Source of the DNA: an uncultured Verrucomicrobiota bacterium
GTDB taxonomy: Bacteria > Verrucomicrobiota > Verrucomicrobiae > Verrucomicrobiales > DEV007
Assembly (NCBI GenBank): GCA_902591645.1
Contig: CACJBM010000003.1
Coordinates: forward strand, 1-64,000
Reading direction: 5' to 3'
Length of the DNA: 64,000 bases
In this document: one piece after another, positions 1-64,000 of the stretch
How positions within the stretch are numbered: position 1 is the first letter of the stretch
Layout: each line of letters starts with the position of its first letter
Notes under the pieces: model-generated
Database searches by the model: none
Told to the model about the DNA's origin: nothing
Seen by the model: only the letters and a program-made list of their open reading frames with translations
Made by a program: the position numbers and the translations under genes

Positions 1-173
1 AATCATGCATATTTATCGATAATCCATCCATCAATACTGAGCCAATGCATTGTCTCTTTTCATCTGTATTAGTAATCTAATATGAGTTCATCTTCTGATA
101 ATCTGTGTAAAGCCCTGAAATTACCTCTTGGCTCTTATTCGATATTTGGATAAACACAAATCACTAATCCATC

Positions 174-1325
174 ATGCGTACTCTATTTGTTGTTACATTT
201 TCTCTTCTGATCTTTTCAGTCCCTTTGACTGCATCTAATCAAATCAAATCTTTAAATGCTGAACAGCAAAAAACTTACAACTTAGATCCCAAGTTCTTTA
301 AAAAATCGTTACTCGTTCAAAACATATTAATAGCAACGTCTGTTAAGGTTTCCGATACAGCCATTTTAGAAACTGGATATCTATTCAACCATATGATGGT
401 CAGCATCAATGATGCAGTTGCTGAAAGGATCCGTAAAAGAAATGTATTATGCATCCTAGTCGGTAAAGATGAGCTCACTTCAGAAATTCCTCAATTTGTT
501 ACTAACAAGACGGGCAAGGAACTCGATTTTTATAATTGGCGTCAAAGGGGCTTTCTCCGACACATAGACAGTAGGCCCGTTGTCCTCTTTGCTGAAGAGG
601 ATGTGTTGGAATATGAGGGTGGTATGCAGAATGAAAGTATCCTCATTCATGAATTTGGTCACGTCATTCAGGGCGCTGGATTTGATGCTGATCTCCATAA
701 AAAAGTTCATGAGGCCTTTGCAAGGGCAAAGGCCCGCAGTATCTGGAACGATGGCAAAGCCGCGCAAAGATTCAGACGCGTCAAAGGTAATGACCCCGTC
801 AGTTTGCTTGATTCTTTGATTAAGTCGTTTCCAGATCAATCGCGCGATTTGCTGGTGAAGTGTCTCGATGCAGGAGACATTTTAGTTAACGGCAAGCCCA
901 CTAATGCCAAAATTAAAGTGACCTCCAAGGATGATGTTCTCATTATTTTTGGCGGGTCCAAACAATGTTACGCTTCGAGGAACCATGCTGAGTACTGGGC
1001 CGAGGGTGTTCAGTGCTGGTATGATACCAATCGGACCATGGACCATGATCATAATCACATACACACTAGGGAAGGGATCAAAGGATATGATCCTGGTTTG
1101 GCCAAAGTGTGTGAAGAGGTCCTTGGTAATGATCCTTGGCGGTTCATTTCACCGAGAAAAAGAGCAGGGAAGGGGCACCTAAAAGGCTTTGATCCTGCCA
1201 ACGCGCCTAAAGTAACTGATTTGCCCCATATCCGGGAAGCGGCCCTAGATTACTACGATAAGTATTGGTCAAGTTACTGGGACCGTCTGCATCAGAAGCA
1301 CTTTCCTGCCAAATCTCCCAAATAA
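174..1325 (+). CDS. Secreted HExxH zinc-metallopeptidase-like protein
   Basis: 383 residues with an N-terminal signal peptide (hydrophobic residues about 4-20, then SNQ). A zincin-type motif HEFGH lies at residues 159-163 in the context ILIHEFGHVIQ, and a second helix NHAEYWAEG (residues 270-278) offers E273 or E277 as a third zinc ligand, which is the usual gluzincin arrangement. The segment between them (about 190-265) is an insert with a short beta-rich stretch. Likely exported and zinc dependent. The substrate cannot be read from the sequence and I do not recognise the exact family. The ATG at 174 is chosen because it begins the signal peptide. It is a single gene convergent with the flotillin-like pair to its right; nothing recognisable lies in bases 1-173. 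Confidence 0.7.
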   Translation: MRTLFVVTFSLLIFSVPLTASNQIKSLNAEQQKTYNLDPKFFKKSLLVQNILIATSVKVSDTAILETGYLFNHMMVSINDAVAERIRKRNVLCILVGKDELTSEIPQFVTNKTGKELDFYNWRQRGFLRHIDSRPVVLFAEEDVLEYEGGMQNESILIHEFGHVIQGAGFDADLHKKVHEAFARAKARSIWNDGKAAQRFRRVKGNDPVSLLDSLIKSFPDQSRDLLVKCLDAGDILVNGKPTNAKIKVTSKDDVLIIFGGSKQCYASRNHAEYWAEGVQCWYDTNRTMDHDHNHIHTREGIKGYDPGLAKVCEEVLGNDPWRFISPRKRAGKGHLKGFDPANAPKVTDLPHIREAALDYYDKYWSSYWDRLHQKHFPAKSPK

Positions 1326-1329
1326 TAAT

Positions 1330-2166
1330 TTATGATTTTAATTCAATTTTAATTGATCCCCCTTGATCACTTTTATTGAATTCTGAAACAATTTCACCAT
1401 TATCAAGTGACATAATAACGCGAGCACCAGTGACCGGCCTTCCGTTCATATCCCAAATATTCAGTGTTGAGCTAATGTAGTGGCTCTTATTGCAGCCCTT
1501 CTTTTTGGCGCTTTCCAATGTCTTAAGAATCCTTTCTTTTCGACGATTAGAATCCCAGATCATTGCCGGTTTGTTATTCAATTTAGATTGTGAAATGGCT
1601 GCAATCTGGCCCTCTTCATCCGTGATATCCCTTATACTCACATTCATCAGCTTCAACCCTACCTTCTTCAGTTCGCCTTCGACGCCCTGAGTAATTCTTT
1701 CAATGAACTGGTCACGGTCAGAAATAAGAGACTCAATGTCCATCGTTGCAATGATCACACGCATCTGGCCAAAAATAACGTCACTAGCGAGTGTTTCAAT
1801 CGCACTCCATGGCTGACCCAATAAGCGCTCAGCCGCGTTTGGCATAACATCAGGGTCCGTTGAAATGCCCACCGTGAAAGATGAGGGTACATCAACCTTG
1901 ATATTCTCCTTGGAAAGCGCATCATCAAGAGGAATCTCAATCTGCATTGGAGTCAGATCCAAGTAGTCAAAGGCCTGAATGACAGGCCAGATAAAGGCCG
2001 CGCCACCATGAAGGCACATAGAAGATCGGCCACCACCACCAGTTTTTCCGTAAATGACCATGATCCTGTCCGAAGGACATTTTTGGTACCGGGAAAAGAA
2101 GTAGATCACCGTTCCAAACATGATGATCAATATTGAAACTGTTAAAATTAATCCAAAACTGTCCAT
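1330..2166 (-). CDS. Short flotillin-like SPFH membrane protein with C-terminal beta-sandwich, copy 2
   Basis: 278 residues. One membrane helix (about 6-26) is followed by the flotillin-type segment CPSDRIMVIYGKTGG and an SPFH/Band 7 domain (about 30-195; FTVGISTDP, AAERLLGQP, IRDITDEEG). Canonical flotillins continue into a long Glu/Ala coiled coil; here that is absent and the protein ends in about 55 residues (LNIWDMNGRPVTGARVIMSL onward) resembling a carboxypeptidase-regulatory or CNA-B-like beta-sandwich. Flotillin-like proteins organise membrane microdomains, so a membrane-scaffold role is inferred. It is the downstream member of a tandem pair with the gene at 2188..3009, 21 bp apart and clearly paralogous, so the two are probably co-transcribed. 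Confidence 0.75.
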   Translation of the reverse strand: MDSFGLILTVSILIIMFGTVIYFFSRYQKCPSDRIMVIYGKTGGGGRSSMCLHGGAAFIWPVIQAFDYLDLTPMQIEIPLDDALSKENIKVDVPSSFTVGISTDPDVMPNAAERLLGQPWSAIETLASDVIFGQMRVIIATMDIESLISDRDQFIERITQGVEGELKKVGLKLMNVSIRDITDEEGQIAAISQSKLNNKPAMIWDSNRRKERILKTLESAKKKGCNKSHYISSTLNIWDMNGRPVTGARVIMSLDNGEIVSEFNKSDQGGSIKIELKS

Positions 2167-2187
2167 ATATTCCCTAGTTTTTATATT

Positions 2188-3009
2188 TCATCCAAATTTA
2201 ACAACGCCCTCATTATCAGTCGTTCCCGTAAATTCCCTGCCATAAAGAACCTTAAGTTCCACGCTTGCCCTCTCGATTGGCTTATCCTTCAAATCCAAAA
2301 ATTGGAGTTCAGAGCCTTCAACGTGCCATTGCTCGCAGGGAGTCAAAGAGGATGATATATTCTTTTGCTCAGGCTCGATAGGAATAGATACATTTTCAGT
2401 AATTTCAGGTTTCCCGGCAGATGCCCATTCCCCAAGAGCTGTAAGGTATCCAGAATCATCCGTGATGTCCTTGATGTTGACGTTAATTAGCTTAAGGCCA
2501 AACTTTGTAAGTCCTCTCTCAACGTATTGGGCAACTTTGCCAATTAAAAGATCGCGGTCAGAATTGAGGGCCTCTGTGTCCAACTCTCCTATAACCAAGC
2601 GCATTTGACTAAATATAATTTCACTGGCGAGTGCTTCAATCGCAGACAATGGCTGACCTAATAAACGCTCCGCCGCGCGTGACATACCCCCAGGGTCCGT
2701 TGAAATGCCAACCGTAAAAGATGAAGGTGTACTAACCCGATTTCCTTCTTTGTCTAGAACTCCCTGCAGAGGGCAATCAATCTGGATTGGAGTCAGATCC
2801 ATGTACTCAAAGGCTTGAATGACCGGCCAGACAAAGGCCGCGCCACCATGAAGGCATATAGAAGATCGGCCCCTAGCAGTTTTTCCGTAAATGATCAGGA
2901 TCCTGTCCGAAGGACATTTCTTGTACCGTGAAAAAAAGAAAATCACTCCTACTAAGGCAATAACTACTAAAGTTATAATTAGTGTTAATCCTGGTCCAGC
3001 TTCTGGCAT
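2188..3009 (-). CDS. Short flotillin-like SPFH membrane protein with C-terminal beta-sandwich, copy 1
   Basis: 273 residues, upstream paralogue of the gene at 1330..2166. N-terminal membrane helix (about 8-27), CPSDRILIIYGKTARG, then an SPFH domain with FTVGISTDPGG, AAERLLGQPLSAIEALAS and NVNIKDITDDSGYL. The two copies share long identical stretches in protein and DNA up to about residue 195 and then diverge, but both end in a similar short domain (here LQFLDLKDKPIERASVELKV followed by TDNEGVVKFG). No coiled-coil flotillin tail is present. Inferred to sit in the inner membrane; hetero-oligomerisation of the two copies is plausible, since SPFH proteins commonly oligomerise, but it is not shown by the sequence. 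Confidence 0.75.
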   Translation of the reverse strand: MPEAGPGLTLIITLVVIALVGVIFFFSRYKKCPSDRILIIYGKTARGRSSICLHGGAAFVWPVIQAFEYMDLTPIQIDCPLQGVLDKEGNRVSTPSSFTVGISTDPGGMSRAAERLLGQPLSAIEALASEIIFSQMRLVIGELDTEALNSDRDLLIGKVAQYVERGLTKFGLKLINVNIKDITDDSGYLTALGEWASAGKPEITENVSIPIEPEQKNISSSLTPCEQWHVEGSELQFLDLKDKPIERASVELKVLYGREFTGTTDNEGVVKFG

Positions 3010-3077
3010 AATTTTATTATCCTAACATGCTTTGAAATACTTAATCTATTACAAAGATTCCTGAAATTTATAATGAC

Positions 3078-4403
3078 TCAGGGAAGACTCGCATTGTCCT
3101 TCGATGCTTGTAATTCTAGGGTTTTTAAGAGTTCTTTGACCTTATCAGGCTGTTTTTTAGAAAGGTCCTCCTTCTCTGTGGGGTCCAGATTAAGATTATA
3201 TAACTGTACCTTGTCCTTGCCCTTGATCAGCTTCCAGGGCCACCTGTGAAGAGCCGAGCTGGTCCCGTTCACACCCTTACAATAAAGGATCCTTTCCGGA
3301 TCTTTTTTACCTTTTCCATTTAAGAGGGGCCAAATATCAATTCCGTCCCATTTCGGATCCTTATCAAATTTGCAACCTGCCACAGCGCAAATGGTAGGCA
3401 TCCAATCCACGACATGAGTAGGAGTACTGAGTTTGGCTGGTTTTAATTTCCGCGGCCAGTAAGCAATGGCGGGGACCCTGATCCCTCCCTCATAGACCTG
3501 AGTTTTCCAGCCCCTGAGTGGCGTATTGAGCCCCTTGATTTTACCCTTGGCCTTGGTATCTGGATAGCGTGAACTGTCATCCCCGTTCGTGCCTCCATTA
3601 TCTGAGAAGAAGATAACAAGAGTATTTTCAGCCTTTCCCTCCTCATCCAGAGCCCTAAGAATCTGGCCGATCCCATCGTCCATGTGCTCTGCACATGCCA
3701 CATATTGTCGGCGTTCAGGATCGATATTATCGACCCTTCCTAGCCATTTGGGTGGCTCATCGAATGGGGTATGGACAGCAGTGAATGGCACATATAGGAA
3801 AAAAGGCTCTTTCTTTTTCTCTTTGATAAAACGGACCGCTTCGCTGGTCAGGAGATCCGTCACGTGCCCCTCTTCCTCAATGAGTTCATCATTCCTGTGC
3901 CAAGTCTTGGTGTATAGACCATGCTTATAGAGGTGATTCCATGGATTAATTCCACCCGCCAATGATCCGTAAGACTGACCAAAACCAAACTTGCGCGGAC
4001 CCCATTCAGGCTTCGAACCCAAGTGCCACTTTCCACTAATCGCGGTTCGATAGCCGGCACCCTTGAGTGCCCTTGCCAACGTCATAGTGTCCCATGGGAG
4101 GACCCTCTCGTTACTGGGCTTGGTATTACCAAATCGAGACCAGTACCGTCCGGTCAAAAGCGCTGCCCTGGTCGGAGTGCACATTGGAGCCACATAGTGA
4201 AAATCCAGCTCCACGCCCCGGCTCTGGAGCCGGTCAATGTTTGGGGTCCTTATCGATGAACCGTGATAACCGACATCGGCCCAGCCCAGATCATCAGCGA
4301 CAAGAATCACAATATTGGGCCTATTTTTCTCTGCCTCTGCAGACTGTCCATAATCAGGGAAAATGACTAAATAAAGTATGATTAATGCCCTTAATGTGTT
4401 CAT
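3078..4403 (-). CDS. Secreted arylsulfatase (type I, formylglycine dependent)
   Basis: 441 residues with a signal peptide (residues 1-22). The N-terminal metal site IVILVADDLGWADVGYHG is followed by the sulfatase signature CTPTRAALLTGR, in which C75 would be converted to formylglycine. GKWHLG and FFSDNGG supply further active-site and metal residues. The length is typical of arylsulfatase A/B-like enzymes of Planctomycetes and Verrucomicrobiota. It hydrolyses sulfate esters, probably on sulfated polysaccharides, in the periplasm or outside the cell; the precise substrate is unknown. It needs a formylglycine-generating enzyme or anSME, neither of which is in this window. It lies 31 bp downstream of the PQQ-propeller gene on the same strand. 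Confidence 0.93.
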   Translation of the reverse strand: MNTLRALIILYLVIFPDYGQSAEAEKNRPNIVILVADDLGWADVGYHGSSIRTPNIDRLQSRGVELDFHYVAPMCTPTRAALLTGRYWSRFGNTKPSNERVLPWDTMTLARALKGAGYRTAISGKWHLGSKPEWGPRKFGFGQSYGSLAGGINPWNHLYKHGLYTKTWHRNDELIEEEGHVTDLLTSEAVRFIKEKKKEPFFLYVPFTAVHTPFDEPPKWLGRVDNIDPERRQYVACAEHMDDGIGQILRALDEEGKAENTLVIFFSDNGGTNGDDSSRYPDTKAKGKIKGLNTPLRGWKTQVYEGGIRVPAIAYWPRKLKPAKLSTPTHVVDWMPTICAVAGCKFDKDPKWDGIDIWPLLNGKGKKDPERILYCKGVNGTSSALHRWPWKLIKGKDKVQLYNLNLDPTEKEDLSKKQPDKVKELLKTLELQASKDNASLP

Positions 4404-4434
4404 ACCCCGGCTAATTTAGTGGCCTTTGGACCTA

Positions 4435-5790
4435 TTATTTCTCTCCAGAAATACAGTAAATTGATCCCTGCGTTCGAATTAAAAGTTTCCCATCACTCAT
4501 TGACGGACAAGCCATGCACAGCTCATCAAGATCATTCACGTGCAGAATCTCAAATTCCTTTCCAGCCTTCAAGACATAGGTCTTTCCATTTTCAGCAAGG
4601 CAAAAAACTTTATCCTTATAGGCCCACGGAGATGAGGTGAATGAAGCTCCTCTTGGAAAGCGTACCCGGTCATAAAATTTGGCTCCGGTCTTGGCATCAT
4701 AGGTAGATATCATGCCCTGATCGAGTAGCAGATAATAGATGTCATTGTATACGACGGGAGTCGTATTATAAGGCCCGCCCTTTGGCTGGTACCACTGGAT
4801 GAAATCGTTGGAGTTCTGATCCTCTTTGAGGGAAATGTCTCCAGAAGCACCTGGCCTGATCGCGTAAACGGGGCGGTGAGGGTCGGCAAAGTAACCTGAT
4901 GTCACATATAGGAGACCATCGATCACAAAGGGTGAAGGAATGACCAGATTGGACATTCTTCCTGAGAGCTCCCAAAGTAATTTTCCGTCCAGACCATAGG
5001 AAAGGATTTTTTTCTTGCCCGGAACGACGATCTCGGTCCGGTCCTTGGTCTGCCAAACTAAAGGGGTTGCCCAGGTACTTTTCTCTTTCCTCATCACTCG
5101 CCAATTTTCCGTACCCTTTTCAGCATCCAATGATGCAATGTAGGATTGCTCATGATTGTCATAGACATAAAATACTTGGTCCTTATGGAGGACCGGTGAA
5201 GCAGCCGCACCATAATCAAACATGGTTTTTTTAGGGGTTATTTTATGTTTCCACAAAATTTTGCCATTGAGGTCATAGCACCAAAGACCAAGGTCCCCAA
5301 AAAGGACATAGAGTCTTTTCCCATCCGTGACGGGAGTCTCGGCAGCGTAAGTACTCTTTGGGTGCCGACCCACTGGGGGTTCGCCGGTATGTGCTTCATT
5401 TTCCCATAGTACCTTGCCTGTCTTAAGATCCATACAATAGACCATCCAGTGATGCTTTCCGGATGGTATGCCCCGACGCCCTCGTCCCAAGTAAAGCCCG
5501 GCCCTGGGCTTTACATTGTCCTCGGCCTTATCATTAACGACACTGGTAACAAATACCTTGTCTCCCCAGATCACGGGTGATGACCAGCCCATTCCTCGCA
5601 CATCTGTTTTCCATAAAACGTTCTCTGTCTTCGACCATTTGAGGGGTAAGTCTTTTTGGTTCTGATTAATGGGTAATCCATTGGCTTGAGGGCCTCGTAG
5701 TCTGGGCCAATGCTCAGCGTTTTCTGCTAATCCCGAAATTGAGAGAAAAACCAAATTAATAATGAAAAATGTAATTATCCGCATCATCAT
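4435..5790 (-). CDS. Secreted PQQ-like beta-propeller protein
   Basis: 451 residues with a signal peptide (about residues 1-22, ending near GLAEN). The body is made of repeated propeller blades with the W-x(n)-G-K-x-L/V-W type signature (for example TGKVLWENEAH, NGKILWKHKI, DGKLLWELSG). Such WD40/PQQ-repeat proteins are very common in Planctomycetes and Verrucomicrobiota as secreted proteins; they resemble BamB in fold but the WPRLRGPQANG start marks the separate PVC-type family. No quinoprotein catalytic residues are evident, so I do not call it a dehydrogenase. Three consecutive ATGs make the exact start uncertain (5790, 5787 or 5784). It may be co-transcribed with the sulfatase that follows. 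Confidence 0.85.
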   Translation of the reverse strand: MMMRIITFFIINLVFLSISGLAENAEHWPRLRGPQANGLPINQNQKDLPLKWSKTENVLWKTDVRGMGWSSPVIWGDKVFVTSVVNDKAEDNVKPRAGLYLGRGRRGIPSGKHHWMVYCMDLKTGKVLWENEAHTGEPPVGRHPKSTYAAETPVTDGKRLYVLFGDLGLWCYDLNGKILWKHKITPKKTMFDYGAAASPVLHKDQVFYVYDNHEQSYIASLDAEKGTENWRVMRKEKSTWATPLVWQTKDRTEIVVPGKKKILSYGLDGKLLWELSGRMSNLVIPSPFVIDGLLYVTSGYFADPHRPVYAIRPGASGDISLKEDQNSNDFIQWYQPKGGPYNTTPVVYNDIYYLLLDQGMISTYDAKTGAKFYDRVRFPRGASFTSSPWAYKDKVFCLAENGKTYVLKAGKEFEILHVNDLDELCMACPSMSDGKLLIRTQGSIYCISGEK

Positions 5791-5899
5791 ACCCTAAGAT
5801 AAGGCTCTTTAAATCAATGATGCGAGAGTAATCCACATAACTTTTGGTAAAGACTGCATTGAACTCTACGTACTAGTTTAGATTCGCTCATAAACAAAT

Positions 5900-7252
5900 A
5901 TGGCAAATACCATTCAAAATGAAACAGTTTCAGGTCAGGCTCCGGGCTGGCCTGCCGCTGCAGCCATTGTGATTGGTAACATGGTTGGGATTGGGGTTTT
6001 CACTAGCCTGGGTTATCAACTCAACGATGTCTCAAGCAATTTTTCTATTCTGCTTCTTTGGGTCATCGGTGGAATCTATGCAATTTGCGGAGCCCTATGC
6101 TATGGGGAACTGGTCGCGAGTAAACCGCGATGTGGGGGAGAATATCATCTCCTTTCATCGGTTTATCATCCAGGTGCTGGCTTTCTCGCAGGTTGGATTT
6201 CAGTGACTGTTGGGTTCGCGGCGCCCATCGCTGCCGCGTGTGGAATTTTTGGAACTTACTTTGTGGAGTCGACAGGAATCGGTGATGAATCAGGAAAAAT
6301 TCCTGCCGCCATAATGCTTATCACAGTGACCTCAGTGCATCTGCTCAAACTAAAAGTGGGAGGCACATTCCAGATCATTATGACAGGCCTCAAATTTGGC
6401 TTAGTTCTTTTGCTTGCAGTGTGTGGAATTACCATGGGCGATGCAGGCTCCTGGGACTTTTCTCCTGGCCCCTTTGACGTAGAAAAAAATATCATTCTGA
6501 GCTCTGGTTTCGCAGTCGCCCTGTTCTACGTAAATTATGCATTTGCTGGTTGGAACGCGGCAACTTATGTGGCGGGTGAGATTAAAAACCCCTCCAAGAA
6601 TATACCCAGAGCATTGCTTATCGGTACCATTTCCGTTCTGCTTCTTTACTTACTTATCAATATTGCATTTATCGTCAGTACGCCGAAAAGTGAAATGGCG
6701 GGTAAGGAAGAGGTCGGACTCATTGCAGCTAGATACATTTTCGGTCAGTCAGGCGGAAATCTAATCGGCGGGCTCATCGCGTTCGGATTAATTTCTGCTG
6801 TCAGCGCAATGACTTGGGCTGGGCCTCGTGTAACGCAAATGATTGGTCAGGACTATCGCAAATTGCGTTCCTTTGCCAAAACCAATAAGAGCAAAATTCC
6901 TGTAAATTCAGTACTATTTCAGTCCTTCATTGCGTTCGTTATGCTCTTAATCGTTGATCCTGATCAAATCATCGTCTACTTGGAATTTGTATTGAACCTG
7001 TCCCTTTCTGCTGCAGTTGCCGGCGTCATATGGTTAAGACTTAAGCAACCTGACATGGATCGGCCCTATCGCTGTCTCGGCTATCCGCTGACTCCAATTT
7101 TATTTTTATGCATGGCCCTTTATGTGGAGTGGCGCTTAATAGAAACCCGACCCATAGAATCGTTGTGGGGTCTAGGAACAGTCTTCATTGGCATTATTTT
7201 TTATTTTCTTGTCCGCGATTCATATGAACCGCCAGATAATGAAAAAGGTTAG
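5900..7252 (+). CDS. APC-superfamily amino acid permease
   Basis: 450 residues with about 12 hydrophobic segments and an N-terminal cytoplasmic stretch. Helix 1 carries the APC unwound-helix motif around GNMVGIGVFTSLG, the glycine-rich substrate-binding element, and helix 6 carries FAGWNAATYVAGEIKNPSKN, typical of amino-acid antiporters and permeases. An inner-membrane transporter of amino acids or related amines; specificity cannot be assigned from sequence alone. It stands alone on the plus strand between the leftward PQQ gene and the thioredoxin-fold gene, with 40 bp to the latter, so a shared transcript is possible. Confidence 0.88.
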   Translation: MANTIQNETVSGQAPGWPAAAAIVIGNMVGIGVFTSLGYQLNDVSSNFSILLLWVIGGIYAICGALCYGELVASKPRCGGEYHLLSSVYHPGAGFLAGWISVTVGFAAPIAAACGIFGTYFVESTGIGDESGKIPAAIMLITVTSVHLLKLKVGGTFQIIMTGLKFGLVLLLAVCGITMGDAGSWDFSPGPFDVEKNIILSSGFAVALFYVNYAFAGWNAATYVAGEIKNPSKNIPRALLIGTISVLLLYLLINIAFIVSTPKSEMAGKEEVGLIAARYIFGQSGGNLIGGLIAFGLISAVSAMTWAGPRVTQMIGQDYRKLRSFAKTNKSKIPVNSVLFQSFIAFVMLLIVDPDQIIVYLEFVLNLSLSAAVAGVIWLRLKQPDMDRPYRCLGYPLTPILFLCMALYVEWRLIETRPIESLWGLGTVFIGIIFYFLVRDSYEPPDNEKG

Positions 7253-7292
7253 ACCTCTAAAATGAATTTAAATATAATCACAATTTCCACAT

Positions 7293-7871
7293 ATGAATAA
7301 AGCGGTAACAAACACCATTATCATTCTGCTCGGAATGATCGGAAATTCTATCGCGCAGACTGAAAAGAAGAATCCAAGGATACCTGGGGCCGTGATCATC
7401 GCTAAAGAACTTGCGGGTAAGCTTGTTTCTGTGGACCAAGGTTCTTTCAAACGCCATTCACTCGACCCTGAGAAAGCTATCGATCATTTCCTTTTTTACT
7501 ATTCTGCGAATTGGAGTCCGAACTGCCTTAAATTCACTCCTGAGTTAATTAAGTTTTACGCAAAAGCAAAAAAGGATAACACAAATTTCGAAGTTATTTT
7601 TGTGAGCCGCGACGATACAGAAAAGGAAATGCTCGATTACATGATGGAACAAAAAATGCCTTGGCCTGCTATCCGCTTCAAAGAATTAACAACTTTAAAG
7701 TTTCTCAAAGCAGTCTCTGGGAGGGGCGTGCCTAGCTTAGCTGTACTTGATAGCCGGGGCTTAATTTTGGCGCAAAGCTACAAGGGAGGCACAAAATATC
7801 TTGGTCCTGATCCGCCTCTCCAAGAATTTCAAAAACTAATAGGCTCTAAAGAAAACGAGCCCAAGAATTAA
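7293..7871 (+). CDS. Secreted thioredoxin-fold protein lacking the CxxC motif
   Basis: 192 residues with a signal peptide (about 1-22). The C-terminal 125 residues form a TlpA/nucleoredoxin-like thioredoxin fold: a beta strand HFLFYYSANW, an active-site turn, a strand FEVIFVSRDDTEKEM typical of nucleoredoxins and tryparedoxins, and the cis-proline segment GVPSLAVLDSRG. The usual WCPPC is WSPNC here (W74-S75-P76-N77-C78), so the attacking cysteine is serine and only the resolving-position cysteine remains. It therefore cannot be a standard dithiol oxidoreductase; a chaperone, thiol-trapping or glutathionylation-type role is possible but is inference. It precedes recJ by 22 bp. Confidence 0.75.
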   Translation: MNKAVTNTIIILLGMIGNSIAQTEKKNPRIPGAVIIAKELAGKLVSVDQGSFKRHSLDPEKAIDHFLFYYSANWSPNCLKFTPELIKFYAKAKKDNTNFEVIFVSRDDTEKEMLDYMMEQKMPWPAIRFKELTTLKFLKAVSGRGVPSLAVLDSRGLILAQSYKGGTKYLGPDPPLQEFQKLIGSKENEPKN

Positions 7872-7893
7872 TTTACCAAAGCTAAAGCGCTAA

Positions 7894-9615
7894 GTGTCAC
7901 TGCAAAACACGGATAAACTTGATGCTCGTAAGTGGATCCTCCCGGATCGGACTACTGCTGGTATTTCAAGTAGTGACATACCTTCTGTAATTAAGGACAT
8001 TTTGAATGTCCGTGGTATCAATTCAATCAATGAGAGCCAAACATATCTGAACCCAAAATTGAATACGCTCAGTGACCCCTTTGAGATACCAAACATGGAT
8101 GCGGCCGTTGATCGTGTTCTTCAAGCAATAGACAACAAAGAGTCCATTGTCATTTACGGAGATTACGATGTTGATGGAGTCACTTCTTTGACCCTTCTCA
8201 ATAAAATTCTATCAGCTTATGGGAACGAATCGATGCCTTTCTTGCCTCATAGAATCGAAGAGGGCTATGGGCTTTCTGTAAATGCATTGACCCGTTGTCT
8301 GGATGAATTTTCACCGTCTTTAATCATAGCCGTCGACTGCGGAACAACATCAAATAAAGAAATTACGTGGCTCAATGAAAAGAACGTTGAAACTGTTATT
8401 TTAGACCACCATGAAGCTTCGCCCGAGGGCATGCCTGATTGTTGTGCTCTGGTCAACCCTAAGGCCACTAGGAATCTTTCAGACTATAGTTATGATTATC
8501 TTTGTAGTGTTGGCATAGTATTTAAACTTGCCCACGCTCTCTTAAAGCGTCGGCCATTAGCGGAATTTGATTTGCGAGAATTTCTTGATCTGGTCGCTGT
8601 TGGAACGGTATCAGATCTGGTCCCATTAATTGATGAAAACCGTGCCCTGGTGAAACACGGGTTAGTTGAACTGGGTAGAACCAAAAATGCTGGGCTCGCT
8701 GCACTCATCGAATTAGCTAATATTCGACCCCCTTACAGTGCAATGGACATTGGTTTCCGTATCGGGCCACGCATAAATGCGGCAGGAAGAATCGATACTG
8801 CGGGAAAGGCTCTTGAATTACTACTGTGCGTTGACTCGGCTAAAGCTATGAGAATGGCTGACACATTGGAGGAACGAAATCGTCAAAGACAGGATCTGGA
8901 GCGGAGAACCACTGCAGAAGCCTTTGAAATGATTGATAGTGGTCAGTTTGGAACAAAGAATATGGGGATTGTTTTAGGAAAACAAGGATGGCACCCTGGC
9001 GTCGTTGGTATCGTCGCATCTCGCATTTCCAAGAAAATTCATCGCCCTGTATTTGTTGTTGCCATTGATAAAGATGGGATAGGAAAGGGAAGCGGCAGGA
9101 GCATTGAAGGAATTTCATTAATCGATGTCATCAATGATGGTCGTCATTTCCTTATATCTGGTGGTGGTCATCAAATGGCGGCAGGGATTTCAATTCATGA
9201 GGATCAAATAAATGCATTCCATGACCATCTTTGTGCTCATGTTTCTGCAAACAGTAATCAGGATTGCCTTACCCCAAAACTGAGATTGGACGCCGAATGT
9301 CCTCTCAGTGAATTGCATCTGAATTTACTCGACCATTACTTAAAGCTTGAACCCTTTGGGTCCAAAAATCCTGAGCCTTTGCTATTCTGCCGTGGAGTTA
9401 CTCCAACCTCAGAACCAAGAATTCTTAAGGAAAAACATATAAGAATCACCCTGCGTCAGCGTGAATCTATTTGTGATGCTATTTATTTTAATGGAACTGA
9501 CTATGAACTTCCTAAGCCTCCCTGGGACATTGCTTTCACGGTTCTTAGAAATGATTTTAGAGGAAAGGTCAGTATACAAATGAATATTAAAGCCATCCGT
9601 TCGGCCATTAGCTAA
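7894..9615 (+). CDS. recJ: Single-stranded-DNA-specific 5'-3' exonuclease RecJ
   Basis: 573 residues from a GTG start. DHH-family phosphoesterase: motif I VIYGDYDVDGVTS, motif II with IIAVDCG, the DHH motif in VILDHHEAS, and the DHHA1 glycine-rich end SGGGHQMAAGISI. The C-terminal OB-like domain is present (about 460-573) and the length matches standard RecJ. It degrades single-stranded DNA 5' to 3' in RecF-pathway recombination, mismatch repair and base-excision repair. It ends 8 bp before recG, so the two recombination genes probably form an operon. The GTG start is chosen because it gives a normal N terminus; no clear ribosome-binding site is visible. Confidence 0.95.
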   Translation: MSLQNTDKLDARKWILPDRTTAGISSSDIPSVIKDILNVRGINSINESQTYLNPKLNTLSDPFEIPNMDAAVDRVLQAIDNKESIVIYGDYDVDGVTSLTLLNKILSAYGNESMPFLPHRIEEGYGLSVNALTRCLDEFSPSLIIAVDCGTTSNKEITWLNEKNVETVILDHHEASPEGMPDCCALVNPKATRNLSDYSYDYLCSVGIVFKLAHALLKRRPLAEFDLREFLDLVAVGTVSDLVPLIDENRALVKHGLVELGRTKNAGLAALIELANIRPPYSAMDIGFRIGPRINAAGRIDTAGKALELLLCVDSAKAMRMADTLEERNRQRQDLERRTTAEAFEMIDSGQFGTKNMGIVLGKQGWHPGVVGIVASRISKKIHRPVFVVAIDKDGIGKGSGRSIEGISLIDVINDGRHFLISGGGHQMAAGISIHEDQINAFHDHLCAHVSANSNQDCLTPKLRLDAECPLSELHLNLLDHYLKLEPFGSKNPEPLLFCRGVTPTSEPRILKEKHIRITLRQRESICDAIYFNGTDYELPKPPWDIAFTVLRNDFRGKVSIQMNIKAIRSAIS

Positions 9616-9623
9616 ATCACTGC

Positions 9624-11684
9624 ATGTCTTTCACCGCGGAAACTTCTATCGATGAAATAGCTTCACTGGATAAAAAGCTCCTTAAGAATCTTACAAAGAT
9701 TGGCTATGCGAAAGTACATGATCTCCTTTCACATTATCCAAAAAGGCACGAAAACCGTGAGCAGTTCAATGAATTTCCTTATGAGCCTACTGAATCACCA
9801 ATATGCTTTAAGGGTGAGGTCATTGATTCTTCGAAAAAGTTTTATGGAAGGCGCCGCTTTTTTGAGGCTCTAATAAGTGACTCAGAAGGGGCAGGTATAA
9901 ATCAAATCACGTTACGTTGGTTTAACATGGTTTTCATTCATAAGATGATCATGGTCGGTCACAAGGTTATAGTTTACGGAAAAGTTAAAAAAAGCGGTAA
10001 GCGTTTAATAATTGATCATCCGGAATTTGAAATTGTTGATGCCGACAACACGAACTCAGGCATTCATCTTGACCGCATTACGCCTATATATCCACTCTCA
10101 AGCGGTATTAGCCAAAGGCCATTGCGTGAAGTTCTTTTCAACATTATTGAAAATTTGGAGGAGGGTGGTTTTCCCGAAATATTACCCCCCAATGACTTTG
10201 TAGAAATTTCTAGAATTAAAGCACTTCGTGCCATTCACTTCCCAGCCTCAGACAAAGAACTGGCAGCCGCTAGGCGGGCATTAGCTTGTGAGGAATTTTT
10301 TATTTTGCAGCTCAATGTTGCATACAGAAAAGCACAGCATAATGCGTTACCCGGGTCGGCAAATTGTGGCCCTGGGAAATTGCTATCAAAATTACTTTCC
10401 TCACTGCCCTTTGAGATGACTTCCGCACAGTCTCGTTGCGTAGATGAAATACGCTCTGATCTAGCTTCACCAAAACCAATGAACAGGCTCCTCCAGGGAG
10501 ACGTTGGATCCGGAAAAACTCTTGTAGCAGTTTGTGCTATTTTACTTGCCGTAGAAGCGGGTTCTGAGGCTGCTCTCATGGCTCCAACCCAAATATTGGC
10601 CGAACAACATCATGTTGTACTTTCTCAATGGTTGGAACCCCTTGGAATCAAGGTTGGTTTATGTACTGCAAAAAAGAAAACAGGCTCTGACTTGCCTCTT
10701 TTTGAACAAAACTCGCCTGGCGTTATTGTCGGCACTCATGCCCTTTTATATGACTCATCAGATAACAAAAACCTCGGTCTTATAGTCATTGATGAGCAGC
10801 ACAAATTTGGAGTGAGCCAGCGACAAAAATTAATTAATAAAGGGGCCTGCCCTGATGTCCTTGTAATGACGGCTACCCCAATTCCCCGCACCCTAACGCT
10901 CACTGTATACGGCGATTTGGATGTTTCTGTCATAGATGAACTACCGCCCGGAAGAGGGAAAATTAATACACATGTCCGACAATCAAAGAAGCATCTCTCC
11001 GATTCTATTAAGTTCCTGAAAACCAAACTCAGCGAAGGGCGGCAAGCCTATATCGTTTATCCTCTAATAGAGGATTCAGAAAAAATTAAAGTTGGCTCTG
11101 TCGAGGGTGAATTCCAGCAGTGGTCAGAAAACTTATCACCTTTTAAATGTGAGTTATTACATGGCAGAATTCCTCCGGAAGAAAAAGATTCTATCATGGA
11201 TCGTTTTAGGAGCGGATCAATCCATGTTCTCATTTCCACTACCGTAATCGAAGTGGGCGTTGACGTTCCCAATGCCACAATTATGTATGTATTTGATGCT
11301 GAAAGATTTGGATTGGCCCAACTTCATCAACTCAGGGGCAGGATCGGGAGAGGGAAGCACAACAGTTATTGTGTGCTCATGACAGGAAAAGTTACCGACG
11401 ACTCAAAAGCAAAGCTCAAGGCCCTTGAAGAAAGCTCGGACGGATTTGTCATTGCTGAAGCAGATCTTAAACTCCGAGGACCAGGAGAATTGCTCGGCAA
11501 GGCACAGAGCGGTATTGATAGACTCAAGCTAGGTGATCTGATTACGGAAACGGAACTGGTGAAACAAGCCCGGTCCCTTTCTTCTGCATTAATCAAGTTA
11601 GATCCTAATATAGAAAACCCTGAAAATCTTCATTTGAAGTCCCTAATTATGTACGACGGTGATAATGATGGGGTTGTGGCTTAG
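9624..11684 (+). CDS. recG: ATP-dependent DNA helicase RecG
   Basis: 686 residues. The N-terminal wedge/OB domain (about 1-200) is followed by an SF2 helicase core: Walker A GDVGSGKTLVA, the DExH-box variant IDEQHKFGVSQRQKL diagnostic of RecG, motif III VMTATPIPRTL, and a C-terminal helicase half with TTVIEVGVDVPNA and QLRGRIGRG. Branch-migrates Holliday junctions and reverses stalled forks in the cytoplasm. Length and motif order are normal. Located 8 bp after recJ. Confidence 0.96.
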   Translation: MSFTAETSIDEIASLDKKLLKNLTKIGYAKVHDLLSHYPKRHENREQFNEFPYEPTESPICFKGEVIDSSKKFYGRRRFFEALISDSEGAGINQITLRWFNMVFIHKMIMVGHKVIVYGKVKKSGKRLIIDHPEFEIVDADNTNSGIHLDRITPIYPLSSGISQRPLREVLFNIIENLEEGGFPEILPPNDFVEISRIKALRAIHFPASDKELAAARRALACEEFFILQLNVAYRKAQHNALPGSANCGPGKLLSKLLSSLPFEMTSAQSRCVDEIRSDLASPKPMNRLLQGDVGSGKTLVAVCAILLAVEAGSEAALMAPTQILAEQHHVVLSQWLEPLGIKVGLCTAKKKTGSDLPLFEQNSPGVIVGTHALLYDSSDNKNLGLIVIDEQHKFGVSQRQKLINKGACPDVLVMTATPIPRTLTLTVYGDLDVSVIDELPPGRGKINTHVRQSKKHLSDSIKFLKTKLSEGRQAYIVYPLIEDSEKIKVGSVEGEFQQWSENLSPFKCELLHGRIPPEEKDSIMDRFRSGSIHVLISTTVIEVGVDVPNATIMYVFDAERFGLAQLHQLRGRIGRGKHNSYCVLMTGKVTDDSKAKLKALEESSDGFVIAEADLKLRGPGELLGKAQSGIDRLKLGDLITETELVKQARSLSSALIKLDPNIENPENLHLKSLIMYDGDNDGVVA

Positions 11685-11719
11685 CAGGTTTTTGGTTTGA
11701 TGATTTAAATTATTCGAGC

Positions 11720-11738
11720 GATATTGATAATCATTATC
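11720..11738 (+). promoter_or_regulatory. Fur box upstream of the imelysin gene
   Basis: The 19-bp sequence GATATTGATAATCATTATC matches the classical Fur consensus GATAATGATAATCATTATC at 18 of 19 positions. It sits immediately before the ATG at 11739 in the 54-bp gap after recG. Fur with ferrous iron would repress here, giving expression under iron starvation. The very close position to the start codon suggests either a very short leader or that Fur blocks early transcription. Confidence 0.8.
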
Positions 11739-12920
11739 ATGTTTATCGTATTGCGTTTCATTATTCTGGGTTTTACCGCCCTCTATTTGATTTCCTGTTC
11801 GTCGGACAAAACTGTTTCTCCCAAGTCCGAGCCTTTAGACCTCACTCAAATAGTTCAAACATATTCAGAAATAGTTTATGCCTCTTACCTAGATTCACAT
11901 AATGCTGCAACAGAGATGAGTGACTCAATAAATAAGTTTCTCGATTCTCCCTCCGAACAAGGTTTATCGGCCGCAAAAGAAAGCTGGATAAGCGCAAGGC
12001 TACCTTACCTACAAACGGAAGTTTACCGTTTTTATGGCGGCCCTATTGATGATGAAGATGGTCCCGAGGGGCTTCTCAATGCTTGGCCGATGGACGAATC
12101 TTACGTCGACTATGTCAAAGAAGTCCCCGAATCCGGTATCATCAATGATGCTAAATCTTATCCTGAAATCACCAAGGAGCTCTTGATAGGTTTAAACGAA
12201 AAGGATGGGGAGGAAAATATAAGCTGTGGTTATCATGCCATTGAATTTCTTCTCTGGGGTCAGGATTTTCAAGTTGACGGACCCGGTGACCGTCCACACA
12301 CAGATTACACAACGGCAGCCAATGCAGATCGCCGGAAAGCATTTCTTAAAATCACTGTTGCCCTATTATTGGAAAATCTCTCAAGTCTCATAAATGAATG
12401 GGCGCCATCTCAAGAAAACTATAGATCTTCTCTCGTTAAAGAAGATCCACTCGCAGCCATTCAAAAAATTCTATCGGGCATGACTCTGTTGAGCGGATTC
12501 GAGTTGGCTGGAGAAAGACTGTTGGTGGCATATGAATCAAGGGCTCAGGAAGATGAGCATTCTTGCTTCAGTGATACGACACATAATGATGCTATCTATG
12601 ATATTGTTGGCATCATTAATGTTTGGTCTGGATCCTATAAAGCCCTCAATGGCACTAAGATTGAAGGACCCGGAATCAATGCACTTGCTTCAAGTAAGGA
12701 TCCCGAACTTGCTTCCAAAATAAATAAATCACTAGCGGCAGCGCTAGAAAAATCCAAAGCGATTCCCACGCCATTCGATCAGGCTATCCTTGCAAAGGAC
12801 GGCTCTGAATCAAGAAAAGCGATTATCGATTTAATTGAAGAATTAGAAAATCTAGCAGATGGTTTTGTCAGGATTGCCAGTAATTCGGGCATTAATGTTT
12901 CTAAGGAACCAGAACCTTAA
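11739..12920 (+). CDS. Imelysin-family (M75) lipoprotein, iron-regulated
   Basis: 393 residues from the ATG at 11739. An earlier TTG at 11724 keeps the frame open but lies inside the Fur box. A lipoprotein signal ends in LISC, with the lipidated cysteine at residue 20. The imelysin GxHxxE signature is present as GYHAIEFLLWG (G164, H166, E169), and the helical body is typical of IrpA/ICMP proteins. Imelysins are surface or periplasmic proteins linked to iron uptake; the peptidase activity proposed for the founding member is not generally accepted. The gene is followed after 5 bp by a di-haem oxidoreductase, a widespread partnership, and both are probably under Fur control. Confidence 0.9.
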   Translation: MFIVLRFIILGFTALYLISCSSDKTVSPKSEPLDLTQIVQTYSEIVYASYLDSHNAATEMSDSINKFLDSPSEQGLSAAKESWISARLPYLQTEVYRFYGGPIDDEDGPEGLLNAWPMDESYVDYVKEVPESGIINDAKSYPEITKELLIGLNEKDGEENISCGYHAIEFLLWGQDFQVDGPGDRPHTDYTTAANADRRKAFLKITVALLLENLSSLINEWAPSQENYRSSLVKEDPLAAIQKILSGMTLLSGFELAGERLLVAYESRAQEDEHSCFSDTTHNDAIYDIVGIINVWSGSYKALNGTKIEGPGINALASSKDPELASKINKSLAAALEKSKAIPTPFDQAILAKDGSESRKAIIDLIEELENLADGFVRIASNSGINVSKEPEP

Positions 12921-12925
12921 TTCCC

Positions 12926-14290
12926 GTGAATGCGTATAAGATAGTCTTATTTCTTTTTCTTGGTTTCTTCTCGGTATTCTCTCTTATCTTAAAGGCTGAA
13001 ACCGTTCTAAGCGGTGGAAGCACAACTGTTTTTCAAAAAGGCCCGAATGCCTTTGGGTTGCCTCTAGCAAACATCACCAGAATCAATCGCCGGGCCCACG
13101 TTGTTGGAAATTCGTTTTTTAATAAAAATTGGGTCTTCGCGCCGAGTTCCACAACTGCCCGTGATGGACTGGGGCCTCTCTATCATGCTCGATCGTGTTC
13201 CGGGTGTCATGTCCGTGATGGGCGTGGATCGCCACCACAGGATAATAAGTCAGGTGTTGGGCTCTTGTTTCGGTTAGATGTTCCAGGAATGGCCGGAGGA
13301 GATCCGAATTTCGGCCAACAACTCGCCGTTAATGCTGCGCCAGGTGTGAAGCCCGAAGGGAAAGTCGAAATCCAATACGAATTAATCAATGAAACCCTTT
13401 CTGACGGAGAAACGGTCTCTCTCAGAAGGCCCCAATACACTTTGATAACAAACCCAATTTATGGGCAACCTCACTCTCAGATTTTATTAAGTCCGAGATT
13501 GGCTCAACCCTTAGTGGGCTTGGGTTTGTTGGAAGCCATCGACGAAAAGACAATATTAAATCTGGCCGATCCTAGTGATAAAAATAAGGACGGCATATCA
13601 GGAAAAGTGAATTATATGCTGAACCAAGAAAGTGGAAAAACTGAACTTGGGAGATTTGGGTGGAAATCAAACCAACCAAGTTTGAGACTTCAAACTGCGA
13701 TCGCTTTTCTTCGGGACATGGGCATTACTAGTAGCATTCACCCAAAGGAGGACTTTGCTGGCAATCAAGATAAGATTATAAAAAGTGTTGGAAATACCCA
13801 AGGACCTGACATCGATGATTCAAAACTGGGTAGAGTTGTAACTTATCTTAAGACATTAGCTCCCCCAGCACAAAGGGACTCGGAAAATGAGCTGGTACAA
13901 AAGGGCGAAGAAATATTTGTCCAAATTGGGTGTGCGAAATGCCACGTCCAAACACTTAAAACTAGTTCTAATGCCTCGATTGAAGAATTAAAAAATCAAA
14001 CCATCAGACCCTATACGGATTTGCTTTTACATGACATGGGAATCGGTTTGTCTGATGAAATAGACAAAGCTCAGGTTTCAGGAAAGGAGTGGAGGACCCC
14101 TCCTCTTTGGGGAATAGGACTCACGAAAATTGTGAATGGAAATGTTTTTTTTCTGCATGATGGCAGAGCCAGGAATCTAGAAGAGGCGATTATGTGGCAT
14201 GGTGGGGAGGGTCTTTCTTCCAAAAAAGCATACTCGAGTCTTTCTAAAAAGGAGCGTTCCTTGGTTCTAAATTTCCTTCGATCTCTTTAA
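12926..14290 (+). CDS. Di-haem c-type oxidoreductase (DUF1111/DHOR family)
   Basis: 454 residues from a GTG start, with a signal peptide (about 1-24). Two haem-c attachment motifs are visible: CSGCH at residues 91-95 and CAKCH at 336-340. HARSCSGCHVRDGRGSPP near the first and WRTPPLWGIGL plus FLHDGRARNLEEAI near the C terminus are characteristic of the di-haem oxidoreductase, putative peroxidase family. An EF-hand-like loop DPSDKNKDGISG lies near residue 216. Periplasmic electron-transfer protein. It follows the imelysin gene by 5 bp and shares its Fur-controlled promoter, pointing to a role in iron acquisition, perhaps redox release of iron (inference). Confidence 0.9.
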   Translation: MNAYKIVLFLFLGFFSVFSLILKAETVLSGGSTTVFQKGPNAFGLPLANITRINRRAHVVGNSFFNKNWVFAPSSTTARDGLGPLYHARSCSGCHVRDGRGSPPQDNKSGVGLLFRLDVPGMAGGDPNFGQQLAVNAAPGVKPEGKVEIQYELINETLSDGETVSLRRPQYTLITNPIYGQPHSQILLSPRLAQPLVGLGLLEAIDEKTILNLADPSDKNKDGISGKVNYMLNQESGKTELGRFGWKSNQPSLRLQTAIAFLRDMGITSSIHPKEDFAGNQDKIIKSVGNTQGPDIDDSKLGRVVTYLKTLAPPAQRDSENELVQKGEEIFVQIGCAKCHVQTLKTSSNASIEELKNQTIRPYTDLLLHDMGIGLSDEIDKAQVSGKEWRTPPLWGIGLTKIVNGNVFFLHDGRARNLEEAIMWHGGEGLSSKKAYSSLSKKERSLVLNFLRSL

Positions 14291-14291
14291 C

Positions 14292-14330
14292 CTAATTTGG
14301 ATAACCGCTAATTGGCTAATCCTAAATTAG
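14292..14330. terminator. Possible bidirectional hairpin between convergent genes
   Basis: CTAATTTGGAT (14292-14302) pairs with ATCCTAAATTAG (14319-14330) with one bulged A, around a 16-nt loop. It lies where the di-haem oxidoreductase gene and the pyruvate dehydrogenase operon converge and overlaps the pdhC stop codon. No strong U-tract follows on either strand, so termination is only suggested by position. Confidence 0.35.
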
Positions 14331-15569
14331 CATGCTAGCCGGATTTTCGATGCGCCTTTTTAGCTCCGCGAGATACTTTGCACCTATCGCGCCATCAACC
14401 ACCCTATGATCGCAACTCATCCCGACTTTCATCCGCAGACCAGCTACAAGGTTCCCTTCGTCATCAACGACCGGCATGCTTTTGATGCTGCCAATAGAAA
14501 GGATCGCGGCTTGAGGAGGATTAATAATAGCATCAAAGCTATCAATTCCATAAGCTCCTAAGGTAGAAACAGTTATGGTTCCTCCGGAAAATTCATCAGG
14601 GGAAAGTTTTTTGGCACGTGCCCTCTGAGCCAAATCTTTTACTGCCAAACTAATTTCGAGGAGACTCTTTTGTTGAGCATCAGGTATTACGGGCGTGACT
14701 AATCCATCTTCCACCGCAATCGCCACAGAAAGATTAACGGATCCATACTGGATAATGGAGTCCCCATCAAAGGAAGAATTAACTTCAGGCACAGAGGCCG
14801 CAGCATTTGCGACCGCTTTGAGAATGAAATCATTTACTGTGAACTTATTGTCTCCTTCTTCTGCGGCAGAATTTGCTTGTTTCCTAAGGTTCATTAGGGG
14901 CGCGGCATCAAACTCAACGTTGAGATAAAAATGGGGAATCTGAGTTTTAGATTCGAGTAATCGTTGGGCAATAATATTGCGCATTCCTGTAAGAGGAATC
15001 CTTTGGTCTTCACTTGTTAAGGGTTGTGATCTTTGAGGGGTCGATACGGTCGGTGAACCTGCTGAGGCTTTATGATTGTCTAAATCCTTTTTTACAATCC
15101 TACCGCCCGGCCCCGTACCTTTCACTTCAGATAGATTAATGCCTTTAGAGTTGGCTATTTTTTTTGCCAAGGGAGAGGCTTTGATTCTTTCATCACTTGC
15201 CGCGGGCGCAGGGTTATTTTCAGGAGTTTTGCTGGTGGCTTCCTGATTTTGTACTTCTTTGTCTTCTTCTGGTTTTTCAGGCTCAGGACCTGATGCCGCG
15301 AGAGCAGCTGACTTATCAGGAACCTCTTCACCTTCTTGTACAATTACAGCTAAAACTTCACCGAGTGGAGCTGTGGTTCCTTCCTCTGCATAAATAGCTC
15401 CAATTATGCCTTCATCAAAAGCAACCATTTCCATCGTAGCTTTATCGGTCTCGATTTCGGCTATGGGATCCGATACATCGACTTTATCACCGACCTTAAC
15501 GAGCCACTTCACAACAGTACCTTCGGTCATTGTATCACTCAGTTGAGGCATTTGAACAAAATCGGGCAT
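14322..15569 (-). CDS. pdhC: Pyruvate dehydrogenase E2, dihydrolipoamide acetyltransferase
   Basis: 415 residues. One N-terminal lipoyl domain (about 1-77) with the lipoylated lysine in EIETDKATMEM (K43), a Glu/Pro/Ala-rich linker, a peripheral subunit-binding domain (about 128-165; ASPLAKKIA, GTGPGGRIVKKDL), and a catalytic acyltransferase domain whose conserved DHRVVDGAIGAKYL lies near the C terminus. Transfers the acetyl group from lipoyl to CoA as the core of the pyruvate dehydrogenase complex. Third gene of the E1 alpha-E1 beta-E2 operon; the E3 gene is not in the window. The single lipoyl domain is at the short end for bacterial E2. Confidence 0.95.
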   Translation of the reverse strand: MPDFVQMPQLSDTMTEGTVVKWLVKVGDKVDVSDPIAEIETDKATMEMVAFDEGIIGAIYAEEGTTAPLGEVLAVIVQEGEEVPDKSAALAASGPEPEKPEEDKEVQNQEATSKTPENNPAPAASDERIKASPLAKKIANSKGINLSEVKGTGPGGRIVKKDLDNHKASAGSPTVSTPQRSQPLTSEDQRIPLTGMRNIIAQRLLESKTQIPHFYLNVEFDAAPLMNLRKQANSAAEEGDNKFTVNDFILKAVANAAASVPEVNSSFDGDSIIQYGSVNLSVAIAVEDGLVTPVIPDAQQKSLLEISLAVKDLAQRARAKKLSPDEFSGGTITVSTLGAYGIDSFDAIINPPQAAILSIGSIKSMPVVDDEGNLVAGLRMKVGMSCDHRVVDGAIGAKYLAELKRRIENPASMLI

Positions 15570-15598
15570 CTTATTGTCGTTTAGTATTTTCTGTAGTT

Positions 15599-16582
15599 TT
15601 AGCCGAGCTTCTGAACCATATCAACGACTCGGCTAACATTTGGGATTTGTTCTTTCTCAAGAGGTGGGCTGTAAATTGCTGGAGCATCAATTGAGGTCAC
15701 TCTTAAAACGGGAGCATCTAAACTATCAAATGCCTTTTCCTGAATGGTTGCTGCAATTTGTGAACTGACGCCACAGAACGGTTTGTTTTCGTCAATCAAT
15801 ACGGCCCGGTTAGTTTTTTCCACAGACTTTAATATTGTTTCTTCGTCGAGGGGTCTAATTGAACGCAAATCGACTACCTCTGCATTAATGCCTTTCTCCT
15901 CACCTAATTGTTTTGCTGCCTCAAGAGCAACAATAACTGAACGACCATGAGCAATTAAGCTAACATCTGTTCCCTGTTTCTTAACTTCTGCGGAGCCAAT
16001 TGGTACCGTGAACTCTTCGTCTGACAAATCCGAAGCAGCGGCAGGGTCTCCATAAAGTATTGTGTTTTCCATCACATAGACCGGATCATTGTCCCGGATC
16101 GCCGATTTCATTAGACCATACGCATCATGGGCTGTTGCCGGAGCAACAACTTTAAGGCCTGGCACGTTAGCAAATAAATTTTCAGGTGTATGGGAATGTG
16201 TTGCGCCAACACTCGTGCCGCCATTCGCAGGCCCTCTGACAACTATTGGACAATTTATTGAACCGCCGGACATGTATCGAACGCACGCGGCGTTGTTAAT
16301 CATTTGGTCCAAAGCAACGTATGCAAAACTAAAAAACATTAGTTCCATCACGGGTCGAACTCCGAGCATTGAAGCTCCTATTCCCATTCCTATAAATCCA
16401 GCTTCTGATATGGGTGTATCAACTACTCTCTTATCCCCCCATTTTTTCCATAATCCCTCAGTGACTTTATAAGCACCGTTATATTCTGCCACTTCTTCAC
16501 CAATAATGACGACCTTATCGTCATTGGCTAGCTCTTCATCGAGTGCCCTGTTAAGTGCTTGGCGGTATAATGTTAAAGCCAT
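15599..16582 (-). CDS. pdhB: Pyruvate dehydrogenase E1 component, beta subunit
   Basis: 327 residues. Transketolase-like pyrimidine-binding domain (IIGEEVAEYNGAYKVTEGL; the E of GEEV contacts the ThDP aminopyrimidine) followed by a transketolase C-terminal domain (LIAHGRSVIVALEAA, VVDLRSIRPLDEETI). Full length for the alpha2-beta2 type E1. Together with pdhA it decarboxylates pyruvate and acetylates the E2 lipoyl arm. It starts 45 bp after pdhA and ends 29 bp before pdhC in one leftward operon. A branched-chain or acetoin E1 is the main alternative, but the set of three genes and the alpha subunit sequence fit pyruvate. Confidence 0.94.
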   Translation of the reverse strand: MALTLYRQALNRALDEELANDDKVVIIGEEVAEYNGAYKVTEGLWKKWGDKRVVDTPISEAGFIGMGIGASMLGVRPVMELMFFSFAYVALDQMINNAACVRYMSGGSINCPIVVRGPANGGTSVGATHSHTPENLFANVPGLKVVAPATAHDAYGLMKSAIRDNDPVYVMENTILYGDPAAASDLSDEEFTVPIGSAEVKKQGTDVSLIAHGRSVIVALEAAKQLGEEKGINAEVVDLRSIRPLDEETILKSVEKTNRAVLIDENKPFCGVSSQIAATIQEKAFDSLDAPVLRVTSIDAPAIYSPPLEKEQIPNVSRVVDMVQKLG

Positions 16583-16627
16583 ATTATTCGTTTCTTTAAG
16601 CTAATTTGTTATCCAGCAAAAGGGGTT

Positions 16628-17701
16628 TTAGTCATGAAAAAAATGTTTTCCCTGTTTTCCTGATTCTGTTTGATTATCGACCTCGTAATAAACATCATCC
16701 GTGATTTCTGAAAGATCAGGAAAATCACTTTCTTCAGCAAAGGTCACTGAATCCTTAGCTTCGCTCTTGGCCGCATTATCTAATTCTTTATAGCCGCTCT
16801 CATCAATGACGCTCTCCTCAAAAAGGCGTTTTTTCCAAACGCTAATCGGGTCATAATTTTCTTTGTAATAATCTATCTCCTCTGGGGATCGGTATTTTTT
16901 AGCATTAGCATCTGCTACTGAATGTCCCTGGTAACGGTAAGTATCAAATTCTAATATCGTGGGTTGTGACTCGTTGTGAGCTCTGTCCATCGCTTCTTTG
17001 GTTTTGGCCCTCACTTCATAGATGTCATTACCTTTAGCAACATCCCACTCTATTCCATATGCATCTCCTCTCTGCGCTAAACAATTATTAAATGCTGAGG
17101 AACGTTTTTGGCTAGTTCCCATTGAATATCCATTATTTTCTATAATGTAAATTACTGGTAATTCCCACAACTGAGCTAAGTTAAGAGATTCATGAAAAGA
17201 TCCTTGATTAACGGCTCCATCTCCTAAGAAACATAGAGCGGCCCCTTTCTCTTCATTATATTTCAGCCCGTATGCTAATCCCAACCCGAGTGGAGTCTGC
17301 CCAGCTACAATGCCATGTCCGCCCCAATAATTTTTATCAGGAGCAAAAAAGTGCATCGATCCTCCCTTTCCCTTTGAGCAACCTGTTTTTTTTCCATAGA
17401 GCTCAGCCATACACTCATTCATAGACATTCCAACAGCTAGTGCGTGGCCGTGATCGCGATAGGCCGTGATCATGTGATCATTGTCACCACATAAAGATGC
17501 CGTGCCAACTGCGATTGATTCCTGACCAATGTACAGATGCAAAAATCCACCCATTTTACCTGCATTATAGTACTTTAAGGATGCTTCTTCAAAGCGCCTG
17601 ATACGTACCATTTGGCGTAAAAATTCTATCTTCTCTGTATCAGAAAGTGACTTATTCACTTCTTGTTCGCTATATTTATGGGACTCAATTTGTTCTAGCA
17701 T
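16628..17701 (-). CDS. pdhA: Pyruvate dehydrogenase E1 component, alpha subunit
   Basis: 357 residues from the ATG at 17701; a TTG at 17710 would add three residues. The ThDP-binding motif starts at GDGAVNQGSFHESLNLA and ends in IIENNGYSMGTS. YRDHGHALAVG and KGKGGSMHFF are typical of E1 alpha, and YRYQGHSVADANAKKYRS resembles the phosphorylation-loop region of pyruvate-specific enzymes. First enzyme of the pyruvate dehydrogenase complex in the cytoplasm. It begins about 15 bp after the upstream membrane-protein gene, so that gene may be part of the same transcript. Confidence 0.95.
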   Translation of the reverse strand: MLEQIESHKYSEQEVNKSLSDTEKIEFLRQMVRIRRFEEASLKYYNAGKMGGFLHLYIGQESIAVGTASLCGDNDHMITAYRDHGHALAVGMSMNECMAELYGKKTGCSKGKGGSMHFFAPDKNYWGGHGIVAGQTPLGLGLAYGLKYNEEKGAALCFLGDGAVNQGSFHESLNLAQLWELPVIYIIENNGYSMGTSQKRSSAFNNCLAQRGDAYGIEWDVAKGNDIYEVRAKTKEAMDRAHNESQPTILEFDTYRYQGHSVADANAKKYRSPEEIDYYKENYDPISVWKKRLFEESVIDESGYKELDNAAKSEAKDSVTFAEESDFPDLSEITDDVYYEVDNQTESGKQGKHFFHD

Positions 17702-17715
17702 AGTTTGCAAAGAAT

Positions 17716-18303
17716 CTAGGTGGTTTGAGAAAGGTGCGGCGCTTTCATTAATGTGTCAGATTTGGGGCTTAAGGCAAAGTAAAAGACGAATGCAAATATT
17801 GAATTGCTAACCAATGTCCGGATGCCAAATAGCCAAGCGGGGGGATATCCTGGGACGCCCGTTGTGTTTGCTTGAAACCACCCTGCTATATTTTTGGTAT
17901 AGTGTGGATCCATGAAAAAGGATACTGAATTCAAAAGAAGATAAAACAGTAAGCTCGATGCGATGGTGCAGCCTAACAGAACATTAATTCTTCTATGTTT
18001 TCTTAGTAGATATCCACAAGTGAAAATGACAGCAAATAAAACTAAAAGAAAAAGTGAATAGTAATTTATGATTGGCTGCTCATATTTAAGATTGAGTATT
18101 ATGTCACTTGTGATGAAGGTTCCAAAGGTGAGCATAAAGGCGATCCTCGTTGGGAACATCATTCCTCCACAGAGAGCCAGTGCTGCTAGTGGTGAAATGT
18201 TAGCAAATGCTTCTGCTGTTGGTTGGCCGAGATAGGCGGGCACTACTCGAACCACAACAAACATGACTAGAACCAAAAAGATTAATGAAATGCGCTTGAA
18301 CAT
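17716..18303 (-). CDS. Multi-pass membrane protein, DUF6580-like
   Basis: 195 residues with about five hydrophobic helices. ISPLAALALCGGMMFP near residue 36 and the C-terminal PGYPPAWLFGIRTLVSNSIF match the pattern of the DUF6580 putative transporter family (membrane proteins of unknown substrate, sometimes compared with ECF-transporter S components). It is the first gene of the leftward run ending in pdhC, only about 15 bp ahead of pdhA. Co-transcription with pyruvate dehydrogenase would fit uptake of a cofactor or precursor such as thiamine, but this is guesswork. Confidence 0.65.
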   Translation of the reverse strand: MFKRISLIFLVLVMFVVVRVVPAYLGQPTAEAFANISPLAALALCGGMMFPTRIAFMLTFGTFITSDIILNLKYEQPIINYYSLFLLVLFAVIFTCGYLLRKHRRINVLLGCTIASSLLFYLLLNSVSFFMDPHYTKNIAGWFQANTTGVPGYPPAWLFGIRTLVSNSIFAFVFYFALSPKSDTLMKAPHLSQTT

Positions 18304-18571
18304 TCTTTGATAGAAAAGTATCTCATTTTTTGCTCCCCGCTAGAGCGGGTTGTAAAAATTGTAACCCTAAAATCTATTGTGGTGTTTCATTAATAAAATT
18401 GGTTGGTAATTATCATGTTGATACCTTTACAGTTTATGGTTCTTCCATTGTAAATCCCTAATAACCAATTACATACAACAAAATAAATATTTATTTCCCT
18501 TGTTTTTCATGCTAAAAAATCAATGCAGCTCTTTTTGTGTTCCACGTGGAACATTCTGTTTTAGGTGAATA
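18304..18571. other. AT-rich intergenic region upstream of mnmG
   Basis: Divergent promoter region between the pdh operon and mnmG. It holds a short GC hairpin (CCCGC-TAGA-GCGGG, 18336-18349) without a following U-tract, a perfect 16-bp AT palindrome AAATAAATATTTATTT at 18481-18496, and a parS site at 18538-18553. Promoters for both directions must lie here; none is obvious by eye. Confidence 0.6.
18538..18553. other. parS centromere site 1
   Basis: TGTTCCACGTGGAACA, a perfect 16-bp palindrome, is one of the standard chromosomal parS forms bound by ParB (the well-known form TGTTTCACGTGAAACA differs only at symmetrical positions). parS sites cluster near chromosome origins. It is 873 bp from an identical copy inside mnmG. 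parA and parB are not in this window. Confidence 0.9.
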
Positions 18572-18646
18572 ATGGCTGAAAAGGCGTTGCTTTCGAACAT
18601 CTTCGAATCAAAATTTAAACCATTCACTAATATTGATTTTGAGTAA
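18572..18646 (+). CDS. Possible 24-residue leader ORF overlapping the mnmG start
   Basis: ATG at 18572 is preceded by AGGTG at 18563-18567 (4-nt spacing), one of the better ribosome-binding sites in the window. It encodes MAEKALLSNIFESKFKPFTN plus four residues (IDFE) and stops at 18644-18646, overlapping the mnmG start in another frame. mnmG itself starts with TTG and has no ribosome-binding site of its own, so translational coupling from this leader is a reasonable idea. No homology is claimed. Confidence 0.35.
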   Translation: MAEKALLSNIFESKFKPFTNIDFE

Positions 18647-20528
18647 TTACATCCATCCCAAAAAATATCACGTTCTTGTTATTGGAGCAGGTCACGCTGG
18701 AGTCGAAGCAGCAATGGCCGCAGCTCGGATGGGTTGCCAGGTTGCAGTCATTACTCAGAATCTCGATACCATTGGGCAGATGTCATGTAACCCTGCTATT
18801 GGAGGATTGGGTAAGGGGCATATAGTTAGAGAAATTGATGCGCTTGGTGGATTAATGGGGCTGAACACTGATGCGACCGGTATTCAATTTAGAATGTTAA
18901 ATGCATCTAAGGGGCCAAGTGTACGAGCCCCGAGAGCTCAATGTGATAAGAAAGCTTACCAGTTTAGAATAAAGTTTGAATTGGAGTGTCAAAATGGTTT
19001 GGATTTGCACCAGGGTAATGTAGCAAACCTCTTGATTAAAAATGATGAGGTTTACGGAATCCGTACTAATCTGGGCGTCGAATATCATACCGAATCGATT
19101 ATCATTAGCTCTGGAACCTTTATGCGGGGTTTGATGCATGTTGGTAAAGAAAATCAAGCTGGTGGTAGGATGGGTGATGGTATTTCGACGATTTCAGATT
19201 CTTTGAAGGATTTGGGTATCGAAATCGAACGGTTCAAAACGGGGACCCCTTGCCGTTTAAATGGTAGATCTATTAATACTAATCTTTGTGAGAGGCAAGA
19301 TGGCGATGAGCCCCCACCCAAATTTAGTTTCCTTGCGGACACAATTGTTAAAAATAACAAACCTTCATCAGGTTTAGATACTTTTACCCTAAATAATTGG
19401 TCTGATCCAATGTTCCACGTGGAACAACTGCCTTGTTGGATAACATATACAAATGGATCCACACATGATGTAATTCGATCCAATTTGGATCAATCTCCGA
19501 TGCATAGTGGTGTTATTGAGGGAGTTGGTCCAAGATATTGTCCATCGATAGAAGATAAGGTAGTAAGATTTGCAGACCGCGAGCGCCATCAGGTCTTTTT
19601 GGAGCCAGAGGGGCGCCAAACAAATGAATATTACGTCAATGGTGTATCCACGTCTTTGCCTTATTCAATACAATATGAATTTATACGATCCATTAAAGGA
19701 TTAGAGAATGCAGAAATTATACGTCCTGGGTATGCTGTAGAGTATGATTTCTGTCCACCGACACAACTTCAGCCAACACTAGAAACAAAGATTATCGGAG
19801 GCCTTTATTTTGCGGGTCAAATTAATGGAACCTCTGGTTATGAAGAAGCAGCAGCACAAGGTCTGGTTGCTGGTGCTAACGCGGCTCTTAAAAGCCAGAG
19901 CAAAGAGCCTCTAATATTACCAAGGTCAAAATCATATATTGGTGTAATGATTGATGATTTGGTAACCCGTGGTGTAACTGAGCCTTATAGAATGTTCACT
20001 AGCCGGGCAGAGTATAGACTTTTATTAAGACAGGATAATGCCGACCTTAGATTAACTGAGTGGTCCTCGGACTTTGGTTTGGTGGGGGGAGAAAGGCTAA
20101 AAAGAATAAAGAAGAAAAAAGAAGATTATACCGTTGCTTTGGATTTAGCTCATAAGAAGAACCTTGAAGGTTTAAGGATCAATGAGTGGTTTCGCAAGCC
20201 AGGGAATGGGTTAAGTAAATTGCCTGAAGATATACAATCATTGTTTAGTGAAGAAATTTGGCGATTGGTTGAGATAGAGTGCAAAAATGCTGGGTACATT
20301 GCACGACAAGAACAAATGATCGCTAGAACAGAAAACATGGAGAGTGTCTCTATACCTGATGAGCTCGATTATAATTTGATTAGTGGTTTGAAAAAAGAAG
20401 CTTCTGTTCGTCTCAATAAAATTAAACCTAAAACGTTAGGACAGGCCTCTCGTGTTAGTGGAATAACTCCGGCTGATATAGCGGTGTTGACTATTTGGAT
20501 AAGCAAAAACAGAAGTGTAACTCGTTGA
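18633..20528 (+). CDS. mnmG: tRNA uridine-5-carboxymethylaminomethyl modification enzyme MnmG (GidA)
   Basis: 631 residues. N-terminal FAD-binding Rossmann motif VIGAGHAGVEAAMAAARMG, then CNPAIGGLGKGHIVREIDALGG, LPCWITYTNGSTHDVIRSNL, GPRYCPSIEDKVVRFADR and GYEEAAAQGLVAGANAAL, all standard MnmG blocks, with the C-terminal helical MnmE/tRNA-binding domain. With MnmE it modifies the wobble uridine of several tRNAs, using FAD and methylene-THF. No ATG precedes the Rossmann motif; start is TTG at 18633 or TTG at 18639 (the latter gives MSNYIHPKKYHV). Residues 260-265 (MFHVEQ) are encoded by a parS site. It is convergent with the selenoprotein candidate, 7 bp between stops. Confidence 0.97.
   Translation: MILSNYIHPKKYHVLVIGAGHAGVEAAMAAARMGCQVAVITQNLDTIGQMSCNPAIGGLGKGHIVREIDALGGLMGLNTDATGIQFRMLNASKGPSVRAPRAQCDKKAYQFRIKFELECQNGLDLHQGNVANLLIKNDEVYGIRTNLGVEYHTESIIISSGTFMRGLMHVGKENQAGGRMGDGISTISDSLKDLGIEIERFKTGTPCRLNGRSINTNLCERQDGDEPPPKFSFLADTIVKNNKPSSGLDTFTLNNWSDPMFHVEQLPCWITYTNGSTHDVIRSNLDQSPMHSGVIEGVGPRYCPSIEDKVVRFADRERHQVFLEPEGRQTNEYYVNGVSTSLPYSIQYEFIRSIKGLENAEIIRPGYAVEYDFCPPTQLQPTLETKIIGGLYFAGQINGTSGYEEAAAQGLVAGANAALKSQSKEPLILPRSKSYIGVMIDDLVTRGVTEPYRMFTSRAEYRLLLRQDNADLRLTEWSSDFGLVGGERLKRIKKKKEDYTVALDLAHKKNLEGLRINEWFRKPGNGLSKLPEDIQSLFSEEIWRLVEIECKNAGYIARQEQMIARTENMESVSIPDELDYNLISGLKKEASVRLNKIKPKTLGQASRVSGITPADIAVLTIWISKNRSVTR
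19411..19426. other. parS centromere site 2, inside mnmG
   Basis: A second exact TGTTCCACGTGGAACA, lying within mnmG codons 260-265 (MFHVEQ) just before the conserved LPCWITYTN block. A perfect 16-bp match twice within 900 bp is not expected by chance, so this is read as a genuine ParB site embedded in coding sequence, as known for parS in other bacteria. Confidence 0.9.
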
Positions 20529-20535
20529 TATTAAG

Positions 20536-21306
20536 TCATTTACGGTTTTTTATAACTTGGTTTATTTGCGAAATTAGCTCCGTTGAGGCTATTCTAACTC
20601 TATTATTTTCTGTGAATCTAAACCAGAATATCTCCGCTTTTTTATCGACTAACATTTTACCAATTCGTGCAGTGTCTTCACCCGTAAGCGGGTTTCCTCC
20701 CTCATCTAATAATCCAAGACTATCAATGAATAATCCGCTAGGATCTGAAACAAAAGAAAAGAATCCTTTGGTTTTATTTTTTGTTCTTTGAGAATCTTGA
20801 GCAGTCCCTTTGCAGATTGCTATGACCTTTATTCCCATTAGGTTAAGTTCTTCTATTTTGTTTTCTAGCTTCACGAGCTCAGCAACACAGTATGGTCACC
20901 AGTGACCCCTGTAAAAAATAAGTAGTGTTTGATCTGCTTGATTAAGTTGAGACCCTATATCAAATGGACGCCCCTGATTGTCCTGCAGTTGTTCTTTGTC
21001 AGACCAATTAATTTTCTGACCCAATTTGTAGCTTTTATCTAAAGCGGGATAATGAGTGAAATCTTCAACCCACCAAACAAGTAAAAGAGCCATGCACCAA
21101 GCTATCAGATTTAGCAAAAAGAGAGTTTTTCTATTTTTGCTAGCTTTGATTAATAGCCTGGCAAGAACAATCAATGAAGCAAGAATAACAACAGCTGCCC
21201 ACACGGGTCGCTGCTCATAAATTTCAAACTGAGTAGCAAAAAGAAAATGGAGCAACCCAACTAATGGAATGAGAAATAAAGCAACGAGTCCTCTAGCTAT
21301 TATCAT
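20536..21306 (-). CDS. Probable selenoprotein: membrane-anchored peroxiredoxin-like protein with in-frame UGA (Sec137)
   Basis: Read through a TGA codon at 20896-20898, the frame gives 256 residues. Residues 1-80 contain three hydrophobic helices (about 1-23, 33-53, 61-80). A redoxin domain follows (about 105-256), with beta strand QTLLIFYRGHW, then U137-P138-Y139-C140 and VAELVKLENKIEEL, and later GIKVIAICKG and FVSDPSGLFIDSLGL. AhpC/TSA-type redoxins normally read FYRGxWCPYC here, so the UGA replaces exactly the catalytic cysteine. Reading frame, fold and conservation continue uninterrupted after the UGA. Other genes in the window end in TGA (mnmG, the M20 peptidase, the DUF3500 gene), so the code is standard and recoding would be local. 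A hairpin at 20867-20879 fits a bacterial SECIS. Likely a periplasm-facing thiol or peroxide reductase. Alternatives are a sequencing error (Cys TGC/TGT to TGA) or a recent nonsense mutation. Confidence 0.75.
20867..20879 (-). promoter_or_regulatory. SECIS-like hairpin downstream of the UGA
   Basis: In the mRNA, AGCU-CGUGA-AGCU forms a 4-bp stem with a 5-nt apical loop whose second base is G. The loop starts 21 nt after the UGA. Outer bases UGUU and AACA can add a lower stem across an internal loop. Published criteria for bacterial SECIS elements (short upper stem, G in the first two loop bases, loop about 16-37 nt after UGA) are met. The element is weak, so this is supportive rather than decisive. 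Confidence 0.5.
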
Positions 21307-21610
21307 AAGATGATATCAATATAGTGGAAAGAGGGGACCTTTTTAAATAGTTTTCACAACACTCTAAGATAAATAATTTAAAGGAATATAATTTCTTCTT
21401 CTTCTTCTAAGTGTTAATAACCTGTGAAAAATCTATTCCACATGTAAAAATAGGGTGTTCCACAGTACCGGATGACTATTCAAAAACAGTGAATAAGATA
21501 CCAATAAGCGAGCTAAGCCTGTGAGCATTTTTCCATAACTAAATTTACAGACACAAGTTCCGGCTTATTAACAAAACCAATAATTTATTTTGGGAACACA
21601 TATTAACAAG
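21307..21610. other. AT-rich intergenic region, candidate replication origin
   Basis: 304 bp without a gene between the selenoprotein candidate and rnc. Contains DnaA-box-like 9-mers: TGTGAAAAA (21423-21431, reverse of TTTTTCACA, which fits TTWTNCACA), TATTCCACA (21434-21442), TGTTCCACA (21456-21464) and TTTTCCATA (21529-21537). Each is one mismatch from TTTTCCACA. There are also three TTATTAACA-like 9-mers (21412-21420 reverse, 21565-21573, 21600-21608) and an AT-rich stretch. No exact TTATCCACA is present. Proximity to two parS sites and mnmG makes an origin role plausible but unproven. Confidence 0.3.
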
Positions 21611-22309
21611 TTATTGAGAACTGTTTGTATCTATCCATAGAGATTTTACGAGTGCGTTTTGAGCAGCAGATCGTTCTGACTCTTTTTTGTTTTTTCCCTG
21701 ACCAACACCAAGGACTCGACCATCCCACAAGACTTCAGTCTCGAATGAACAGTCGTGGTCGGGACCTTCCTGATTTAGAACTCGATAAGTGGGGGCAAAT
21801 TGAGATATTTTTTGGAGGACCTCCTGTAATTCACCCTTTGGGTTTTTTTCAATAGGTTCGGCAACAATTTGAGCGAATTTTATCTTACAAGAATTCAATA
21901 TAAACACCTTCACTGATTCAAAACCACTGTCTAAGTAGACCGCACCAGTTAGTGCCTCAAAAGCATCAGCTAAGACGCCCTGACGACTTCTACCTCCCGT
22001 TCGCTCTTCTCCCTTACCAAGCAAAACAAAAGTACCAAGATCAATCCCCAATGCATACTCCTCAAGTGCTTCGGTTGAAACCAAGCGGGACCTTAATTTG
22101 GTCAAATGACCCTCTGAAAAATCAGGAAACATAGTAAACAATTCATAGGTCAACACTAGTTGCAAAACAGCGTCACCAAGAAATTCTAAGCGTTGATTAT
22201 CAGAACCACTATCCTGGTTTTCATACGCGAGGCTTGGGTGCGTTAAAGCTTCAGAGAGAAGTCTAGGGTTTTCAAAACTGTAACCGATTTGTTTCTCTAT
22301 AGAGTCCAT
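21611..22309 (-). CDS. rnc: Ribonuclease III
   Basis: 232 residues. RNase III domain (about 1-150) with the signature RLEFLGDAVLQLVLTYELF and the second acidic cluster around LADAFEALTGAVYLDSGF. C-terminal double-stranded-RNA-binding domain (about 155-228; NPKGELQEVLQK, GQGKNKKESERSAAQNAL). Cleaves double-stranded RNA during rRNA processing and mRNA turnover. Full length, with an ATG start. The tRNA-His gene lies 55 bp upstream on the same strand. Confidence 0.96.
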   Translation of the reverse strand: MDSIEKQIGYSFENPRLLSEALTHPSLAYENQDSGSDNQRLEFLGDAVLQLVLTYELFTMFPDFSEGHLTKLRSRLVSTEALEEYALGIDLGTFVLLGKGEERTGGRSRQGVLADAFEALTGAVYLDSGFESVKVFILNSCKIKFAQIVAEPIEKNPKGELQEVLQKISQFAPTYRVLNQEGPDHDCSFETEVLWDGRVLGVGQGKNKKESERSAAQNALVKSLWIDTNSSQ

Positions 22310-22363
22310 TTGCGCGAAAAAACATACTTTTGAAAACTAAAAACAACAGATTTAGAAATCAAA

Positions 22364-22440
22364 TGGGGTGACCGACGGGACTTGAACCCGCGACAACCGG
22401 AACCACAAACCGGGGCTCTACCAACTGAGCTACGGCCACC
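22364..22440 (-). tRNA. tRNA-His (GTG anticodon)
   Basis: 77 nt including G-1 and an encoded 3' CCA. Acceptor stem GTGGCCG pairs with CGGTCAC with one G-U, and the extra G-1 opposite C73 is diagnostic of tRNA-His. Anticodon GTG occupies 22404-22406 on the minus strand; the T loop GGGTTCAAGTCCC and D-loop AGCTCAGTTGGTAGAGC are standard. The T31-T39 pair closing the anticodon stem is a mismatch, a minor oddity that does not suggest a pseudogene. Confidence 0.97.
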
Positions 22441-22604
22441 ATTTCAAATGATTTCTATAATTTCCGCGCAGTTGAGACGAAAAACACAAAAAGCGCAAAC
22501 AGCTCACCAGCGCGAAAGGCTTTATGATACTACCAAAACATTCCACCTAGTCAATGAGATGCATTTAAAATCCCCAAATGAACCAATTTAATAATTCCAC
22601 AACA

Positions 22605-25600
22605 TCAGGGCGAAAGAACACGCACACGCAAAAACCCTAAATCCTTATCATTTATAGCATCCCTAGAGCGCAAAAGGATTCGTTCAGCACCAGCACCATC
22701 CGCCACTCTAGAAATTTCAATTGTGTTGTTTTTGTCCTGTGACCACGCGATTAAATCATTACTCATTTCAATGATAAACTCGATACCTGGCGCATCTTTT
22801 CTTTCCCGATATTCAAGGGCAAAGTACTGTCTTCCTTCTAGTTCGACTATATCCAATGAAGGAATTCCGCTTTGAGGGTTTTCACCAATAAGATCCATTC
22901 CAAAAGCATACGTAAGAAGATTATTGAGTAAATCGCCTCCCTTAACGTCTAATGGATTGGTTTCTCCCCTGGCTTCCATCCAAGATGCAAACGCTTCGTT
23001 GATTGTTTCAGCCTTTCCGGGTGATCCTCCAATTGCAGAACTTGATGTCCACAAAGAGCCATCACTTGTATTTCCCAGCAATGGATTGGATAATACAAGA
23101 GAATAACCATCTTCGTCAGGCTGAGTTGGCCAGGGGCCGTTGTTGTCATAGATAAAGCTCGTGACAAGATTTCCATCCCTATCCAAAAGTACAATTTCCT
23201 CGCCATTATTATTTAACTTACCACCAGACCAACTGCCTACTATTTGGGCATTAATCTGCTGACCATATTTACTTAAAAAAGATTCACGATCAGCCACAAT
23301 TAGAAGATATTCACCAGCACCTATCGATCTTTCAGGAAAGATAAATTCATTCACGGGTTGACCTTGGGGGAGTGAAAAACCAGTCAGATCGACAGAATTT
23401 CCTCCCGCATTATAAAGTTCAATAAATTCATAATCAGAACCCTCTAATGGATTATACATTACTTCTGAAACAACTATGTCTCCACTAGAAGGTGAAGATT
23501 CATCAGGAGAAATGAGCATCATATAGTCAAAACTCACCTTCAATCCACGGGCGGCTTCTGAGCTTGTAAATATTCCACCATGCACTGATTCCCAATTCGT
23601 CTGAAGGTCGAGGCGATGAATAATTTCCCAAACTCCAGATTCGGGAGATCTTTCGAAAAAGAGACGATCCTCTTCGCGGCGTATTCTTATAACAACATCA
23701 TCAGATGAAGAAAATGGAACGCTATGTACTGTTCCAGCGCTCCCAGAAGAGGTAATTTTGGTGACGGCTAAATGCCTTCCGTCTTTATAACCGAAAGCAT
23801 AACGAGATCGCTTGGCAGATTCATCAACTTCGATTATTAAGCCCGCCATAAATTCATCAAATTGGAGATTCCATAGTTCAAGATCAGTTTGTAATACCCA
23901 ATTGGAATGAGTGGGTAGATCACGTTTAAGCCAGGGGTGCGTGGTTCCATCGAGATTACCACCTTCCGTGACCGGTTGAGCTGTGATATCAAGCTCGGCA
24001 GCAAAGAGATAGTCAGAGCTTCTAGAATTACGGTTATGAAGATCCACGGCGAGTACATTTGTCCCATTTACTAATGATCCGGTACCATCGTAAATACCCA
24101 CTTGCCGTGATTGTTTTTCATCTCTAGAAGCAGTATTACTGCTTGCTCCGGTTCCATGCTCGATCTGACCATTAGGCAACCGGACACGATCAATTTCAAT
24201 GCCGTTGAGCCAAAATCTAGCTCCATCATCTATGACAGCGCGGAGATCAATTTCTGAACCGACCGGATCATCAGAGAATTCAAATTCTGTTCTAAAGTAA
24301 TAACTTACTAGGTTCTCTGCCGAATTGTTTTGCAGTGGAGTATTGATCCCTGGCTCTGGTATCGTGCCGGAATCTTTACCAAACATACCCTTTCCTGTTT
24401 TCCAAGAGGAATCATCAAAGCCTACTTTAGCAAATTCGGACATATAATCGATGTTTTCATCACTATATTGCCAGGCATGATCTAACTGGATATAACTTTT
24501 TGAATCAGCAATGCCCGGAGGCAGCCCTAACGGATAGGACTTATCATCCGGCAATTGAATAACTAATTTCCCTAGTGCTTCACTGAGGGACCACCAGGCC
24601 CCGGGAGAGTAATTGTCTTTTTGTTCTATGTCATGTTCTTGGATCCATGGGGCAATCCAAACATCATTAAATGCTGAAAACCCCTTAGGCCCAAATACAG
24701 ATATTTGCCTTGAGATTGTGGATTTTTTATCTTTCTGATCTGTTACGTCTAAAGATATTTCATATAGTCCAGGAGTCGCAAAACTGACAACGGCAGTCGG
24801 GCCATCTGATGTTAAAACGACATTCTCTGACGAAGCGCTCCATACAAATGAAAGGGCATCACCTTCTGGGTCGTAACTTTCACTGGCATCAAGGACCAAC
24901 GTGCTGGCCAGCTCGACGTTTGCAGAACCAGGATTCAAATCAAGGACTATGTGCGGAGCTGCATTATTTGTTTTGTTTACCGTGACAGTATCTGTTTCTT
25001 CTCCAAACGCAGCCTTACCATCATCATCCAATGCGATGACACGGAAAGAGTTTGATCCGCTTCTTAAGGAAATTCCTTCAATTTTCCATGTTGTTTCATC
25101 GATCCAGCTGAATTGACCCTCGGGGTGGTTTTCTACGGCAACTTCCCAGACCCGATATCCAGCTTCTCCGGTAATTGTGATATTATCATTAGATGTATTG
25201 GCAATTGGGTCGACATCAAGTTTTCTGGTATGACCATTTGAAAGTTCACTCAAAATACGATTGCGCCTGCCGCTGTCCCAACCCGTATATTTATTCTGGT
25301 TTGGATTGTAGGTGGTGGAAACTGCCTGTTCACAGTCGAACCAGGCATCCACACGTGGTCCTTTGGCCTGAAATTTATCCAATATTTCTGTTAAATAGTA
25401 TCGAAAAATACGCCTGTTATAAGGCTTACGAAGCCAAGCTGAGAATTCATTTCCTCCACTAAAGATCATTTCTCCAGTGTTTTGAAAAGCCAAGTCAGAG
25501 TCATGGAAGAAGAAATGAAATTTTCCATCTCCTGGGCCCCTGTAAAAGAAACTGTTCTTGGGGCGTCTTAATGTGAAAGAATCCCAGTCCCCGATGTAAC

Positions 25601-28600
25601 CTCTCACGGCAGCCATCATGCATATTCTTCTCGCGTCAACGAGACGATTTATTTCCTCTTCAGTGTACCCGTTAGAATTCTTTACGGTTTTTAATAGATT
25701 GATTAAAGCTGTATAATCATAATCTGTTTCCCTCGAACGCTTCAGCCACTGACTGTGATATCTTCCTGGACCCGGCCAGTCATCACCAGCGTACCACCAG
25801 TACCGACTGGTTATTTGGTCTTTGCTGTAATTATCATCGAAGAAAAATATATCATCTTGTCGGTAAAGCTCTCCTTGCGGACCATCATCCCCAAAGTTTC
25901 TTTCCAGAAAATCATTACCGACTGGTTCAAAAAATTCTACTGAGTGTCTAGGATTTCCTCCGTTCTCAATCATTGAAGCAAATTCGTTTTCGTTCACTTC
26001 ATGGCCCATAAGATAAAGCATGTATCTAGGAACTTTGTTATTAAATATATTAGCAGCACCCTCTGCTGCCGGGGTATTGTCCCAAGCAATTTTTGCCAGG
26101 CCGCGGAGACGTTTGTCTAAAGGCATTTTAAATTTACCTCGTTGTGTGAAATTTGATCTGCTTCCAGCATGCCAAGGGCTTCCGGAAGATCGGACCTCAC
26201 AATTATAAAATATTTCTTTTTCATCAACGATGAGGGTCATCTTTTTATAATTGTTAGAAAGGTTTGGAAATTTCCATTCCCATGCTGCGCTGCTTCCGCT
26301 CGTCATTGAACGGCGATCATAATCTGAAATCACGACCCGATAACTTGTTACATCAGTCTTAATTTCAGAATTATCGACAACGTACATTGCTGGTATTTCA
26401 GGAGCACGGGAAGGAAGAGTGACTTCTTGTGCGCCATTTTTTGCAAGGACATAGAATTGCACGATCCTATTATCTACTCCCTGATCTAAAATTTGGGCTG
26501 ACCATATTCCATCACCGGCACGAGAGTCTGCACCGGCACCGTTGTCATTCATAGTAAGAGATTTCCAGTCCCTGTCATTGGTTGCTGAGTCCTGACGATA
26601 CATAAGTTTGACTGAATCTGCGGCTCCGGACACCTTAGCAGATACAGTGACAGGCTCCTTACTAGTGGGGACTGCTGGATTGTGTGATAAATAGCCTAAG
26701 GCGGGCGGCGCTGAAGAAAGTAATGATCCATTTGGTTTACCAGGACTGCCAAGATCATTAGGAATAGGTAACCTATAAGTAGAAACAAAACTGTCTTCAA
26801 ATGTTTTGAAAATGACCCTGGGCTTTCCTTTAACCCAACGGGCCTTGAACTTAAGAGTCAGCTCATCATTGCGCGTTAATTCATTGACCTGAATTTCAGC
26901 TTTGTTTGCTCGATTGTCACCGTGCCCATCAGAAATCAGGTGAAATTCACCATTTTCAAAATAGCTGGCATGATGCGTTCCCTGTGGCAACCATCCAGTT
27001 TCACCTCGACCGTTCGTAGTACGCTTAGCAGCGTTTTGCATGATATCCTGACCCCCCCTGAGAAGCTCTATATCTTTCAGAATGACATGTGCGTCTCCGA
27101 CAAGATGGACCCACAATTCTTTATCAAGACGCGGAACTGAAAGGTGGTGATAGATGCTCGTGAAGCTGTATTCCTCAAAACTTGTTTTCTGACTCTCATC
27201 ACTATCTTTCCAAGAGCTAGGAAGATCATTATCAGCAAAGGGATGAATGAGTTCCATACTACTTCCATCGCCATTTGTCCATTGTGGCCAATCTCCACCA
27301 ACTTTGTAGTTCACTTCATCAGCCAAATTTCCGTTACTGTCCTCGAGCCTCAGAAGTTCACCTTCATTAGCCAAGTTGTTTTCATAGTTTCCTATTACCG
27401 GAACATCGCCATAATTTGATTTGATCCAATCTTTGTTAGCAGCAACTACCAAATGAGCCCCAGCCCCAATGCTTGTGCCGGCCGGGAAAGTAAAACTAAT
27501 TCCCTCAACAAATTCCCAGCCACTAAGATCAACGGCCTCATTGCCCCTATTATACAGCTCTATAAATTCACCGTTCCTTTCATCACTTGGAGGATCGGAC
27601 ATTATTTCGTTGATGATGATGCTCGTTTCCCTGACCGGCTCGTTAGCTGCATTTTTCGTATGACCAGGGCCCCGGAACCATTCCTTTCCAGGCGGATCAC
27701 TTTGATAGCTTTCTACACCATCGCGAACACGGAAAGAGTCTGCTGCTAGCACAGTGCCCCCTGAGGTGATTAGATAGACCCGAATTTCATTTGTGTTTTC
27801 AGATGAAAAATTGACATCCCAGCTCTTTGGAGAATTGCCCGAAACAGAACCCGACAAAGGGACAGCATCTGAAAAATCAATTTTGGAAGTTAAAGACAAG
27901 CCTTCAACCGGAATAGCAGCATCACTATCAGCAGAAAGTTCAATCCAATCCACATTTCCCTCTGCATCAAAGTGGACCTCGTTGAGATCAAGCAAGCCCG
28001 CAAGATCACTACTGTCTATATTAGCGGCACCTGGGGTCGGATCAGTAAAAACAAACCAGTCAGATCCACCGGCTGGTTTTCTTCCAACAGAACGGCCATC
28101 AGCTCCGAGCGTAGCCTCGAACGCATCAAGTGTTGTAACGGCACCAGGAGAACTTAGATAAATTTTTGTTTTACCACCCACAGTGAATCCTGCCTCTTTA
28201 AAGCCAATGGTCGTGAAACCTGAGGCGGAAATAGTGGCATTAGCTCCTATAGTAAACTTTTTAAGATCATTGATATCATTACTAAGATGATATCCCTGCA
28301 AATTGATTTCTTTGTCAGAGGAATTATAAAATTCGATAAATCCATTACCAGCATCGCCGACCTTTACTTCATTAATAATGGCAGCACCCCCAGCACCTGA
28401 AACCCGAATGATTGGACCAAAGACAAGGTCCGAGCTGTTACGGCTATTATTATGAACCTCTACAGCTAGTGTATTAGTGCCATTTATCAGCATACCACTT
28501 ATGTCAGATTCAATGATTCCTTGTTCGATCTTTGCCTCAAGTGATGAAGGCACTGAAGATGCATTGGTCTGATAGTTAATTTCTCCAGCCGGCATGCGAT

Positions 28601-29531
28601 GGCGCCCGACTTCTTTCCCGTTCAAATAAATAACCAGTCCGTCATCAAGAATCGCATCCATTGAAAAGAAAGCAGAGGTTGTTCCGCCGGCCCATTCGAA
28701 TTGTTTTCTCATATAATGAGTTGAAATGCGCTCTTTCCATTCGGTTTGAATCTTGGGTTCAGGCATCGCTGCTATCCGTGAAGCAGTTTCTCGACCAAAG
28801 ATACCACCACCACTGGACCATGATGAATCGTCATATCCTGACTCCTTCCATCCGCTACCAAGATCATTGCCAGAATCATCATATTTCCATTCATCTCCAA
28901 GACTGACGATCGGAAAAGACGCTGCAAGATCCACTGATGGATTTGAAAAACGTTGCCCGTCCGAGCCTGCAGGGGCCACTCCTGGTGTGCCCCCCGGAGA
29001 TGCACTCGCAGCCCAATTATCAAATTTTGAGCAACTAAGATACTTGTTGATTAAACGCAATGAATGACCAGCACCATCAGCAGCGACAGGCCACGTTCCC
29101 CGATCATTGTATCTGACACGGCAAACCATGACGCCATTTTTATCTCTCAGCTCTAGGGCTTCTCCTGCATTACTCAAAGAACCAGTGTAAGGACCAAATA
29201 TTTTAACATCCCCAGGCACAGTATAATTTGCGCGGAATGTTTTCTCATCAACATTGGTGACTAATACGCGCTCAAAAGCGCACATAAATGTTTGTTGAGG
29301 AGATGATGCGGAGAAGTCAGGAAATTTATAATCGATACCATCCGAAAATTCCCAGCACGCAAAATCAACAGCGGAACCGGAATTATTAAATAGCTCTATA
29401 TATTCAGGCTTATCATCTTTTGGAGAGTAATGAATCTCACTAAAAGTGACGCGTTCAGCGACTGAAGTAACCGCTAAAATTAAAGTAACGAGTAAAGTAA
29501 CACCAAAATTGGTGAGCAAAGAAAAATGCAT
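22605..29531 (-). CDS. Giant secreted protein with lamin-tail (LTD), CotH-like and PKD domains
   Basis: About 2,308 residues from the ATG at 29531, which starts a clean signal peptide; an in-frame ATG at 29612 would add 27 residues. Order: LTD repeat (FSEIHYSP, EYIELFNNSG), jelly-roll segment (WKESGYDDSSWSSGGG), LTD (IINEVKVGDAGNGFIEF), LTD (near residue 650, GEFIELYNRGNEAVDLSGWE), CotH-like region (about 1000-1400; YIGDWDSFTLRRPKNSFFYR, FFFHDSDLAF), PKD/Ig-like domain (about 1530; DASESYDPEGDALSFVWSA), second jelly-roll (VGFDDSSWKTGKG), and a final LTD (near 2017). The C-terminal tail (LLNNLLTYAFGMD, then FALEYRERKDAPGIEFIIEM) resembles tails common on Verrucomicrobiota surface proteins. Probably cell-surface or extracellular; the CotH region suggests a protein-kinase-like enzyme. 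It is transcribed alone, ahead of tRNA-His. Confidence 0.85.
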   Translation of the reverse strand: MHFSLLTNFGVTLLVTLILAVTSVAERVTFSEIHYSPKDDKPEYIELFNNSGSAVDFACWEFSDGIDYKFPDFSASSPQQTFMCAFERVLVTNVDEKTFRANYTVPGDVKIFGPYTGSLSNAGEALELRDKNGVMVCRVRYNDRGTWPVAADGAGHSLRLINKYLSCSKFDNWAASASPGGTPGVAPAGSDGQRFSNPSVDLAASFPIVSLGDEWKYDDSGNDLGSGWKESGYDDSSWSSGGGIFGRETASRIAAMPEPKIQTEWKERISTHYMRKQFEWAGGTTSAFFSMDAILDDGLVIYLNGKEVGRHRMPAGEINYQTNASSVPSSLEAKIEQGIIESDISGMLINGTNTLAVEVHNNSRNSSDLVFGPIIRVSGAGGAAIINEVKVGDAGNGFIEFYNSSDKEINLQGYHLSNDINDLKKFTIGANATISASGFTTIGFKEAGFTVGGKTKIYLSSPGAVTTLDAFEATLGADGRSVGRKPAGGSDWFVFTDPTPGAANIDSSDLAGLLDLNEVHFDAEGNVDWIELSADSDAAIPVEGLSLTSKIDFSDAVPLSGSVSGNSPKSWDVNFSSENTNEIRVYLITSGGTVLAADSFRVRDGVESYQSDPPGKEWFRGPGHTKNAANEPVRETSIIINEIMSDPPSDERNGEFIELYNRGNEAVDLSGWEFVEGISFTFPAGTSIGAGAHLVVAANKDWIKSNYGDVPVIGNYENNLANEGELLRLEDSNGNLADEVNYKVGGDWPQWTNGDGSSMELIHPFADNDLPSSWKDSDESQKTSFEEYSFTSIYHHLSVPRLDKELWVHLVGDAHVILKDIELLRGGQDIMQNAAKRTTNGRGETGWLPQGTHHASYFENGEFHLISDGHGDNRANKAEIQVNELTRNDELTLKFKARWVKGKPRVIFKTFEDSFVSTYRLPIPNDLGSPGKPNGSLLSSAPPALGYLSHNPAVPTSKEPVTVSAKVSGAADSVKLMYRQDSATNDRDWKSLTMNDNGAGADSRAGDGIWSAQILDQGVDNRIVQFYVLAKNGAQEVTLPSRAPEIPAMYVVDNSEIKTDVTSYRVVISDYDRRSMTSGSSAAWEWKFPNLSNNYKKMTLIVDEKEIFYNCEVRSSGSPWHAGSRSNFTQRGKFKMPLDKRLRGLAKIAWDNTPAAEGAANIFNNKVPRYMLYLMGHEVNENEFASMIENGGNPRHSVEFFEPVGNDFLERNFGDDGPQGELYRQDDIFFFDDNYSKDQITSRYWWYAGDDWPGPGRYHSQWLKRSRETDYDYTALINLLKTVKNSNGYTEEEINRLVDARRICMMAAVRGYIGDWDSFTLRRPKNSFFYRGPGDGKFHFFFHDSDLAFQNTGEMIFSGGNEFSAWLRKPYNRRIFRYYLTEILDKFQAKGPRVDAWFDCEQAVSTTYNPNQNKYTGWDSGRRNRILSELSNGHTRKLDVDPIANTSNDNITITGEAGYRVWEVAVENHPEGQFSWIDETTWKIEGISLRSGSNSFRVIALDDDGKAAFGEETDTVTVNKTNNAAPHIVLDLNPGSANVELASTLVLDASESYDPEGDALSFVWSASSENVVLTSDGPTAVVSFATPGLYEISLDVTDQKDKKSTISRQISVFGPKGFSAFNDVWIAPWIQEHDIEQKDNYSPGAWWSLSEALGKLVIQLPDDKSYPLGLPPGIADSKSYIQLDHAWQYSDENIDYMSEFAKVGFDDSSWKTGKGMFGKDSGTIPEPGINTPLQNNSAENLVSYYFRTEFEFSDDPVGSEIDLRAVIDDGARFWLNGIEIDRVRLPNGQIEHGTGASSNTASRDEKQSRQVGIYDGTGSLVNGTNVLAVDLHNRNSRSSDYLFAAELDITAQPVTEGGNLDGTTHPWLKRDLPTHSNWVLQTDLELWNLQFDEFMAGLIIEVDESAKRSRYAFGYKDGRHLAVTKITSSGSAGTVHSVPFSSSDDVVIRIRREEDRLFFERSPESGVWEIIHRLDLQTNWESVHGGIFTSSEAARGLKVSFDYMMLISPDESSPSSGDIVVSEVMYNPLEGSDYEFIELYNAGGNSVDLTGFSLPQGQPVNEFIFPERSIGAGEYLLIVADRESFLSKYGQQINAQIVGSWSGGKLNNNGEEIVLLDRDGNLVTSFIYDNNGPWPTQPDEDGYSLVLSNPLLGNTSDGSLWTSSSAIGGSPGKAETINEAFASWMEARGETNPLDVKGGDLLNNLLTYAFGMDLIGENPQSGIPSLDIVELEGRQYFALEYRERKDAPGIEFIIEMSNDLIAWSQDKNNTIEISRVADGAGAERILLRSRDAINDKDLGFLRVRVLSP

Positions 29532-29769
29532 GGAAAATGGGGGGTATATTTTTGAGAGGAGGTATTGATGAGAAAATACCAGTAAAACAGGGTAAATACA
29601 AGCAATAGCCACAAGTTCGTGCTTATCGGGGCTGATAATCTATGAGTATGGCGGAGATCAGTAAAAATGAAGTTACGAATGACATCAAAGCAGCGCCCTA
29701 AAACAAATATTCAATTCCTTGCATGCATTGCCATTAAGTAACATTCTTTGGGCGATGTCAGGAGAATCA

Positions 29770-30363
29770 ATGAATGTGGCCTTTAAAGAATGGTCTATCA
29801 TATGCGATACGCTCGGTTGCGGAAAACAAAGTTTAATATTGCGTAAGGGGGGAATTCACGAGGGCAAGAAAGGCTTTCAATTTGAACACGAAAAATTTGC
29901 ATTGTTTCCTACAAGATTTCACGAACAAGAAGAAAGAGTTCGTATTGATCCTGAAAGATCAGCCGCTCCAACAACTGAATATCAGATCGGAGAAATAGTA
30001 CCAATTCAATATTGGGCAAGTATCGATTCGGTTTGGCATTTATCTCAATGGAAAAGCATAGAAGCACTGCACGAATACCACATTTGGGATGAGCAAATAA
30101 TCTTAGATAGATATAATTGGGGGAAAGAAGGCGACGACCAGCCCTCAATTAGTGCAGCTCTTGTCAGAGTCTTTCGATTTGAAGAAATTTTGAAAATACC
30201 GTATGAAAAAAAATATGGGGGCTGTCGGTCGTGGGTGAATTTGCCGCTGTTTACAGAGGATCAGGAAATTGGAAGCGTCTCAGTATTAAATGAGTTTGAA
30301 TTTGGTGAATTGAAACAAAAGATAGTAAATATCCTGAACAAAAACAACGAACAGAAAACTTAA
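29770..30363 (+). CDS. DUF1802 family protein
   Basis: 197 residues from the ATG at 29770, chosen over an upstream ATG (29719) because it is preceded by AGGAG at 29760-29764 with 5-nt spacing and gives the family N terminus NVAFKEWSIICDTLGCGKQ. SLILRKGGIHEGKKGFQFEH and KFALFPTRFHEQEE match the DUF1802 pattern known from cyanobacteria and other bacteria. Cytoplasmic, function unknown; no catalytic motif is evident. Its stop is 5 bp from the stop of the convergent DUF3817 gene. Confidence 0.7.
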   Translation: MNVAFKEWSIICDTLGCGKQSLILRKGGIHEGKKGFQFEHEKFALFPTRFHEQEERVRIDPERSAAPTTEYQIGEIVPIQYWASIDSVWHLSQWKSIEALHEYHIWDEQIILDRYNWGKEGDDQPSISAALVRVFRFEEILKIPYEKKYGGCRSWVNLPLFTEDQEIGSVSVLNEFEFGELKQKIVNILNKNNEQKT

Positions 30364-30368
30364 AAGTC

Positions 30369-30668
30369 TTAAGAACAACTCCGATCAGAACTTTTTAACC
30401 AACGATCAATAAAGAATGGTCCGCAAGGAACAAACGCTGCAATAAAAGGAACCACTGCAGTTTGAATTTTCCACTGCAATTTTATTTTGGTTTCGAGCAA
30501 TGCGAAACAAAACAAAATAAAAAGCATTCCATGAATCCAACCACACCATACCACGAAGGATGGTTTGCCAGCCATGTATTTCATCGGCATTGCAAATAGC
30601 AGAAGTATCAGAAAAGAGATACCTTCAATGTAGCCAATGAGCCGAAGTCGATTGATACTGGGCTTCAT
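30369..30668 (-). CDS. DUF3817 family small membrane protein
   Basis: About 99 residues from the ATG at 30668 (a TTG two codons upstream is possible). Three hydrophobic helices and the family landmarks RLIGYIEGISFLILL, MPMKYM and GWIHGMLFILF match the DUF3817 family of small integral membrane proteins of unknown function. Convergent with the DUF1802 gene. Confidence 0.8.
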   Translation of the reverse strand: MKPSINRLRLIGYIEGISFLILLLFAMPMKYMAGKPSFVVWCGWIHGMLFILFCFALLETKIKLQWKIQTAVVPFIAAFVPCGPFFIDRWLKSSDRSCS

Positions 30669-30687
30669 TTTCAATTAATAAGCTATT

Positions 30688-31476
30688 TTAGCGAATGATG
30701 CCTCTCTCGCTGGATTCTATGAATGCGATTAGGATATTCACAGGATGTTCACCGGCCAGCTCAGCAGAACTATTTTTCAGTTCTTGCAATGCATCTGAGA
30801 CTGTCATTTTTCTCAAGAAAATAGTCTTATAAGCCTCTTTGAGAGATCGTATGTCTTCATCAGCAAATCCACGACGCTGCAAGCCAATAGCGTTAATGCT
30901 TCGAATTTCCGCAGGGTTACCATCAGCGATCATAAATGGGGGAACGTCCTGAACAATTTTTGAACAACCGCCCGTAATTGCATGAGAACCGATACGACAG
31001 AATTGGTGAACGGCAGTTAATCCACCAAGAATTGCATAGTCACCCATCTGGACATGGCCTGCAAGGGTTCCGTTATTGGAAAAAATAACATGGTCACCGA
31101 CAACACAATCATGAGCGATGTGCGAATAAGCCAAAAAAGTCCCATGACTTCCGACTTGAGTTTTGCTACCGGGGTCCGTGCCCCTATTAACAGTAACAAA
31201 TTCTCGGAAAGTATTTTGATTGCCAATTTCTAAGTGCGTTGGCTCACCTGAATATTTTAGGTCTTGGCTTTGGCCTCCGATCACAGAGTGAGCATGAAAG
31301 GTATTCTGATCACCTATAGTGGTAGACCCTTCAATAGAAATATGATCGTGAAGAACACAACCACGTCCGATTTTCACACCTTCTCTAATGACACAATATG
31401 GACCGATTTTGGTCTCATCACCAATTATCGCTCCCGGATCTATTATGGCAGTGGGATGAATGTCAACATTCGGCAC
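30688..31476 (-). CDS. lpxA: UDP-N-acetylglucosamine acyltransferase LpxA
   Basis: 262 residues from GTG. Left-handed beta-helix made of hexapeptide repeats (IHPTAIIDPGAIIGDETKIG, THLEIGNQNTFREFVTVNRG, CVVGDHVIFSNNGTLAGHVQ) with the catalytic-site stretch SHIAHDCVVG and the C-terminal helical domain (GLQRRGFADEDIRSLKEAY). First step of lipid A synthesis, showing an outer membrane with LPS. It lies 76 bp after lpxC-fabZ on the same strand. An in-frame stop just upstream supports the GTG start. Confidence 0.95.
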   Translation of the reverse strand: MPNVDIHPTAIIDPGAIIGDETKIGPYCVIREGVKIGRGCVLHDHISIEGSTTIGDQNTFHAHSVIGGQSQDLKYSGEPTHLEIGNQNTFREFVTVNRGTDPGSKTQVGSHGTFLAYSHIAHDCVVGDHVIFSNNGTLAGHVQMGDYAILGGLTAVHQFCRIGSHAITGGCSKIVQDVPPFMIADGNPAEIRSINAIGLQRRGFADEDIRSLKEAYKTIFLRKMTVSDALQELKNSSAELAGEHPVNILIAFIESSERGIIR

Positions 31477-31551
31477 CTCATAAGATCATCCATATAGGAC
31501 CAAATCGCAAGCTGGTATCACAATGCATGCGTAGAAAGTAACAGACAAAAA

Positions 31552-32865
31552 TTAGCTCGAAATCAAACTGAATTTGAGTTCCGCTTCGGAAACTAAAGCT
31601 TCATTGACAAAGCAACGGCACTTTGCCTGGGCAACACTACTTTTAATTTTTAAGGCCTCACCTTCAATAAAAAGAGTATCACCAGGCATTACCGGTTTAC
31701 GGAATTTTACTTTATCGGCGCTCAAAAAATAACCTATCTTACCCTGATTTTCAGGTTTTCGGAGTAGCATGATGCTTGCGAGTTGTGCCATCGCTTCTAA
31801 TTGTAATACTCCAGGCATTACGGGATGATTTGGAAAGTGACCCTGAAAGAATGGTTCATTTATTGTTACAGATTTGATTCCCGTGCACTTGTTATCGCCT
31901 TCAAATTTGATAATCCTATCCAGCAAGAGGAAAGGATAACGGTGAGGCAAAATTTTCATTACCTCATTAATGTCCAAGGCGCCCTCACCCGTAGGAATGT
32001 TAACTCGAGGCGTCATTGACATGACCGCACCAAATGCCTTTTTTAATTGGACAGCCATTTGGGTATTTGGCCCATGTCCTGGTTTTACGCAGAGTACATG
32101 TCCCATGATGCGCTTACCGGAGAGCATCAGATCCCCGATCACGTCGAGAATTTTATGTCTTGCGAATTCTTCTTCGAACCGGAGAGGCTCTTTACTCAGT
32201 ATGGATTCGTCTCTTATAACAACAGCATTTTCTAGTGACCCACCTTTGATTAGTCCTTTTTCCAACAAAGGCTCAACATCTTCGTAAAATACAAATGTGC
32301 GGGCAGGAGCAATTTCTTTTTCATAAATTTCAGGAGTGATTTCAGTTGAGTAATACTGGGTCATCCTTCCTCCCTCACCAGCGTGCGTGCAGGACACACG
32401 GAAAGTCTTACTTGGTAGAATGGTAATGATGGAACCATTTTCATTTTCCATATGAATGGGTTCACGGATTTCGAACACGCTTGCCAACTGGTCCTGTTCT
32501 TCTGTCCCAGCTTCACGTATACAGTTAACGTATGGAGCCGATGAACCGTCGCCGATCGGGGGTTCATTGGCATCCATCTCAATGATTGCATTATCAATGC
32601 CCATTCCAGCCAATGCGCTTATCACATGTTCTACCGTATGGACTTTGACTGAGCCGACCGCTAAGGTCGTTGCCCGCTCAACTTGTTGTACGTTGTCAAC
32701 GATCGCAGGGATGAAGGGCTTATCATCTAAATCGATACGACGGAACACAATGCCATGATTGGCAGGAGCCGGTTTCATGGTCAGTGTCACTTTTTCACCC
32801 GTGTGAAGCGAAGTGCCTTCGAGCGAAGCGCTTGAGGCAAGAGTGCGTTGGTATGGAATAGACAT
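31552..32865 (-). CDS. lpxC/fabZ: Bifunctional LpxC-FabZ: UDP-3-O-acyl-GlcNAc deacetylase / hydroxyacyl-ACP dehydratase
   Basis: 437 residues from the ATG at 32865; a longer in-frame start at 32928 adds an unconserved 21 residues. Residues 1 to about 285 are LpxC, with start QRTLASSASLEGTSLHTGE, zinc ligands in HTVEH (76-80) and HKILDVIGDL, and ARTFVFYEDVE. The last 145 residues are FabZ, with catalytic His in LPHRYPFLLLDRI and Glu in HFPNHPVMPGVLQLEAMAQ. LpxC is the committed step of lipid A synthesis; FabZ dehydrates hydroxyacyl-ACP in fatty acid synthesis and competes for the same acyl pool. The fusion is known from Bacteroidetes, Chlorobi and PVC-group bacteria. Upstream of lpxA. Confidence 0.96.
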   Translation of the reverse strand: MSIPYQRTLASSASLEGTSLHTGEKVTLTMKPAPANHGIVFRRIDLDDKPFIPAIVDNVQQVERATTLAVGSVKVHTVEHVISALAGMGIDNAIIEMDANEPPIGDGSSAPYVNCIREAGTEEQDQLASVFEIREPIHMENENGSIITILPSKTFRVSCTHAGEGGRMTQYYSTEITPEIYEKEIAPARTFVFYEDVEPLLEKGLIKGGSLENAVVIRDESILSKEPLRFEEEFARHKILDVIGDLMLSGKRIMGHVLCVKPGHGPNTQMAVQLKKAFGAVMSMTPRVNIPTGEGALDINEVMKILPHRYPFLLLDRIIKFEGDNKCTGIKSVTINEPFFQGHFPNHPVMPGVLQLEAMAQLASIMLLRKPENQGKIGYFLSADKVKFRKPVMPGDTLFIEGEALKIKSSVAQAKCRCFVNEALVSEAELKFSLISS

Positions 32866-32997
32866 AGGATCTCTGATTTCAGCTAAGCAAGTATTTGGGT
32901 CTTGGGAAGGAAAAACCTGCCCAAGCACAGACTAATCGCTTTATTCTTAGGCAGATAATAATACCTGTAGAAATTTTCGTGCAAGTTACACGAAAAA

Positions 32998-33321
32998 CTA
33001 TGAAATTGCGTCCAATTTAGAGGAAATAGCCTCTTTATTAATGAGTCCAACTACCTCATCTTTAACTTCGCCGTCTTTGAAAAAAAGCATCATGGGTATC
33101 GATTTCACGTTATAAGTCACAGCGAGATCACGACAATCATCGATATTCACTTTTGTGATTTTACACGAATCACCTTTTTCTTCCGCTAATTCATCAAGGA
33201 TTGGACCCAGCATTTTGCATGGTCCACACCACTCTGCCCAAAAATCCACGAGGACCGGGACGTCGCTTTGCGTGACCTCAGATTCGAAGTTTTCTTGGGT
33301 AATAGAAATAACTCCTGCCAT
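32998..33321 (-). CDS. trxA: Thioredoxin
   Basis: 107 residues, the full length of a canonical thioredoxin. Active site WAEWCGPCKMLGP with C32 and C35, and the cis-proline segment KSIPMMLFF. Cytoplasmic dithiol reductase serving ribonucleotide reductase, methionine sulfoxide reductase and peroxiredoxins. Single gene between lpxC-fabZ and the proline-rich protein on the same strand. Confidence 0.96.
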   Translation of the reverse strand: MAGVISITQENFESEVTQSDVPVLVDFWAEWCGPCKMLGPILDELAEEKGDSCKITKVNIDDCRDLAVTYNVKSIPMMLFFKDGEVKDEVVGLINKEAISSKLDAIS

Positions 33322-33463
33322 TTTTCCTATAGATGAAAAAAAGCTTAGCCCGATTGGCGAGACAAGATTTCAAGAACAAGAACCAAAAGAGAAATAATTG
33401 TAAGAATGATTGCAGCTGGCATTGGTATAAAAATGTTTAAATACAATAAGGAGAAGTTAGACC

Positions 33464-34165
33464 TTAATTGTTCTGTTCACCCTTATAAGCATCATACTCT
33501 TTAGTGGGTAAACTTCTTTTATATTGGGCAGGAAACAGATTCGTAGGAGAAGCTATACGGTTCACATCTTCCTTAGTGAACTTGAAAGTTTTTGCTTCTT
33601 TGTTTTCCTTATTGTCTACCTGTGGATTGTACCGACGGTCATAATCATCGTGGGGAATTCCCCAAGATTTTGAATCCGGCATTTTTGGATCTTGTTGGGA
33701 CAAGCTCGGAGAACTTGCAGCTTCTATCAGTAGCACGGCCAGAGCTAAGACAACGCAAGCCCACGCGAGTGGATTGAGGAAGCTCTCTTCACCATCATCA
33801 TCCAAGCTAGCAGAAAGTTTACCAGTTGAAAGAGGTGCAGCTACACCGCCCGGTGTACTTGCAGCACCTGGTTGAGATGGTTGTAGTTTGACAGTCGCTT
33901 GAGGTGGAGAGGATTGTGTTGCTGGGCTTGAAGCTGCTGGTGCAGGACTCAATGGAACTGTTTTGGCTGCTGAAGGTTGAGCAGGAGCAGGAGCTAATGG
34001 TTGAGTTGCTTGTGCAGGAGCTGCAGGCTTAGGGGCCGCAGGCGCTGGCGGCGGCGGAGCTGCACCCTCGGATGCTTTAAGAGTCACTCGTGTGGTCTCT
34101 TTTTTTAAGGGAACAGAAGATGATTTATCTTCTGGTGCTGGGGTTTGAGGATTTTCTTCGCTCAT
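33464..34165 (-). CDS. Proline/alanine-rich single-pass membrane protein
   Basis: 233 residues. Residues about 30-120 are a low-complexity Pro/Ala/Gln/Ser region with repeated APAP-like units, followed by one membrane helix (WACVVLALAVLLIEAA, about 133-149) and a charged C-terminal part. The start KKETTRVTLKASEGAAPPPP resembles proteins seen in Verrucomicrobiota genomes, but I cannot name a family. Probably the Pro-rich part is on the cytoplasmic side and the C terminus outside. Function unknown. Confidence 0.65.
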   Translation of the reverse strand: MSEENPQTPAPEDKSSSVPLKKETTRVTLKASEGAAPPPPAPAAPKPAAPAQATQPLAPAPAQPSAAKTVPLSPAPAASSPATQSSPPQATVKLQPSQPGAASTPGGVAAPLSTGKLSASLDDDGEESFLNPLAWACVVLALAVLLIEAASSPSLSQQDPKMPDSKSWGIPHDDYDRRYNPQVDNKENKEAKTFKFTKEDVNRIASPTNLFPAQYKRSLPTKEYDAYKGEQNN

Positions 34166-34509
34166 GATTTAAAATTTTTTCTATATGGGGGATATATTAA
34201 GGGAAGAGTATTAATGCCTATTTCTGACCATAATGTCAATGGTTTTTGCCTATTTGAATAAATCAAAACCTTCTTAGAATACAAAAAAGTAACGTTGTTT
34301 TCTTTTTTTTAATATCAATGGTTAAGATTTCCTTAATAAATATTCGTTAAAGCTTTGTCGAAAGAGAAACTGAAATTAGCTAAAAAAATATAATTTTGTT
34401 CCATCAGAGCTTCTTTAACCCTGATAATAAGATGTCCATTTAATGGTTTGGAACCTTTCCTAAACCCACTAAACCAAGATAGGATAAGAAAAAACTGAAA
34501 GTCAGAGGA
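34166..34509. other. Intergenic region, 344 bp
   Basis: AT-rich divergent promoter region between the proline-rich membrane protein (leftward) and the M20 peptidase (rightward). I see no RNA gene, repeat or strong hairpin in it. AGAGGA at 34504-34509 directly abuts the ATG at 34510, closer than a normal ribosome-binding site. Confidence 0.6.
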
Positions 34510-35676
34510 ATGGATAACTGGGTAAATCCGACAACGTTAAATAAGCTTCTTTCATCATTTATCAGGATCCCCAGCGTCAATCCTGATGGTGATCCAGGAA
34601 CGGGCTTAGAAAATACCGGAGAGCTTGAAATGGCCAAGGCAGTTGGCAATTTTCTGGAGACAATTGGCGCTGAAGTTTGGTACGATGAAGTCGAACCAGG
34701 CAGGCCAAACGTGATGGGCAGGTTCCCAGGCTTTGAAGGAAAGCCTCAGATATTACTTGGGCCGCACCTTGATACGGTTGGAGTCGGAGGCATGACTGTG
34801 GACCCTTTTGGTGGACAGCTGAGCGAAGGCAAAATTTATGGACGAGGAGCTTCGGACACAAAAGGGACTTTAGCGGCAATGCTTTGGGCATTGTCGGAAA
34901 TAGGCGCTGAAAAGATTAGAGACCTGAACATTGGAGTTACATTTGCAGGATTCATGGGCGAGGAAACTGGTCAGCCCGGATCAAGGCACTTTGCGAAAAA
35001 ATATGGTAGCGAATATGACTTTGCCTTAGTGGGTGAACCTACTGGAAATGATTTGGTCTACAGGCACAAGGGCACTCTATGGTTGCAAGTTACGTCAGTG
35101 GGTCAAGCAGCGCATGGATCAATGCCCGAGAAGGGTCATAGCGCTATAAGCAAAATGGTGGAACTGATAAAATTATTAGAAAGTGATTTTCGAGCGAACC
35201 TTTTAAGCAATCAATATTTTGATGAATTGCTCGGTCATCCCACAATCAACATTGGAGTCATTGCGGGAGGGACCCGCACAAACATTGTTTCAGAAAAGTG
35301 TACGATAGAAATTGATTTTCGGTTAACGCCCCAACTGGGAGGAGAAGATGCCTTAAAGTTGTTCAAAGAATTTCTTAAAAATCATGAGTATAATGAAATT
35401 AAAGTGGACATTAAGCTTCGATGCGAACCACTCAATACCTCAGCCGACAACCCATTTATTAAAGGATTATGCGATTTATCGAATGGACCTAAATTAGTTG
35501 GCGCTCCCTGGTTCTGTGATGCTGCCGTTTTATCTGCGGAAGGAGGAATTCCAGCCGTTGCAGCTGGCCCCGGTCACATTGAACAGGCACATACTGCTGA
35601 CGAATGGATCAAAGAGACAGACCTAGCGGCGGGAGCGTTGTTCTATAAGGAATTTCTTGAACGCGCCAATTCGTGA
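34510..35676 (+). CDS. M20-family metallopeptidase / deacylase (ArgE/DapE type)
   Basis: 388 residues. Zinc-site motifs in family order: GPHLDTVG (first His/Asp), GRGASDTKG (bridging Asp), GFMGEETGQPGSRHF (catalytic Glu pair) and GEPTGN, with a dimerisation domain at about 175-290 and a final PGHIEQAHTADEWI that supplies the last zinc His. Hydrolyses an N-acyl or peptide bond of a small amino-acid derivative in the cytoplasm; acetylornithine deacetylase, succinyl-diaminopimelate desuccinylase and other peptidases cannot be told apart by eye. No arg or dap genes flank it. It is followed by proS on the same strand. Confidence 0.88.
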   Translation: MDNWVNPTTLNKLLSSFIRIPSVNPDGDPGTGLENTGELEMAKAVGNFLETIGAEVWYDEVEPGRPNVMGRFPGFEGKPQILLGPHLDTVGVGGMTVDPFGGQLSEGKIYGRGASDTKGTLAAMLWALSEIGAEKIRDLNIGVTFAGFMGEETGQPGSRHFAKKYGSEYDFALVGEPTGNDLVYRHKGTLWLQVTSVGQAAHGSMPEKGHSAISKMVELIKLLESDFRANLLSNQYFDELLGHPTINIGVIAGGTRTNIVSEKCTIEIDFRLTPQLGGEDALKLFKEFLKNHEYNEIKVDIKLRCEPLNTSADNPFIKGLCDLSNGPKLVGAPWFCDAAVLSAEGGIPAVAAGPGHIEQAHTADEWIKETDLAAGALFYKEFLERANS

Positions 35677-35851
35677 ACCTTAGAACTGAGGAGGCCGCTA
35701 TTGACGCGGTTCCAATTGAAGAGTGCCCTAAAAATTGACGACGGGTTTGATTTTTCATGCTTTCTATCGTGTTAAATATCAAAAATTCCATAAAGCAAAG
35801 TTGCAAGAATTTGCAAATCTCAATCTCGAGACGAACGTATGGGCTAAAATT

Positions 35852-37387
35852 ATGGCCAAACCTCAAAATGCCATCAGTCCGAGCCGACAGGAAGATTTTC
35901 CCGAGTGGTATCAACAAGTCGTAAGAGCAGCTGACCTTGCAGAGAATTCAGAAGTCCGTGGCTGTATGGTCATTAAGCCATGGGGATACGGTTTGTGGGA
36001 ACAAATACAAATCCAGTTAGACGCAATGTTTAAGGCAACGGGTCACAAAAATGCATACTTTCCTCTTCTAATTCCTCTCTCTTATTTGGAAAAGGAGGCG
36101 GAACATGCGGAGGGCTTTGCTACGGAATGTGCTGTTGTAACGCATCATCGCCTCGAAGCTCAAAAGGATGAAAGTGGAAAGACCAAGATGGTGCCGACTG
36201 GTGAACTGGCAGAACCTTTTATTATTCGCCCAACATCAGAAACCATAATAGGGGCGGCCTTTGCCCGATGGATAGAGAGTTACAGGGACTTACCATTATT
36301 AATTAATCAGTGGGCTAATGTCATGCGATGGGAAATGCGACCGAGGTTGTTTTTAAGGACAGCCGAATTCTTATGGCAGGAAGGGCACACGGTTCACGAA
36401 ACGTCTGATGAGGCTTGGGAAGAGACCGAAAAAATTCTGGACGTTTATGAGGATTTTGCACGTGAACATTTAGCCATACCTGTCATCACTGGTGAAAAAA
36501 CAGAGAATGAAAGGTTCCCGGGCGCCGATCGGACCCTTTGTATTGAAGCTATGGTTCAAGACAAAAAAGCAATTCAGGCAGGAACCTCACATTTTCTTGG
36601 ACAGAATTTTAGTAAAGCTTCAGACATTAGTTTTGCTGGCCGTGATGGAACAAAGCAATTTGGATGGACCACTAGCTGGGGCGTTAGTACGCGCTTAGTA
36701 GGGACTCTGATCATGGCGCACGGTGATGACGATGGGGTCATAATTCCTCCGATGGTTGCTCCGACTCAGGTTGTCATCTTGCCTGTAATTCCTAAGGAAG
36801 AAAACCGTGAAGCAGTCATTACTGCTGCCGAAAGTATGGCAAAATCACTCAGTTCATCCAGTTATGCAGGATTACCCATTCGGGTTGAGATTGACAAGAG
36901 AGACATGCAAGGCGGTGCGAAGAACTGGGAATGGATTAAAAAAGGTGCACCTATACGTGTTGAAATTGGTCCCCGAGACATTGAAAAAAGAACCGTAGCA
37001 GTGACTCGTCGTGATCGATCACCAAAAGATAAAGAATTTATACCTAACGAAGAATTTCTTCAGGGAGCAGCAAATGTACTCGAAGATATCCAGTCTTCAC
37101 TCTTAGAGCGAGCGACCCGCTTCAAAGAAGATAACATGAAGAGAATAGACAGTATGGAGGAGTTCATAGAATTTTTTACCCCTTCGAATACTGAAAAACC
37201 GGAAATTCATGGGGGCTTCGCTTTATGTCATTGGGCAGGTTCAAATGAAGAGGAAGAAAAAATTGCAAAAGAATACAAAGTTACTATCCGTTGCATTCCT
37301 CATGGAGAACAATATGTTGAGGAGGGGGCTTGCATTCTGACGGGCCAACCGAGCTCGCGGAGAGTAGTCTTTTCAAAGGCCTATTAG
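35852..37387 (+). CDS. proS: Prolyl-tRNA synthetase, archaeal/eukaryotic type
   Basis: 511 residues from the ATG at 35852; an in-frame start at 35735 would add an unconserved 39 residues. Class II motifs: motif 2 around LINQWANVMRWEMRPRLFLR with EFLWQEGHTVHET, and TSETIIGAAFARW. The anticodon-binding domain and the extra C-terminal zinc-binding-like domain (GFALCHWAGSNEEEEKIAKE, GACILTGQPSSRRVVFSKAY) mark the short archaeal-like type without the bacterial editing insert. Charges tRNA-Pro. It is 3 bp ahead of the glutaredoxin-like gene. Confidence 0.95.
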   Translation: MAKPQNAISPSRQEDFPEWYQQVVRAADLAENSEVRGCMVIKPWGYGLWEQIQIQLDAMFKATGHKNAYFPLLIPLSYLEKEAEHAEGFATECAVVTHHRLEAQKDESGKTKMVPTGELAEPFIIRPTSETIIGAAFARWIESYRDLPLLINQWANVMRWEMRPRLFLRTAEFLWQEGHTVHETSDEAWEETEKILDVYEDFAREHLAIPVITGEKTENERFPGADRTLCIEAMVQDKKAIQAGTSHFLGQNFSKASDISFAGRDGTKQFGWTTSWGVSTRLVGTLIMAHGDDDGVIIPPMVAPTQVVILPVIPKEENREAVITAAESMAKSLSSSSYAGLPIRVEIDKRDMQGGAKNWEWIKKGAPIRVEIGPRDIEKRTVAVTRRDRSPKDKEFIPNEEFLQGAANVLEDIQSSLLERATRFKEDNMKRIDSMEEFIEFFTPSNTEKPEIHGGFALCHWAGSNEEEEKIAKEYKVTIRCIPHGEQYVEEGACILTGQPSSRRVVFSKAY

Positions 37388-37390
37388 ATA

Positions 37391-37663
37391 ATGTCCGATC
37401 CGAACATTGATCTTTATGTTAAGCCCGGTTGTCCTTGGTGCGTTGCTGTCATCGCCTGGCTCGACCAGAAAGGATATAGGTACCGCGAATATGATGTCAT
37501 TGATGATGATGCGAAATTTGAAGAAATGGTTCGAATTACTGGGCAGAGTTTTGCTCCCAGTTTGCGTTTTCACATGGAAGGGATGGTAGATAAAATCCTT
37601 TCTGATTTTGGGGTAGAAGAGCTTGAAATTTTTCTACAAACATGTGGTCTAGAACCAGACTAA
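37391..37663 (+). CDS. Glutaredoxin-like protein
   Basis: 90 residues. CPWC at residues 14-17 in DLYVKPGCPWCVAVIAWLDQ, followed by YREYDVIDDDAKFEEMVRITGQ and the cis-proline region SFAPSLRFHMEGM; the final helix is present. A small cytoplasmic dithiol glutaredoxin. It starts 3 bp after proS, so it is almost certainly co-transcribed. Confidence 0.88.
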   Translation: MSDPNIDLYVKPGCPWCVAVIAWLDQKGYRYREYDVIDDDAKFEEMVRITGQSFAPSLRFHMEGMVDKILSDFGVEELEIFLQTCGLEPD

Positions 37664-37707
37664 TATTTTTGTTTTCTTTATTTAAATAACCTTCATATTA
37701 ATTTCCA

Positions 37708-38793
37708 GTGAGAAACTATTCCCCAAAGTTTTTTCGTCAATCATTGACGGTTTATTTATTTTGTTTCGGTCTGCTGTGTTCTTTTTCCCAAGACAAAAAT
37801 AAGACCGAACACGTAATCTTAATTAGTTGTGACGGATTAAGGCCAGATGCGGTTGAATTCCTAGGTGAAAAGTGGGCTCCTAATTTTTACCGAATAATAA
37901 AGGAAGGCGCGCACACCCATAACGCAAGGACTGACTTTAATTATACCGTCACTTTGCCAAACCATACATGTATGCTGACAGGACGTGGCGTTTTGGGTGA
38001 AGCGGGCCATGCCTGGATTGAGAATGGCACTCCCAAGATTGGTCAGCTACTTCATAGAAACAAAAAAGCTTACATTGCCAGTGCCTTTGACGTTGCTCAT
38101 GACCATGGCTTAAAGACCGCTCTTTTTAGCAGCAAGGAAAAATTTGTTCTCTACGACTTAAGTTATAATGATCGGAGCGGTAGAGATGACACACATGGTG
38201 AGGATAATGGCAAAGACAAATTAGATCATTACCATTTTAATGAGAAAACCGAAGAGCTCATCAAATCCTTTACAGAATCTCTCGCCAAGACCCCTTATGG
38301 TTTTAGTATGTTGCATTTGCGTGACCCGGACACTGCTGGCCATGCTAATGGTTGGGACATTCAGCCAAAGTCTGTTTACATCTCTGCAGTTTCTAAGATG
38401 AATTGGATTATAGGAAAATTATTTGATTTCATTGACACTAATGAACAAATGAAAGGTAAAACTGCCTTGATAATCACGGCTGACCATGGTGGGAGATTGG
38501 AAACAAAGACACACACTAAGTCTGATGAAAAATTGAATTACACTATCCCATTTTACGTTTGGGGCCCTGATGTTTCTCCCGGCAATGAGCTGTACAAGAT
38601 CAACCCTTCTAGCCGGAAGGGCCCCGAGGACAAGAACCCAAAGTATGAATCTGAGAGTCTGCAGCCAATTCGCAATGGTGACGCTGGTAATCTTGCCATG
38701 TCCTTGCTAGGCCTTCCTGCCATTGACGGTTCGACCATTAATGCAAAGCAGGACCTGAACGTTAAGACTTTGCAGAAGGCTGAGGAAAATTAG
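37708..38793 (+). CDS. Secreted alkaline-phosphatase-superfamily phosphodiesterase (NPP-like)
   Basis: 361 residues from a GTG start with a signal peptide (about 1-28). First metal site ISCDGLRPDAVEFLG with D42; nucleophile T82 in TVTLPNHTCMLTGRG, as in type I phosphodiesterase/nucleotide pyrophosphatases; further metal residues in DPDTAGHANGW and ITADHGG. Exported phosphodiesterase or phosphatase, probably for phosphorus scavenging; the substrate is unknown. A phosphonoacetate hydrolase-like enzyme is another possibility. Confidence 0.87.
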   Translation: MRNYSPKFFRQSLTVYLFCFGLLCSFSQDKNKTEHVILISCDGLRPDAVEFLGEKWAPNFYRIIKEGAHTHNARTDFNYTVTLPNHTCMLTGRGVLGEAGHAWIENGTPKIGQLLHRNKKAYIASAFDVAHDHGLKTALFSSKEKFVLYDLSYNDRSGRDDTHGEDNGKDKLDHYHFNEKTEELIKSFTESLAKTPYGFSMLHLRDPDTAGHANGWDIQPKSVYISAVSKMNWIIGKLFDFIDTNEQMKGKTALIITADHGGRLETKTHTKSDEKLNYTIPFYVWGPDVSPGNELYKINPSSRKGPEDKNPKYESESLQPIRNGDAGNLAMSLLGLPAIDGSTINAKQDLNVKTLQKAEEN

Positions 38794-38914
38794 AATAGAC
38801 TTTCCCCCTTAACAGAGCAAAAAACTATAGTTTCTTTGCGGCTAGTAAGTTCTTTTGTGAATGATAATGGCAATGATCAGATTCTATTGATATCGTTTTG
38901 CTGATTTTATTACC

Positions 38915-39439
38915 TTGGGCAAACCACGCAAAATAACCGAACCAGAGAAGGAGCTTCGCTTTACCCGCGCGCGTCAAGGGCTGACGTTCGTTGCTTTTGG
39001 TGGAATTTTTTTGTGTATTACATTTTGGATATGGTTTTCGAATACCACCCTTAATGGTCTGGCAATCAATGAAATTTCAACTCAACTTATAATTACCCTT
39101 GTATTGTTCAGTTTGAGTTTAATTTGTATTTGGGTTGCAGTGAATTGCGTCAGGCACGCGTTTATTATTCTTACGCCTCTGGGCATTGAATTATTTCCTT
39201 TCTGGTTTCCCAGTAAAAATCTTCAGGTCATCTATTGGACTGAAATTGATCATGCACTTGTTACTGAAGACATGAAAACTCTGGAAATACAATGTCAGGG
39301 GGGAGGCAAGGTGTTCGTTGCACTTGCTCCAATCACAGTGGACCGTTTGCCTTATCTTAAACGTGCGATTGAAGGACGCATGGATCAGGCCAAAGAATCA
39401 AAAGATAAAAAGGAAGGATCAGAGGATCCGCAGCAATAA
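38915..39439 (+). CDS. Two-helix membrane protein of unknown function
   Basis: 174 residues from a TTG start. Two hydrophobic helices (about 26-44 and 56-80) followed by a soluble domain with LTPLGIELFPFWFPSKN, IYWTEIDHALVTEDMKTLEI and PITVDRLPYLKRAIE, resembling PH-like domains of small bacterial membrane proteins (inference). The C terminus is Lys/Asp/Glu-rich. It ends 19 bp before the kinase-like gene on the same strand. Confidence 0.65.
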   Translation: MGKPRKITEPEKELRFTRARQGLTFVAFGGIFLCITFWIWFSNTTLNGLAINEISTQLIITLVLFSLSLICIWVAVNCVRHAFIILTPLGIELFPFWFPSKNLQVIYWTEIDHALVTEDMKTLEIQCQGGGKVFVALAPITVDRLPYLKRAIEGRMDQAKESKDKKEGSEDPQQ

Positions 39440-39458
39440 CACCACTCGTTTTGAATAG

Positions 39459-40484
39459 ATGGAAATTTCAAAGAAAAAAACTGCGTATCCTGTAAGTTCT
39501 GAACTGAAGGCTTATCTTATCAAGCACAGCCGTCACTTAGATACTATACCTAAAATATACAATGACCTTCATCGGTTCAGTGAAGCGATTCCGTATGAAT
39601 CTCCTGATGGATCCGAAACGAATTGGCAGACCTTAATGTATAAGCCTGATGAAATGGCTGAACTCAGACCAAAGCTCACTAAAATCTATGCTGATCTTAA
39701 AATGGGCGGTGATTCAAACAAGACCAAGCATTTGGATGTTGAAAGAATAGATTTTGGTGTTTTTGGCAATTCGCGCCCCTTCAGAATCCGTATCATTAAC
39801 CGCTACAATGATAACTTTGATCACTATTATGTGAAGGTAGCAGACGCGTCTAGACTCTATGGTCTGGAGCTTGAGCATATTTTATCTCCGACTAGAATCA
39901 ACTATCTTGTCAATGGTGGGACATTGATAGAAGAACACATTGCAGGTCTTCCCGGGAATGTATTTTTGCGAGACTGGTTACAGCGTGATGGACTTAACGA
40001 AGTCCGAGTAGCTAAAGAATTTGTGAAGTTCAACGAGCGTTGTTTTGTACGATTGCTCGGTGACATGAGGTCAGTCAATTATGTCGTTGATGTTACTCCC
40101 GACTTTGAAGAGGTACAGTACAGGGTAAGGCCCATTGATTTTGACCAACAATCATACGAAGGTCGCCGTAAAATATATCTGGCACAGTTTTTTGCTGATA
40201 ATTATCCGATCGTTGAAATGGTCATGAATTTATTAAATCAAGCAACTATCGAACAGTACCAGAAAGAGGAAAGAACACTCATTTCCCGAAGATACAAAAG
40301 TGCCGAACTTCGGATAGGGTCTCTTCTTAGAATAATGGGGGAAGAAAAACTTTCGTCTCCGGAAAAGGTTGAACAGCTCCGATCAGAGTTAGCCGATCAT
40401 TATAAATCCTCCGTATTTGATAAAGCATCCACGATGGGACAAATAGTGCATGCCCACATCGAGTTTCTTTTGGATTTAAATTGA
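39459..40484 (+). CDS. Uncharacterised protein with kinase-like motifs
   Basis: 341 residues, cytoplasmic, not a family I recognise. Motifs reminiscent of aminoglycoside-phosphotransferase or HipA-type kinases occur in the right order: a lysine in YYVKVAD (K126), a helix with ELEH (137-140), LIEEHIAG (157-162), GDMRSVNYVVD (201-211, like GDxxxxN) and RPIDFDQ (224-230, like the metal-binding DFD/DFG). No P-loop is visible. A small-molecule or protein kinase is inferred, not established. It follows the TTG-started membrane protein after 19 bp, so the pair may be an operon. Confidence 0.55.
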   Translation: MEISKKKTAYPVSSELKAYLIKHSRHLDTIPKIYNDLHRFSEAIPYESPDGSETNWQTLMYKPDEMAELRPKLTKIYADLKMGGDSNKTKHLDVERIDFGVFGNSRPFRIRIINRYNDNFDHYYVKVADASRLYGLELEHILSPTRINYLVNGGTLIEEHIAGLPGNVFLRDWLQRDGLNEVRVAKEFVKFNERCFVRLLGDMRSVNYVVDVTPDFEEVQYRVRPIDFDQQSYEGRRKIYLAQFFADNYPIVEMVMNLLNQATIEQYQKEERTLISRRYKSAELRIGSLLRIMGEEKLSSPEKVEQLRSELADHYKSSVFDKASTMGQIVHAHIEFLLDLN

Positions 40485-40505
40485 ATTATAGAAACGCCCT
40501 TTAGT

Positions 40506-41567
40506 TTAACCCTTCTTGGGAGTGGGACGGTGAGGCCATGCAGGACTTCCTGGAGGATCAGGCGCATGTGGGGTCTTGCCTAGTCCATAATCCTCCGACT
40601 GCATGTCCAATCCCTTGAACCAGTTCTTGTCTCTAATGAAACCATAAAAACTAGGAAAAAATGGATCCACATAATCGACATCGGCTTTCGCTGGTACTGT
40701 TAAACCTGTGAGATGGTATGTAGCATTGACGACAATACGACGGAGCCCCTCGCTCACAAAATCGCATGAAGCGCCAGCAGTTGTGCAGAATGAATTGCCC
40801 TTAGTCTTTCCATCAGGAGCAACGTATGGGTGGAGCCATGCGAGCGCTTGCATAGGATCGTTTTTTCCTCCCGAAATGTTTTCTGACTTTGGATCCAATG
40901 TTTTTGTAACGGCGCCTCGCAATAATATGGTATCTGCTTCGGTCAGGTTCCTTACGCCATAAACATCGGAAGGAGCAAAGACATCGGACACGCCATTGAG
41001 AACTGCATGGTCCTTGTTCTTTTTCTCAATGACTCCCCGAGCACCCTCTCTTTTATGTCCACCATGATGGCTGATCCATTGTTCACCGAGGACCTTTCGC
41101 CCGAATGCGCCGAACCCAATTGCACCATTTCCCGTTCCAAACTTATTGCCACCATTAAAAGCATGCGTTGCGGTTCTGAATCCAATGACTGGTTTTCCGG
41201 CATTAAGAAATTTGGTAATATGTGAAGCTTCTTCGGCGTTAGGCTGACGGAACCTTGTTCCAATTATCATTAGGTCCGCACTATCAAGAGCCTTGAGTCC
41301 ACGAAGTCCTTTCTGGTTATTGGGATCAATATAATTATCAGTCCAAGAAAATATCACAGTGCAGTCAAATCCGTGCTTTTGAGAAAGAATTTTGCCAAGC
41401 ATCGGACCAGATTCTTCGGAACGATATTCTTCGTCACCAGTCACAATAACGACGTGCTTTCCTTTGCCTGGGCCTGATTTTCCTTTGAGCACAAGAGTAT
41501 CAGCGGCTGATAAAGTGGATATAGTAAAAAAAGCTGCAAGCGCAGCGGAGAGAGTTTTTCTGATCAT
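40506..41567 (-). CDS. Secreted ThuA-like domain protein
   Basis: 353 residues from the ATG at 41567, which gives a proper signal peptide (IRKTLSAALAAFFTISTLSA); the upstream in-frame ATG at 41600 does not. GKHVVIVTGDEEYRSEESGP, ADLMIIGTRFRQPNAEEA and GKPVIGFRTATHAFNGG fit the class I glutamine-amidotransferase-like fold of ThuA, a family tied to trehalose and other sugar utilisation. WISHHGGH would be near the active site. It is convergent with the kinase-like gene (22 bp apart) and begins the catabolic region to the right. Confidence 0.8.
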   Translation of the reverse strand: MIRKTLSAALAAFFTISTLSAADTLVLKGKSGPGKGKHVVIVTGDEEYRSEESGPMLGKILSQKHGFDCTVIFSWTDNYIDPNNQKGLRGLKALDSADLMIIGTRFRQPNAEEASHITKFLNAGKPVIGFRTATHAFNGGNKFGTGNGAIGFGAFGRKVLGEQWISHHGGHKREGARGVIEKKNKDHAVLNGVSDVFAPSDVYGVRNLTEADTILLRGAVTKTLDPKSENISGGKNDPMQALAWLHPYVAPDGKTKGNSFCTTAGASCDFVSEGLRRIVVNATYHLTGLTVPAKADVDYVDPFFPSFYGFIRDKNWFKGLDMQSEDYGLGKTPHAPDPPGSPAWPHRPTPKKG

Positions 41568-41786
41568 GTTGTTAAAAGCTTTATTGTAATGATTCTGCAT
41601 TATTGCAGTGTTGGTTCTTCAGAACAAAGATAAAACGCTCCAAAAGACCAGAATCAAACGTTCCTTTAGCAAAAAATTCTTTATTTACACTGCTATTTAT
41701 TCGGGACTTTAACTCTAAGGACTTTATTTTTTCCGATATTTAAGGGTTAACTTGCTAGGAACAATTTTATCGTTTAAACCAAAACC

Positions 41787-42938
41787 ATGAATTCAAACCT
41801 TAAACATCTTCGACAAATAGTAAGAACAGTACTTTTCCTGTTCCTTGCTGTTCCCTTTGCTGCAGCGCAGTTTTACGGTGATCCGCCGGATGACACACAC
41901 CCTTGGGCCATCCATGATAATAACAGACCCCAGCCACCTAGGGTCGAACCTGGTAAGGTTCCAGGCGGAGCACCTTCTGATGCGGTAATTCTTTTCGATG
42001 GATCTGCAGAGTCGTTCAAAAAGAATTGGACCCATGAAAATTCAAAACGCAAAAAGGATTGGAAAGTTCAGGACGGTGCACTCATATCTGTGGGTGGTGC
42101 TGGAACAATTAAATCAAAGGCAGAATTTGCAGACTGCCAATTACACGTTGAATGGTCCGCACCAGCAAAGATTATTGGTAGCAGTCAGGGCCGCGGCAAT
42201 AGTGGTGTATTTTTGATGGGTCAGACTGAGGTACAGGTCTTGGATAATTACAATAATCCAACTTACCCTGATGGGTTTGCGGGATCCATTTATGGAGTCA
42301 TGCCTCCAATGGCTAATTCCTTGAATGCTCCAGGCAAGTGGCAGAGTTATGATATTATCTTTCGCCGACCCATACTTAAGGACGGTAAGGTCCTCGATGA
42401 TGGATCCATGACGGTACTCATTAATGGGGTCGTTGTTCAGGATTCGACTCCTCTCGAAGGAGGAGGAGGCCACCGAGGACGATCACGCGCTAAGGTCTTC
42501 CCTTTGAAGGGACCTCTCAAATTACAGGATCATGGCAACCCCGTGAGGTTTCGCAATATTTGGTACCGTCAGTTGCGCAGCAGACCTATCGAAGGCGGAA
42601 CGGACGGTAAACTTTCTCCCGATGCGACAAAGAAAAAGAGGGCCGAAATTGCTATTAAGATTCGCAAGGATGCCGCGACTAAAAAAGGAAAAGAGAAGCT
42701 CTTAAGATTAATGGAATCTCTGTACTATGAGAAAAACGCAGCAGCGCATGCTGAGGCCGAAGAACTTGGTGAACAATTTGTGAATGAGGTCGCAGAAAAA
42801 TCTGACGGCCGTAAGGGTGACTTTATGCAGGTTAACAATGCACTAAAGTATCTGGTGAAGCACAAAATTTTGCCTGCCGACCATCCTGGTATTGGGGCCA
42901 TGAAAGCCGTCATTGAGGAGAACGGTTGGAACAAATAA
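41787..42938 (+). CDS. Secreted DUF1080 (3-keto-disaccharide hydrolase) protein
   Basis: 383 residues with a signal peptide (about 1-27). One DUF1080 domain with a concanavalin-like jelly-roll (about 65-265): VILFDGSAESFKKNW, QGRGNSGVFLMGQTEVQVLD, GKWQSYDIIFRRP, GPLKLQDHGNPVRFRNIWYR. The C-terminal 110 residues are Lys-rich and helical, an extension beyond the standard domain. The family includes glucoside 3-keto hydrolases, and such proteins accompany Gfo/Idh/MocA oxidoreductases as here. It ends at a strong terminator (42960-43001). Confidence 0.85.
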   Translation: MNSNLKHLRQIVRTVLFLFLAVPFAAAQFYGDPPDDTHPWAIHDNNRPQPPRVEPGKVPGGAPSDAVILFDGSAESFKKNWTHENSKRKKDWKVQDGALISVGGAGTIKSKAEFADCQLHVEWSAPAKIIGSSQGRGNSGVFLMGQTEVQVLDNYNNPTYPDGFAGSIYGVMPPMANSLNAPGKWQSYDIIFRRPILKDGKVLDDGSMTVLINGVVVQDSTPLEGGGGHRGRSRAKVFPLKGPLKLQDHGNPVRFRNIWYRQLRSRPIEGGTDGKLSPDATKKKRAEIAIKIRKDAATKKGKEKLLRLMESLYYEKNAAAHAEAEELGEQFVNEVAEKSDGRKGDFMQVNNALKYLVKHKILPADHPGIGAMKAVIEENGWNK

Positions 42939-42959
42939 ATTACAAATCTTTTTAACTAA

Positions 42960-43001
42960 AAGGGCCCGTCATCTTTATCAGATGACGGGCCCTTGTTTTT
43001 T
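42960..43001 (+). terminator. Strong bidirectional rho-independent terminator
   Basis: A 15-bp perfect stem, AAGGGCCCGTCATCT (42960-42974) with AGATGACGGGCCCTT (42980-42994), loop TTATC, followed by G and six T residues. An A-rich stretch on the other side lets it also serve the convergent oxidoreductase gene ending at 43023. Confidence 0.93.
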
Positions 43002-43022
43002 AAGGATAATGATATAGTTACC

Positions 43023-44342
43023 TTAGCCGAGCTTCCAGTTTCCTCTGTAATTGACTGTTTTTAATAGCTTTTCGGCTTCAGGATCTCCAATGACCTCTTC
43101 TTTTTTCGGATCCCATTTGATTGCGCGACCGAGCTTGTCGGAAACGTATCCGATATGGCCCGGAGTAGCTGAACGGTGCCCGGTCTCAGCAGGACAGATG
43201 CATTCTTTCCTAGTCTTAACACCCGTAATAAAGTTTTGGTGATGTCCACCCTCAGATTTGTAAGCCTTCTTAGGTCCACGATCATTACTTTCCCTTATGA
43301 ATTGCTTAAGATTATCTGAAGCATCAATTCTGCCACGGTCAACATAGATCCAACCATTTTCACCGTGCCACTCAGTGCCCATGTTTCGACCACCTGCCAT
43401 CTTGTGTTTGTTAGAAAGAGTCACTGTGTACCCTCCAGCATATTCAGATACGACGTTATAATCTAGGGGTTGGTCATACATGCCCTTGCCATGGTAACGG
43501 AACCCTTTAGCTTCGACTTTGATTGGACCACTCTTGTCCATCTCAAGTCCCCAGTGAGCAATGTCATTGTGATGTCCGATCCAGTCCATTAACTGTCCGC
43601 CACCGTAGTCCAGGCACCAGCGCCAGTTCCAGTGAAGGCGTTTCGAATTGTATGGGAGTAATCTGCTTGGTCCACACCAGAGGTCATAGTCAAGATGATC
43701 CGGAATTGGTTGAGCGACTTTGCCTTCTTCATCGGTTCCACCACCTGTGGGAAGACCAACTTTGACTTCCTTGATTTTTCCAAGGACTCCATTCATGACG
43801 GCTTCGGCAGCGACCCGCATACGAGAACTTGAACGTTGCTGTGAACCTACCTGAAATATTGCTTTTTGTTTTGCCGCTTCTTTATAGACGGCCTGACCCT
43901 CAGCAAAGAGGTGAGTAATTGGTTTTTCACAATAGACATCTTTCTTATTTCTAAGTAGTTCAAGGCAAGCCAGTGCATGCCAGTGGTCCGGAGTACCCAC
44001 AATGACCGCATCGAGTTCTTTCATTGCAGCAAGGTCGCGATAATCTGAAAATGTTTCACATCCTTTGTACTCGCCGCTCTCTGTCTGTTTTGCGTATTGC
44101 TTATTCACATGATCCTTGGCCCGGTTCATGTTATTCTTGTCGGGATCACAAACGGCGATGGCTTGAGTGCCAGCCTTATTCATTAGGTTCCGCAAGTTAC
44201 CCGTGCCTTGACCGCCACAACCAATGAGGCCGAGGGTAATACGATTACTTGGAGCGTTTGCTCCCAGGACCGAGGAAGGTACTATAGTTGGTGCAGCCAA
44301 TGCACTGGCCGCTGAGGTTTTAAGGAAATTTCTTCTCTTCAT
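43023..44342 (-). CDS. Exported Gfo/Idh/MocA family oxidoreductase
   Basis: 439 residues. Twin-arginine-like signal MKRRNFLKTSAASALAAPTI, Rossmann motif LGLIGCGGQGTGNLRNL, and the family EKP motif in DVYCEKPITH, followed by the C-terminal beta-sheet domain (LDYGGGQLMDWIGHH). NAD(P)-dependent sugar or inositol-type dehydrogenase folded in the cytoplasm and exported by Tat. Such exported members are common in PVC bacteria and may work with DUF1080 hydrolases via 3-keto sugars; here it sits convergent to one. Confidence 0.9.
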   Translation of the reverse strand: MKRRNFLKTSAASALAAPTIVPSSVLGANAPSNRITLGLIGCGGQGTGNLRNLMNKAGTQAIAVCDPDKNNMNRAKDHVNKQYAKQTESGEYKGCETFSDYRDLAAMKELDAVIVGTPDHWHALACLELLRNKKDVYCEKPITHLFAEGQAVYKEAAKQKAIFQVGSQQRSSSRMRVAAEAVMNGVLGKIKEVKVGLPTGGGTDEEGKVAQPIPDHLDYDLWCGPSRLLPYNSKRLHWNWRWCLDYGGGQLMDWIGHHNDIAHWGLEMDKSGPIKVEAKGFRYHGKGMYDQPLDYNVVSEYAGGYTVTLSNKHKMAGGRNMGTEWHGENGWIYVDRGRIDASDNLKQFIRESNDRGPKKAYKSEGGHHQNFITGVKTRKECICPAETGHRSATPGHIGYVSDKLGRAIKWDPKKEEVIGDPEAEKLLKTVNYRGNWKLG

Positions 44343-44448
44343 AAAATCCAGTCTCTCGAAAAGACTTTTCTATTCAAGAAAAAACGATGAATTTCCAATT
44401 AATTTGCGTGAAAATAGTGTTTTGGTAGGAAAAAGAACTCCCTAAAAA

Positions 44449-45693
44449 TCACTTTTTTCTTATAGCTAAAGAATCCCAGATCGGCTGAGTCCATGCCTGT
44501 TCTTTTTGTCCATTAAAGGATGGACGAGGATGGTCTTTACTGGAGGTGACAGTGGCTCGAAAATACCACTCATTATCCTTGAGATTATATTGGACCTTAT
44601 TTCCTTTAATGGTTGCTAGGGTTTCTCCGACAAGATCCGGTTTATTTTCATTTCCTTTGCGGGTTCCAATGATAGTTGTCACATATTCTGCATCTGTATC
44701 CGCTTCGATTTCAAATTCGAGAATTCCTTTTTTCTGGTCCCTCAAAAGATGTTTGAAATGTATACCGCTCGAGCCGTAAAAGTTTCCAGAGTCCATTGAT
44801 CTTACGATAGAATCCTCTTCAAGAGATGAGGACTGAACCATGACCCAGCCCCTCCCAGGTTTGATATCTCCTCCATGATAGTAGTGCGAATCGTCAGAGG
44901 AAATTCCATAGAGCGGATCGGACTTCAGCGTTGCAAGGCGTATGGTATTTGCAATGTCCCATATCTTTTCATCCCCGGGCCTCTTTGCGTCTCCAAGATG
45001 ATTGATTCCGGGATGACCATTGTATACTTCGAAGAATTTTTCTTCCAAGACATGAGCAAGATCCTCAGCAGTAATTGACCATCCAAAGTTTGGATGATTT
45101 AAGTGAGAAAGCATCGGTTTGTTGAGGCGATTTGATTGCTCCCTTACAGCAATGATATTGTTCCGCATTGTGTCACGGAGCGAAGTTCCTTTCTTTGGAA
45201 CAATGAGTTCTTTCAGATTCATCCCGTTCGTATGGACTGGAGATCTACCAAAACTATTGGTGATTTCCTCCCCTTCGATAAAAATAAAATTTCCTTCCTG
45301 TTCAAATTTGGGACGGATTTCCTCTAGAGTCCTTAGTCGAACTTCTTGTTTTTTATCTTCTCCGCGCAATTCGACCCAGTCCTTACCAAAGGTACTTATA
45401 TATTTTTTTAATGTTGGGACCCCGAGCGCCTTTCTTCTCTTTTCAATTGCACCCACATTCATCCATTTTTCACCTCTGCTAAGTACGTTATGATCTGATA
45501 GGACTAAGAAATGGTAATTATTATCTTTGTAAAATTTAGCAACCATTTCCGGAAAATCATTTCCATCACTCCATAATGAATGCGTGTGAGTATTGCCCTT
45601 GAACCAATGCATTTTTTCTTCAGCAGGACTGAAGTCAGCAGCTAAAAAGAGAAAAGAAATCAAGGCTAAGTACGGCAAAGCGGGAAAAGTCAT
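44449..45693 (-). CDS. Secreted PHP-domain protein
   Basis: 414 residues from the ATG at 45693, which begins a signal peptide (TFPALPYLALISFLFLAADF); an in-frame ATG at 45729 adds 12 residues. PHP motifs: GNTHTHSLWSDGNDFPE, HFLVLSDHNVLSRGEKW, PMLSHLNHPNFGW and GISSDDSHYYHGG provide the His/Asp metal site. Metal-dependent phosphoesterase or hydrolase fold, exported; the substrate is unknown. It is divergent from the DUF1080 gene at 45819. Confidence 0.85.
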   Translation of the reverse strand: MTFPALPYLALISFLFLAADFSPAEEKMHWFKGNTHTHSLWSDGNDFPEMVAKFYKDNNYHFLVLSDHNVLSRGEKWMNVGAIEKRRKALGVPTLKKYISTFGKDWVELRGEDKKQEVRLRTLEEIRPKFEQEGNFIFIEGEEITNSFGRSPVHTNGMNLKELIVPKKGTSLRDTMRNNIIAVREQSNRLNKPMLSHLNHPNFGWSITAEDLAHVLEEKFFEVYNGHPGINHLGDAKRPGDEKIWDIANTIRLATLKSDPLYGISSDDSHYYHGGDIKPGRGWVMVQSSSLEEDSIVRSMDSGNFYGSSGIHFKHLLRDQKKGILEFEIEADTDAEYVTTIIGTRKGNENKPDLVGETLATIKGNKVQYNLKDNEWYFRATVTSSKDHPRPSFNGQKEQAWTQPIWDSLAIRKK

Positions 45694-45818
45694 CACCAAA
45701 ACGCTAACAAATACATTCAAACAACACAACAGTGCTTTAAAGAAAGAGCATTAAATACTCTTGTCTGATGGGCCCGAACCGTGCATTTTCGTTCATAGAA
45801 CAATTATTAAGATTATCC

Positions 45819-47090
45819 ATGCATTATATATTTTTATCTGCTGCCATTTGTCTAATTTCGTTATCTCAACTTGCTAATGCTCAGAACGTCCCTCCGGAAG
45901 GGTTTAAGGCATTATTTAACGGTAAAGATCTTGAGGGTTGGTTTGGTCATGGAACCAAGGACCCTAGGACATTATGGAAAATGTCTCCCGAGGAACTCAA
46001 AGCGCATCAAGAAAATACCCTCAAGGATATTAATGCGCACTGGAGCGTCGAGGATGGGGAGCTGGTCAATGATGGGAAGGGTCTTTATTTGACTACCCTT
46101 AAGGATTATGGCGATTTTGAGCTGTTGCTTGAATATAAGACCGTTGCAAAAGCCGATAGCGGAATCTATTTACGTGGCGTGCCTCAGGTGCAGATTTGGG
46201 ATCCTACAGAAAAAGCCAAATGGAAAATAGGGGCTGATAAGGGCTCAGGAGGACTATGGAACAACAGTAAAGGGGCCCCAGGGAAAGACCCTTCTAAGAA
46301 AATGGATAAGCCTTTCGGGCAGTGGAATAAGTTCCGGATTATCATGATAGGTGAGCGCGTTACCGTTTACCTGAACGGAGAAAAGGTGGTTAACAATGTC
46401 GTGATGGAAAACTATTTTGATCGTAAGATCCCTATTTTCGAGAAGGGGCCAATTCAGCTACAGACGCACGGTGGTGAGATTCGCTGGCGCAATGTATTTA
46501 TCAAGGAAATTAAATCAGGAGGTGAAGAGGGATTCCAGACTCTCTTCAATGGTAAGGATCTTACGGGTTGGCATGGTGCAGTTAATAATTATGAGGTCGT
46601 TGACGGAGCCATCATGTGCAAGAAAGGCAAGGGAGGAACTCTTTATGCCAAAGAAGAATATAGTGACTTTGCATTTCGTTTTGAATTTCAACTGCCACCT
46701 GGCGGAAATAACGGGATCGCTGTTCGTTCACCTGGTAAGGGTGATCCTGCCTGGGAAGCTTACGAAATTCAAGTCCTCGATAATACTGCTAAGAAGTACG
46801 CCAACTTAAAGCCTTACCAATTTCATGGTTCTGTTTACGGTTTGGCTCCGGCAAAGCGCGGGGCTCTTCTTCCGATCGGAGAATGGAATAAACAGGAAAT
46901 CATTTTCAAAGGAAGCCACATCAAAGTCATTCTTAATGGAAAGACCATATTGGATCAGGACATCAGCAAGATCGATCTGAGTAAGGTGAAGCGGGTCCCA
47001 AAGGGAGTAAAACGCAGTTCCGGGTTCATCGGTTTTGCTGGCCATAGCGATCCTGTTAAGTTTCGTAATGTTCGCATAAAAAGCCTATAA
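45819..47090 (+). CDS. Secreted protein with two DUF1080 domains
   Basis: 423 residues from the ATG at 45819 with signal peptide HYIFLSAAICLISLSQLANA. Two tandem DUF1080 (3-keto-disaccharide hydrolase) jelly-rolls: domain 1 starts FKALFNGKDLEGWFG and domain 2 FQTLFNGKDLTGWHG, each ending in a WRNVFIK- or RFRNVRIK-type strand. The repeated LFNGKDL start shows an internal duplication. Probably acts on or binds sugars in the periplasm. It is followed after 50 bp by a DUF1501 gene on the same strand. Confidence 0.87.
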   Translation: MHYIFLSAAICLISLSQLANAQNVPPEGFKALFNGKDLEGWFGHGTKDPRTLWKMSPEELKAHQENTLKDINAHWSVEDGELVNDGKGLYLTTLKDYGDFELLLEYKTVAKADSGIYLRGVPQVQIWDPTEKAKWKIGADKGSGGLWNNSKGAPGKDPSKKMDKPFGQWNKFRIIMIGERVTVYLNGEKVVNNVVMENYFDRKIPIFEKGPIQLQTHGGEIRWRNVFIKEIKSGGEEGFQTLFNGKDLTGWHGAVNNYEVVDGAIMCKKGKGGTLYAKEEYSDFAFRFEFQLPPGGNNGIAVRSPGKGDPAWEAYEIQVLDNTAKKYANLKPYQFHGSVYGLAPAKRGALLPIGEWNKQEIIFKGSHIKVILNGKTILDQDISKIDLSKVKRVPKGVKRSSGFIGFAGHSDPVKFRNVRIKSL

Positions 47091-47140
47091 ATTGACAAAT
47101 AAAAAGCTTATCGGATCTTATATTTGAACTAAGTTCCGTT

Positions 47141-48550
47141 ATGTCACTTTTCGCTTCACCTTGTCCGGGCCCTACTCGCCGGTCATTCCTTGAGCTTGGC
47201 GCTTATTCTTTGTGTGGTTTGGGTCTAGGTGATTTGGCAAAGGCTGCCAAAAGTAATGAGAAAGAGGACCCGGCTGTTATTTTTGTATGGTTGCCTGGAG
47301 GGCCTCCGCACATGGAAATGTATGACATGAAGCCCGATGCACCGGCCGAGTACCGTGGCATCTTTTCCCCGATTCGAACCAATAATCCGGACCTTCAGGT
47401 CAGTGAATTAATGCCGCTGCACGCAAAGTGTGCGGACCGTTATAATATTATTCGATCAGTTCATCACACCTTTTCAGATCATGGCGGAGGCCATAAGCGG
47501 TTCATGACTGCTAGGCGACCCAAGGAGCCAACCGGAACACTTAATGATTCCCCTGCAATGACTTCATTCATTGAAGCGGCACTGCGCGAAAAAGGAGCAG
47601 CCAATGGCGGGCTCCCAACGAACATTGGCTTAATTAAAAAGGGAAGGCATAAGATAGATACATTTGCGCTTGGAGCGGCTTGGATGGGAAATCACAACAC
47701 GCCATTCATTGTTAACGGTGACCCGAACGAGAAGGACTTTAAGATTGAAAACCTTTCAATGAATGAAGCAATGGCGGATCGGTTACAGGACAGGGTCAGC
47801 TTACTCAAGGGAGTCGATAATTTGAGACGGGACATCGATGCGAACAAGGCTCTTGGATCAATGGATAATTTTAACAAGCAGGCAATGGATATGCTTTTTT
47901 CCAAAGCTTTTCGTAATGCCTTTGATCTTTCTCTTGAAAGTGATTCGATCCGAGACCGTTTCGGCCGCCATGCATGGGGGCAGAGAGCAATCTTAGCAAG
48001 GAGGCTCGTTGAGGCTGGGGCCCGTTTCGTCACTATAGTGATGGAGAACCCTTACGTTTCGGGTATAAAGATGCCCAAATATGGGACTTATAACTGGGAT
48101 TCACATGCTGTTAACTGCCATCTATTTGATGAAGCCAAGATCAGGTTGCCTATATATGATAAGGTAATCACAGCAATGATTGAGGATCTTTATGATCGAG
48201 GCCTTGACCGCCGGGTCATGCTTGTAGTGACCGGTGAATTTGGAAGAACTCCCAAAATTGAAACCAATCCAGGGACGCACACTAAAGTGAAACAGCCTGG
48301 CCGAGGACACTGGCCAGGAGCAATGTCCATGCTGGTAAGTGGAGGAGGAATGCGAACCGGCCAAGTCATTGGTGCGACTAACGATAAGGGGGAGCATCCT
48401 ATATCTAGGGCCATGACACCGAACGATGTTTGGGCGAGTATCCTTCTTCATATGGGCATTGATCAGGATCAGACCTTCTTGGATCATGGCGGCAGGCCTC
48501 AGCCCATATTACCATTCGGCTCTCCAATCAGGGAGCTTTTACCTTCATAG
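47141..48550 (+). CDS. DUF1501 family protein (Tat-exported, sulfatase-like fold)
   Basis: 469 residues. An N-terminal Tat-type signal with TRRSFLELGAYSLCGLGLG is followed by the DUF1501 alkaline-phosphatase-superfamily fold: VIFVWLPGGPPHMEMYDMKPDAPAEYRG, FSDHGGGHKRFMTARRP, NWDSHAVN, VTGEFGRTPKIE and PGRGHWPGAMSMLV. There is no C-x-P-x-R formylglycine motif, so it is not a canonical sulfatase. DUF1501 proteins are exported and abundant in Planctomycetes and Verrucomicrobiota, usually with PSD1 proteins; this copy and the one at 53833 stand without an adjacent co-directional PSD1. Confidence 0.9.
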   Translation: MSLFASPCPGPTRRSFLELGAYSLCGLGLGDLAKAAKSNEKEDPAVIFVWLPGGPPHMEMYDMKPDAPAEYRGIFSPIRTNNPDLQVSELMPLHAKCADRYNIIRSVHHTFSDHGGGHKRFMTARRPKEPTGTLNDSPAMTSFIEAALREKGAANGGLPTNIGLIKKGRHKIDTFALGAAWMGNHNTPFIVNGDPNEKDFKIENLSMNEAMADRLQDRVSLLKGVDNLRRDIDANKALGSMDNFNKQAMDMLFSKAFRNAFDLSLESDSIRDRFGRHAWGQRAILARRLVEAGARFVTIVMENPYVSGIKMPKYGTYNWDSHAVNCHLFDEAKIRLPIYDKVITAMIEDLYDRGLDRRVMLVVTGEFGRTPKIETNPGTHTKVKQPGRGHWPGAMSMLVSGGGMRTGQVIGATNDKGEHPISRAMTPNDVWASILLHMGIDQDQTFLDHGGRPQPILPFGSPIRELLPS

Positions 48551-48653
48551 AGCACTAATTCTTTTAAGACCATTTACACAATGGCGCTTAAGAAGAACAG
48601 GTCCTAATCTTTGGGGTTTACATTTTTGGTCAGCAAGGCATGATCCCAACAAG

Positions 48654-49712
48654 ATGAAAATTACCCCTCTTGCTTTTAGTTCAATACTACTTACGGCTTC
48701 ATTATTATCAGCGGCACCAGTTGGCAAGTATCCTTCTCTGCCCAGTAAAGTTCTATCCAATTATAATCCGAAGAGTGCTTCAGAGAGGACATCTGAATCT
48801 TTTGCTAAGAGTGCCAATACCTTTTTATCATCATTGGATAAAAAATTAAGAGCGCAAGCAGCCTTACCTTTTGACAGCTCAGAAAAAGCAAAGTGGACTA
48901 ATGTTCCACCGCGTGGCCCTCAAGGCGGCGTAAGGTTAGGTGACTTGAATGAATCACAAATAAAAGCGGCCCTTAATTTATTGAGTACAGTTTTAAGTGA
49001 ACAAGGTTATAGCAAGGCCCGTAATATTCCCTTAGCTGATGATCGACTCCTTCGTAACGGTAAGCGCCGTCCAGGATTTGGCGCGGAAGACTACTGGTTA
49101 GCAATTTTTGGGAAGCCTTCTCCAAATAAGCCTTGGGGCTTACAATTTGATGGGCATCATATTGCAATTAATCTCGCATTCCATGGTAACCGTATGTCCA
49201 TGTCGCCTACATTTATTGGCACTCAACCTCGTGAGTTTCAGCTTGGTAAGGATATGGTTGTTCCTATGTTAGATGAGGCCCCATTAGGTCTAAAGCTTTA
49301 CAAGAGCCTTAACGATGCCCAAAAAAAGAGTGCCATTATTGGCAAGAAACGAGCAAATCTAATAGCTGCTGCGGGCAAAGATGGATTTGTTCCAGAATCT
49401 ACCGGCGTTTCATGTAAGGATTTTAATAAGGCTCAGCGTGAGGCCCTGATGGAGGTTATCCGGGTCTATGTTGGTGATTTGCCCGAGCCTTATCACAAAC
49501 AGCGTATAGAGGAACTAAGTTCTGAGATCGATAAAATGTCATTTTCTTGGTGGGGACCTTCTGTTGAAAAGGGAGATTTTTCCTATCGGATCCAGGGCCC
49601 TAGTATCATTATCGAATATGCGGGCCAAGACCTTGGAGGCGACCCTCATAATCATCTTCACTCGATGTATCGCGATCCCACAAACGAATATGGGGCCCGA
49701 CTGGGCAAGTGA
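48654..49712 (+). CDS. Secreted DUF3500 family protein
   Basis: 352 residues from the ATG at 48654, which starts a signal peptide (KITPLAFSSILLTASLLSAA); the frame stays open upstream into the preceding gene without coding sense. GLQFDGHHIAINLAFHGN, MSPTFIGTQPREFQLGKDMV and DPHNHLHSMYRDPTNEYG match the DUF3500 family, whose function is unknown. Exported. It ends in TGA, evidence that UGA is a stop here. Confidence 0.8.
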   Translation: MKITPLAFSSILLTASLLSAAPVGKYPSLPSKVLSNYNPKSASERTSESFAKSANTFLSSLDKKLRAQAALPFDSSEKAKWTNVPPRGPQGGVRLGDLNESQIKAALNLLSTVLSEQGYSKARNIPLADDRLLRNGKRRPGFGAEDYWLAIFGKPSPNKPWGLQFDGHHIAINLAFHGNRMSMSPTFIGTQPREFQLGKDMVVPMLDEAPLGLKLYKSLNDAQKKSAIIGKKRANLIAAAGKDGFVPESTGVSCKDFNKAQREALMEVIRVYVGDLPEPYHKQRIEELSSEIDKMSFSWWGPSVEKGDFSYRIQGPSIIIEYAGQDLGGDPHNHLHSMYRDPTNEYGARLGK

Positions 49713-49744
49713 CGGCTCAATAAAAAGATTTTAGGAGGTTCTCC

Positions 49745-51142
49745 TTAAGCCATGATATCTGTGACGATATTTCCGTAAACGTCGGTAAGTCGGTAATCCC
49801 TTCCATCATGTCTATACGTGAGCTTTTCATGATCTAGTCCGAGAAGATGAAGGATCGTGGCATGAAAATCATGTACATGTACCGGGTCCTTGTCCGGGCG
49901 GATACCATACTCATCGGTCGATCCGTGGACCGTTCCGGGCTTAATTCCGGCACCGGCCATCCATGAACTGAATGCCCAGTTATGATGTTCCCTGCCAAGA
50001 GCATCGGCTTTGTTGTTAAAAGGAGTCCTTCCAAATTCGGTAGTCCAAACAACTAATGTGTCTTGAAGCATTCCACGCGATTTAAGGTCTTTAAGCAGCC
50101 CCGCGATTGGTTGATCAACATTCTTAGCGAGTCTTTCATGGTCCATCATGTTACCGTGAGAGTCCCAATTTCCTGAAGAGCCAGTATCAATGAGCTCTAC
50201 AAAACGAACGCCTCGCTCGACGAGTCGGCGAGCCGCAAGACACTGCCATCCAAAGCCTTCAGTCGATCCTCTATTGAGTCCATAAAGATTGTGAGTAGCG
50301 TTCGATTCCTTTGAAAAATCGAAAAGTTCAGGCACTTCCATTTGCATGCCAAATGCTGTTTCAAAACTTTTTATTCTGGCTTCTGCCTCAGCATCACCGG
50401 AACGGGCAATTAGATGACGTTCGTTTAATCTTTGAAGCGCGGCCAACTCAAGCTCTTGGCGTGATGGGGGAATTATGGAACGAATATTTTTGAAAGGGTC
50501 TTTACTGGGTCTAAGGAAAGTGCCTTGATGGGCACCAGGCAAAAAGTCGCTCGCATACACTTGTGTTCCGGCATAGGTCTGCTTCGGAGCAATGGTAATG
50601 AACGAGGGTAGATTTTGGTTTTCAGTGCCGAGTCCATAACTTACCCATGAACCGAGACTGGGCCTCGCGAAAGCAAAGGATCCGGTGTGCATTCCCAAAG
50701 TAGCGTTGTAGTGATTGGAATGGTCCGTGTGCATAGAACGAATGAGCGCTATATCATCAACGCATTGTGCCACGTGCGGGAACAATGTACTGACTTCTGT
50801 TCCGCATTGTCCGTGAGGAGAGAATTCCCATTGTGGTGCTTTCAGATATATTTTTTCATAACCCACACGGTTTTCTATTTCAGGATGATCGAGCTTGATT
50901 TCTTTGCCCACATCAGATTTTAGTTTTGGCTTAGGATCAAAGGTATCGATGTGGGAAACCCCACCAGTCATGAACAAAAAAATCACATTCTTTGCCTTCG
51001 CGGGGAAGTGAGGATTCTTTACGGACAAAGGATCAATACTGTTTGACACCGCATCCATATTACGTAATAGGGCAGGCATCATGCTGGACCCCGCGACGAA
51101 GGAACGGAGAAAAGATCGGCGATCTGATGGTTGGGAGATCAT
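49745..51142 (-). CDS. DUF1501 family protein, partner of PSD1 gene 1
   Basis: 465 residues. Tat-like start SDRRSFLRSFVAGSSMMPALL, then VIFLFMTGGVSHIDTFDPKP, HTDHSNHYNATLGMHTGSF, NWDSHGNMMDHERL, WTTEFGRTPFNNKADALGRE and KLTYRHDGRDYRLTDVYGN at the C terminus. This C-terminal form, shared with the copy at 55293, differs from the plus-strand copies and fits the subfamily that accompanies PSD1. It starts 3 bp after the PSD1 gene stop: a tight two-gene operon. Confidence 0.92.
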   Translation of the reverse strand: MISQPSDRRSFLRSFVAGSSMMPALLRNMDAVSNSIDPLSVKNPHFPAKAKNVIFLFMTGGVSHIDTFDPKPKLKSDVGKEIKLDHPEIENRVGYEKIYLKAPQWEFSPHGQCGTEVSTLFPHVAQCVDDIALIRSMHTDHSNHYNATLGMHTGSFAFARPSLGSWVSYGLGTENQNLPSFITIAPKQTYAGTQVYASDFLPGAHQGTFLRPSKDPFKNIRSIIPPSRQELELAALQRLNERHLIARSGDAEAEARIKSFETAFGMQMEVPELFDFSKESNATHNLYGLNRGSTEGFGWQCLAARRLVERGVRFVELIDTGSSGNWDSHGNMMDHERLAKNVDQPIAGLLKDLKSRGMLQDTLVVWTTEFGRTPFNNKADALGREHHNWAFSSWMAGAGIKPGTVHGSTDEYGIRPDKDPVHVHDFHATILHLLGLDHEKLTYRHDGRDYRLTDVYGNIVTDIMA

Positions 51143-51145
51143 TTC

Positions 51146-53758
51146 TCAGTCTAGGTAAAGAAACTCGTTACTGGACATTAGAATTCTGGAATAGGATTTC
51201 CAGATTTCGGTGTCCTGCTTTTCGGGGTCATTTGAAACGGTAGGAGCCATTGCTCTAGCAAAGTCTTCAAAGTCCTCATGATCGGTTTGAATTGCTGATC
51301 TGGAAAAGAGTTGCTGACAAGCGTGCTCTAATCTCTGATCCGGACCGATCGCGCGGATATTCGATGCAAATTGTTCGGCACAGTTATGAAAGAATGGGTC
51401 ATTCATAAAATAAAGGGCTTGGCTAGGAACCGTGGTCCGGGACCTGCTAGCAGTGCTGGCATTAGGGTCAGGACCATCAAATAGACTGAAAAAAGAAGAG
51501 ATCTGGTTTCTCTTACGCATGAGATAAATGCTCCGTTTACTGCTGGCATATTCACCCGCGAAGGGGTTGTGTTGAGTGAAGTTCCATTTATCGCGTGGTG
51601 GAAAAGGATGCTCTTTGCCGGGTGACACATCTAACATACCTGAAAGATAAAGAATCGTATCACGAATCTCTTCAGCACAGAGCCTTCGCCTGTCAAAGCC
51701 AGAGTATTTTTTTGGTCCTGGCCCTGATCGGGCCGACTGTTGATAAGTGGCACTGCTCATTATCATGCGGTGCATTTGTTTAATACTCCAACCACTCTTA
51801 ATAAATTCGAGTGCGAGATGATCCAGTAATTCTGGATGAGTTGGTGCAGCTCCATGTGTGCCAAAGTCATTCGGAGTTCCGACAATGCCTTGGCCGAAGT
51901 GCCAAGCCCATATCCGGTTCACCATTACCCGTGCAGTGAGAGGATTCTTTGGACTAACAATCAAATCAGCTAGATCCAGTCTGCCACTATGATCCTTATC
52001 CCCTAAAATCTCACCTCCCAGAACTGATAAAAAACGTCTTTTAACGACTGGCCCTAGATCTTTAGCATCACCCCTATTATGAATAGGGTAATCTTTAGGC
52101 GTACCTTCTGCTACTGCATACGCATAATCAGTTTTAGTTATCGGTTTAGTATTTTTGTGCTCCTCAATTTTAGCGATTCCGTGCTTATCTAGTGCCAATT
52201 TTTCATAAGAAGAATGAATTTTATGGTTCGCAAAGTGTTGAAGTTGCCAAATCACCCCATCCCCAAATGCGTGTCCGTCTGCAACTTTTAATTCTATTTC
52301 AATTTTACCTGTAACCGGGCTAATCCAAGTCACTGCAACTGGGCTTTGTGCACTGGGATGAACAAAAAAACTTCTAGCGGGTATTTCTGTCCAAACTTTT
52401 ACTGGGTTCTTGCTCGTGTTTACGGCTACAGATGGAAGATTTCCAGGTGACCATTTTTTTAGTGTTGATTGGCCATCAATGGCTTCTGCCTTTTCGTTCA
52501 GCAGACGCGGTCCTTCAGGACCAATGTCTAGAAAGTACCATATACCCTTATTTGAATTGAGGGGATTAGCTTTAGTTAAAATGTCTATGAGATCTTGTGT
52601 TGACCACTCTAGATTTCCTGAATCGGTTTGGTGTTTAATTTTTAAATCTATTAAAGTGGTATCAGCCCCGTGATTTGCATTCGGAGCAATTGAGATCTGT
52701 ATCGCTTCACCTTTTCTAACATTGATTTTTATCGGATCAGAAGAAAAATCTATGGACTTTCCAACAGGCAAATGCCCTTCTGAAAGCATCTTGTAACTCT
52801 CTGATGCAACTTTGATGAGTTCATTTTTTGGATTTTCTACAAGATCTCGTTCAAGTTTTTTGAGCTTTTCTTCCCATTCTTTGTTTTCCTCAATGACATT
52901 ATTGGTTACGAGAGGCACGAGATCCCTTGGTTGTTGTTTAGGTTCGCACCCAGGAAAAGGAAGCCTTGAGCTAGCCATTACACCATACAAAGCATAATAA
53001 TCTGCACTCGTTATGGGATCATGTTTATGATCATGACAGCGAGCACAAGCAATAGAAAGGCCAAGAAATGTTTTGCCAAGGTTATCAATAGCATCCTCAT
53101 AGGTGAGATACATTCTCTTATCAATGTCGTGACCGAATCTTCTCGCGATCGCCAAATACCCAGTAGCAATAATACTATCTGCAAATTCTGCACCTTTCTT
53201 TCCAGTAGCAAGAATGTCTCCGGCAATTTGTTCTCGAACGAACTCATCGTAAGGCTTATTGGAATTGAAGGCGTCGATTACCCAGTTCCTGTATCGCCAG
53301 GCATCCTCAATTGGATGATCGCTATTCTCGCCGGCAGTGTCAGCGTAGCGCACCACGTCCAACCAGTGCCGGCCCCACTTTTCACCGTAGGCACTTGACC
53401 CCAAAAAAATCTCGATGATTTTGGAAAAAGCAACTTCATCATTGCTTGGATCATTAATGAATTCAGCAACAGTTTCCGGGTTTGGAGGAAGCCCAGTTAA
53501 ATCATAACTGGCTCTGCGGATAAGTGAGCGCCTGTCCGCTCTTGGGCTTGGATTTAAAGATTCAGTAGTTAACTTTTTAATAATAAAATCATCAATGACA
53601 TTACGTGACCAGTCATTCTTGGTATTTGCGGGGACAGTGATTTCATTAATAGGTTTAAGCGACCAAAGTTTTTTTTCGGCAAAGAGTTGACCCGGACCAA
53701 ATAAAAATAGAGCGACCGCAATGCTCAAAAGCCCTAATATGTTGACTATCAATGTCAC
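51146..53758 (-). CDS. PSD1 protein (DUF1549/DUF1553, planctomycete cytochrome C-like)
   Basis: 870 residues from a GTG start with an N-terminal hydrophobic segment (about 4-24). DUF1549 region: RSLIRRASYDLTGLPPNPE, GEKWGRHWLDVVRYADT, and the CxxCH-like CARCHDHKHDPIT. The central stretch (about 330-560) is a beta-rich insert. DUF1553 region: NPLTARVMVNRIWAWHFGQG, FGTHGAAPTHPELLDHLALE and STASRSRTTVPSQALYFMND. Exported, function unproven; PVC genomes encode many, and they are suspected to bind or act on complex carbohydrates. Immediately upstream of its DUF1501 partner. Confidence 0.92.
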   Translation of the reverse strand: MTLIVNILGLLSIAVALFLFGPGQLFAEKKLWSLKPINEITVPANTKNDWSRNVIDDFIIKKLTTESLNPSPRADRRSLIRRASYDLTGLPPNPETVAEFINDPSNDEVAFSKIIEIFLGSSAYGEKWGRHWLDVVRYADTAGENSDHPIEDAWRYRNWVIDAFNSNKPYDEFVREQIAGDILATGKKGAEFADSIIATGYLAIARRFGHDIDKRMYLTYEDAIDNLGKTFLGLSIACARCHDHKHDPITSADYYALYGVMASSRLPFPGCEPKQQPRDLVPLVTNNVIEENKEWEEKLKKLERDLVENPKNELIKVASESYKMLSEGHLPVGKSIDFSSDPIKINVRKGEAIQISIAPNANHGADTTLIDLKIKHQTDSGNLEWSTQDLIDILTKANPLNSNKGIWYFLDIGPEGPRLLNEKAEAIDGQSTLKKWSPGNLPSVAVNTSKNPVKVWTEIPARSFFVHPSAQSPVAVTWISPVTGKIEIELKVADGHAFGDGVIWQLQHFANHKIHSSYEKLALDKHGIAKIEEHKNTKPITKTDYAYAVAEGTPKDYPIHNRGDAKDLGPVVKRRFLSVLGGEILGDKDHSGRLDLADLIVSPKNPLTARVMVNRIWAWHFGQGIVGTPNDFGTHGAAPTHPELLDHLALEFIKSGWSIKQMHRMIMSSATYQQSARSGPGPKKYSGFDRRRLCAEEIRDTILYLSGMLDVSPGKEHPFPPRDKWNFTQHNPFAGEYASSKRSIYLMRKRNQISSFFSLFDGPDPNASTASRSRTTVPSQALYFMNDPFFHNCAEQFASNIRAIGPDQRLEHACQQLFSRSAIQTDHEDFEDFARAMAPTVSNDPEKQDTEIWKSYSRILMSSNEFLYLD

Positions 53759-53832
53759 GGAGGGAAATATAATGTGTTAGGATTGAATAATCTAGGCTAA
53801 TTTATAATCATCCAGATAAGAATTTCCAAGGA

Positions 53833-55272
53833 ATGAAACTTCCTAATCACCCAACGATTTCTCGCAGAACCATGATCAAGGCAGGTTCTATAGGTGCATT
53901 GGGCTCAGGGCTAAGCGATGCGGGTCTCTTAAGAGCACTCGCGTCTTCTGAGAAAGGAGACGGAAAAGCAAAGTCTGTTATTTATATTTTCTTATCGGGC
54001 GGCCTTTCGCAGATTGATACTTTTGATATGAAGCCTGATGCTCCACTTGAAATCCGTGGTGAATTCTCTCCGATTAAGACCAAGACACCGGGCCTTCATA
54101 TTTGTGAGCACTTACCTGAACTGGCTAAAAGGAGTGATCGTTGGGCTCTTTGCCGATCTGTGACTCACCGCTGGAATGAGCATTCTCAGGGCCATCACAT
54201 CATGCTCACTGGTCGCTCTGAAACTCCTCAAGGATTTGATCCGAATAAGCCGAGGCCCGAAGACTATCCATCAATAGCAGCCATGGCGAACCGTTACCTA
54301 ACAGGTTCTGGCGCGCTTCCACCGTCCATGGTCCTTCCGGAAAAAATTGTTCACCGGACTGGGAGAACCTTGCCAGGACAATTCTCGGGCCTCATGGGTG
54401 AGCGTTGGGAACCGTTCTTTTTAAATTGCTCTAAGTACAATGCAGCAAGCTATGGAGCATATCCTAATTATCTCTTTCATCATGCGAAAGGCAAAGTGGA
54501 TGGATCAACCAAAAAATTTCTTGAGCCAGATTTATCATTACCCGAGGCAGTGGGACTTGATCGGTTACAGGATCGTTTAGGTATTTCACGGTACCTAGAT
54601 TCACAGCAAAAGCATTTTGAAAATGAGGTCGAAGTAAGAGAGTTTGACCGATACACCAACATGGCCGTATCGCTCCTTGCAGATCCAAAGACAAAGTCTG
54701 CATTTGATGTGCATGGAGCTGATCCCAAGCTTCAGGACAATTATGGCAGAAACGCTTTTGGCTGGTCCTTACTCATGGCTAGGCAATTAGTAGAAGCGGG
54801 CGTTAAGTTAGTTCAGGTTAATCTTGGCAATAATGAAGCTTGGGACACGCACCAAGCAGGATTTCCTAGCCTAAAGAATTTTCTGCTTCCACCAACTGAC
54901 CGTGCCGTTTCAGCGTTACTCGATGATTTACATGATCGCGGTATGTTAGAAGATACTCTCGTAGTGATGGCCAGTGAATTTGGCAGGACACCTAGGATCT
55001 TCAAGATACCAAAAGCAAAGCTCCCCGGTCGTGACCATTGGGGCGCTGTTCAGACCGTACTTTTTGCTGGGGGCGGCATCACTGGTGGAGCAGTAGTTGG
55101 GTCCAGTGATTCTAACGGAGGCCATCCTGCCACTGATCCGCACAGTCCTGAGGATTTTGCGGCGACGATTTATAGAGCACTTGGAATTCCACAGGATGCT
55201 CATTGGGAGGATTTGACCGGCAGACCACATCCGATCTATCACGGAAATCCTATAAACAAGATATTTTCTTAG
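53833..55272 (+). CDS. DUF1501 family protein
   Basis: 479 residues. Signal-like start ISRRTMIKAGSIGALGSGLS; SVIYIFLSGGLSQIDTFDMK, HICEHLPELAKRSDRWALCR, WNEHSQGHHIMLTGRSE, NEAWDTHQAG, MASEFGRTPRIFK and PGRDHWGAVQTVLFAGGGI. Closer in layout to the copy at 47141 than to the PSD1-linked copies. AAGGA directly precedes the ATG. Divergent from the PSD1 gene at 53758, with which it may share a promoter region (74 bp). Confidence 0.9.
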   Translation: MKLPNHPTISRRTMIKAGSIGALGSGLSDAGLLRALASSEKGDGKAKSVIYIFLSGGLSQIDTFDMKPDAPLEIRGEFSPIKTKTPGLHICEHLPELAKRSDRWALCRSVTHRWNEHSQGHHIMLTGRSETPQGFDPNKPRPEDYPSIAAMANRYLTGSGALPPSMVLPEKIVHRTGRTLPGQFSGLMGERWEPFFLNCSKYNAASYGAYPNYLFHHAKGKVDGSTKKFLEPDLSLPEAVGLDRLQDRLGISRYLDSQQKHFENEVEVREFDRYTNMAVSLLADPKTKSAFDVHGADPKLQDNYGRNAFGWSLLMARQLVEAGVKLVQVNLGNNEAWDTHQAGFPSLKNFLLPPTDRAVSALLDDLHDRGMLEDTLVVMASEFGRTPRIFKIPKAKLPGRDHWGAVQTVLFAGGGITGGAVVGSSDSNGGHPATDPHSPEDFAATIYRALGIPQDAHWEDLTGRPHPIYHGNPINKIFS

Positions 55273-55292
55273 CTTGTCCTTGCTCTCCTCAA

Positions 55293-56717
55293 TTAGGCAA
55301 GTATACCAGATAGAACATTGCCGTGCACATTAGTGAGGCGCCTTTGAATCCCGTTGTGGTAATAACTGAGACGCTCATGATCTATGCCCAAAAGATGTAA
55401 TACAGTCGCATGGAAATCATACCAGGGGACAGGATCAATGACAGATTTGTAGCCGATATCATCAGTGGCTCCGTAATTTATTCCTGATTTGAGGCCTCCT
55501 CCAGCAAGCCATACACTGAAACCGACCTGGTTATGATCCCGGCCCGTGCCGACCTTGTCAGATGCGGACTGAGTAAAAGGAGTCCTTCCAAATTCTGAAG
55601 TGAATAAAATGAGCGTCTCATCAAGCATTCCTCTTGCCCTAAGATCCTTAATCAGAGCCGCGACGGGCTGATCTATCCGCAGAGCCTCGCGTCCATGATT
55701 ACGTTTCATGTCCTCATGACCGTCCCAGTTAATCCTTGGCGAGCCAAAAGAACCGCCTGAGAAGAGTTGAACGTGCCTTACTCCGCGTTCCAAGAGTCTC
55801 CTCGCAAGTAAGCAACTCCTTCCGAAGTCTCGTGTTTCTTTACCATTTAAACCATAACTTTCACGGGTCCTTTCCGTTTCGCCTTCGATGCTGGTAACTT
55901 CCGGAACAGCGAGCTGCATTTTTGCTGCGAGTTCATAACTCGCGATTCTTGCTGCGAGTGTATCATTTGTGCCCGTTTCCTTCATGTGGAGATCATTCAT
56001 TTTTTTGAGAAGGTTTCGACTATTGGATTCAACCATAGGCTCAATCTTTTCGGCCGGGAAAAGGTTACTGATAGCGTTTCCATCACCACTAGTCCTGAAC
56101 GGAACTCCCTGATGACGGGCAGGTAAGAATCCGTTGGTCCAGTTACTGGTTGATCCGGCCGGCATGCCTCGAGAGTCAGGAAGGACCACGTAAGTTGGTA
56201 AATCACTGGTCAAATTGCCAAGTCCATACGATACCCATGACCCCATCACCGGGAATCCATTTAGACGGAAACCGCTACTTTCCTGGAACGTGGCAGGTGT
56301 ATGACTTGAGGATTCAGCAACCATTGAATTAATTACGGTCAGCTCATCAGCGATTGTCGATATATGGGGGAAAAGATCTGAGATCCACATTCCGCTCTGT
56401 CCCCGTTGCTTGAATTCCCAGTCATTGGACCTTAGCAGACCAACTCTACCAAAAAACACGTCGGGCTTTTCGTCTGCCTGCAAAGACTTACCATGCATTT
56501 CCTTGAGCTTGGGTTTGTAATCGAATGAATCAACCTGGCTAATACCGCCGCACAAGCATATATGAATGACCTGCTTATTATGGGGTATGTGGTGAGCCTT
56601 GAGTGCTTGAGAGGCGAATCCATCTTCCAGCATGAGCGATGAAATGGCTGCACCTCCTAGGCCATGCGTACTCCAGTTCAGAAAGTCTCGTCGCTTGATG
56701 TCGTTATTGATTTTCAT
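55293..56717 (-). CDS. DUF1501 family protein, partner of PSD1 gene 2
   Basis: 474 residues. Start KRRDFLNWSTHGLGGAAISS is a Tat-like signal; then VIHICLCGGISQVDSFDYKP, ESSSHTPATFQESSGFRLNG, NWDGHEDMKRNHG, FTSEFGRTPFTQSASDKVG and RLSYYHNGIQRRLTNVHGN. It is paralogous to the gene at 49745 and, like it, starts 3 bp after a PSD1 stop. Convergent with the DUF1501 gene at 53833. Confidence 0.92.
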   Translation of the reverse strand: MKINNDIKRRDFLNWSTHGLGGAAISSLMLEDGFASQALKAHHIPHNKQVIHICLCGGISQVDSFDYKPKLKEMHGKSLQADEKPDVFFGRVGLLRSNDWEFKQRGQSGMWISDLFPHISTIADELTVINSMVAESSSHTPATFQESSGFRLNGFPVMGSWVSYGLGNLTSDLPTYVVLPDSRGMPAGSTSNWTNGFLPARHQGVPFRTSGDGNAISNLFPAEKIEPMVESNSRNLLKKMNDLHMKETGTNDTLAARIASYELAAKMQLAVPEVTSIEGETERTRESYGLNGKETRDFGRSCLLARRLLERGVRHVQLFSGGSFGSPRINWDGHEDMKRNHGREALRIDQPVAALIKDLRARGMLDETLILFTSEFGRTPFTQSASDKVGTGRDHNQVGFSVWLAGGGLKSGINYGATDDIGYKSVIDPVPWYDFHATVLHLLGIDHERLSYYHNGIQRRLTNVHGNVLSGILA

Positions 56718-56720
56718 CGA

Positions 56721-59345
56721 CTAGTTCAGATAAATAAATTCATTGGAATTAAGAAGGACTCTGCAAAGTGCCGTAAGGCCGTTCTCTTTTACGAAGTCCT
56801 CGATGAGTTTTTTTTCCTTTTCCTTTGGCTCACGCATAAAGGCGAGCTCGAAGCCGCGTTTGACTTGAGCATTAATATCGTTTCCGGCTTCTGCTTTTAA
56901 TCTGTCAGCAAATTTGCGTGACATACGAAGAACGAACGAAGTGTTCATCATGGACAAGGCGCCTAGAGGAGTCGTTGTAATACTTCTGACGGGAGCAGAT
57001 GCTGATGGGTCAGGGCAGTCAAGTGGTGCGAGGAGTGGATGAACGTTACCTCTTGCCCAGGTCCTGTAGATGCTACGGCGATTAAATTCATCTCCTTCTG
57101 GATCGGTGGCATCATAGACCCAAGAACCTTTGTGATTGTACATTTTAAAGTCGCGATAACCCGGCCCACCCATTTTTTTATTTAGTTGCCCTGAAACGGT
57201 CAGTATCGAGTCACGAATGAGCTCAGCTTCTAACCTTGAGATCGATCTTTTCCAGAGCAATACGTTGTCCGAATCTTTTGCCAAGGCTTTAGGATTTTCT
57301 TGCGAGGATTGCCGATAAGTAGCGGAATTACATATTATTTTATGCATCGATTTTAGGCTCCATTTCTGTTCCTTAAGTTCAGCAGCTAACCAATCAAGAA
57401 GTTTCGGGTGAGAAGGGGTTCCGCCATTAAAACCCAGATCATTGGTTGTTTGAACGAGACCCTTCCCAAAGTGATAATGCCAGAGACGGTTGACTATGAC
57501 TCTGGCAAAGAGAGGGTTGTCAGGGGCACTTATCCAGGTTGCTAATTTTTTACGCCGCTCGGCATCAGGAGCGTCCGCCTTTAGCCCGAAATTTGAAGAT
57601 ATTGATCCAGTAACAGATTGAACCCCGCCGGCTGAAACTTCATCCCCTAATTCGAAAGGGCTACCTCTAACTAGAAGATGTGTCACCGGAGCCTTTGATG
57701 GCCTTACTGCGTACACTTTCCTCTTTTTCATTTTACTTAACGCTTTATCAATCTGGGCAATTTCAGTTTTCCAGCTTTCCCTGACAATTTTTTGTTCTGG
57801 TCTGAGCCTAGCGACCAGCTCAGCTTCTGAGACAAAATTTCCACTAGATGAAAGTGCAATTTCTTCAGCCGTGAGCGCCTTATCATAGAGTTGGGCCCGA
57901 TCAATTTTCCCACTTAACATTAAATTACTACCGGCTTTAGTTCCGTGGCGCATTCCAAATAGAACCTGATAATTTCCGGAGGAAAAATCCACTGATTCAG
58001 ACTTATAGGTTTTTCCATACGGTTTTCCATTTCTGTAGGCGGTGATATGACCATCAGCTTTGTAAACGATGGCGATGTGGGTGAATTCATCCTTTGCCTT
58101 ATTTTCCTCTTCGCCTCCGAAACTTTGTGTCCTTGAGTAACCTTCACTACCCGCCATCCAGTGTTTCGGATCGCGCTCTCCAAACACGATAGCGTCAAAT
58201 GTCTTACCATCGTTACTTTGCATGCTCATAGCGGCTCCGCCTCGCTGATCAAGATTGTTTAATTTTACCCATGCTTCGAGAGTCTTTGCTTTCATGTTCC
58301 GATTAATGGGAACAGTCATCACGTATGCAGACTTCCCGTCCAGTTCAAGGGCACCGCCATTGATTCTGGCACCGCCCAATGCTTTTCCATGAATGTTTCC
58401 TATCTGGTCTTTTAGGTCCTTGTCAAAGGTCCATATTGCTATGGGTTGCGGTCCTCCATTATTTCTTTTGTCACCTTTGCTTTCCTTGAGAATCAGTTCA
58501 CGGATTCTTTTGTCACCGGTCTCGAGCCTTTGTTGTAGAAGATCCTTTTTTTGTTTTAAAGTTTTCGGGTTTCCGGAAGCCGGAACATCGCGATCTCCTC
58601 TATGTACACCTCCCAGGGCAGATGCCATCTGGTAATATTCCTTTTGCGGGATCGGGTCAAACTTATGATCGTGACATCGTGCACAATGGACCGTGAGTCC
58701 GAGGAAAGTTTGGCTGACGGTCCCAACTAAGTCTTCCATTTCATCTTGTCGCATGATTTTTCTTTGCTTGTCTCCGGAAGGCTTGAGCCCATCGAATGCT
58801 CCGCACACAAGGAAGCCCGTGGCAATGATGGCTCCTGGATCATTAGGTTCAATGACGTCACCTGCAATTTGGAGTCGTGCGAACTTGTCATAAGGCATGT
58901 CCTGATTTAACGCATCAATGACCCAGTCCCTATAAGCCCAGGCATTGGGACGCAGTTGATCATATTCGAACCCATTACTTTCTCCATAACGGGCCACATC
59001 TAACCAGTGCCTTGCCCACCGTTCACCGTAATGTGGGCTAGCAAGGAGTTCGTCAATATCGGGGGTTGAATCTGAGGCTGGAGGAAGTCCGATAAGATCA
59101 AAATGTAGTCTGCGAGTCAGCGACCTGCGATTTGCTTCAGGAGCAGGGTCGAGTCCTGTCTCTTCAAGTTTTGCGAGAACAAAATTATCAATTGGGTTAC
59201 GAACCCATTTCTTGTTTTTAACTGCAGGAACTTCTGGTCTTTTAATTTGCTGGAGGGACCACCAGTCTGAATCAGCGCTTTCTTGAGCTTCGATCCGTAA
59301 ATTTAGGTTTGCTATTAACAATAAAATTAGCCAATGCCAGATCAT
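56721..59345 (-). CDS. PSD1 protein with LamG-like insert (DUF1549/DUF1553)
   Basis: 874 residues from the ATG at 59345 with signal peptide IWHWLILLLIANLNLRIEA; an in-frame ATG at 59387 adds 14 residues. DUF1549: RSLTRRLHFDLIGLPPASD, GERWARHWLDVARYGESNG, CARCHDHKFDPIPQ. The insert (about 300-530) is a concanavalin/LamG-type domain (GGALELDGKSAYVMTVPINR, KTLEAWVKLNNLDQRGGAAM, KIDRAQLYDKALTAEEIALS). DUF1553: NPLFARVIVNRLWHYHFGKG, FNGGTPSHPKLLDWLAAELK, APVRSITTTPLGALSMMN. The LamG-like insert suggests carbohydrate binding. Upstream of its DUF1501 partner by 3 bp. Confidence 0.93.
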   Translation of the reverse strand: MIWHWLILLLIANLNLRIEAQESADSDWWSLQQIKRPEVPAVKNKKWVRNPIDNFVLAKLEETGLDPAPEANRRSLTRRLHFDLIGLPPASDSTPDIDELLASPHYGERWARHWLDVARYGESNGFEYDQLRPNAWAYRDWVIDALNQDMPYDKFARLQIAGDVIEPNDPGAIIATGFLVCGAFDGLKPSGDKQRKIMRQDEMEDLVGTVSQTFLGLTVHCARCHDHKFDPIPQKEYYQMASALGGVHRGDRDVPASGNPKTLKQKKDLLQQRLETGDKRIRELILKESKGDKRNNGGPQPIAIWTFDKDLKDQIGNIHGKALGGARINGGALELDGKSAYVMTVPINRNMKAKTLEAWVKLNNLDQRGGAAMSMQSNDGKTFDAIVFGERDPKHWMAGSEGYSRTQSFGGEEENKAKDEFTHIAIVYKADGHITAYRNGKPYGKTYKSESVDFSSGNYQVLFGMRHGTKAGSNLMLSGKIDRAQLYDKALTAEEIALSSSGNFVSEAELVARLRPEQKIVRESWKTEIAQIDKALSKMKKRKVYAVRPSKAPVTHLLVRGSPFELGDEVSAGGVQSVTGSISSNFGLKADAPDAERRKKLATWISAPDNPLFARVIVNRLWHYHFGKGLVQTTNDLGFNGGTPSHPKLLDWLAAELKEQKWSLKSMHKIICNSATYRQSSQENPKALAKDSDNVLLWKRSISRLEAELIRDSILTVSGQLNKKMGGPGYRDFKMYNHKGSWVYDATDPEGDEFNRRSIYRTWARGNVHPLLAPLDCPDPSASAPVRSITTTPLGALSMMNTSFVLRMSRKFADRLKAEAGNDINAQVKRGFELAFMREPKEKEKKLIEDFVKENGLTALCRVLLNSNEFIYLN

Positions 59346-59536
59346 CAGAGGATTGTTGTTCTTTAGATAGAATGAGTCGAACATCAAAGTTTAATCAGTA
59401 GCGGTAAATATCGGAATCAATTTTCTATTTTACAAGCCCATGGGCAAGGGAAATCATCTCACGGATAAGCTCCTACTTGTATTATTGATGCTTTTTGGAC
59501 TAATATTCTCACACTAAATAAAACATACTTCATTAT

Positions 59537-60403
59537 ATGAACCGTCGATCCTTTCTTAAATGTTCTGCAATTCCCTTAACTTCTGTTCCGCTAATTACTT
59601 CCGGTGCGCAAGATTTAAATAAAAGTCCGAATTTTAAGGGTCGAATATATAAGGCACTGAAGGGTGGTAAAAAGAGGGGAGAATCAGTTGAAGCTTTTTT
59701 TATGCGACTCAAAGGACTTGGGTATGATGGTGTCGAAAGTGGTAATGCTGGGGAAGCAGAAGCTTACAGGGCAGCGGCTAAAAAGACCGGGATTCGTGTG
59801 CATGGACTCGTTAACGGTGGACATTGGTCTGTCCGATTAAGTGATCCGAGACCCGAAGTCCGTGAGAAGGGAAGGAAGAATCTCGAGAATGCTTTGATGA
59901 ATTCTCATTTGCTTGGAGGGTCTTCTGTGTTGCTTGTGCCAGGAAGGGTAGGAGGCGCTAACGAAACCCATGAGCATGTTTGGGAACGCTCAATTGAGCA
60001 AGTCAGGGCCGTTATTCCTCTAGCTTCTAGGCTTGGAGTTAGAGTTTTGATCGAGACTGTTTGGAACGGTTTTTGTGAGAGTCCTGAAAAGTTTCGGGAC
60101 TATATTGATGAATTCGATAGTCCCTGGGTCGGTGCATATTTTGACATCGGAAACATGCAAAAATTTGCGCCTGCTGAGGACTGGATTAGGACCCTAGGTA
60201 ACCGCACCGTCAAGCTTGATGTGAAGGACTGGGGCAAGAAGAATGGATTCTGCAGGCTCGGCGAAGGTGACGTTGACTGGGACAAGGTCCGGGCCGCTTT
60301 ACATGAGATAGGATTTGCTGGATGGGCTACCCGAGAAGGTAGCGACAAGTCATTAGAAGACACTAGTCAGCTCATTGATAATTTGTTGATTGGGATTAAA
60401 TAA
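59537..60403 (+). CDS. Exported xylose-isomerase-like TIM barrel protein
   Basis: 288 residues with a Tat-like signal NRRSFLKCSAIPLTSVPLIT. AP endonuclease 2/xylose-isomerase-like TIM-barrel features: GYDGVESGNAG, VLIETVWNGFCESPEKFRDY, GAYFDIGNMQKFAPAEDWIR, VKLDVKDWGKKNGFCRLGEG and a final WATREGS, which supply metal-site Glu/Asp/His residues. Probable sugar epimerase or isomerase, exported, fitting the neighbouring Gfo/Idh/MocA and DUF1080 genes. Confidence 0.87.
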   Translation: MNRRSFLKCSAIPLTSVPLITSGAQDLNKSPNFKGRIYKALKGGKKRGESVEAFFMRLKGLGYDGVESGNAGEAEAYRAAAKKTGIRVHGLVNGGHWSVRLSDPRPEVREKGRKNLENALMNSHLLGGSSVLLVPGRVGGANETHEHVWERSIEQVRAVIPLASRLGVRVLIETVWNGFCESPEKFRDYIDEFDSPWVGAYFDIGNMQKFAPAEDWIRTLGNRTVKLDVKDWGKKNGFCRLGEGDVDWDKVRAALHEIGFAGWATREGSDKSLEDTSQLIDNLLIGIK

Positions 60404-60417
60404 TTAGTTCAACGAAT

Positions 60418-61257
60418 CTAATCTGATACGTTCAACTTATATTTTCCATCAGGAAGGACCTTTGGAAATTTATACTTGGGTTCATTCAATAATTTAAACA
60501 CGGCAGGATCTCCCTTTCTAACAAGTTCACGAGTTGGAAGCCGCCACTCGTGTTTAATTTCCCGTTGCCTATGAAGGGATTTTTGTGCACCAAGCATAGA
60601 AGTCATGGCCCAATAGATATATTCCGTGACCATGCAGCCGTACTCGCAACTCTCGTCATCATAAGTGAACCAGGCTCCTTCCGGATACGATTCTGGCACG
60701 TCAACGAAGTGTCCTTTACGGGCTAAATCCAAACACTTTGCAATCTGTGTTCCTGAGCGGGGCCCAAAAATTCTTGGATAAGCATTCCCGTATCCATGGT
60801 GAGTTATCAGGTGGAACACTTCTTCGAGAGTAGCATCGAATCTACCATTTCCGGGATTGGTTTCTTCAACAAACTGTGAAATTCCATAGTGAAAACCTTC
60901 CTTGAAATGTTTTCCCCTGCCGTGCACTCTTTCCAGTTCGCGCTCGTTTGCGAAGATTTCAAGGTAGGCGTCCCTAGAAATCAAAGCATCAACGACTTGC
61001 AGATTGTCCGGTTTTCCATTCTCATCATTGTCTAGATATTCTGCAAGCACTGAAGCGGCATGGAGTATCTTTGAGTCGGGAGTCCGTTTGGTGGCAAAGA
61101 CGTGGACTCCGAATACATTGATGTATTTTGAAAACGCAGGGGCAAAGGCCATCAGTTTTCCTTTTGGGATCGGTGAAACTTCTAGCTTTGGAGCCTGAGC
61201 CTTGGTTTGAGAGAGGGGAAAGATTAACCCTGCTAATGATAGAATTAAATATTTCAT
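60418..61257 (-). CDS. Secreted protein with HLITHH motif, possible divergent zincin
   Basis: 279 residues with a signal peptide (about 1-20). An EF-hand-like loop DNDENGKPDN lies at about 76-85. The helix TLEEVFHLITHHGYGNAYPR carries E145, E146, H149, H153 and H154, and a later helix CMVTEYIYWAMTSMLG carries E212. The spacing H-x3-H plus a downstream Glu resembles a zincin in which the usual Glu after the first His is missing and one lies three residues before. I do not recognise the family; metal binding is inferred. Convergent with the TIM-barrel gene (14 bp). Confidence 0.6.
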   Translation of the reverse strand: MKYLILSLAGLIFPLSQTKAQAPKLEVSPIPKGKLMAFAPAFSKYINVFGVHVFATKRTPDSKILHAASVLAEYLDNDENGKPDNLQVVDALISRDAYLEIFANERELERVHGRGKHFKEGFHYGISQFVEETNPGNGRFDATLEEVFHLITHHGYGNAYPRIFGPRSGTQIAKCLDLARKGHFVDVPESYPEGAWFTYDDESCEYGCMVTEYIYWAMTSMLGAQKSLHRQREIKHEWRLPTRELVRKGDPAVFKLLNEPKYKFPKVLPDGKYKLNVSD

Positions 61258-61287
61258 GATTCGATAGCCATGACCTTGGAAGAGATA

Positions 61288-64000
61288 TTACTTGTTCAAG
61301 AATATCTTACTTTCTACTACAAGCTTCACTAGGTCGCGTAGTCGATTTTCTTTTTGACCTAATTTTTTCATGATGAGGTCAACTTCTCCACGGTCGGCCA
61401 CTTCGAGTTGACGCCCTGTTGCATAAGTGAGCATTTTGTTGGTTAGACAACGGGCTACGAGCTCCTTGCGTTCAATCAGCATTTTCTTGAATTCAATGAT
61501 ATCGGCAATTTCTCTACCATTGGCCATAATGGCTGAGGTGTCGATCGGATCCCTGGCCCGTTTGTACTTGTCGCGCCAACGGCCGACGACATCGAAGTTT
61601 TCGAACGCAAATCCCATAGGGTCGATCTTAATGTGACAGCTGTAGCAAGCTTCATTTTTTCGATGCAATTTTAATAGTTCCCTTACGCTAGTCGCTTCTC
61701 GAGTATTAGTTGGCAACGGTTCTACATCGGGAGGAGGGGGAGAGGGTGGAGTACCTAACACATTTTCCAGTACCCAGACTCCACGAATGACTGGCGAGGT
61801 TTCGACTCCGTTGGCTGTTGCAGTCATGATCCCAGGCTGAGTGAAAATGCCGCCACGCTTTGGATCATTTAATGATACTTTACGTAAGCGTTCGCCTCGT
61901 ATTCCTTCTCTTCTGTAAATCCATTTTGCAAGGGTCTGATTCATGTATGTGTAGTCAGAGTCGATGAACTCTTCGATTTTACCATTAGCCTTAAGGATTT
62001 CCTCGAAATACATCGTGACTTGCCTTGCCAGCATAGGTTCAACTTTTAGGTTCTTATAAAATTGGAAGTCTCCGCCTGATGGGGGCATGTCGCCGAGTTT
62101 GTCGAGCCGAAGCCATGATGAAGGGAAATGACGAATGAAGGCTTGGGCCTTATTATCTTTGAGCATGCGATCGACTTGTTGCCTGCGTATGGCTGGATCG
62201 CTTAGCTTGCCGTCACGGGCCAGCGTAAATAGGATTTCATCCGGCATCGAAGACCACAAAAAGTAACTCATCCGATTTGCAATGCCAAACTCATCGAGAC
62301 GACCTGGTTTTTCTCCAAGATAAAGAAAATGTGGAGAACAAAGCATCGCCGCATAACCGTCTTGCATCGCTCGTATTAGCAACGGAATTTCATCAGTTTT
62401 CTTTTGGTTTTTGGAATTGTCATGCAGCCCTTCGACTGACAGTTTGGAGTGAGCCATGCCCGGGCCGCCCCATCCTGCACGGAAGCTATTGGGCTGGCCA
62501 TAGCCAAAGTATTCGACCCGGATAGGGTGTTCACCGGGTTCAAGTTTGATTTTACCTTTCTTTAGTTGTGCTCCATGTAATCCATCATGTTCAATGGCTT
62601 TTTTCCCGTTGATCAGGATCCGCGCACCATCATCAGAAGCAATTTCAAAGATATAGTCTCCAGCCTTTGGCACATTTAGCTTACCCATGAAAACCATCCC
62701 GAATTGCTCCTTCATCTTAGAAACCTTCAAGTCCATTAGACCATTCGGGAGTGTGCCTTCTGCGACGGGCTTCAGAGTGTTAAAATCAGGCAGCTTTTCC
62801 CACAGCCCTTTATATACTCTATATTTTAGATCTTTAATTCCACCCGGTAACGTGACGACAGGTTCGACTTGCTGCTGTAGAACCATTTGCACGTAGGGTT
62901 CGACCGTTTCCTGACTCACTGGTTGACGAAATGCTCGTGATGCAAAATTGGTCATGAGCTTACGTATCTCATCCTCTTTGCCTGATCCACTTCCATAAAG
63001 GGCAGTATGACTTTTGGGTGGCCAGGTATCTATTATAGGTTCTAGAGTAAGGCTATGGATACGAATGTGTGGGCCCTGATATTCATTTTTAAATAGTTTT
63101 TTAGCCATTTTTATGGGCCATTTATCGTGTGCTTCTTTGTTGATCTTCTTGTCAGGGCGTGGACTGAATTCACTTGGCATTGTTTTCTCCACAATTACCT
63201 CTGCGCGGAACCCTCGATCCCATGGTCCGTTTTCCCATCCGATCCAAGGTGTCCATGTCTTGTCCATCCAGACCTCTTGAGTGAATGTGTGCTTTTTACC
63301 GTCGCCTGGAACTGACCAAAGATTGACAGGGGTAGATGTTGGTCCGGCAATGCCACCATTCTTGGTATCGGCAATGTTCAGGCAAAGCTGATAAGGGTCC
63401 TTTTCATCGAGCTTGAACAATTCGCCCCAGGGGTGAGCCTGATTGTGAGCAGAAGCCTCAATGATAATTCGGTACCGAGTGGCAACACCGACTCCACCCC
63501 TGACTTCCGTTGGAGCGAGCCGCCCAAACCGTTCATAGCCAGTGGCCATCATGTCATAGTTAGGATTTAATGTGCGAGATACTGATTCAATTATATGCCC
63601 TCCTTTGTCCTTAATTAAATGTCCTGCGAATTTGCGCGTCTCAATTTTAGGTTTGGCTTCAAGGCGAGTGGCTTGTGTTAACACTTCTTCTACAGCACCG
63701 AGGACTAGTTTCAGATAAAAATCAGACATGACCAGCTTGTCTCCAATATTAAAGAAGCCATCCTCTTCTTCGTCCTCTGGGAAGAAACGCAATGGATCAT
63801 TCCCAGTACGCTCTACACTTCCGTTACCATTATTATCCACTAGCCTGGACCCTGAAGCCCCGGGACGGTATTCTGCTCCGTTAAGATAAAGAAGGTCTCG
63901 AAATGTGTTGCGCAATTCCTGCCGGTTCAACCGACGGAGAACGGTTTGACCGCCAGTGCTGCGAGCCTTTTGATAGGCTAATTTAAGAGACTTGCTCAAG
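61288..64000 (-). CDS. PSD3-type protein (DUF1587/DUF1592/DUF1588/DUF1585) with PA14 domain, 5' end cut off
   Basis: At least 904 codons; the frame is open to the right edge and begins inside the protein, since its first recognisable domain (VLRRLNRQELRNTFRDLLYL, DUF1587) is usually preceded by a cytochrome-like domain. A TTG at 63999 is not a convincing start. Order: DUF1587, a long variable region, the start of DUF1595 (FASRAFRQPVSQETVEPYVQ), an inserted PA14-like domain (about 390-510; AGDYIFEIASDDGARILING, EPGEHPIRVEYFGYGQPNSF), DUF1592 (FGIANRMSYFLWSSMPDE), DUF1588 (RGGIFTQPGIMTATANGVET), a CxxCH motif in CYSCHIKIDPMGFAFENFD, and DUF1585 (LTYATGRQLEVADRGEVD). Exported protein family of planctomycete type; function unproven. 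Confidence 0.9.
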   Translation of the reverse strand, partial: LSKSLKLAYQKARSTGGQTVLRRLNRQELRNTFRDLLYLNGAEYRPGASGSRLVDNNGNGSVERTGNDPLRFFPEDEEEDGFFNIGDKLVMSDFYLKLVLGAVEEVLTQATRLEAKPKIETRKFAGHLIKDKGGHIIESVSRTLNPNYDMMATGYERFGRLAPTEVRGGVGVATRYRIIIEASAHNQAHPWGELFKLDEKDPYQLCLNIADTKNGGIAGPTSTPVNLWSVPGDGKKHTFTQEVWMDKTWTPWIGWENGPWDRGFRAEVIVEKTMPSEFSPRPDKKINKEAHDKWPIKMAKKLFKNEYQGPHIRIHSLTLEPIIDTWPPKSHTALYGSGSGKEDEIRKLMTNFASRAFRQPVSQETVEPYVQMVLQQQVEPVVTLPGGIKDLKYRVYKGLWEKLPDFNTLKPVAEGTLPNGLMDLKVSKMKEQFGMVFMGKLNVPKAGDYIFEIASDDGARILINGKKAIEHDGLHGAQLKKGKIKLEPGEHPIRVEYFGYGQPNSFRAGWGGPGMAHSKLSVEGLHDNSKNQKKTDEIPLLIRAMQDGYAAMLCSPHFLYLGEKPGRLDEFGIANRMSYFLWSSMPDEILFTLARDGKLSDPAIRRQQVDRMLKDNKAQAFIRHFPSSWLRLDKLGDMPPSGGDFQFYKNLKVEPMLARQVTMYFEEILKANGKIEEFIDSDYTYMNQTLAKWIYRREGIRGERLRKVSLNDPKRGGIFTQPGIMTATANGVETSPVIRGVWVLENVLGTPPSPPPPDVEPLPTNTREATSVRELLKLHRKNEACYSCHIKIDPMGFAFENFDVVGRWRDKYKRARDPIDTSAIMANGREIADIIEFKKMLIERKELVARCLTNKMLTYATGRQLEVADRGEVDLIMKKLGQKENRLRDLVKLVVESKIFLNK

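Follow-up and report, generated by a model that had tools for sequence, protein, structure and literature searches.

A probable membrane-anchored, peroxiredoxin-like selenoprotein encoded by a TGA-interrupted gene in Verrucomicrobiota

Does the single TGA within an otherwise open minus-strand frame of the window (the whole stretch of 64,000 nucleotides analysed here) end a protein, or does it encode selenocysteine (Sec)? The frame runs from 20536 to 21306 on the minus strand. In total, 136 codons precede the TGA and 119 come after it, and the sequence around codon 137 reads FYRGHW-U137-P-Y-C140. A first-pass annotation, made from the sequence alone, had described one frame split by a single TGA at 20896-20898, a UGA falling within this motif and a frame that continues for 119 residues beyond it. 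The frame reading confirmed the split and the continuation, coordinates and residue numbers were correct, and the TGA occupies the same column in 31 genes. The window gene is very probably a selenoprotein gene, and its features are as follows.

20536..21306, minus strand: probable selenoprotein gene, Sec at 137, 256 residues, terminator included in the span; one frame with a single internal TGA.
20896..20898, minus strand: in-frame TGA, codon 137, read as selenocysteine; same column in 31 genes, Cys in the relative L022.
20887..20898, minus strand: UxxC motif U137-P-Y-C140; U/C137, P138 and C140 invariant in 30 rows, aligned with the CxxC of ResA.
20536..20538, minus strand: TGA terminator of the gene, from the frame reading; relatives terminate in TAA, TAG or TGA.

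For Pfam, NCBIfam and the genome and protein searches, the window protein was read through with Cys at position 137. This query (P0001) includes one extra residue derived from the terminator. P0001 scored 52.5 bits against Pfam AhpC-TSA (PF00578), for which the cut-off is 26. The second half alone, starting from a GTG, scored 22.3 bits, and the first half alone gave no AhpC-TSA listing in the Pfam search. A first protein search with P0001 returned 2 matches and was uninformative. We also scanned the window for TGA-interrupted genes by codon usage, and the selenoprotein gene ranked third of 76. In the same scan, rank 1 fell where two neighbouring frames meet, at 2188-2190, and rank 2 lay antisense to the E2 gene at 15244.

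The AlphaFold2 model of the protein (mean pLDDT 94.1, pTM 0.88) consists of three helices followed by a redoxin domain.

21226..21303, minus strand: predicted membrane helix 1, residues 2-27; AlphaFold2 model and hydropathy scan.
21145..21204, minus strand: predicted membrane helix 2, residues 35-54; AlphaFold2 model and hydropathy scan.
21058..21132, minus strand: predicted membrane helix 3, residues 59-83; AlphaFold2 model and hydropathy scan.
20638..20991, minus strand: AhpC-TSA/redoxin domain, residues 106-223; Pfam PF00578, 52.5 bits; Foldseek match Bcp4 (3hjp), TM-score 0.85 by target length.

The three N-terminal membrane helices of the first-pass annotation are thus also predicted by the model. 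Their position in front of a redoxin domain is unusual, as had been stated, but not unique, and the Cys homolog P0005 is arranged likewise. Among the 31 Sec rows, a simple hydropathy scan revealed three stretches in 19; another 7 rows had four, 4 had two and 1 had five. Helices 2 and 3 are joined by a loop with a mean net charge of +3.57, whose K+R content exceeded that of loop 1-2 in 29 of 30 rows. By the positive-inside rule, which orients membrane proteins from loop charge, the redoxin domain would then probably lie on the periplasmic side.

The best PDB matches found by Foldseek were the peroxiredoxins Bcp, BcpB, AhpC and AhpE. In the profile alignment, U137 coincides with the first Cys of CxxC in ResA. 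Relative to the Bcp motif, U137 takes the place of Ser, C140 that of Cys and R133 that of Pro; the U137 column of the Bcp peroxiredoxin alignment is Ser/Thr. We take the Bcp Cys aligned with C140 to be the peroxidatic Cys. The earlier claim that the UGA falls on the catalytic cysteine therefore holds with respect to a thioredoxin-type CxxC, of which U137 is the first Cys, but not with respect to Bcp, whose peroxidatic Cys aligns with C140. The typical peroxiredoxin motif PxxxT/SxxC is absent, with R133 and U137 standing for Pro and Ser/Thr.

The same selenoprotein might nevertheless act as a true peroxidase, with C140 as the peroxidatic residue and Sec 137 resolving, for example on membrane lipid peroxides. 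The fold and the best PDB profile match, both of the Bcp type, the alignment of C140 with the Bcp peroxidatic Cys and the predicted tethering to the membrane all favor such an activity. However, two invariant columns have R133 and U/C137 where the peroxiredoxin motif calls for Pro and Ser/Thr, and the CxxC spacing is that of ResA, which is also a strong match, so we regard a true peroxidase as rather unlikely. Our best reading is a Sec-containing UxxC thiol:disulfide oxidoreductase with a three-helix membrane anchor and a peroxiredoxin/thioredoxin fold.

Relatives of the gene were collected from genomes. The nearest genome found was the MAG Verrucomicrobiales UWMA-0292 (locus L001, genome G001), reached via the neighbouring gene at 17719-18303, whose protein is 83% identical between the window and UWMA-0292. 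The ortholog of the window protein in UWMA-0292 shows 70% identity and likewise has a TGA at codon 137. Some match was obtained in 136 of 386 genomes of its order, and the 29 best-matching ones hold the members that were checked. Thus at least 29 of the 386 genomes hold the family, 28 with TGA at codon 137; the remaining one, L022, encodes Cys in precisely this column. This number is a lower bound, with weaker TGA matches (G218, G337, G144 and second copies in G099 and G148) outside the count. In a sample of the phylum, 65 of 387 genomes matched at 1e-15 and 30 loci were fetched. Among these, L049 was the G001 gene again, L050 and L051 were two further TGA members, and the loci read from L052 onward were otherwise Cys redoxins. 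The 31 TGA genes are therefore the window gene, 28 of the 29 order family genes, L050 and L051. Rows with two TGA codons contain the Sec codon and a TGA terminator; in the row showing TAG, this codon terminates the Cys gene. L040 proved to be another redoxin and was removed, alignment A3 does not contain L022, and L050 and L051 were used in the codon-shuffle test and the tree and are absent from alignments A2-A4.

In alignment A2 (30 rows) the residues F131, R133, G134, W136, U/C137, P138, C140, L144, G204, G209 and R236 were invariant. A further Cys homolog, P0005 (Verrucomicrobiales bacterium BCK34), came from the profile search of protein collections. Like the window protein, both L022 and P0005 are full-length and have the same helices and motif, but they carry Cys where the window has Sec. 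The first-pass annotation had suggested that homologues be inspected at column 137, and a Sec codon in 28 of 29 genes with Cys in the remaining one agrees with its proposal. The coding sequence is conserved on either side of the in-frame UGA. Between the window and L002, dN/dS was 0.21 before the TGA and 0.29 after it, and values stayed below 0.3 on both sides wherever computable (10 pairs; dS before the TGA saturated in 3 of them). Selection at the protein level therefore also acts downstream of the TGA. Several weaker redoxin matches with one in-frame TGA (G099:C363, G148:C448, G218:C5, G144:C5, G337:C227 and others) are possible extra selenoproteins.

Next to the TGA, we analyzed the following 39 nucleotides, which align without gaps in two sets of genes.

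20867..20879, minus strand: SECIS-like hairpin, nucleotides 17-29 past the TGA, four pairs in the window; pair counts, consensus fold and codon-shuffle test.

The branch of the window (17 Sec genes) has a five-pair stem, formed by nucleotides 16-20 with 26-30, in which 94.1% of 85 cells are paired. The shuffled mean was 90.2, and none of 500 shuffles reached 94.1%. Sliding the stem partner by one to three columns resulted in a pairing of at most 54%. Changes on both sides of the stem were C19-G27 to U19-A27 (3 rows) and G18-C28 to A-U (1 row); two such pairs were equalled by 27 of 500 shuffles, and the number of further pair types by all 500. The other branch (12 genes) has a near-invariant six-pair stem, nucleotides 19-24 with 28-33, with one both-side change. 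Synonymous codon shuffling of the 31 Sec genes gave a mean z of -1.94 at the site and of -0.63 to +0.40 at 12 positions elsewhere in these genes; for draft sequences (L013 and L016 at least), A was substituted for N. In L022, the one Cys gene examined, z was +0.28 and the stem is absent at the site. Individually, 18 of the 31 Sec genes did not reach p 0.05. For the window alone the shuffle gave p 0.062, and a plain single-sequence fold of 61 nucleotides was no better than shuffles (z +0.84). Rfam gave two matches at the hairpin site, both far below the gathering scores. A stem-loop directly 3' of the UGA is thus found in the 31-gene set, and its signal is weak in the window alone.

The Sec machinery, which the first-pass annotation had named as a check, was looked for in G001, a near relative and not the window organism. 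Nothing was encountered there against the proposal: a tRNA-SeC with anticodon TCA was present, selA starts about 1.7 kb downstream of it, SelB scored 324.6 bits (cut-off 242.25), and SelD was present and itself contains a TGA. As a wider comparison, all 29 family genomes contained SelA, compared with 24 of 80 genomes from the rest of the order (Fisher p 3e-12), the latter being controls picked non-randomly from 357 non-family genomes by handle order, partly with another redoxin match. Five controls with weaker TGA-containing redoxin matches (G089, G092, G096, G144 and G155) all had SelA. Control genomes were searched for SelA, and the tRNA-Sec and SelD counts refer to the family genomes. SelD exceeded its cut-off in every one of the 29, and 25 of these SelD genes carry a TGA. 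The SelD match in G024, G040, G128 and G099 lies in a TGA-free open frame of 749-797 aa, which may be the Ndh-SelD fusion described in PMC2398784. With 100 candidates scored per genome, tRNA-Sec was above cut-off in 22 of the 29 draft family genomes and not found in 7. SelB was above cut-off in 4 of 6 genomes tested and below it in 2. The missing tRNA-Sec and SelB may reflect the draft state of the genomes and the 100 scored tRNA candidates. In G074, two tRNA-Sec matches above cut-off lie close together (C73:119883-119977 and 120585-120679).

Taken as a whole, we consider the following explanation highly probable. The gene would encode one 256-residue selenoprotein, in which SelB and tRNA-Sec decode UGA 137 as selenocysteine, guided by the short stem-loop just 3' of it. 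Sequence comparison argues strongly for this decoding. The three predicted N-terminal helices would anchor the protein in the inner membrane, and the C-terminal peroxiredoxin/thioredoxin-fold domain, probably periplasmic, would bear the redox couple U137-P-Y-C140. By analogy to ResA-type CxxC proteins, the Sec selenolate would most likely attack a disulfide or peroxide, C140 would then close a selenenylsulfide, and another thiol system would re-reduce it.

In databases, the family appears in truncated form. Among the best 120 of 236 profile matches in protein collections, 22 proteins end exactly before the UGA. Fourteen of these are 136 aa long, with 57-99% identity, and end in FYRGHW; one is named 'hypothetical protein' by its source. 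The mis-annotation predicted by the first-pass annotation has thus occurred, and databases most likely hold only the first half of the TGA-carrying gene. Since the family is stored as truncated entries, many annotations could be corrected by a Sec-aware family model.

Three further explanations of the TGA were weighed. A selenium-dependent switch, in which a 136-residue stub and the full enzyme are both made and both have a role, would profit from the stub being a complete three-helix membrane protein, as modelled. Nothing in the analysis points to a function for the stub, however, and in L022 and P0005 the complete protein is the sole product, so a switch appears improbable. Even less credible are two separate proteins, a 136-residue membrane protein followed by a restart at a GTG nine codons downstream. 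The open reading frame list of the window does show both halves apart (20896-21306 and 20536-20874), but a restart would drop the invariant P138 and C140, in L022 and P0005 a single protein spans this column with Cys, and the genomes carry Sec machinery. A pseudogene or read error, in which a Cys codon was mutated or misread to TGA, would fit a gene that is intact apart from one in-frame stop, yet it has a negligible chance given the TGA common to 31 genes, the 22 clusters (of the best 120 of 236) stopping right before it and the purifying selection after it. Read error was excluded in practice, as independent genomes and metagenome clusters share the TGA. General recoding of TGA to another residue was likewise rejected; the tRNA-SeC of G001 has anticodon TCA, and TGA also terminates the gene.

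We then return to the single Sec protein and the history of its column. In a tree of 47 rows, the Cys pair L022 and P0005 grouped with the Sec rows L023 and L021 (support 100/99), and this clade sits inside a 19-row clade (99/95) that is otherwise all Sec. Because the Cys pair is nested in an otherwise all-Sec clade, the simplest reading of the sequences is that Cys replaced Sec in the lineage of L022 and P0005. A second Sec branch of 14 rows (93/88) meets the first in an open fork with the Cys rows L052 and P0020-P0022. The tree requires at least three Sec/Cys changes, and with Cys rows in the open fork it does not establish a single Sec origin family-wide. The nested replacement, with the stem gone in L022, provides a natural experiment on Sec versus Cys at a single position.

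Using a crude ORF caller, we compared the gene neighbourhood in the window with that of 20 loci, some of which are truncated by contig ends. The gene mnmG lies directly downstream, in convergent orientation, in 11 of these 21 loci, and RNase III directly upstream in 7. No redox partner was common to the 21 loci, some of them cut by contig ends. Upstream of RNase III, 7 of 21 loci have a long frame of one cluster, represented in the window by a 2335-aa frame (22605-29612, minus strand), which presumably contains repeated lamin-tail-like and CotH-like stretches. Three window frames at 14322-17710 (minus strand) and 18633-20528 (plus strand) keep their order relative to mnmG in near relatives, where they neighbour the selenoprotein gene; we take them to resemble pyruvate dehydrogenase subunits.

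How does the protein compare with known systems? ResA has a single membrane anchor, whereas the window protein has three predicted helices. The CxxC of its thioredoxin-like domain (PDB 3c71, 1st9) aligns with the window UxxC, with Cys in place of Sec, and the C-terminal part is different. Peroxiredoxin selenoproteins of the TxxU type share the fold and the Pfam family PF00578, but have Sec at the peroxidatic position, where the window has Cys, its Sec standing three residues earlier. An example from G001 is a second redoxin gene (L003:844-1380, minus strand) with an in-frame TGA, the motif PKANTGGU and a signal-like N-terminus, which fits the PxxxTxxU form of these enzymes. In NCBIfam, no model reached its cut-off for the three family members searched. 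The SelL-related redox protein NF040769 was the best match by E-value for P0001 and P0004, at 32.9 and 35.5 bits, where its cut-off is 120.

The closest known kind is the Prx-like UxxC selenoprotein of PF00578, a broad class known by 2005 and described in the consulted parts of PMC1088965, PMC2398784 and PMC13188914. The window protein has both its marks, AhpC-TSA above the Pfam cut-off and Sec in UxxC. As far as the excerpts go, PMC1088965 counts 22 Prx-like UxxC selenoproteins among known families, and PMC2398784 gives 225 sequences for Prx-like 1 (pfam00578, UxxC) and lists cases of Prx-like 2 and 3 fused to unknown domains. The excerpts of PMC13188914 and PMC9312934 list a 'Prx-like thiol:disulfide oxidoreductase, PF00578, UxxC', that of PMC9402790 describes a fusion of a Prx-like U/CxxC protein with a DsbC domain, and that of PMC4807772 describes planctomycete selenoproteins with no mention of 'peroxiredoxin'. 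With the published sets ('Prx-like' of PMC1088965, 'Prx-like 1' of PMC2398784), as excerpted, the window protein shares PF00578 and UxxC; these are bacterial and abundant in marine samples. In contrast to the window protein, the sets are described in these excerpts with mention of neither membrane helices nor Verrucomicrobia. Verrucomicrobia are unmentioned in PMC13188914, PMC2398784, PMC9312934, PMC12013277, PMC5029168 and PMC9402790, as is 'membrane' in PMC1088965, PMC2398784 and PMC12013277, and 'transmembrane' in PMC13188914, PMC9312934 and PMC9402790.

The first-pass annotation had called the selenoprotein new. As far as searched, this applies to the gene and its membrane-anchored form, but not to the broad Prx-like UxxC class, which is published. 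In the portions of the selenoprotein lists searched, the membrane-anchored verrucomicrobial form is absent, and fragments of the family may already have been counted among the published Prx-like sets. We offer only tentatively, and with some doubt, that this is a distinct unlisted family, a membrane-tethered extracytoplasmic Sec enzyme hidden by truncated entries, with Sec ancestral at least within the branch of the window and Cys secondary. Its substrates might include periplasmic disulfides or lipid peroxides. In summary, the Prx-like UxxC selenoproteins gain a form anchored in the membrane by three helices, and the analysis suggests that Sec is used across one order of Verrucomicrobiota, a phylum that the literature, in the portions searched, had not linked to such a protein.
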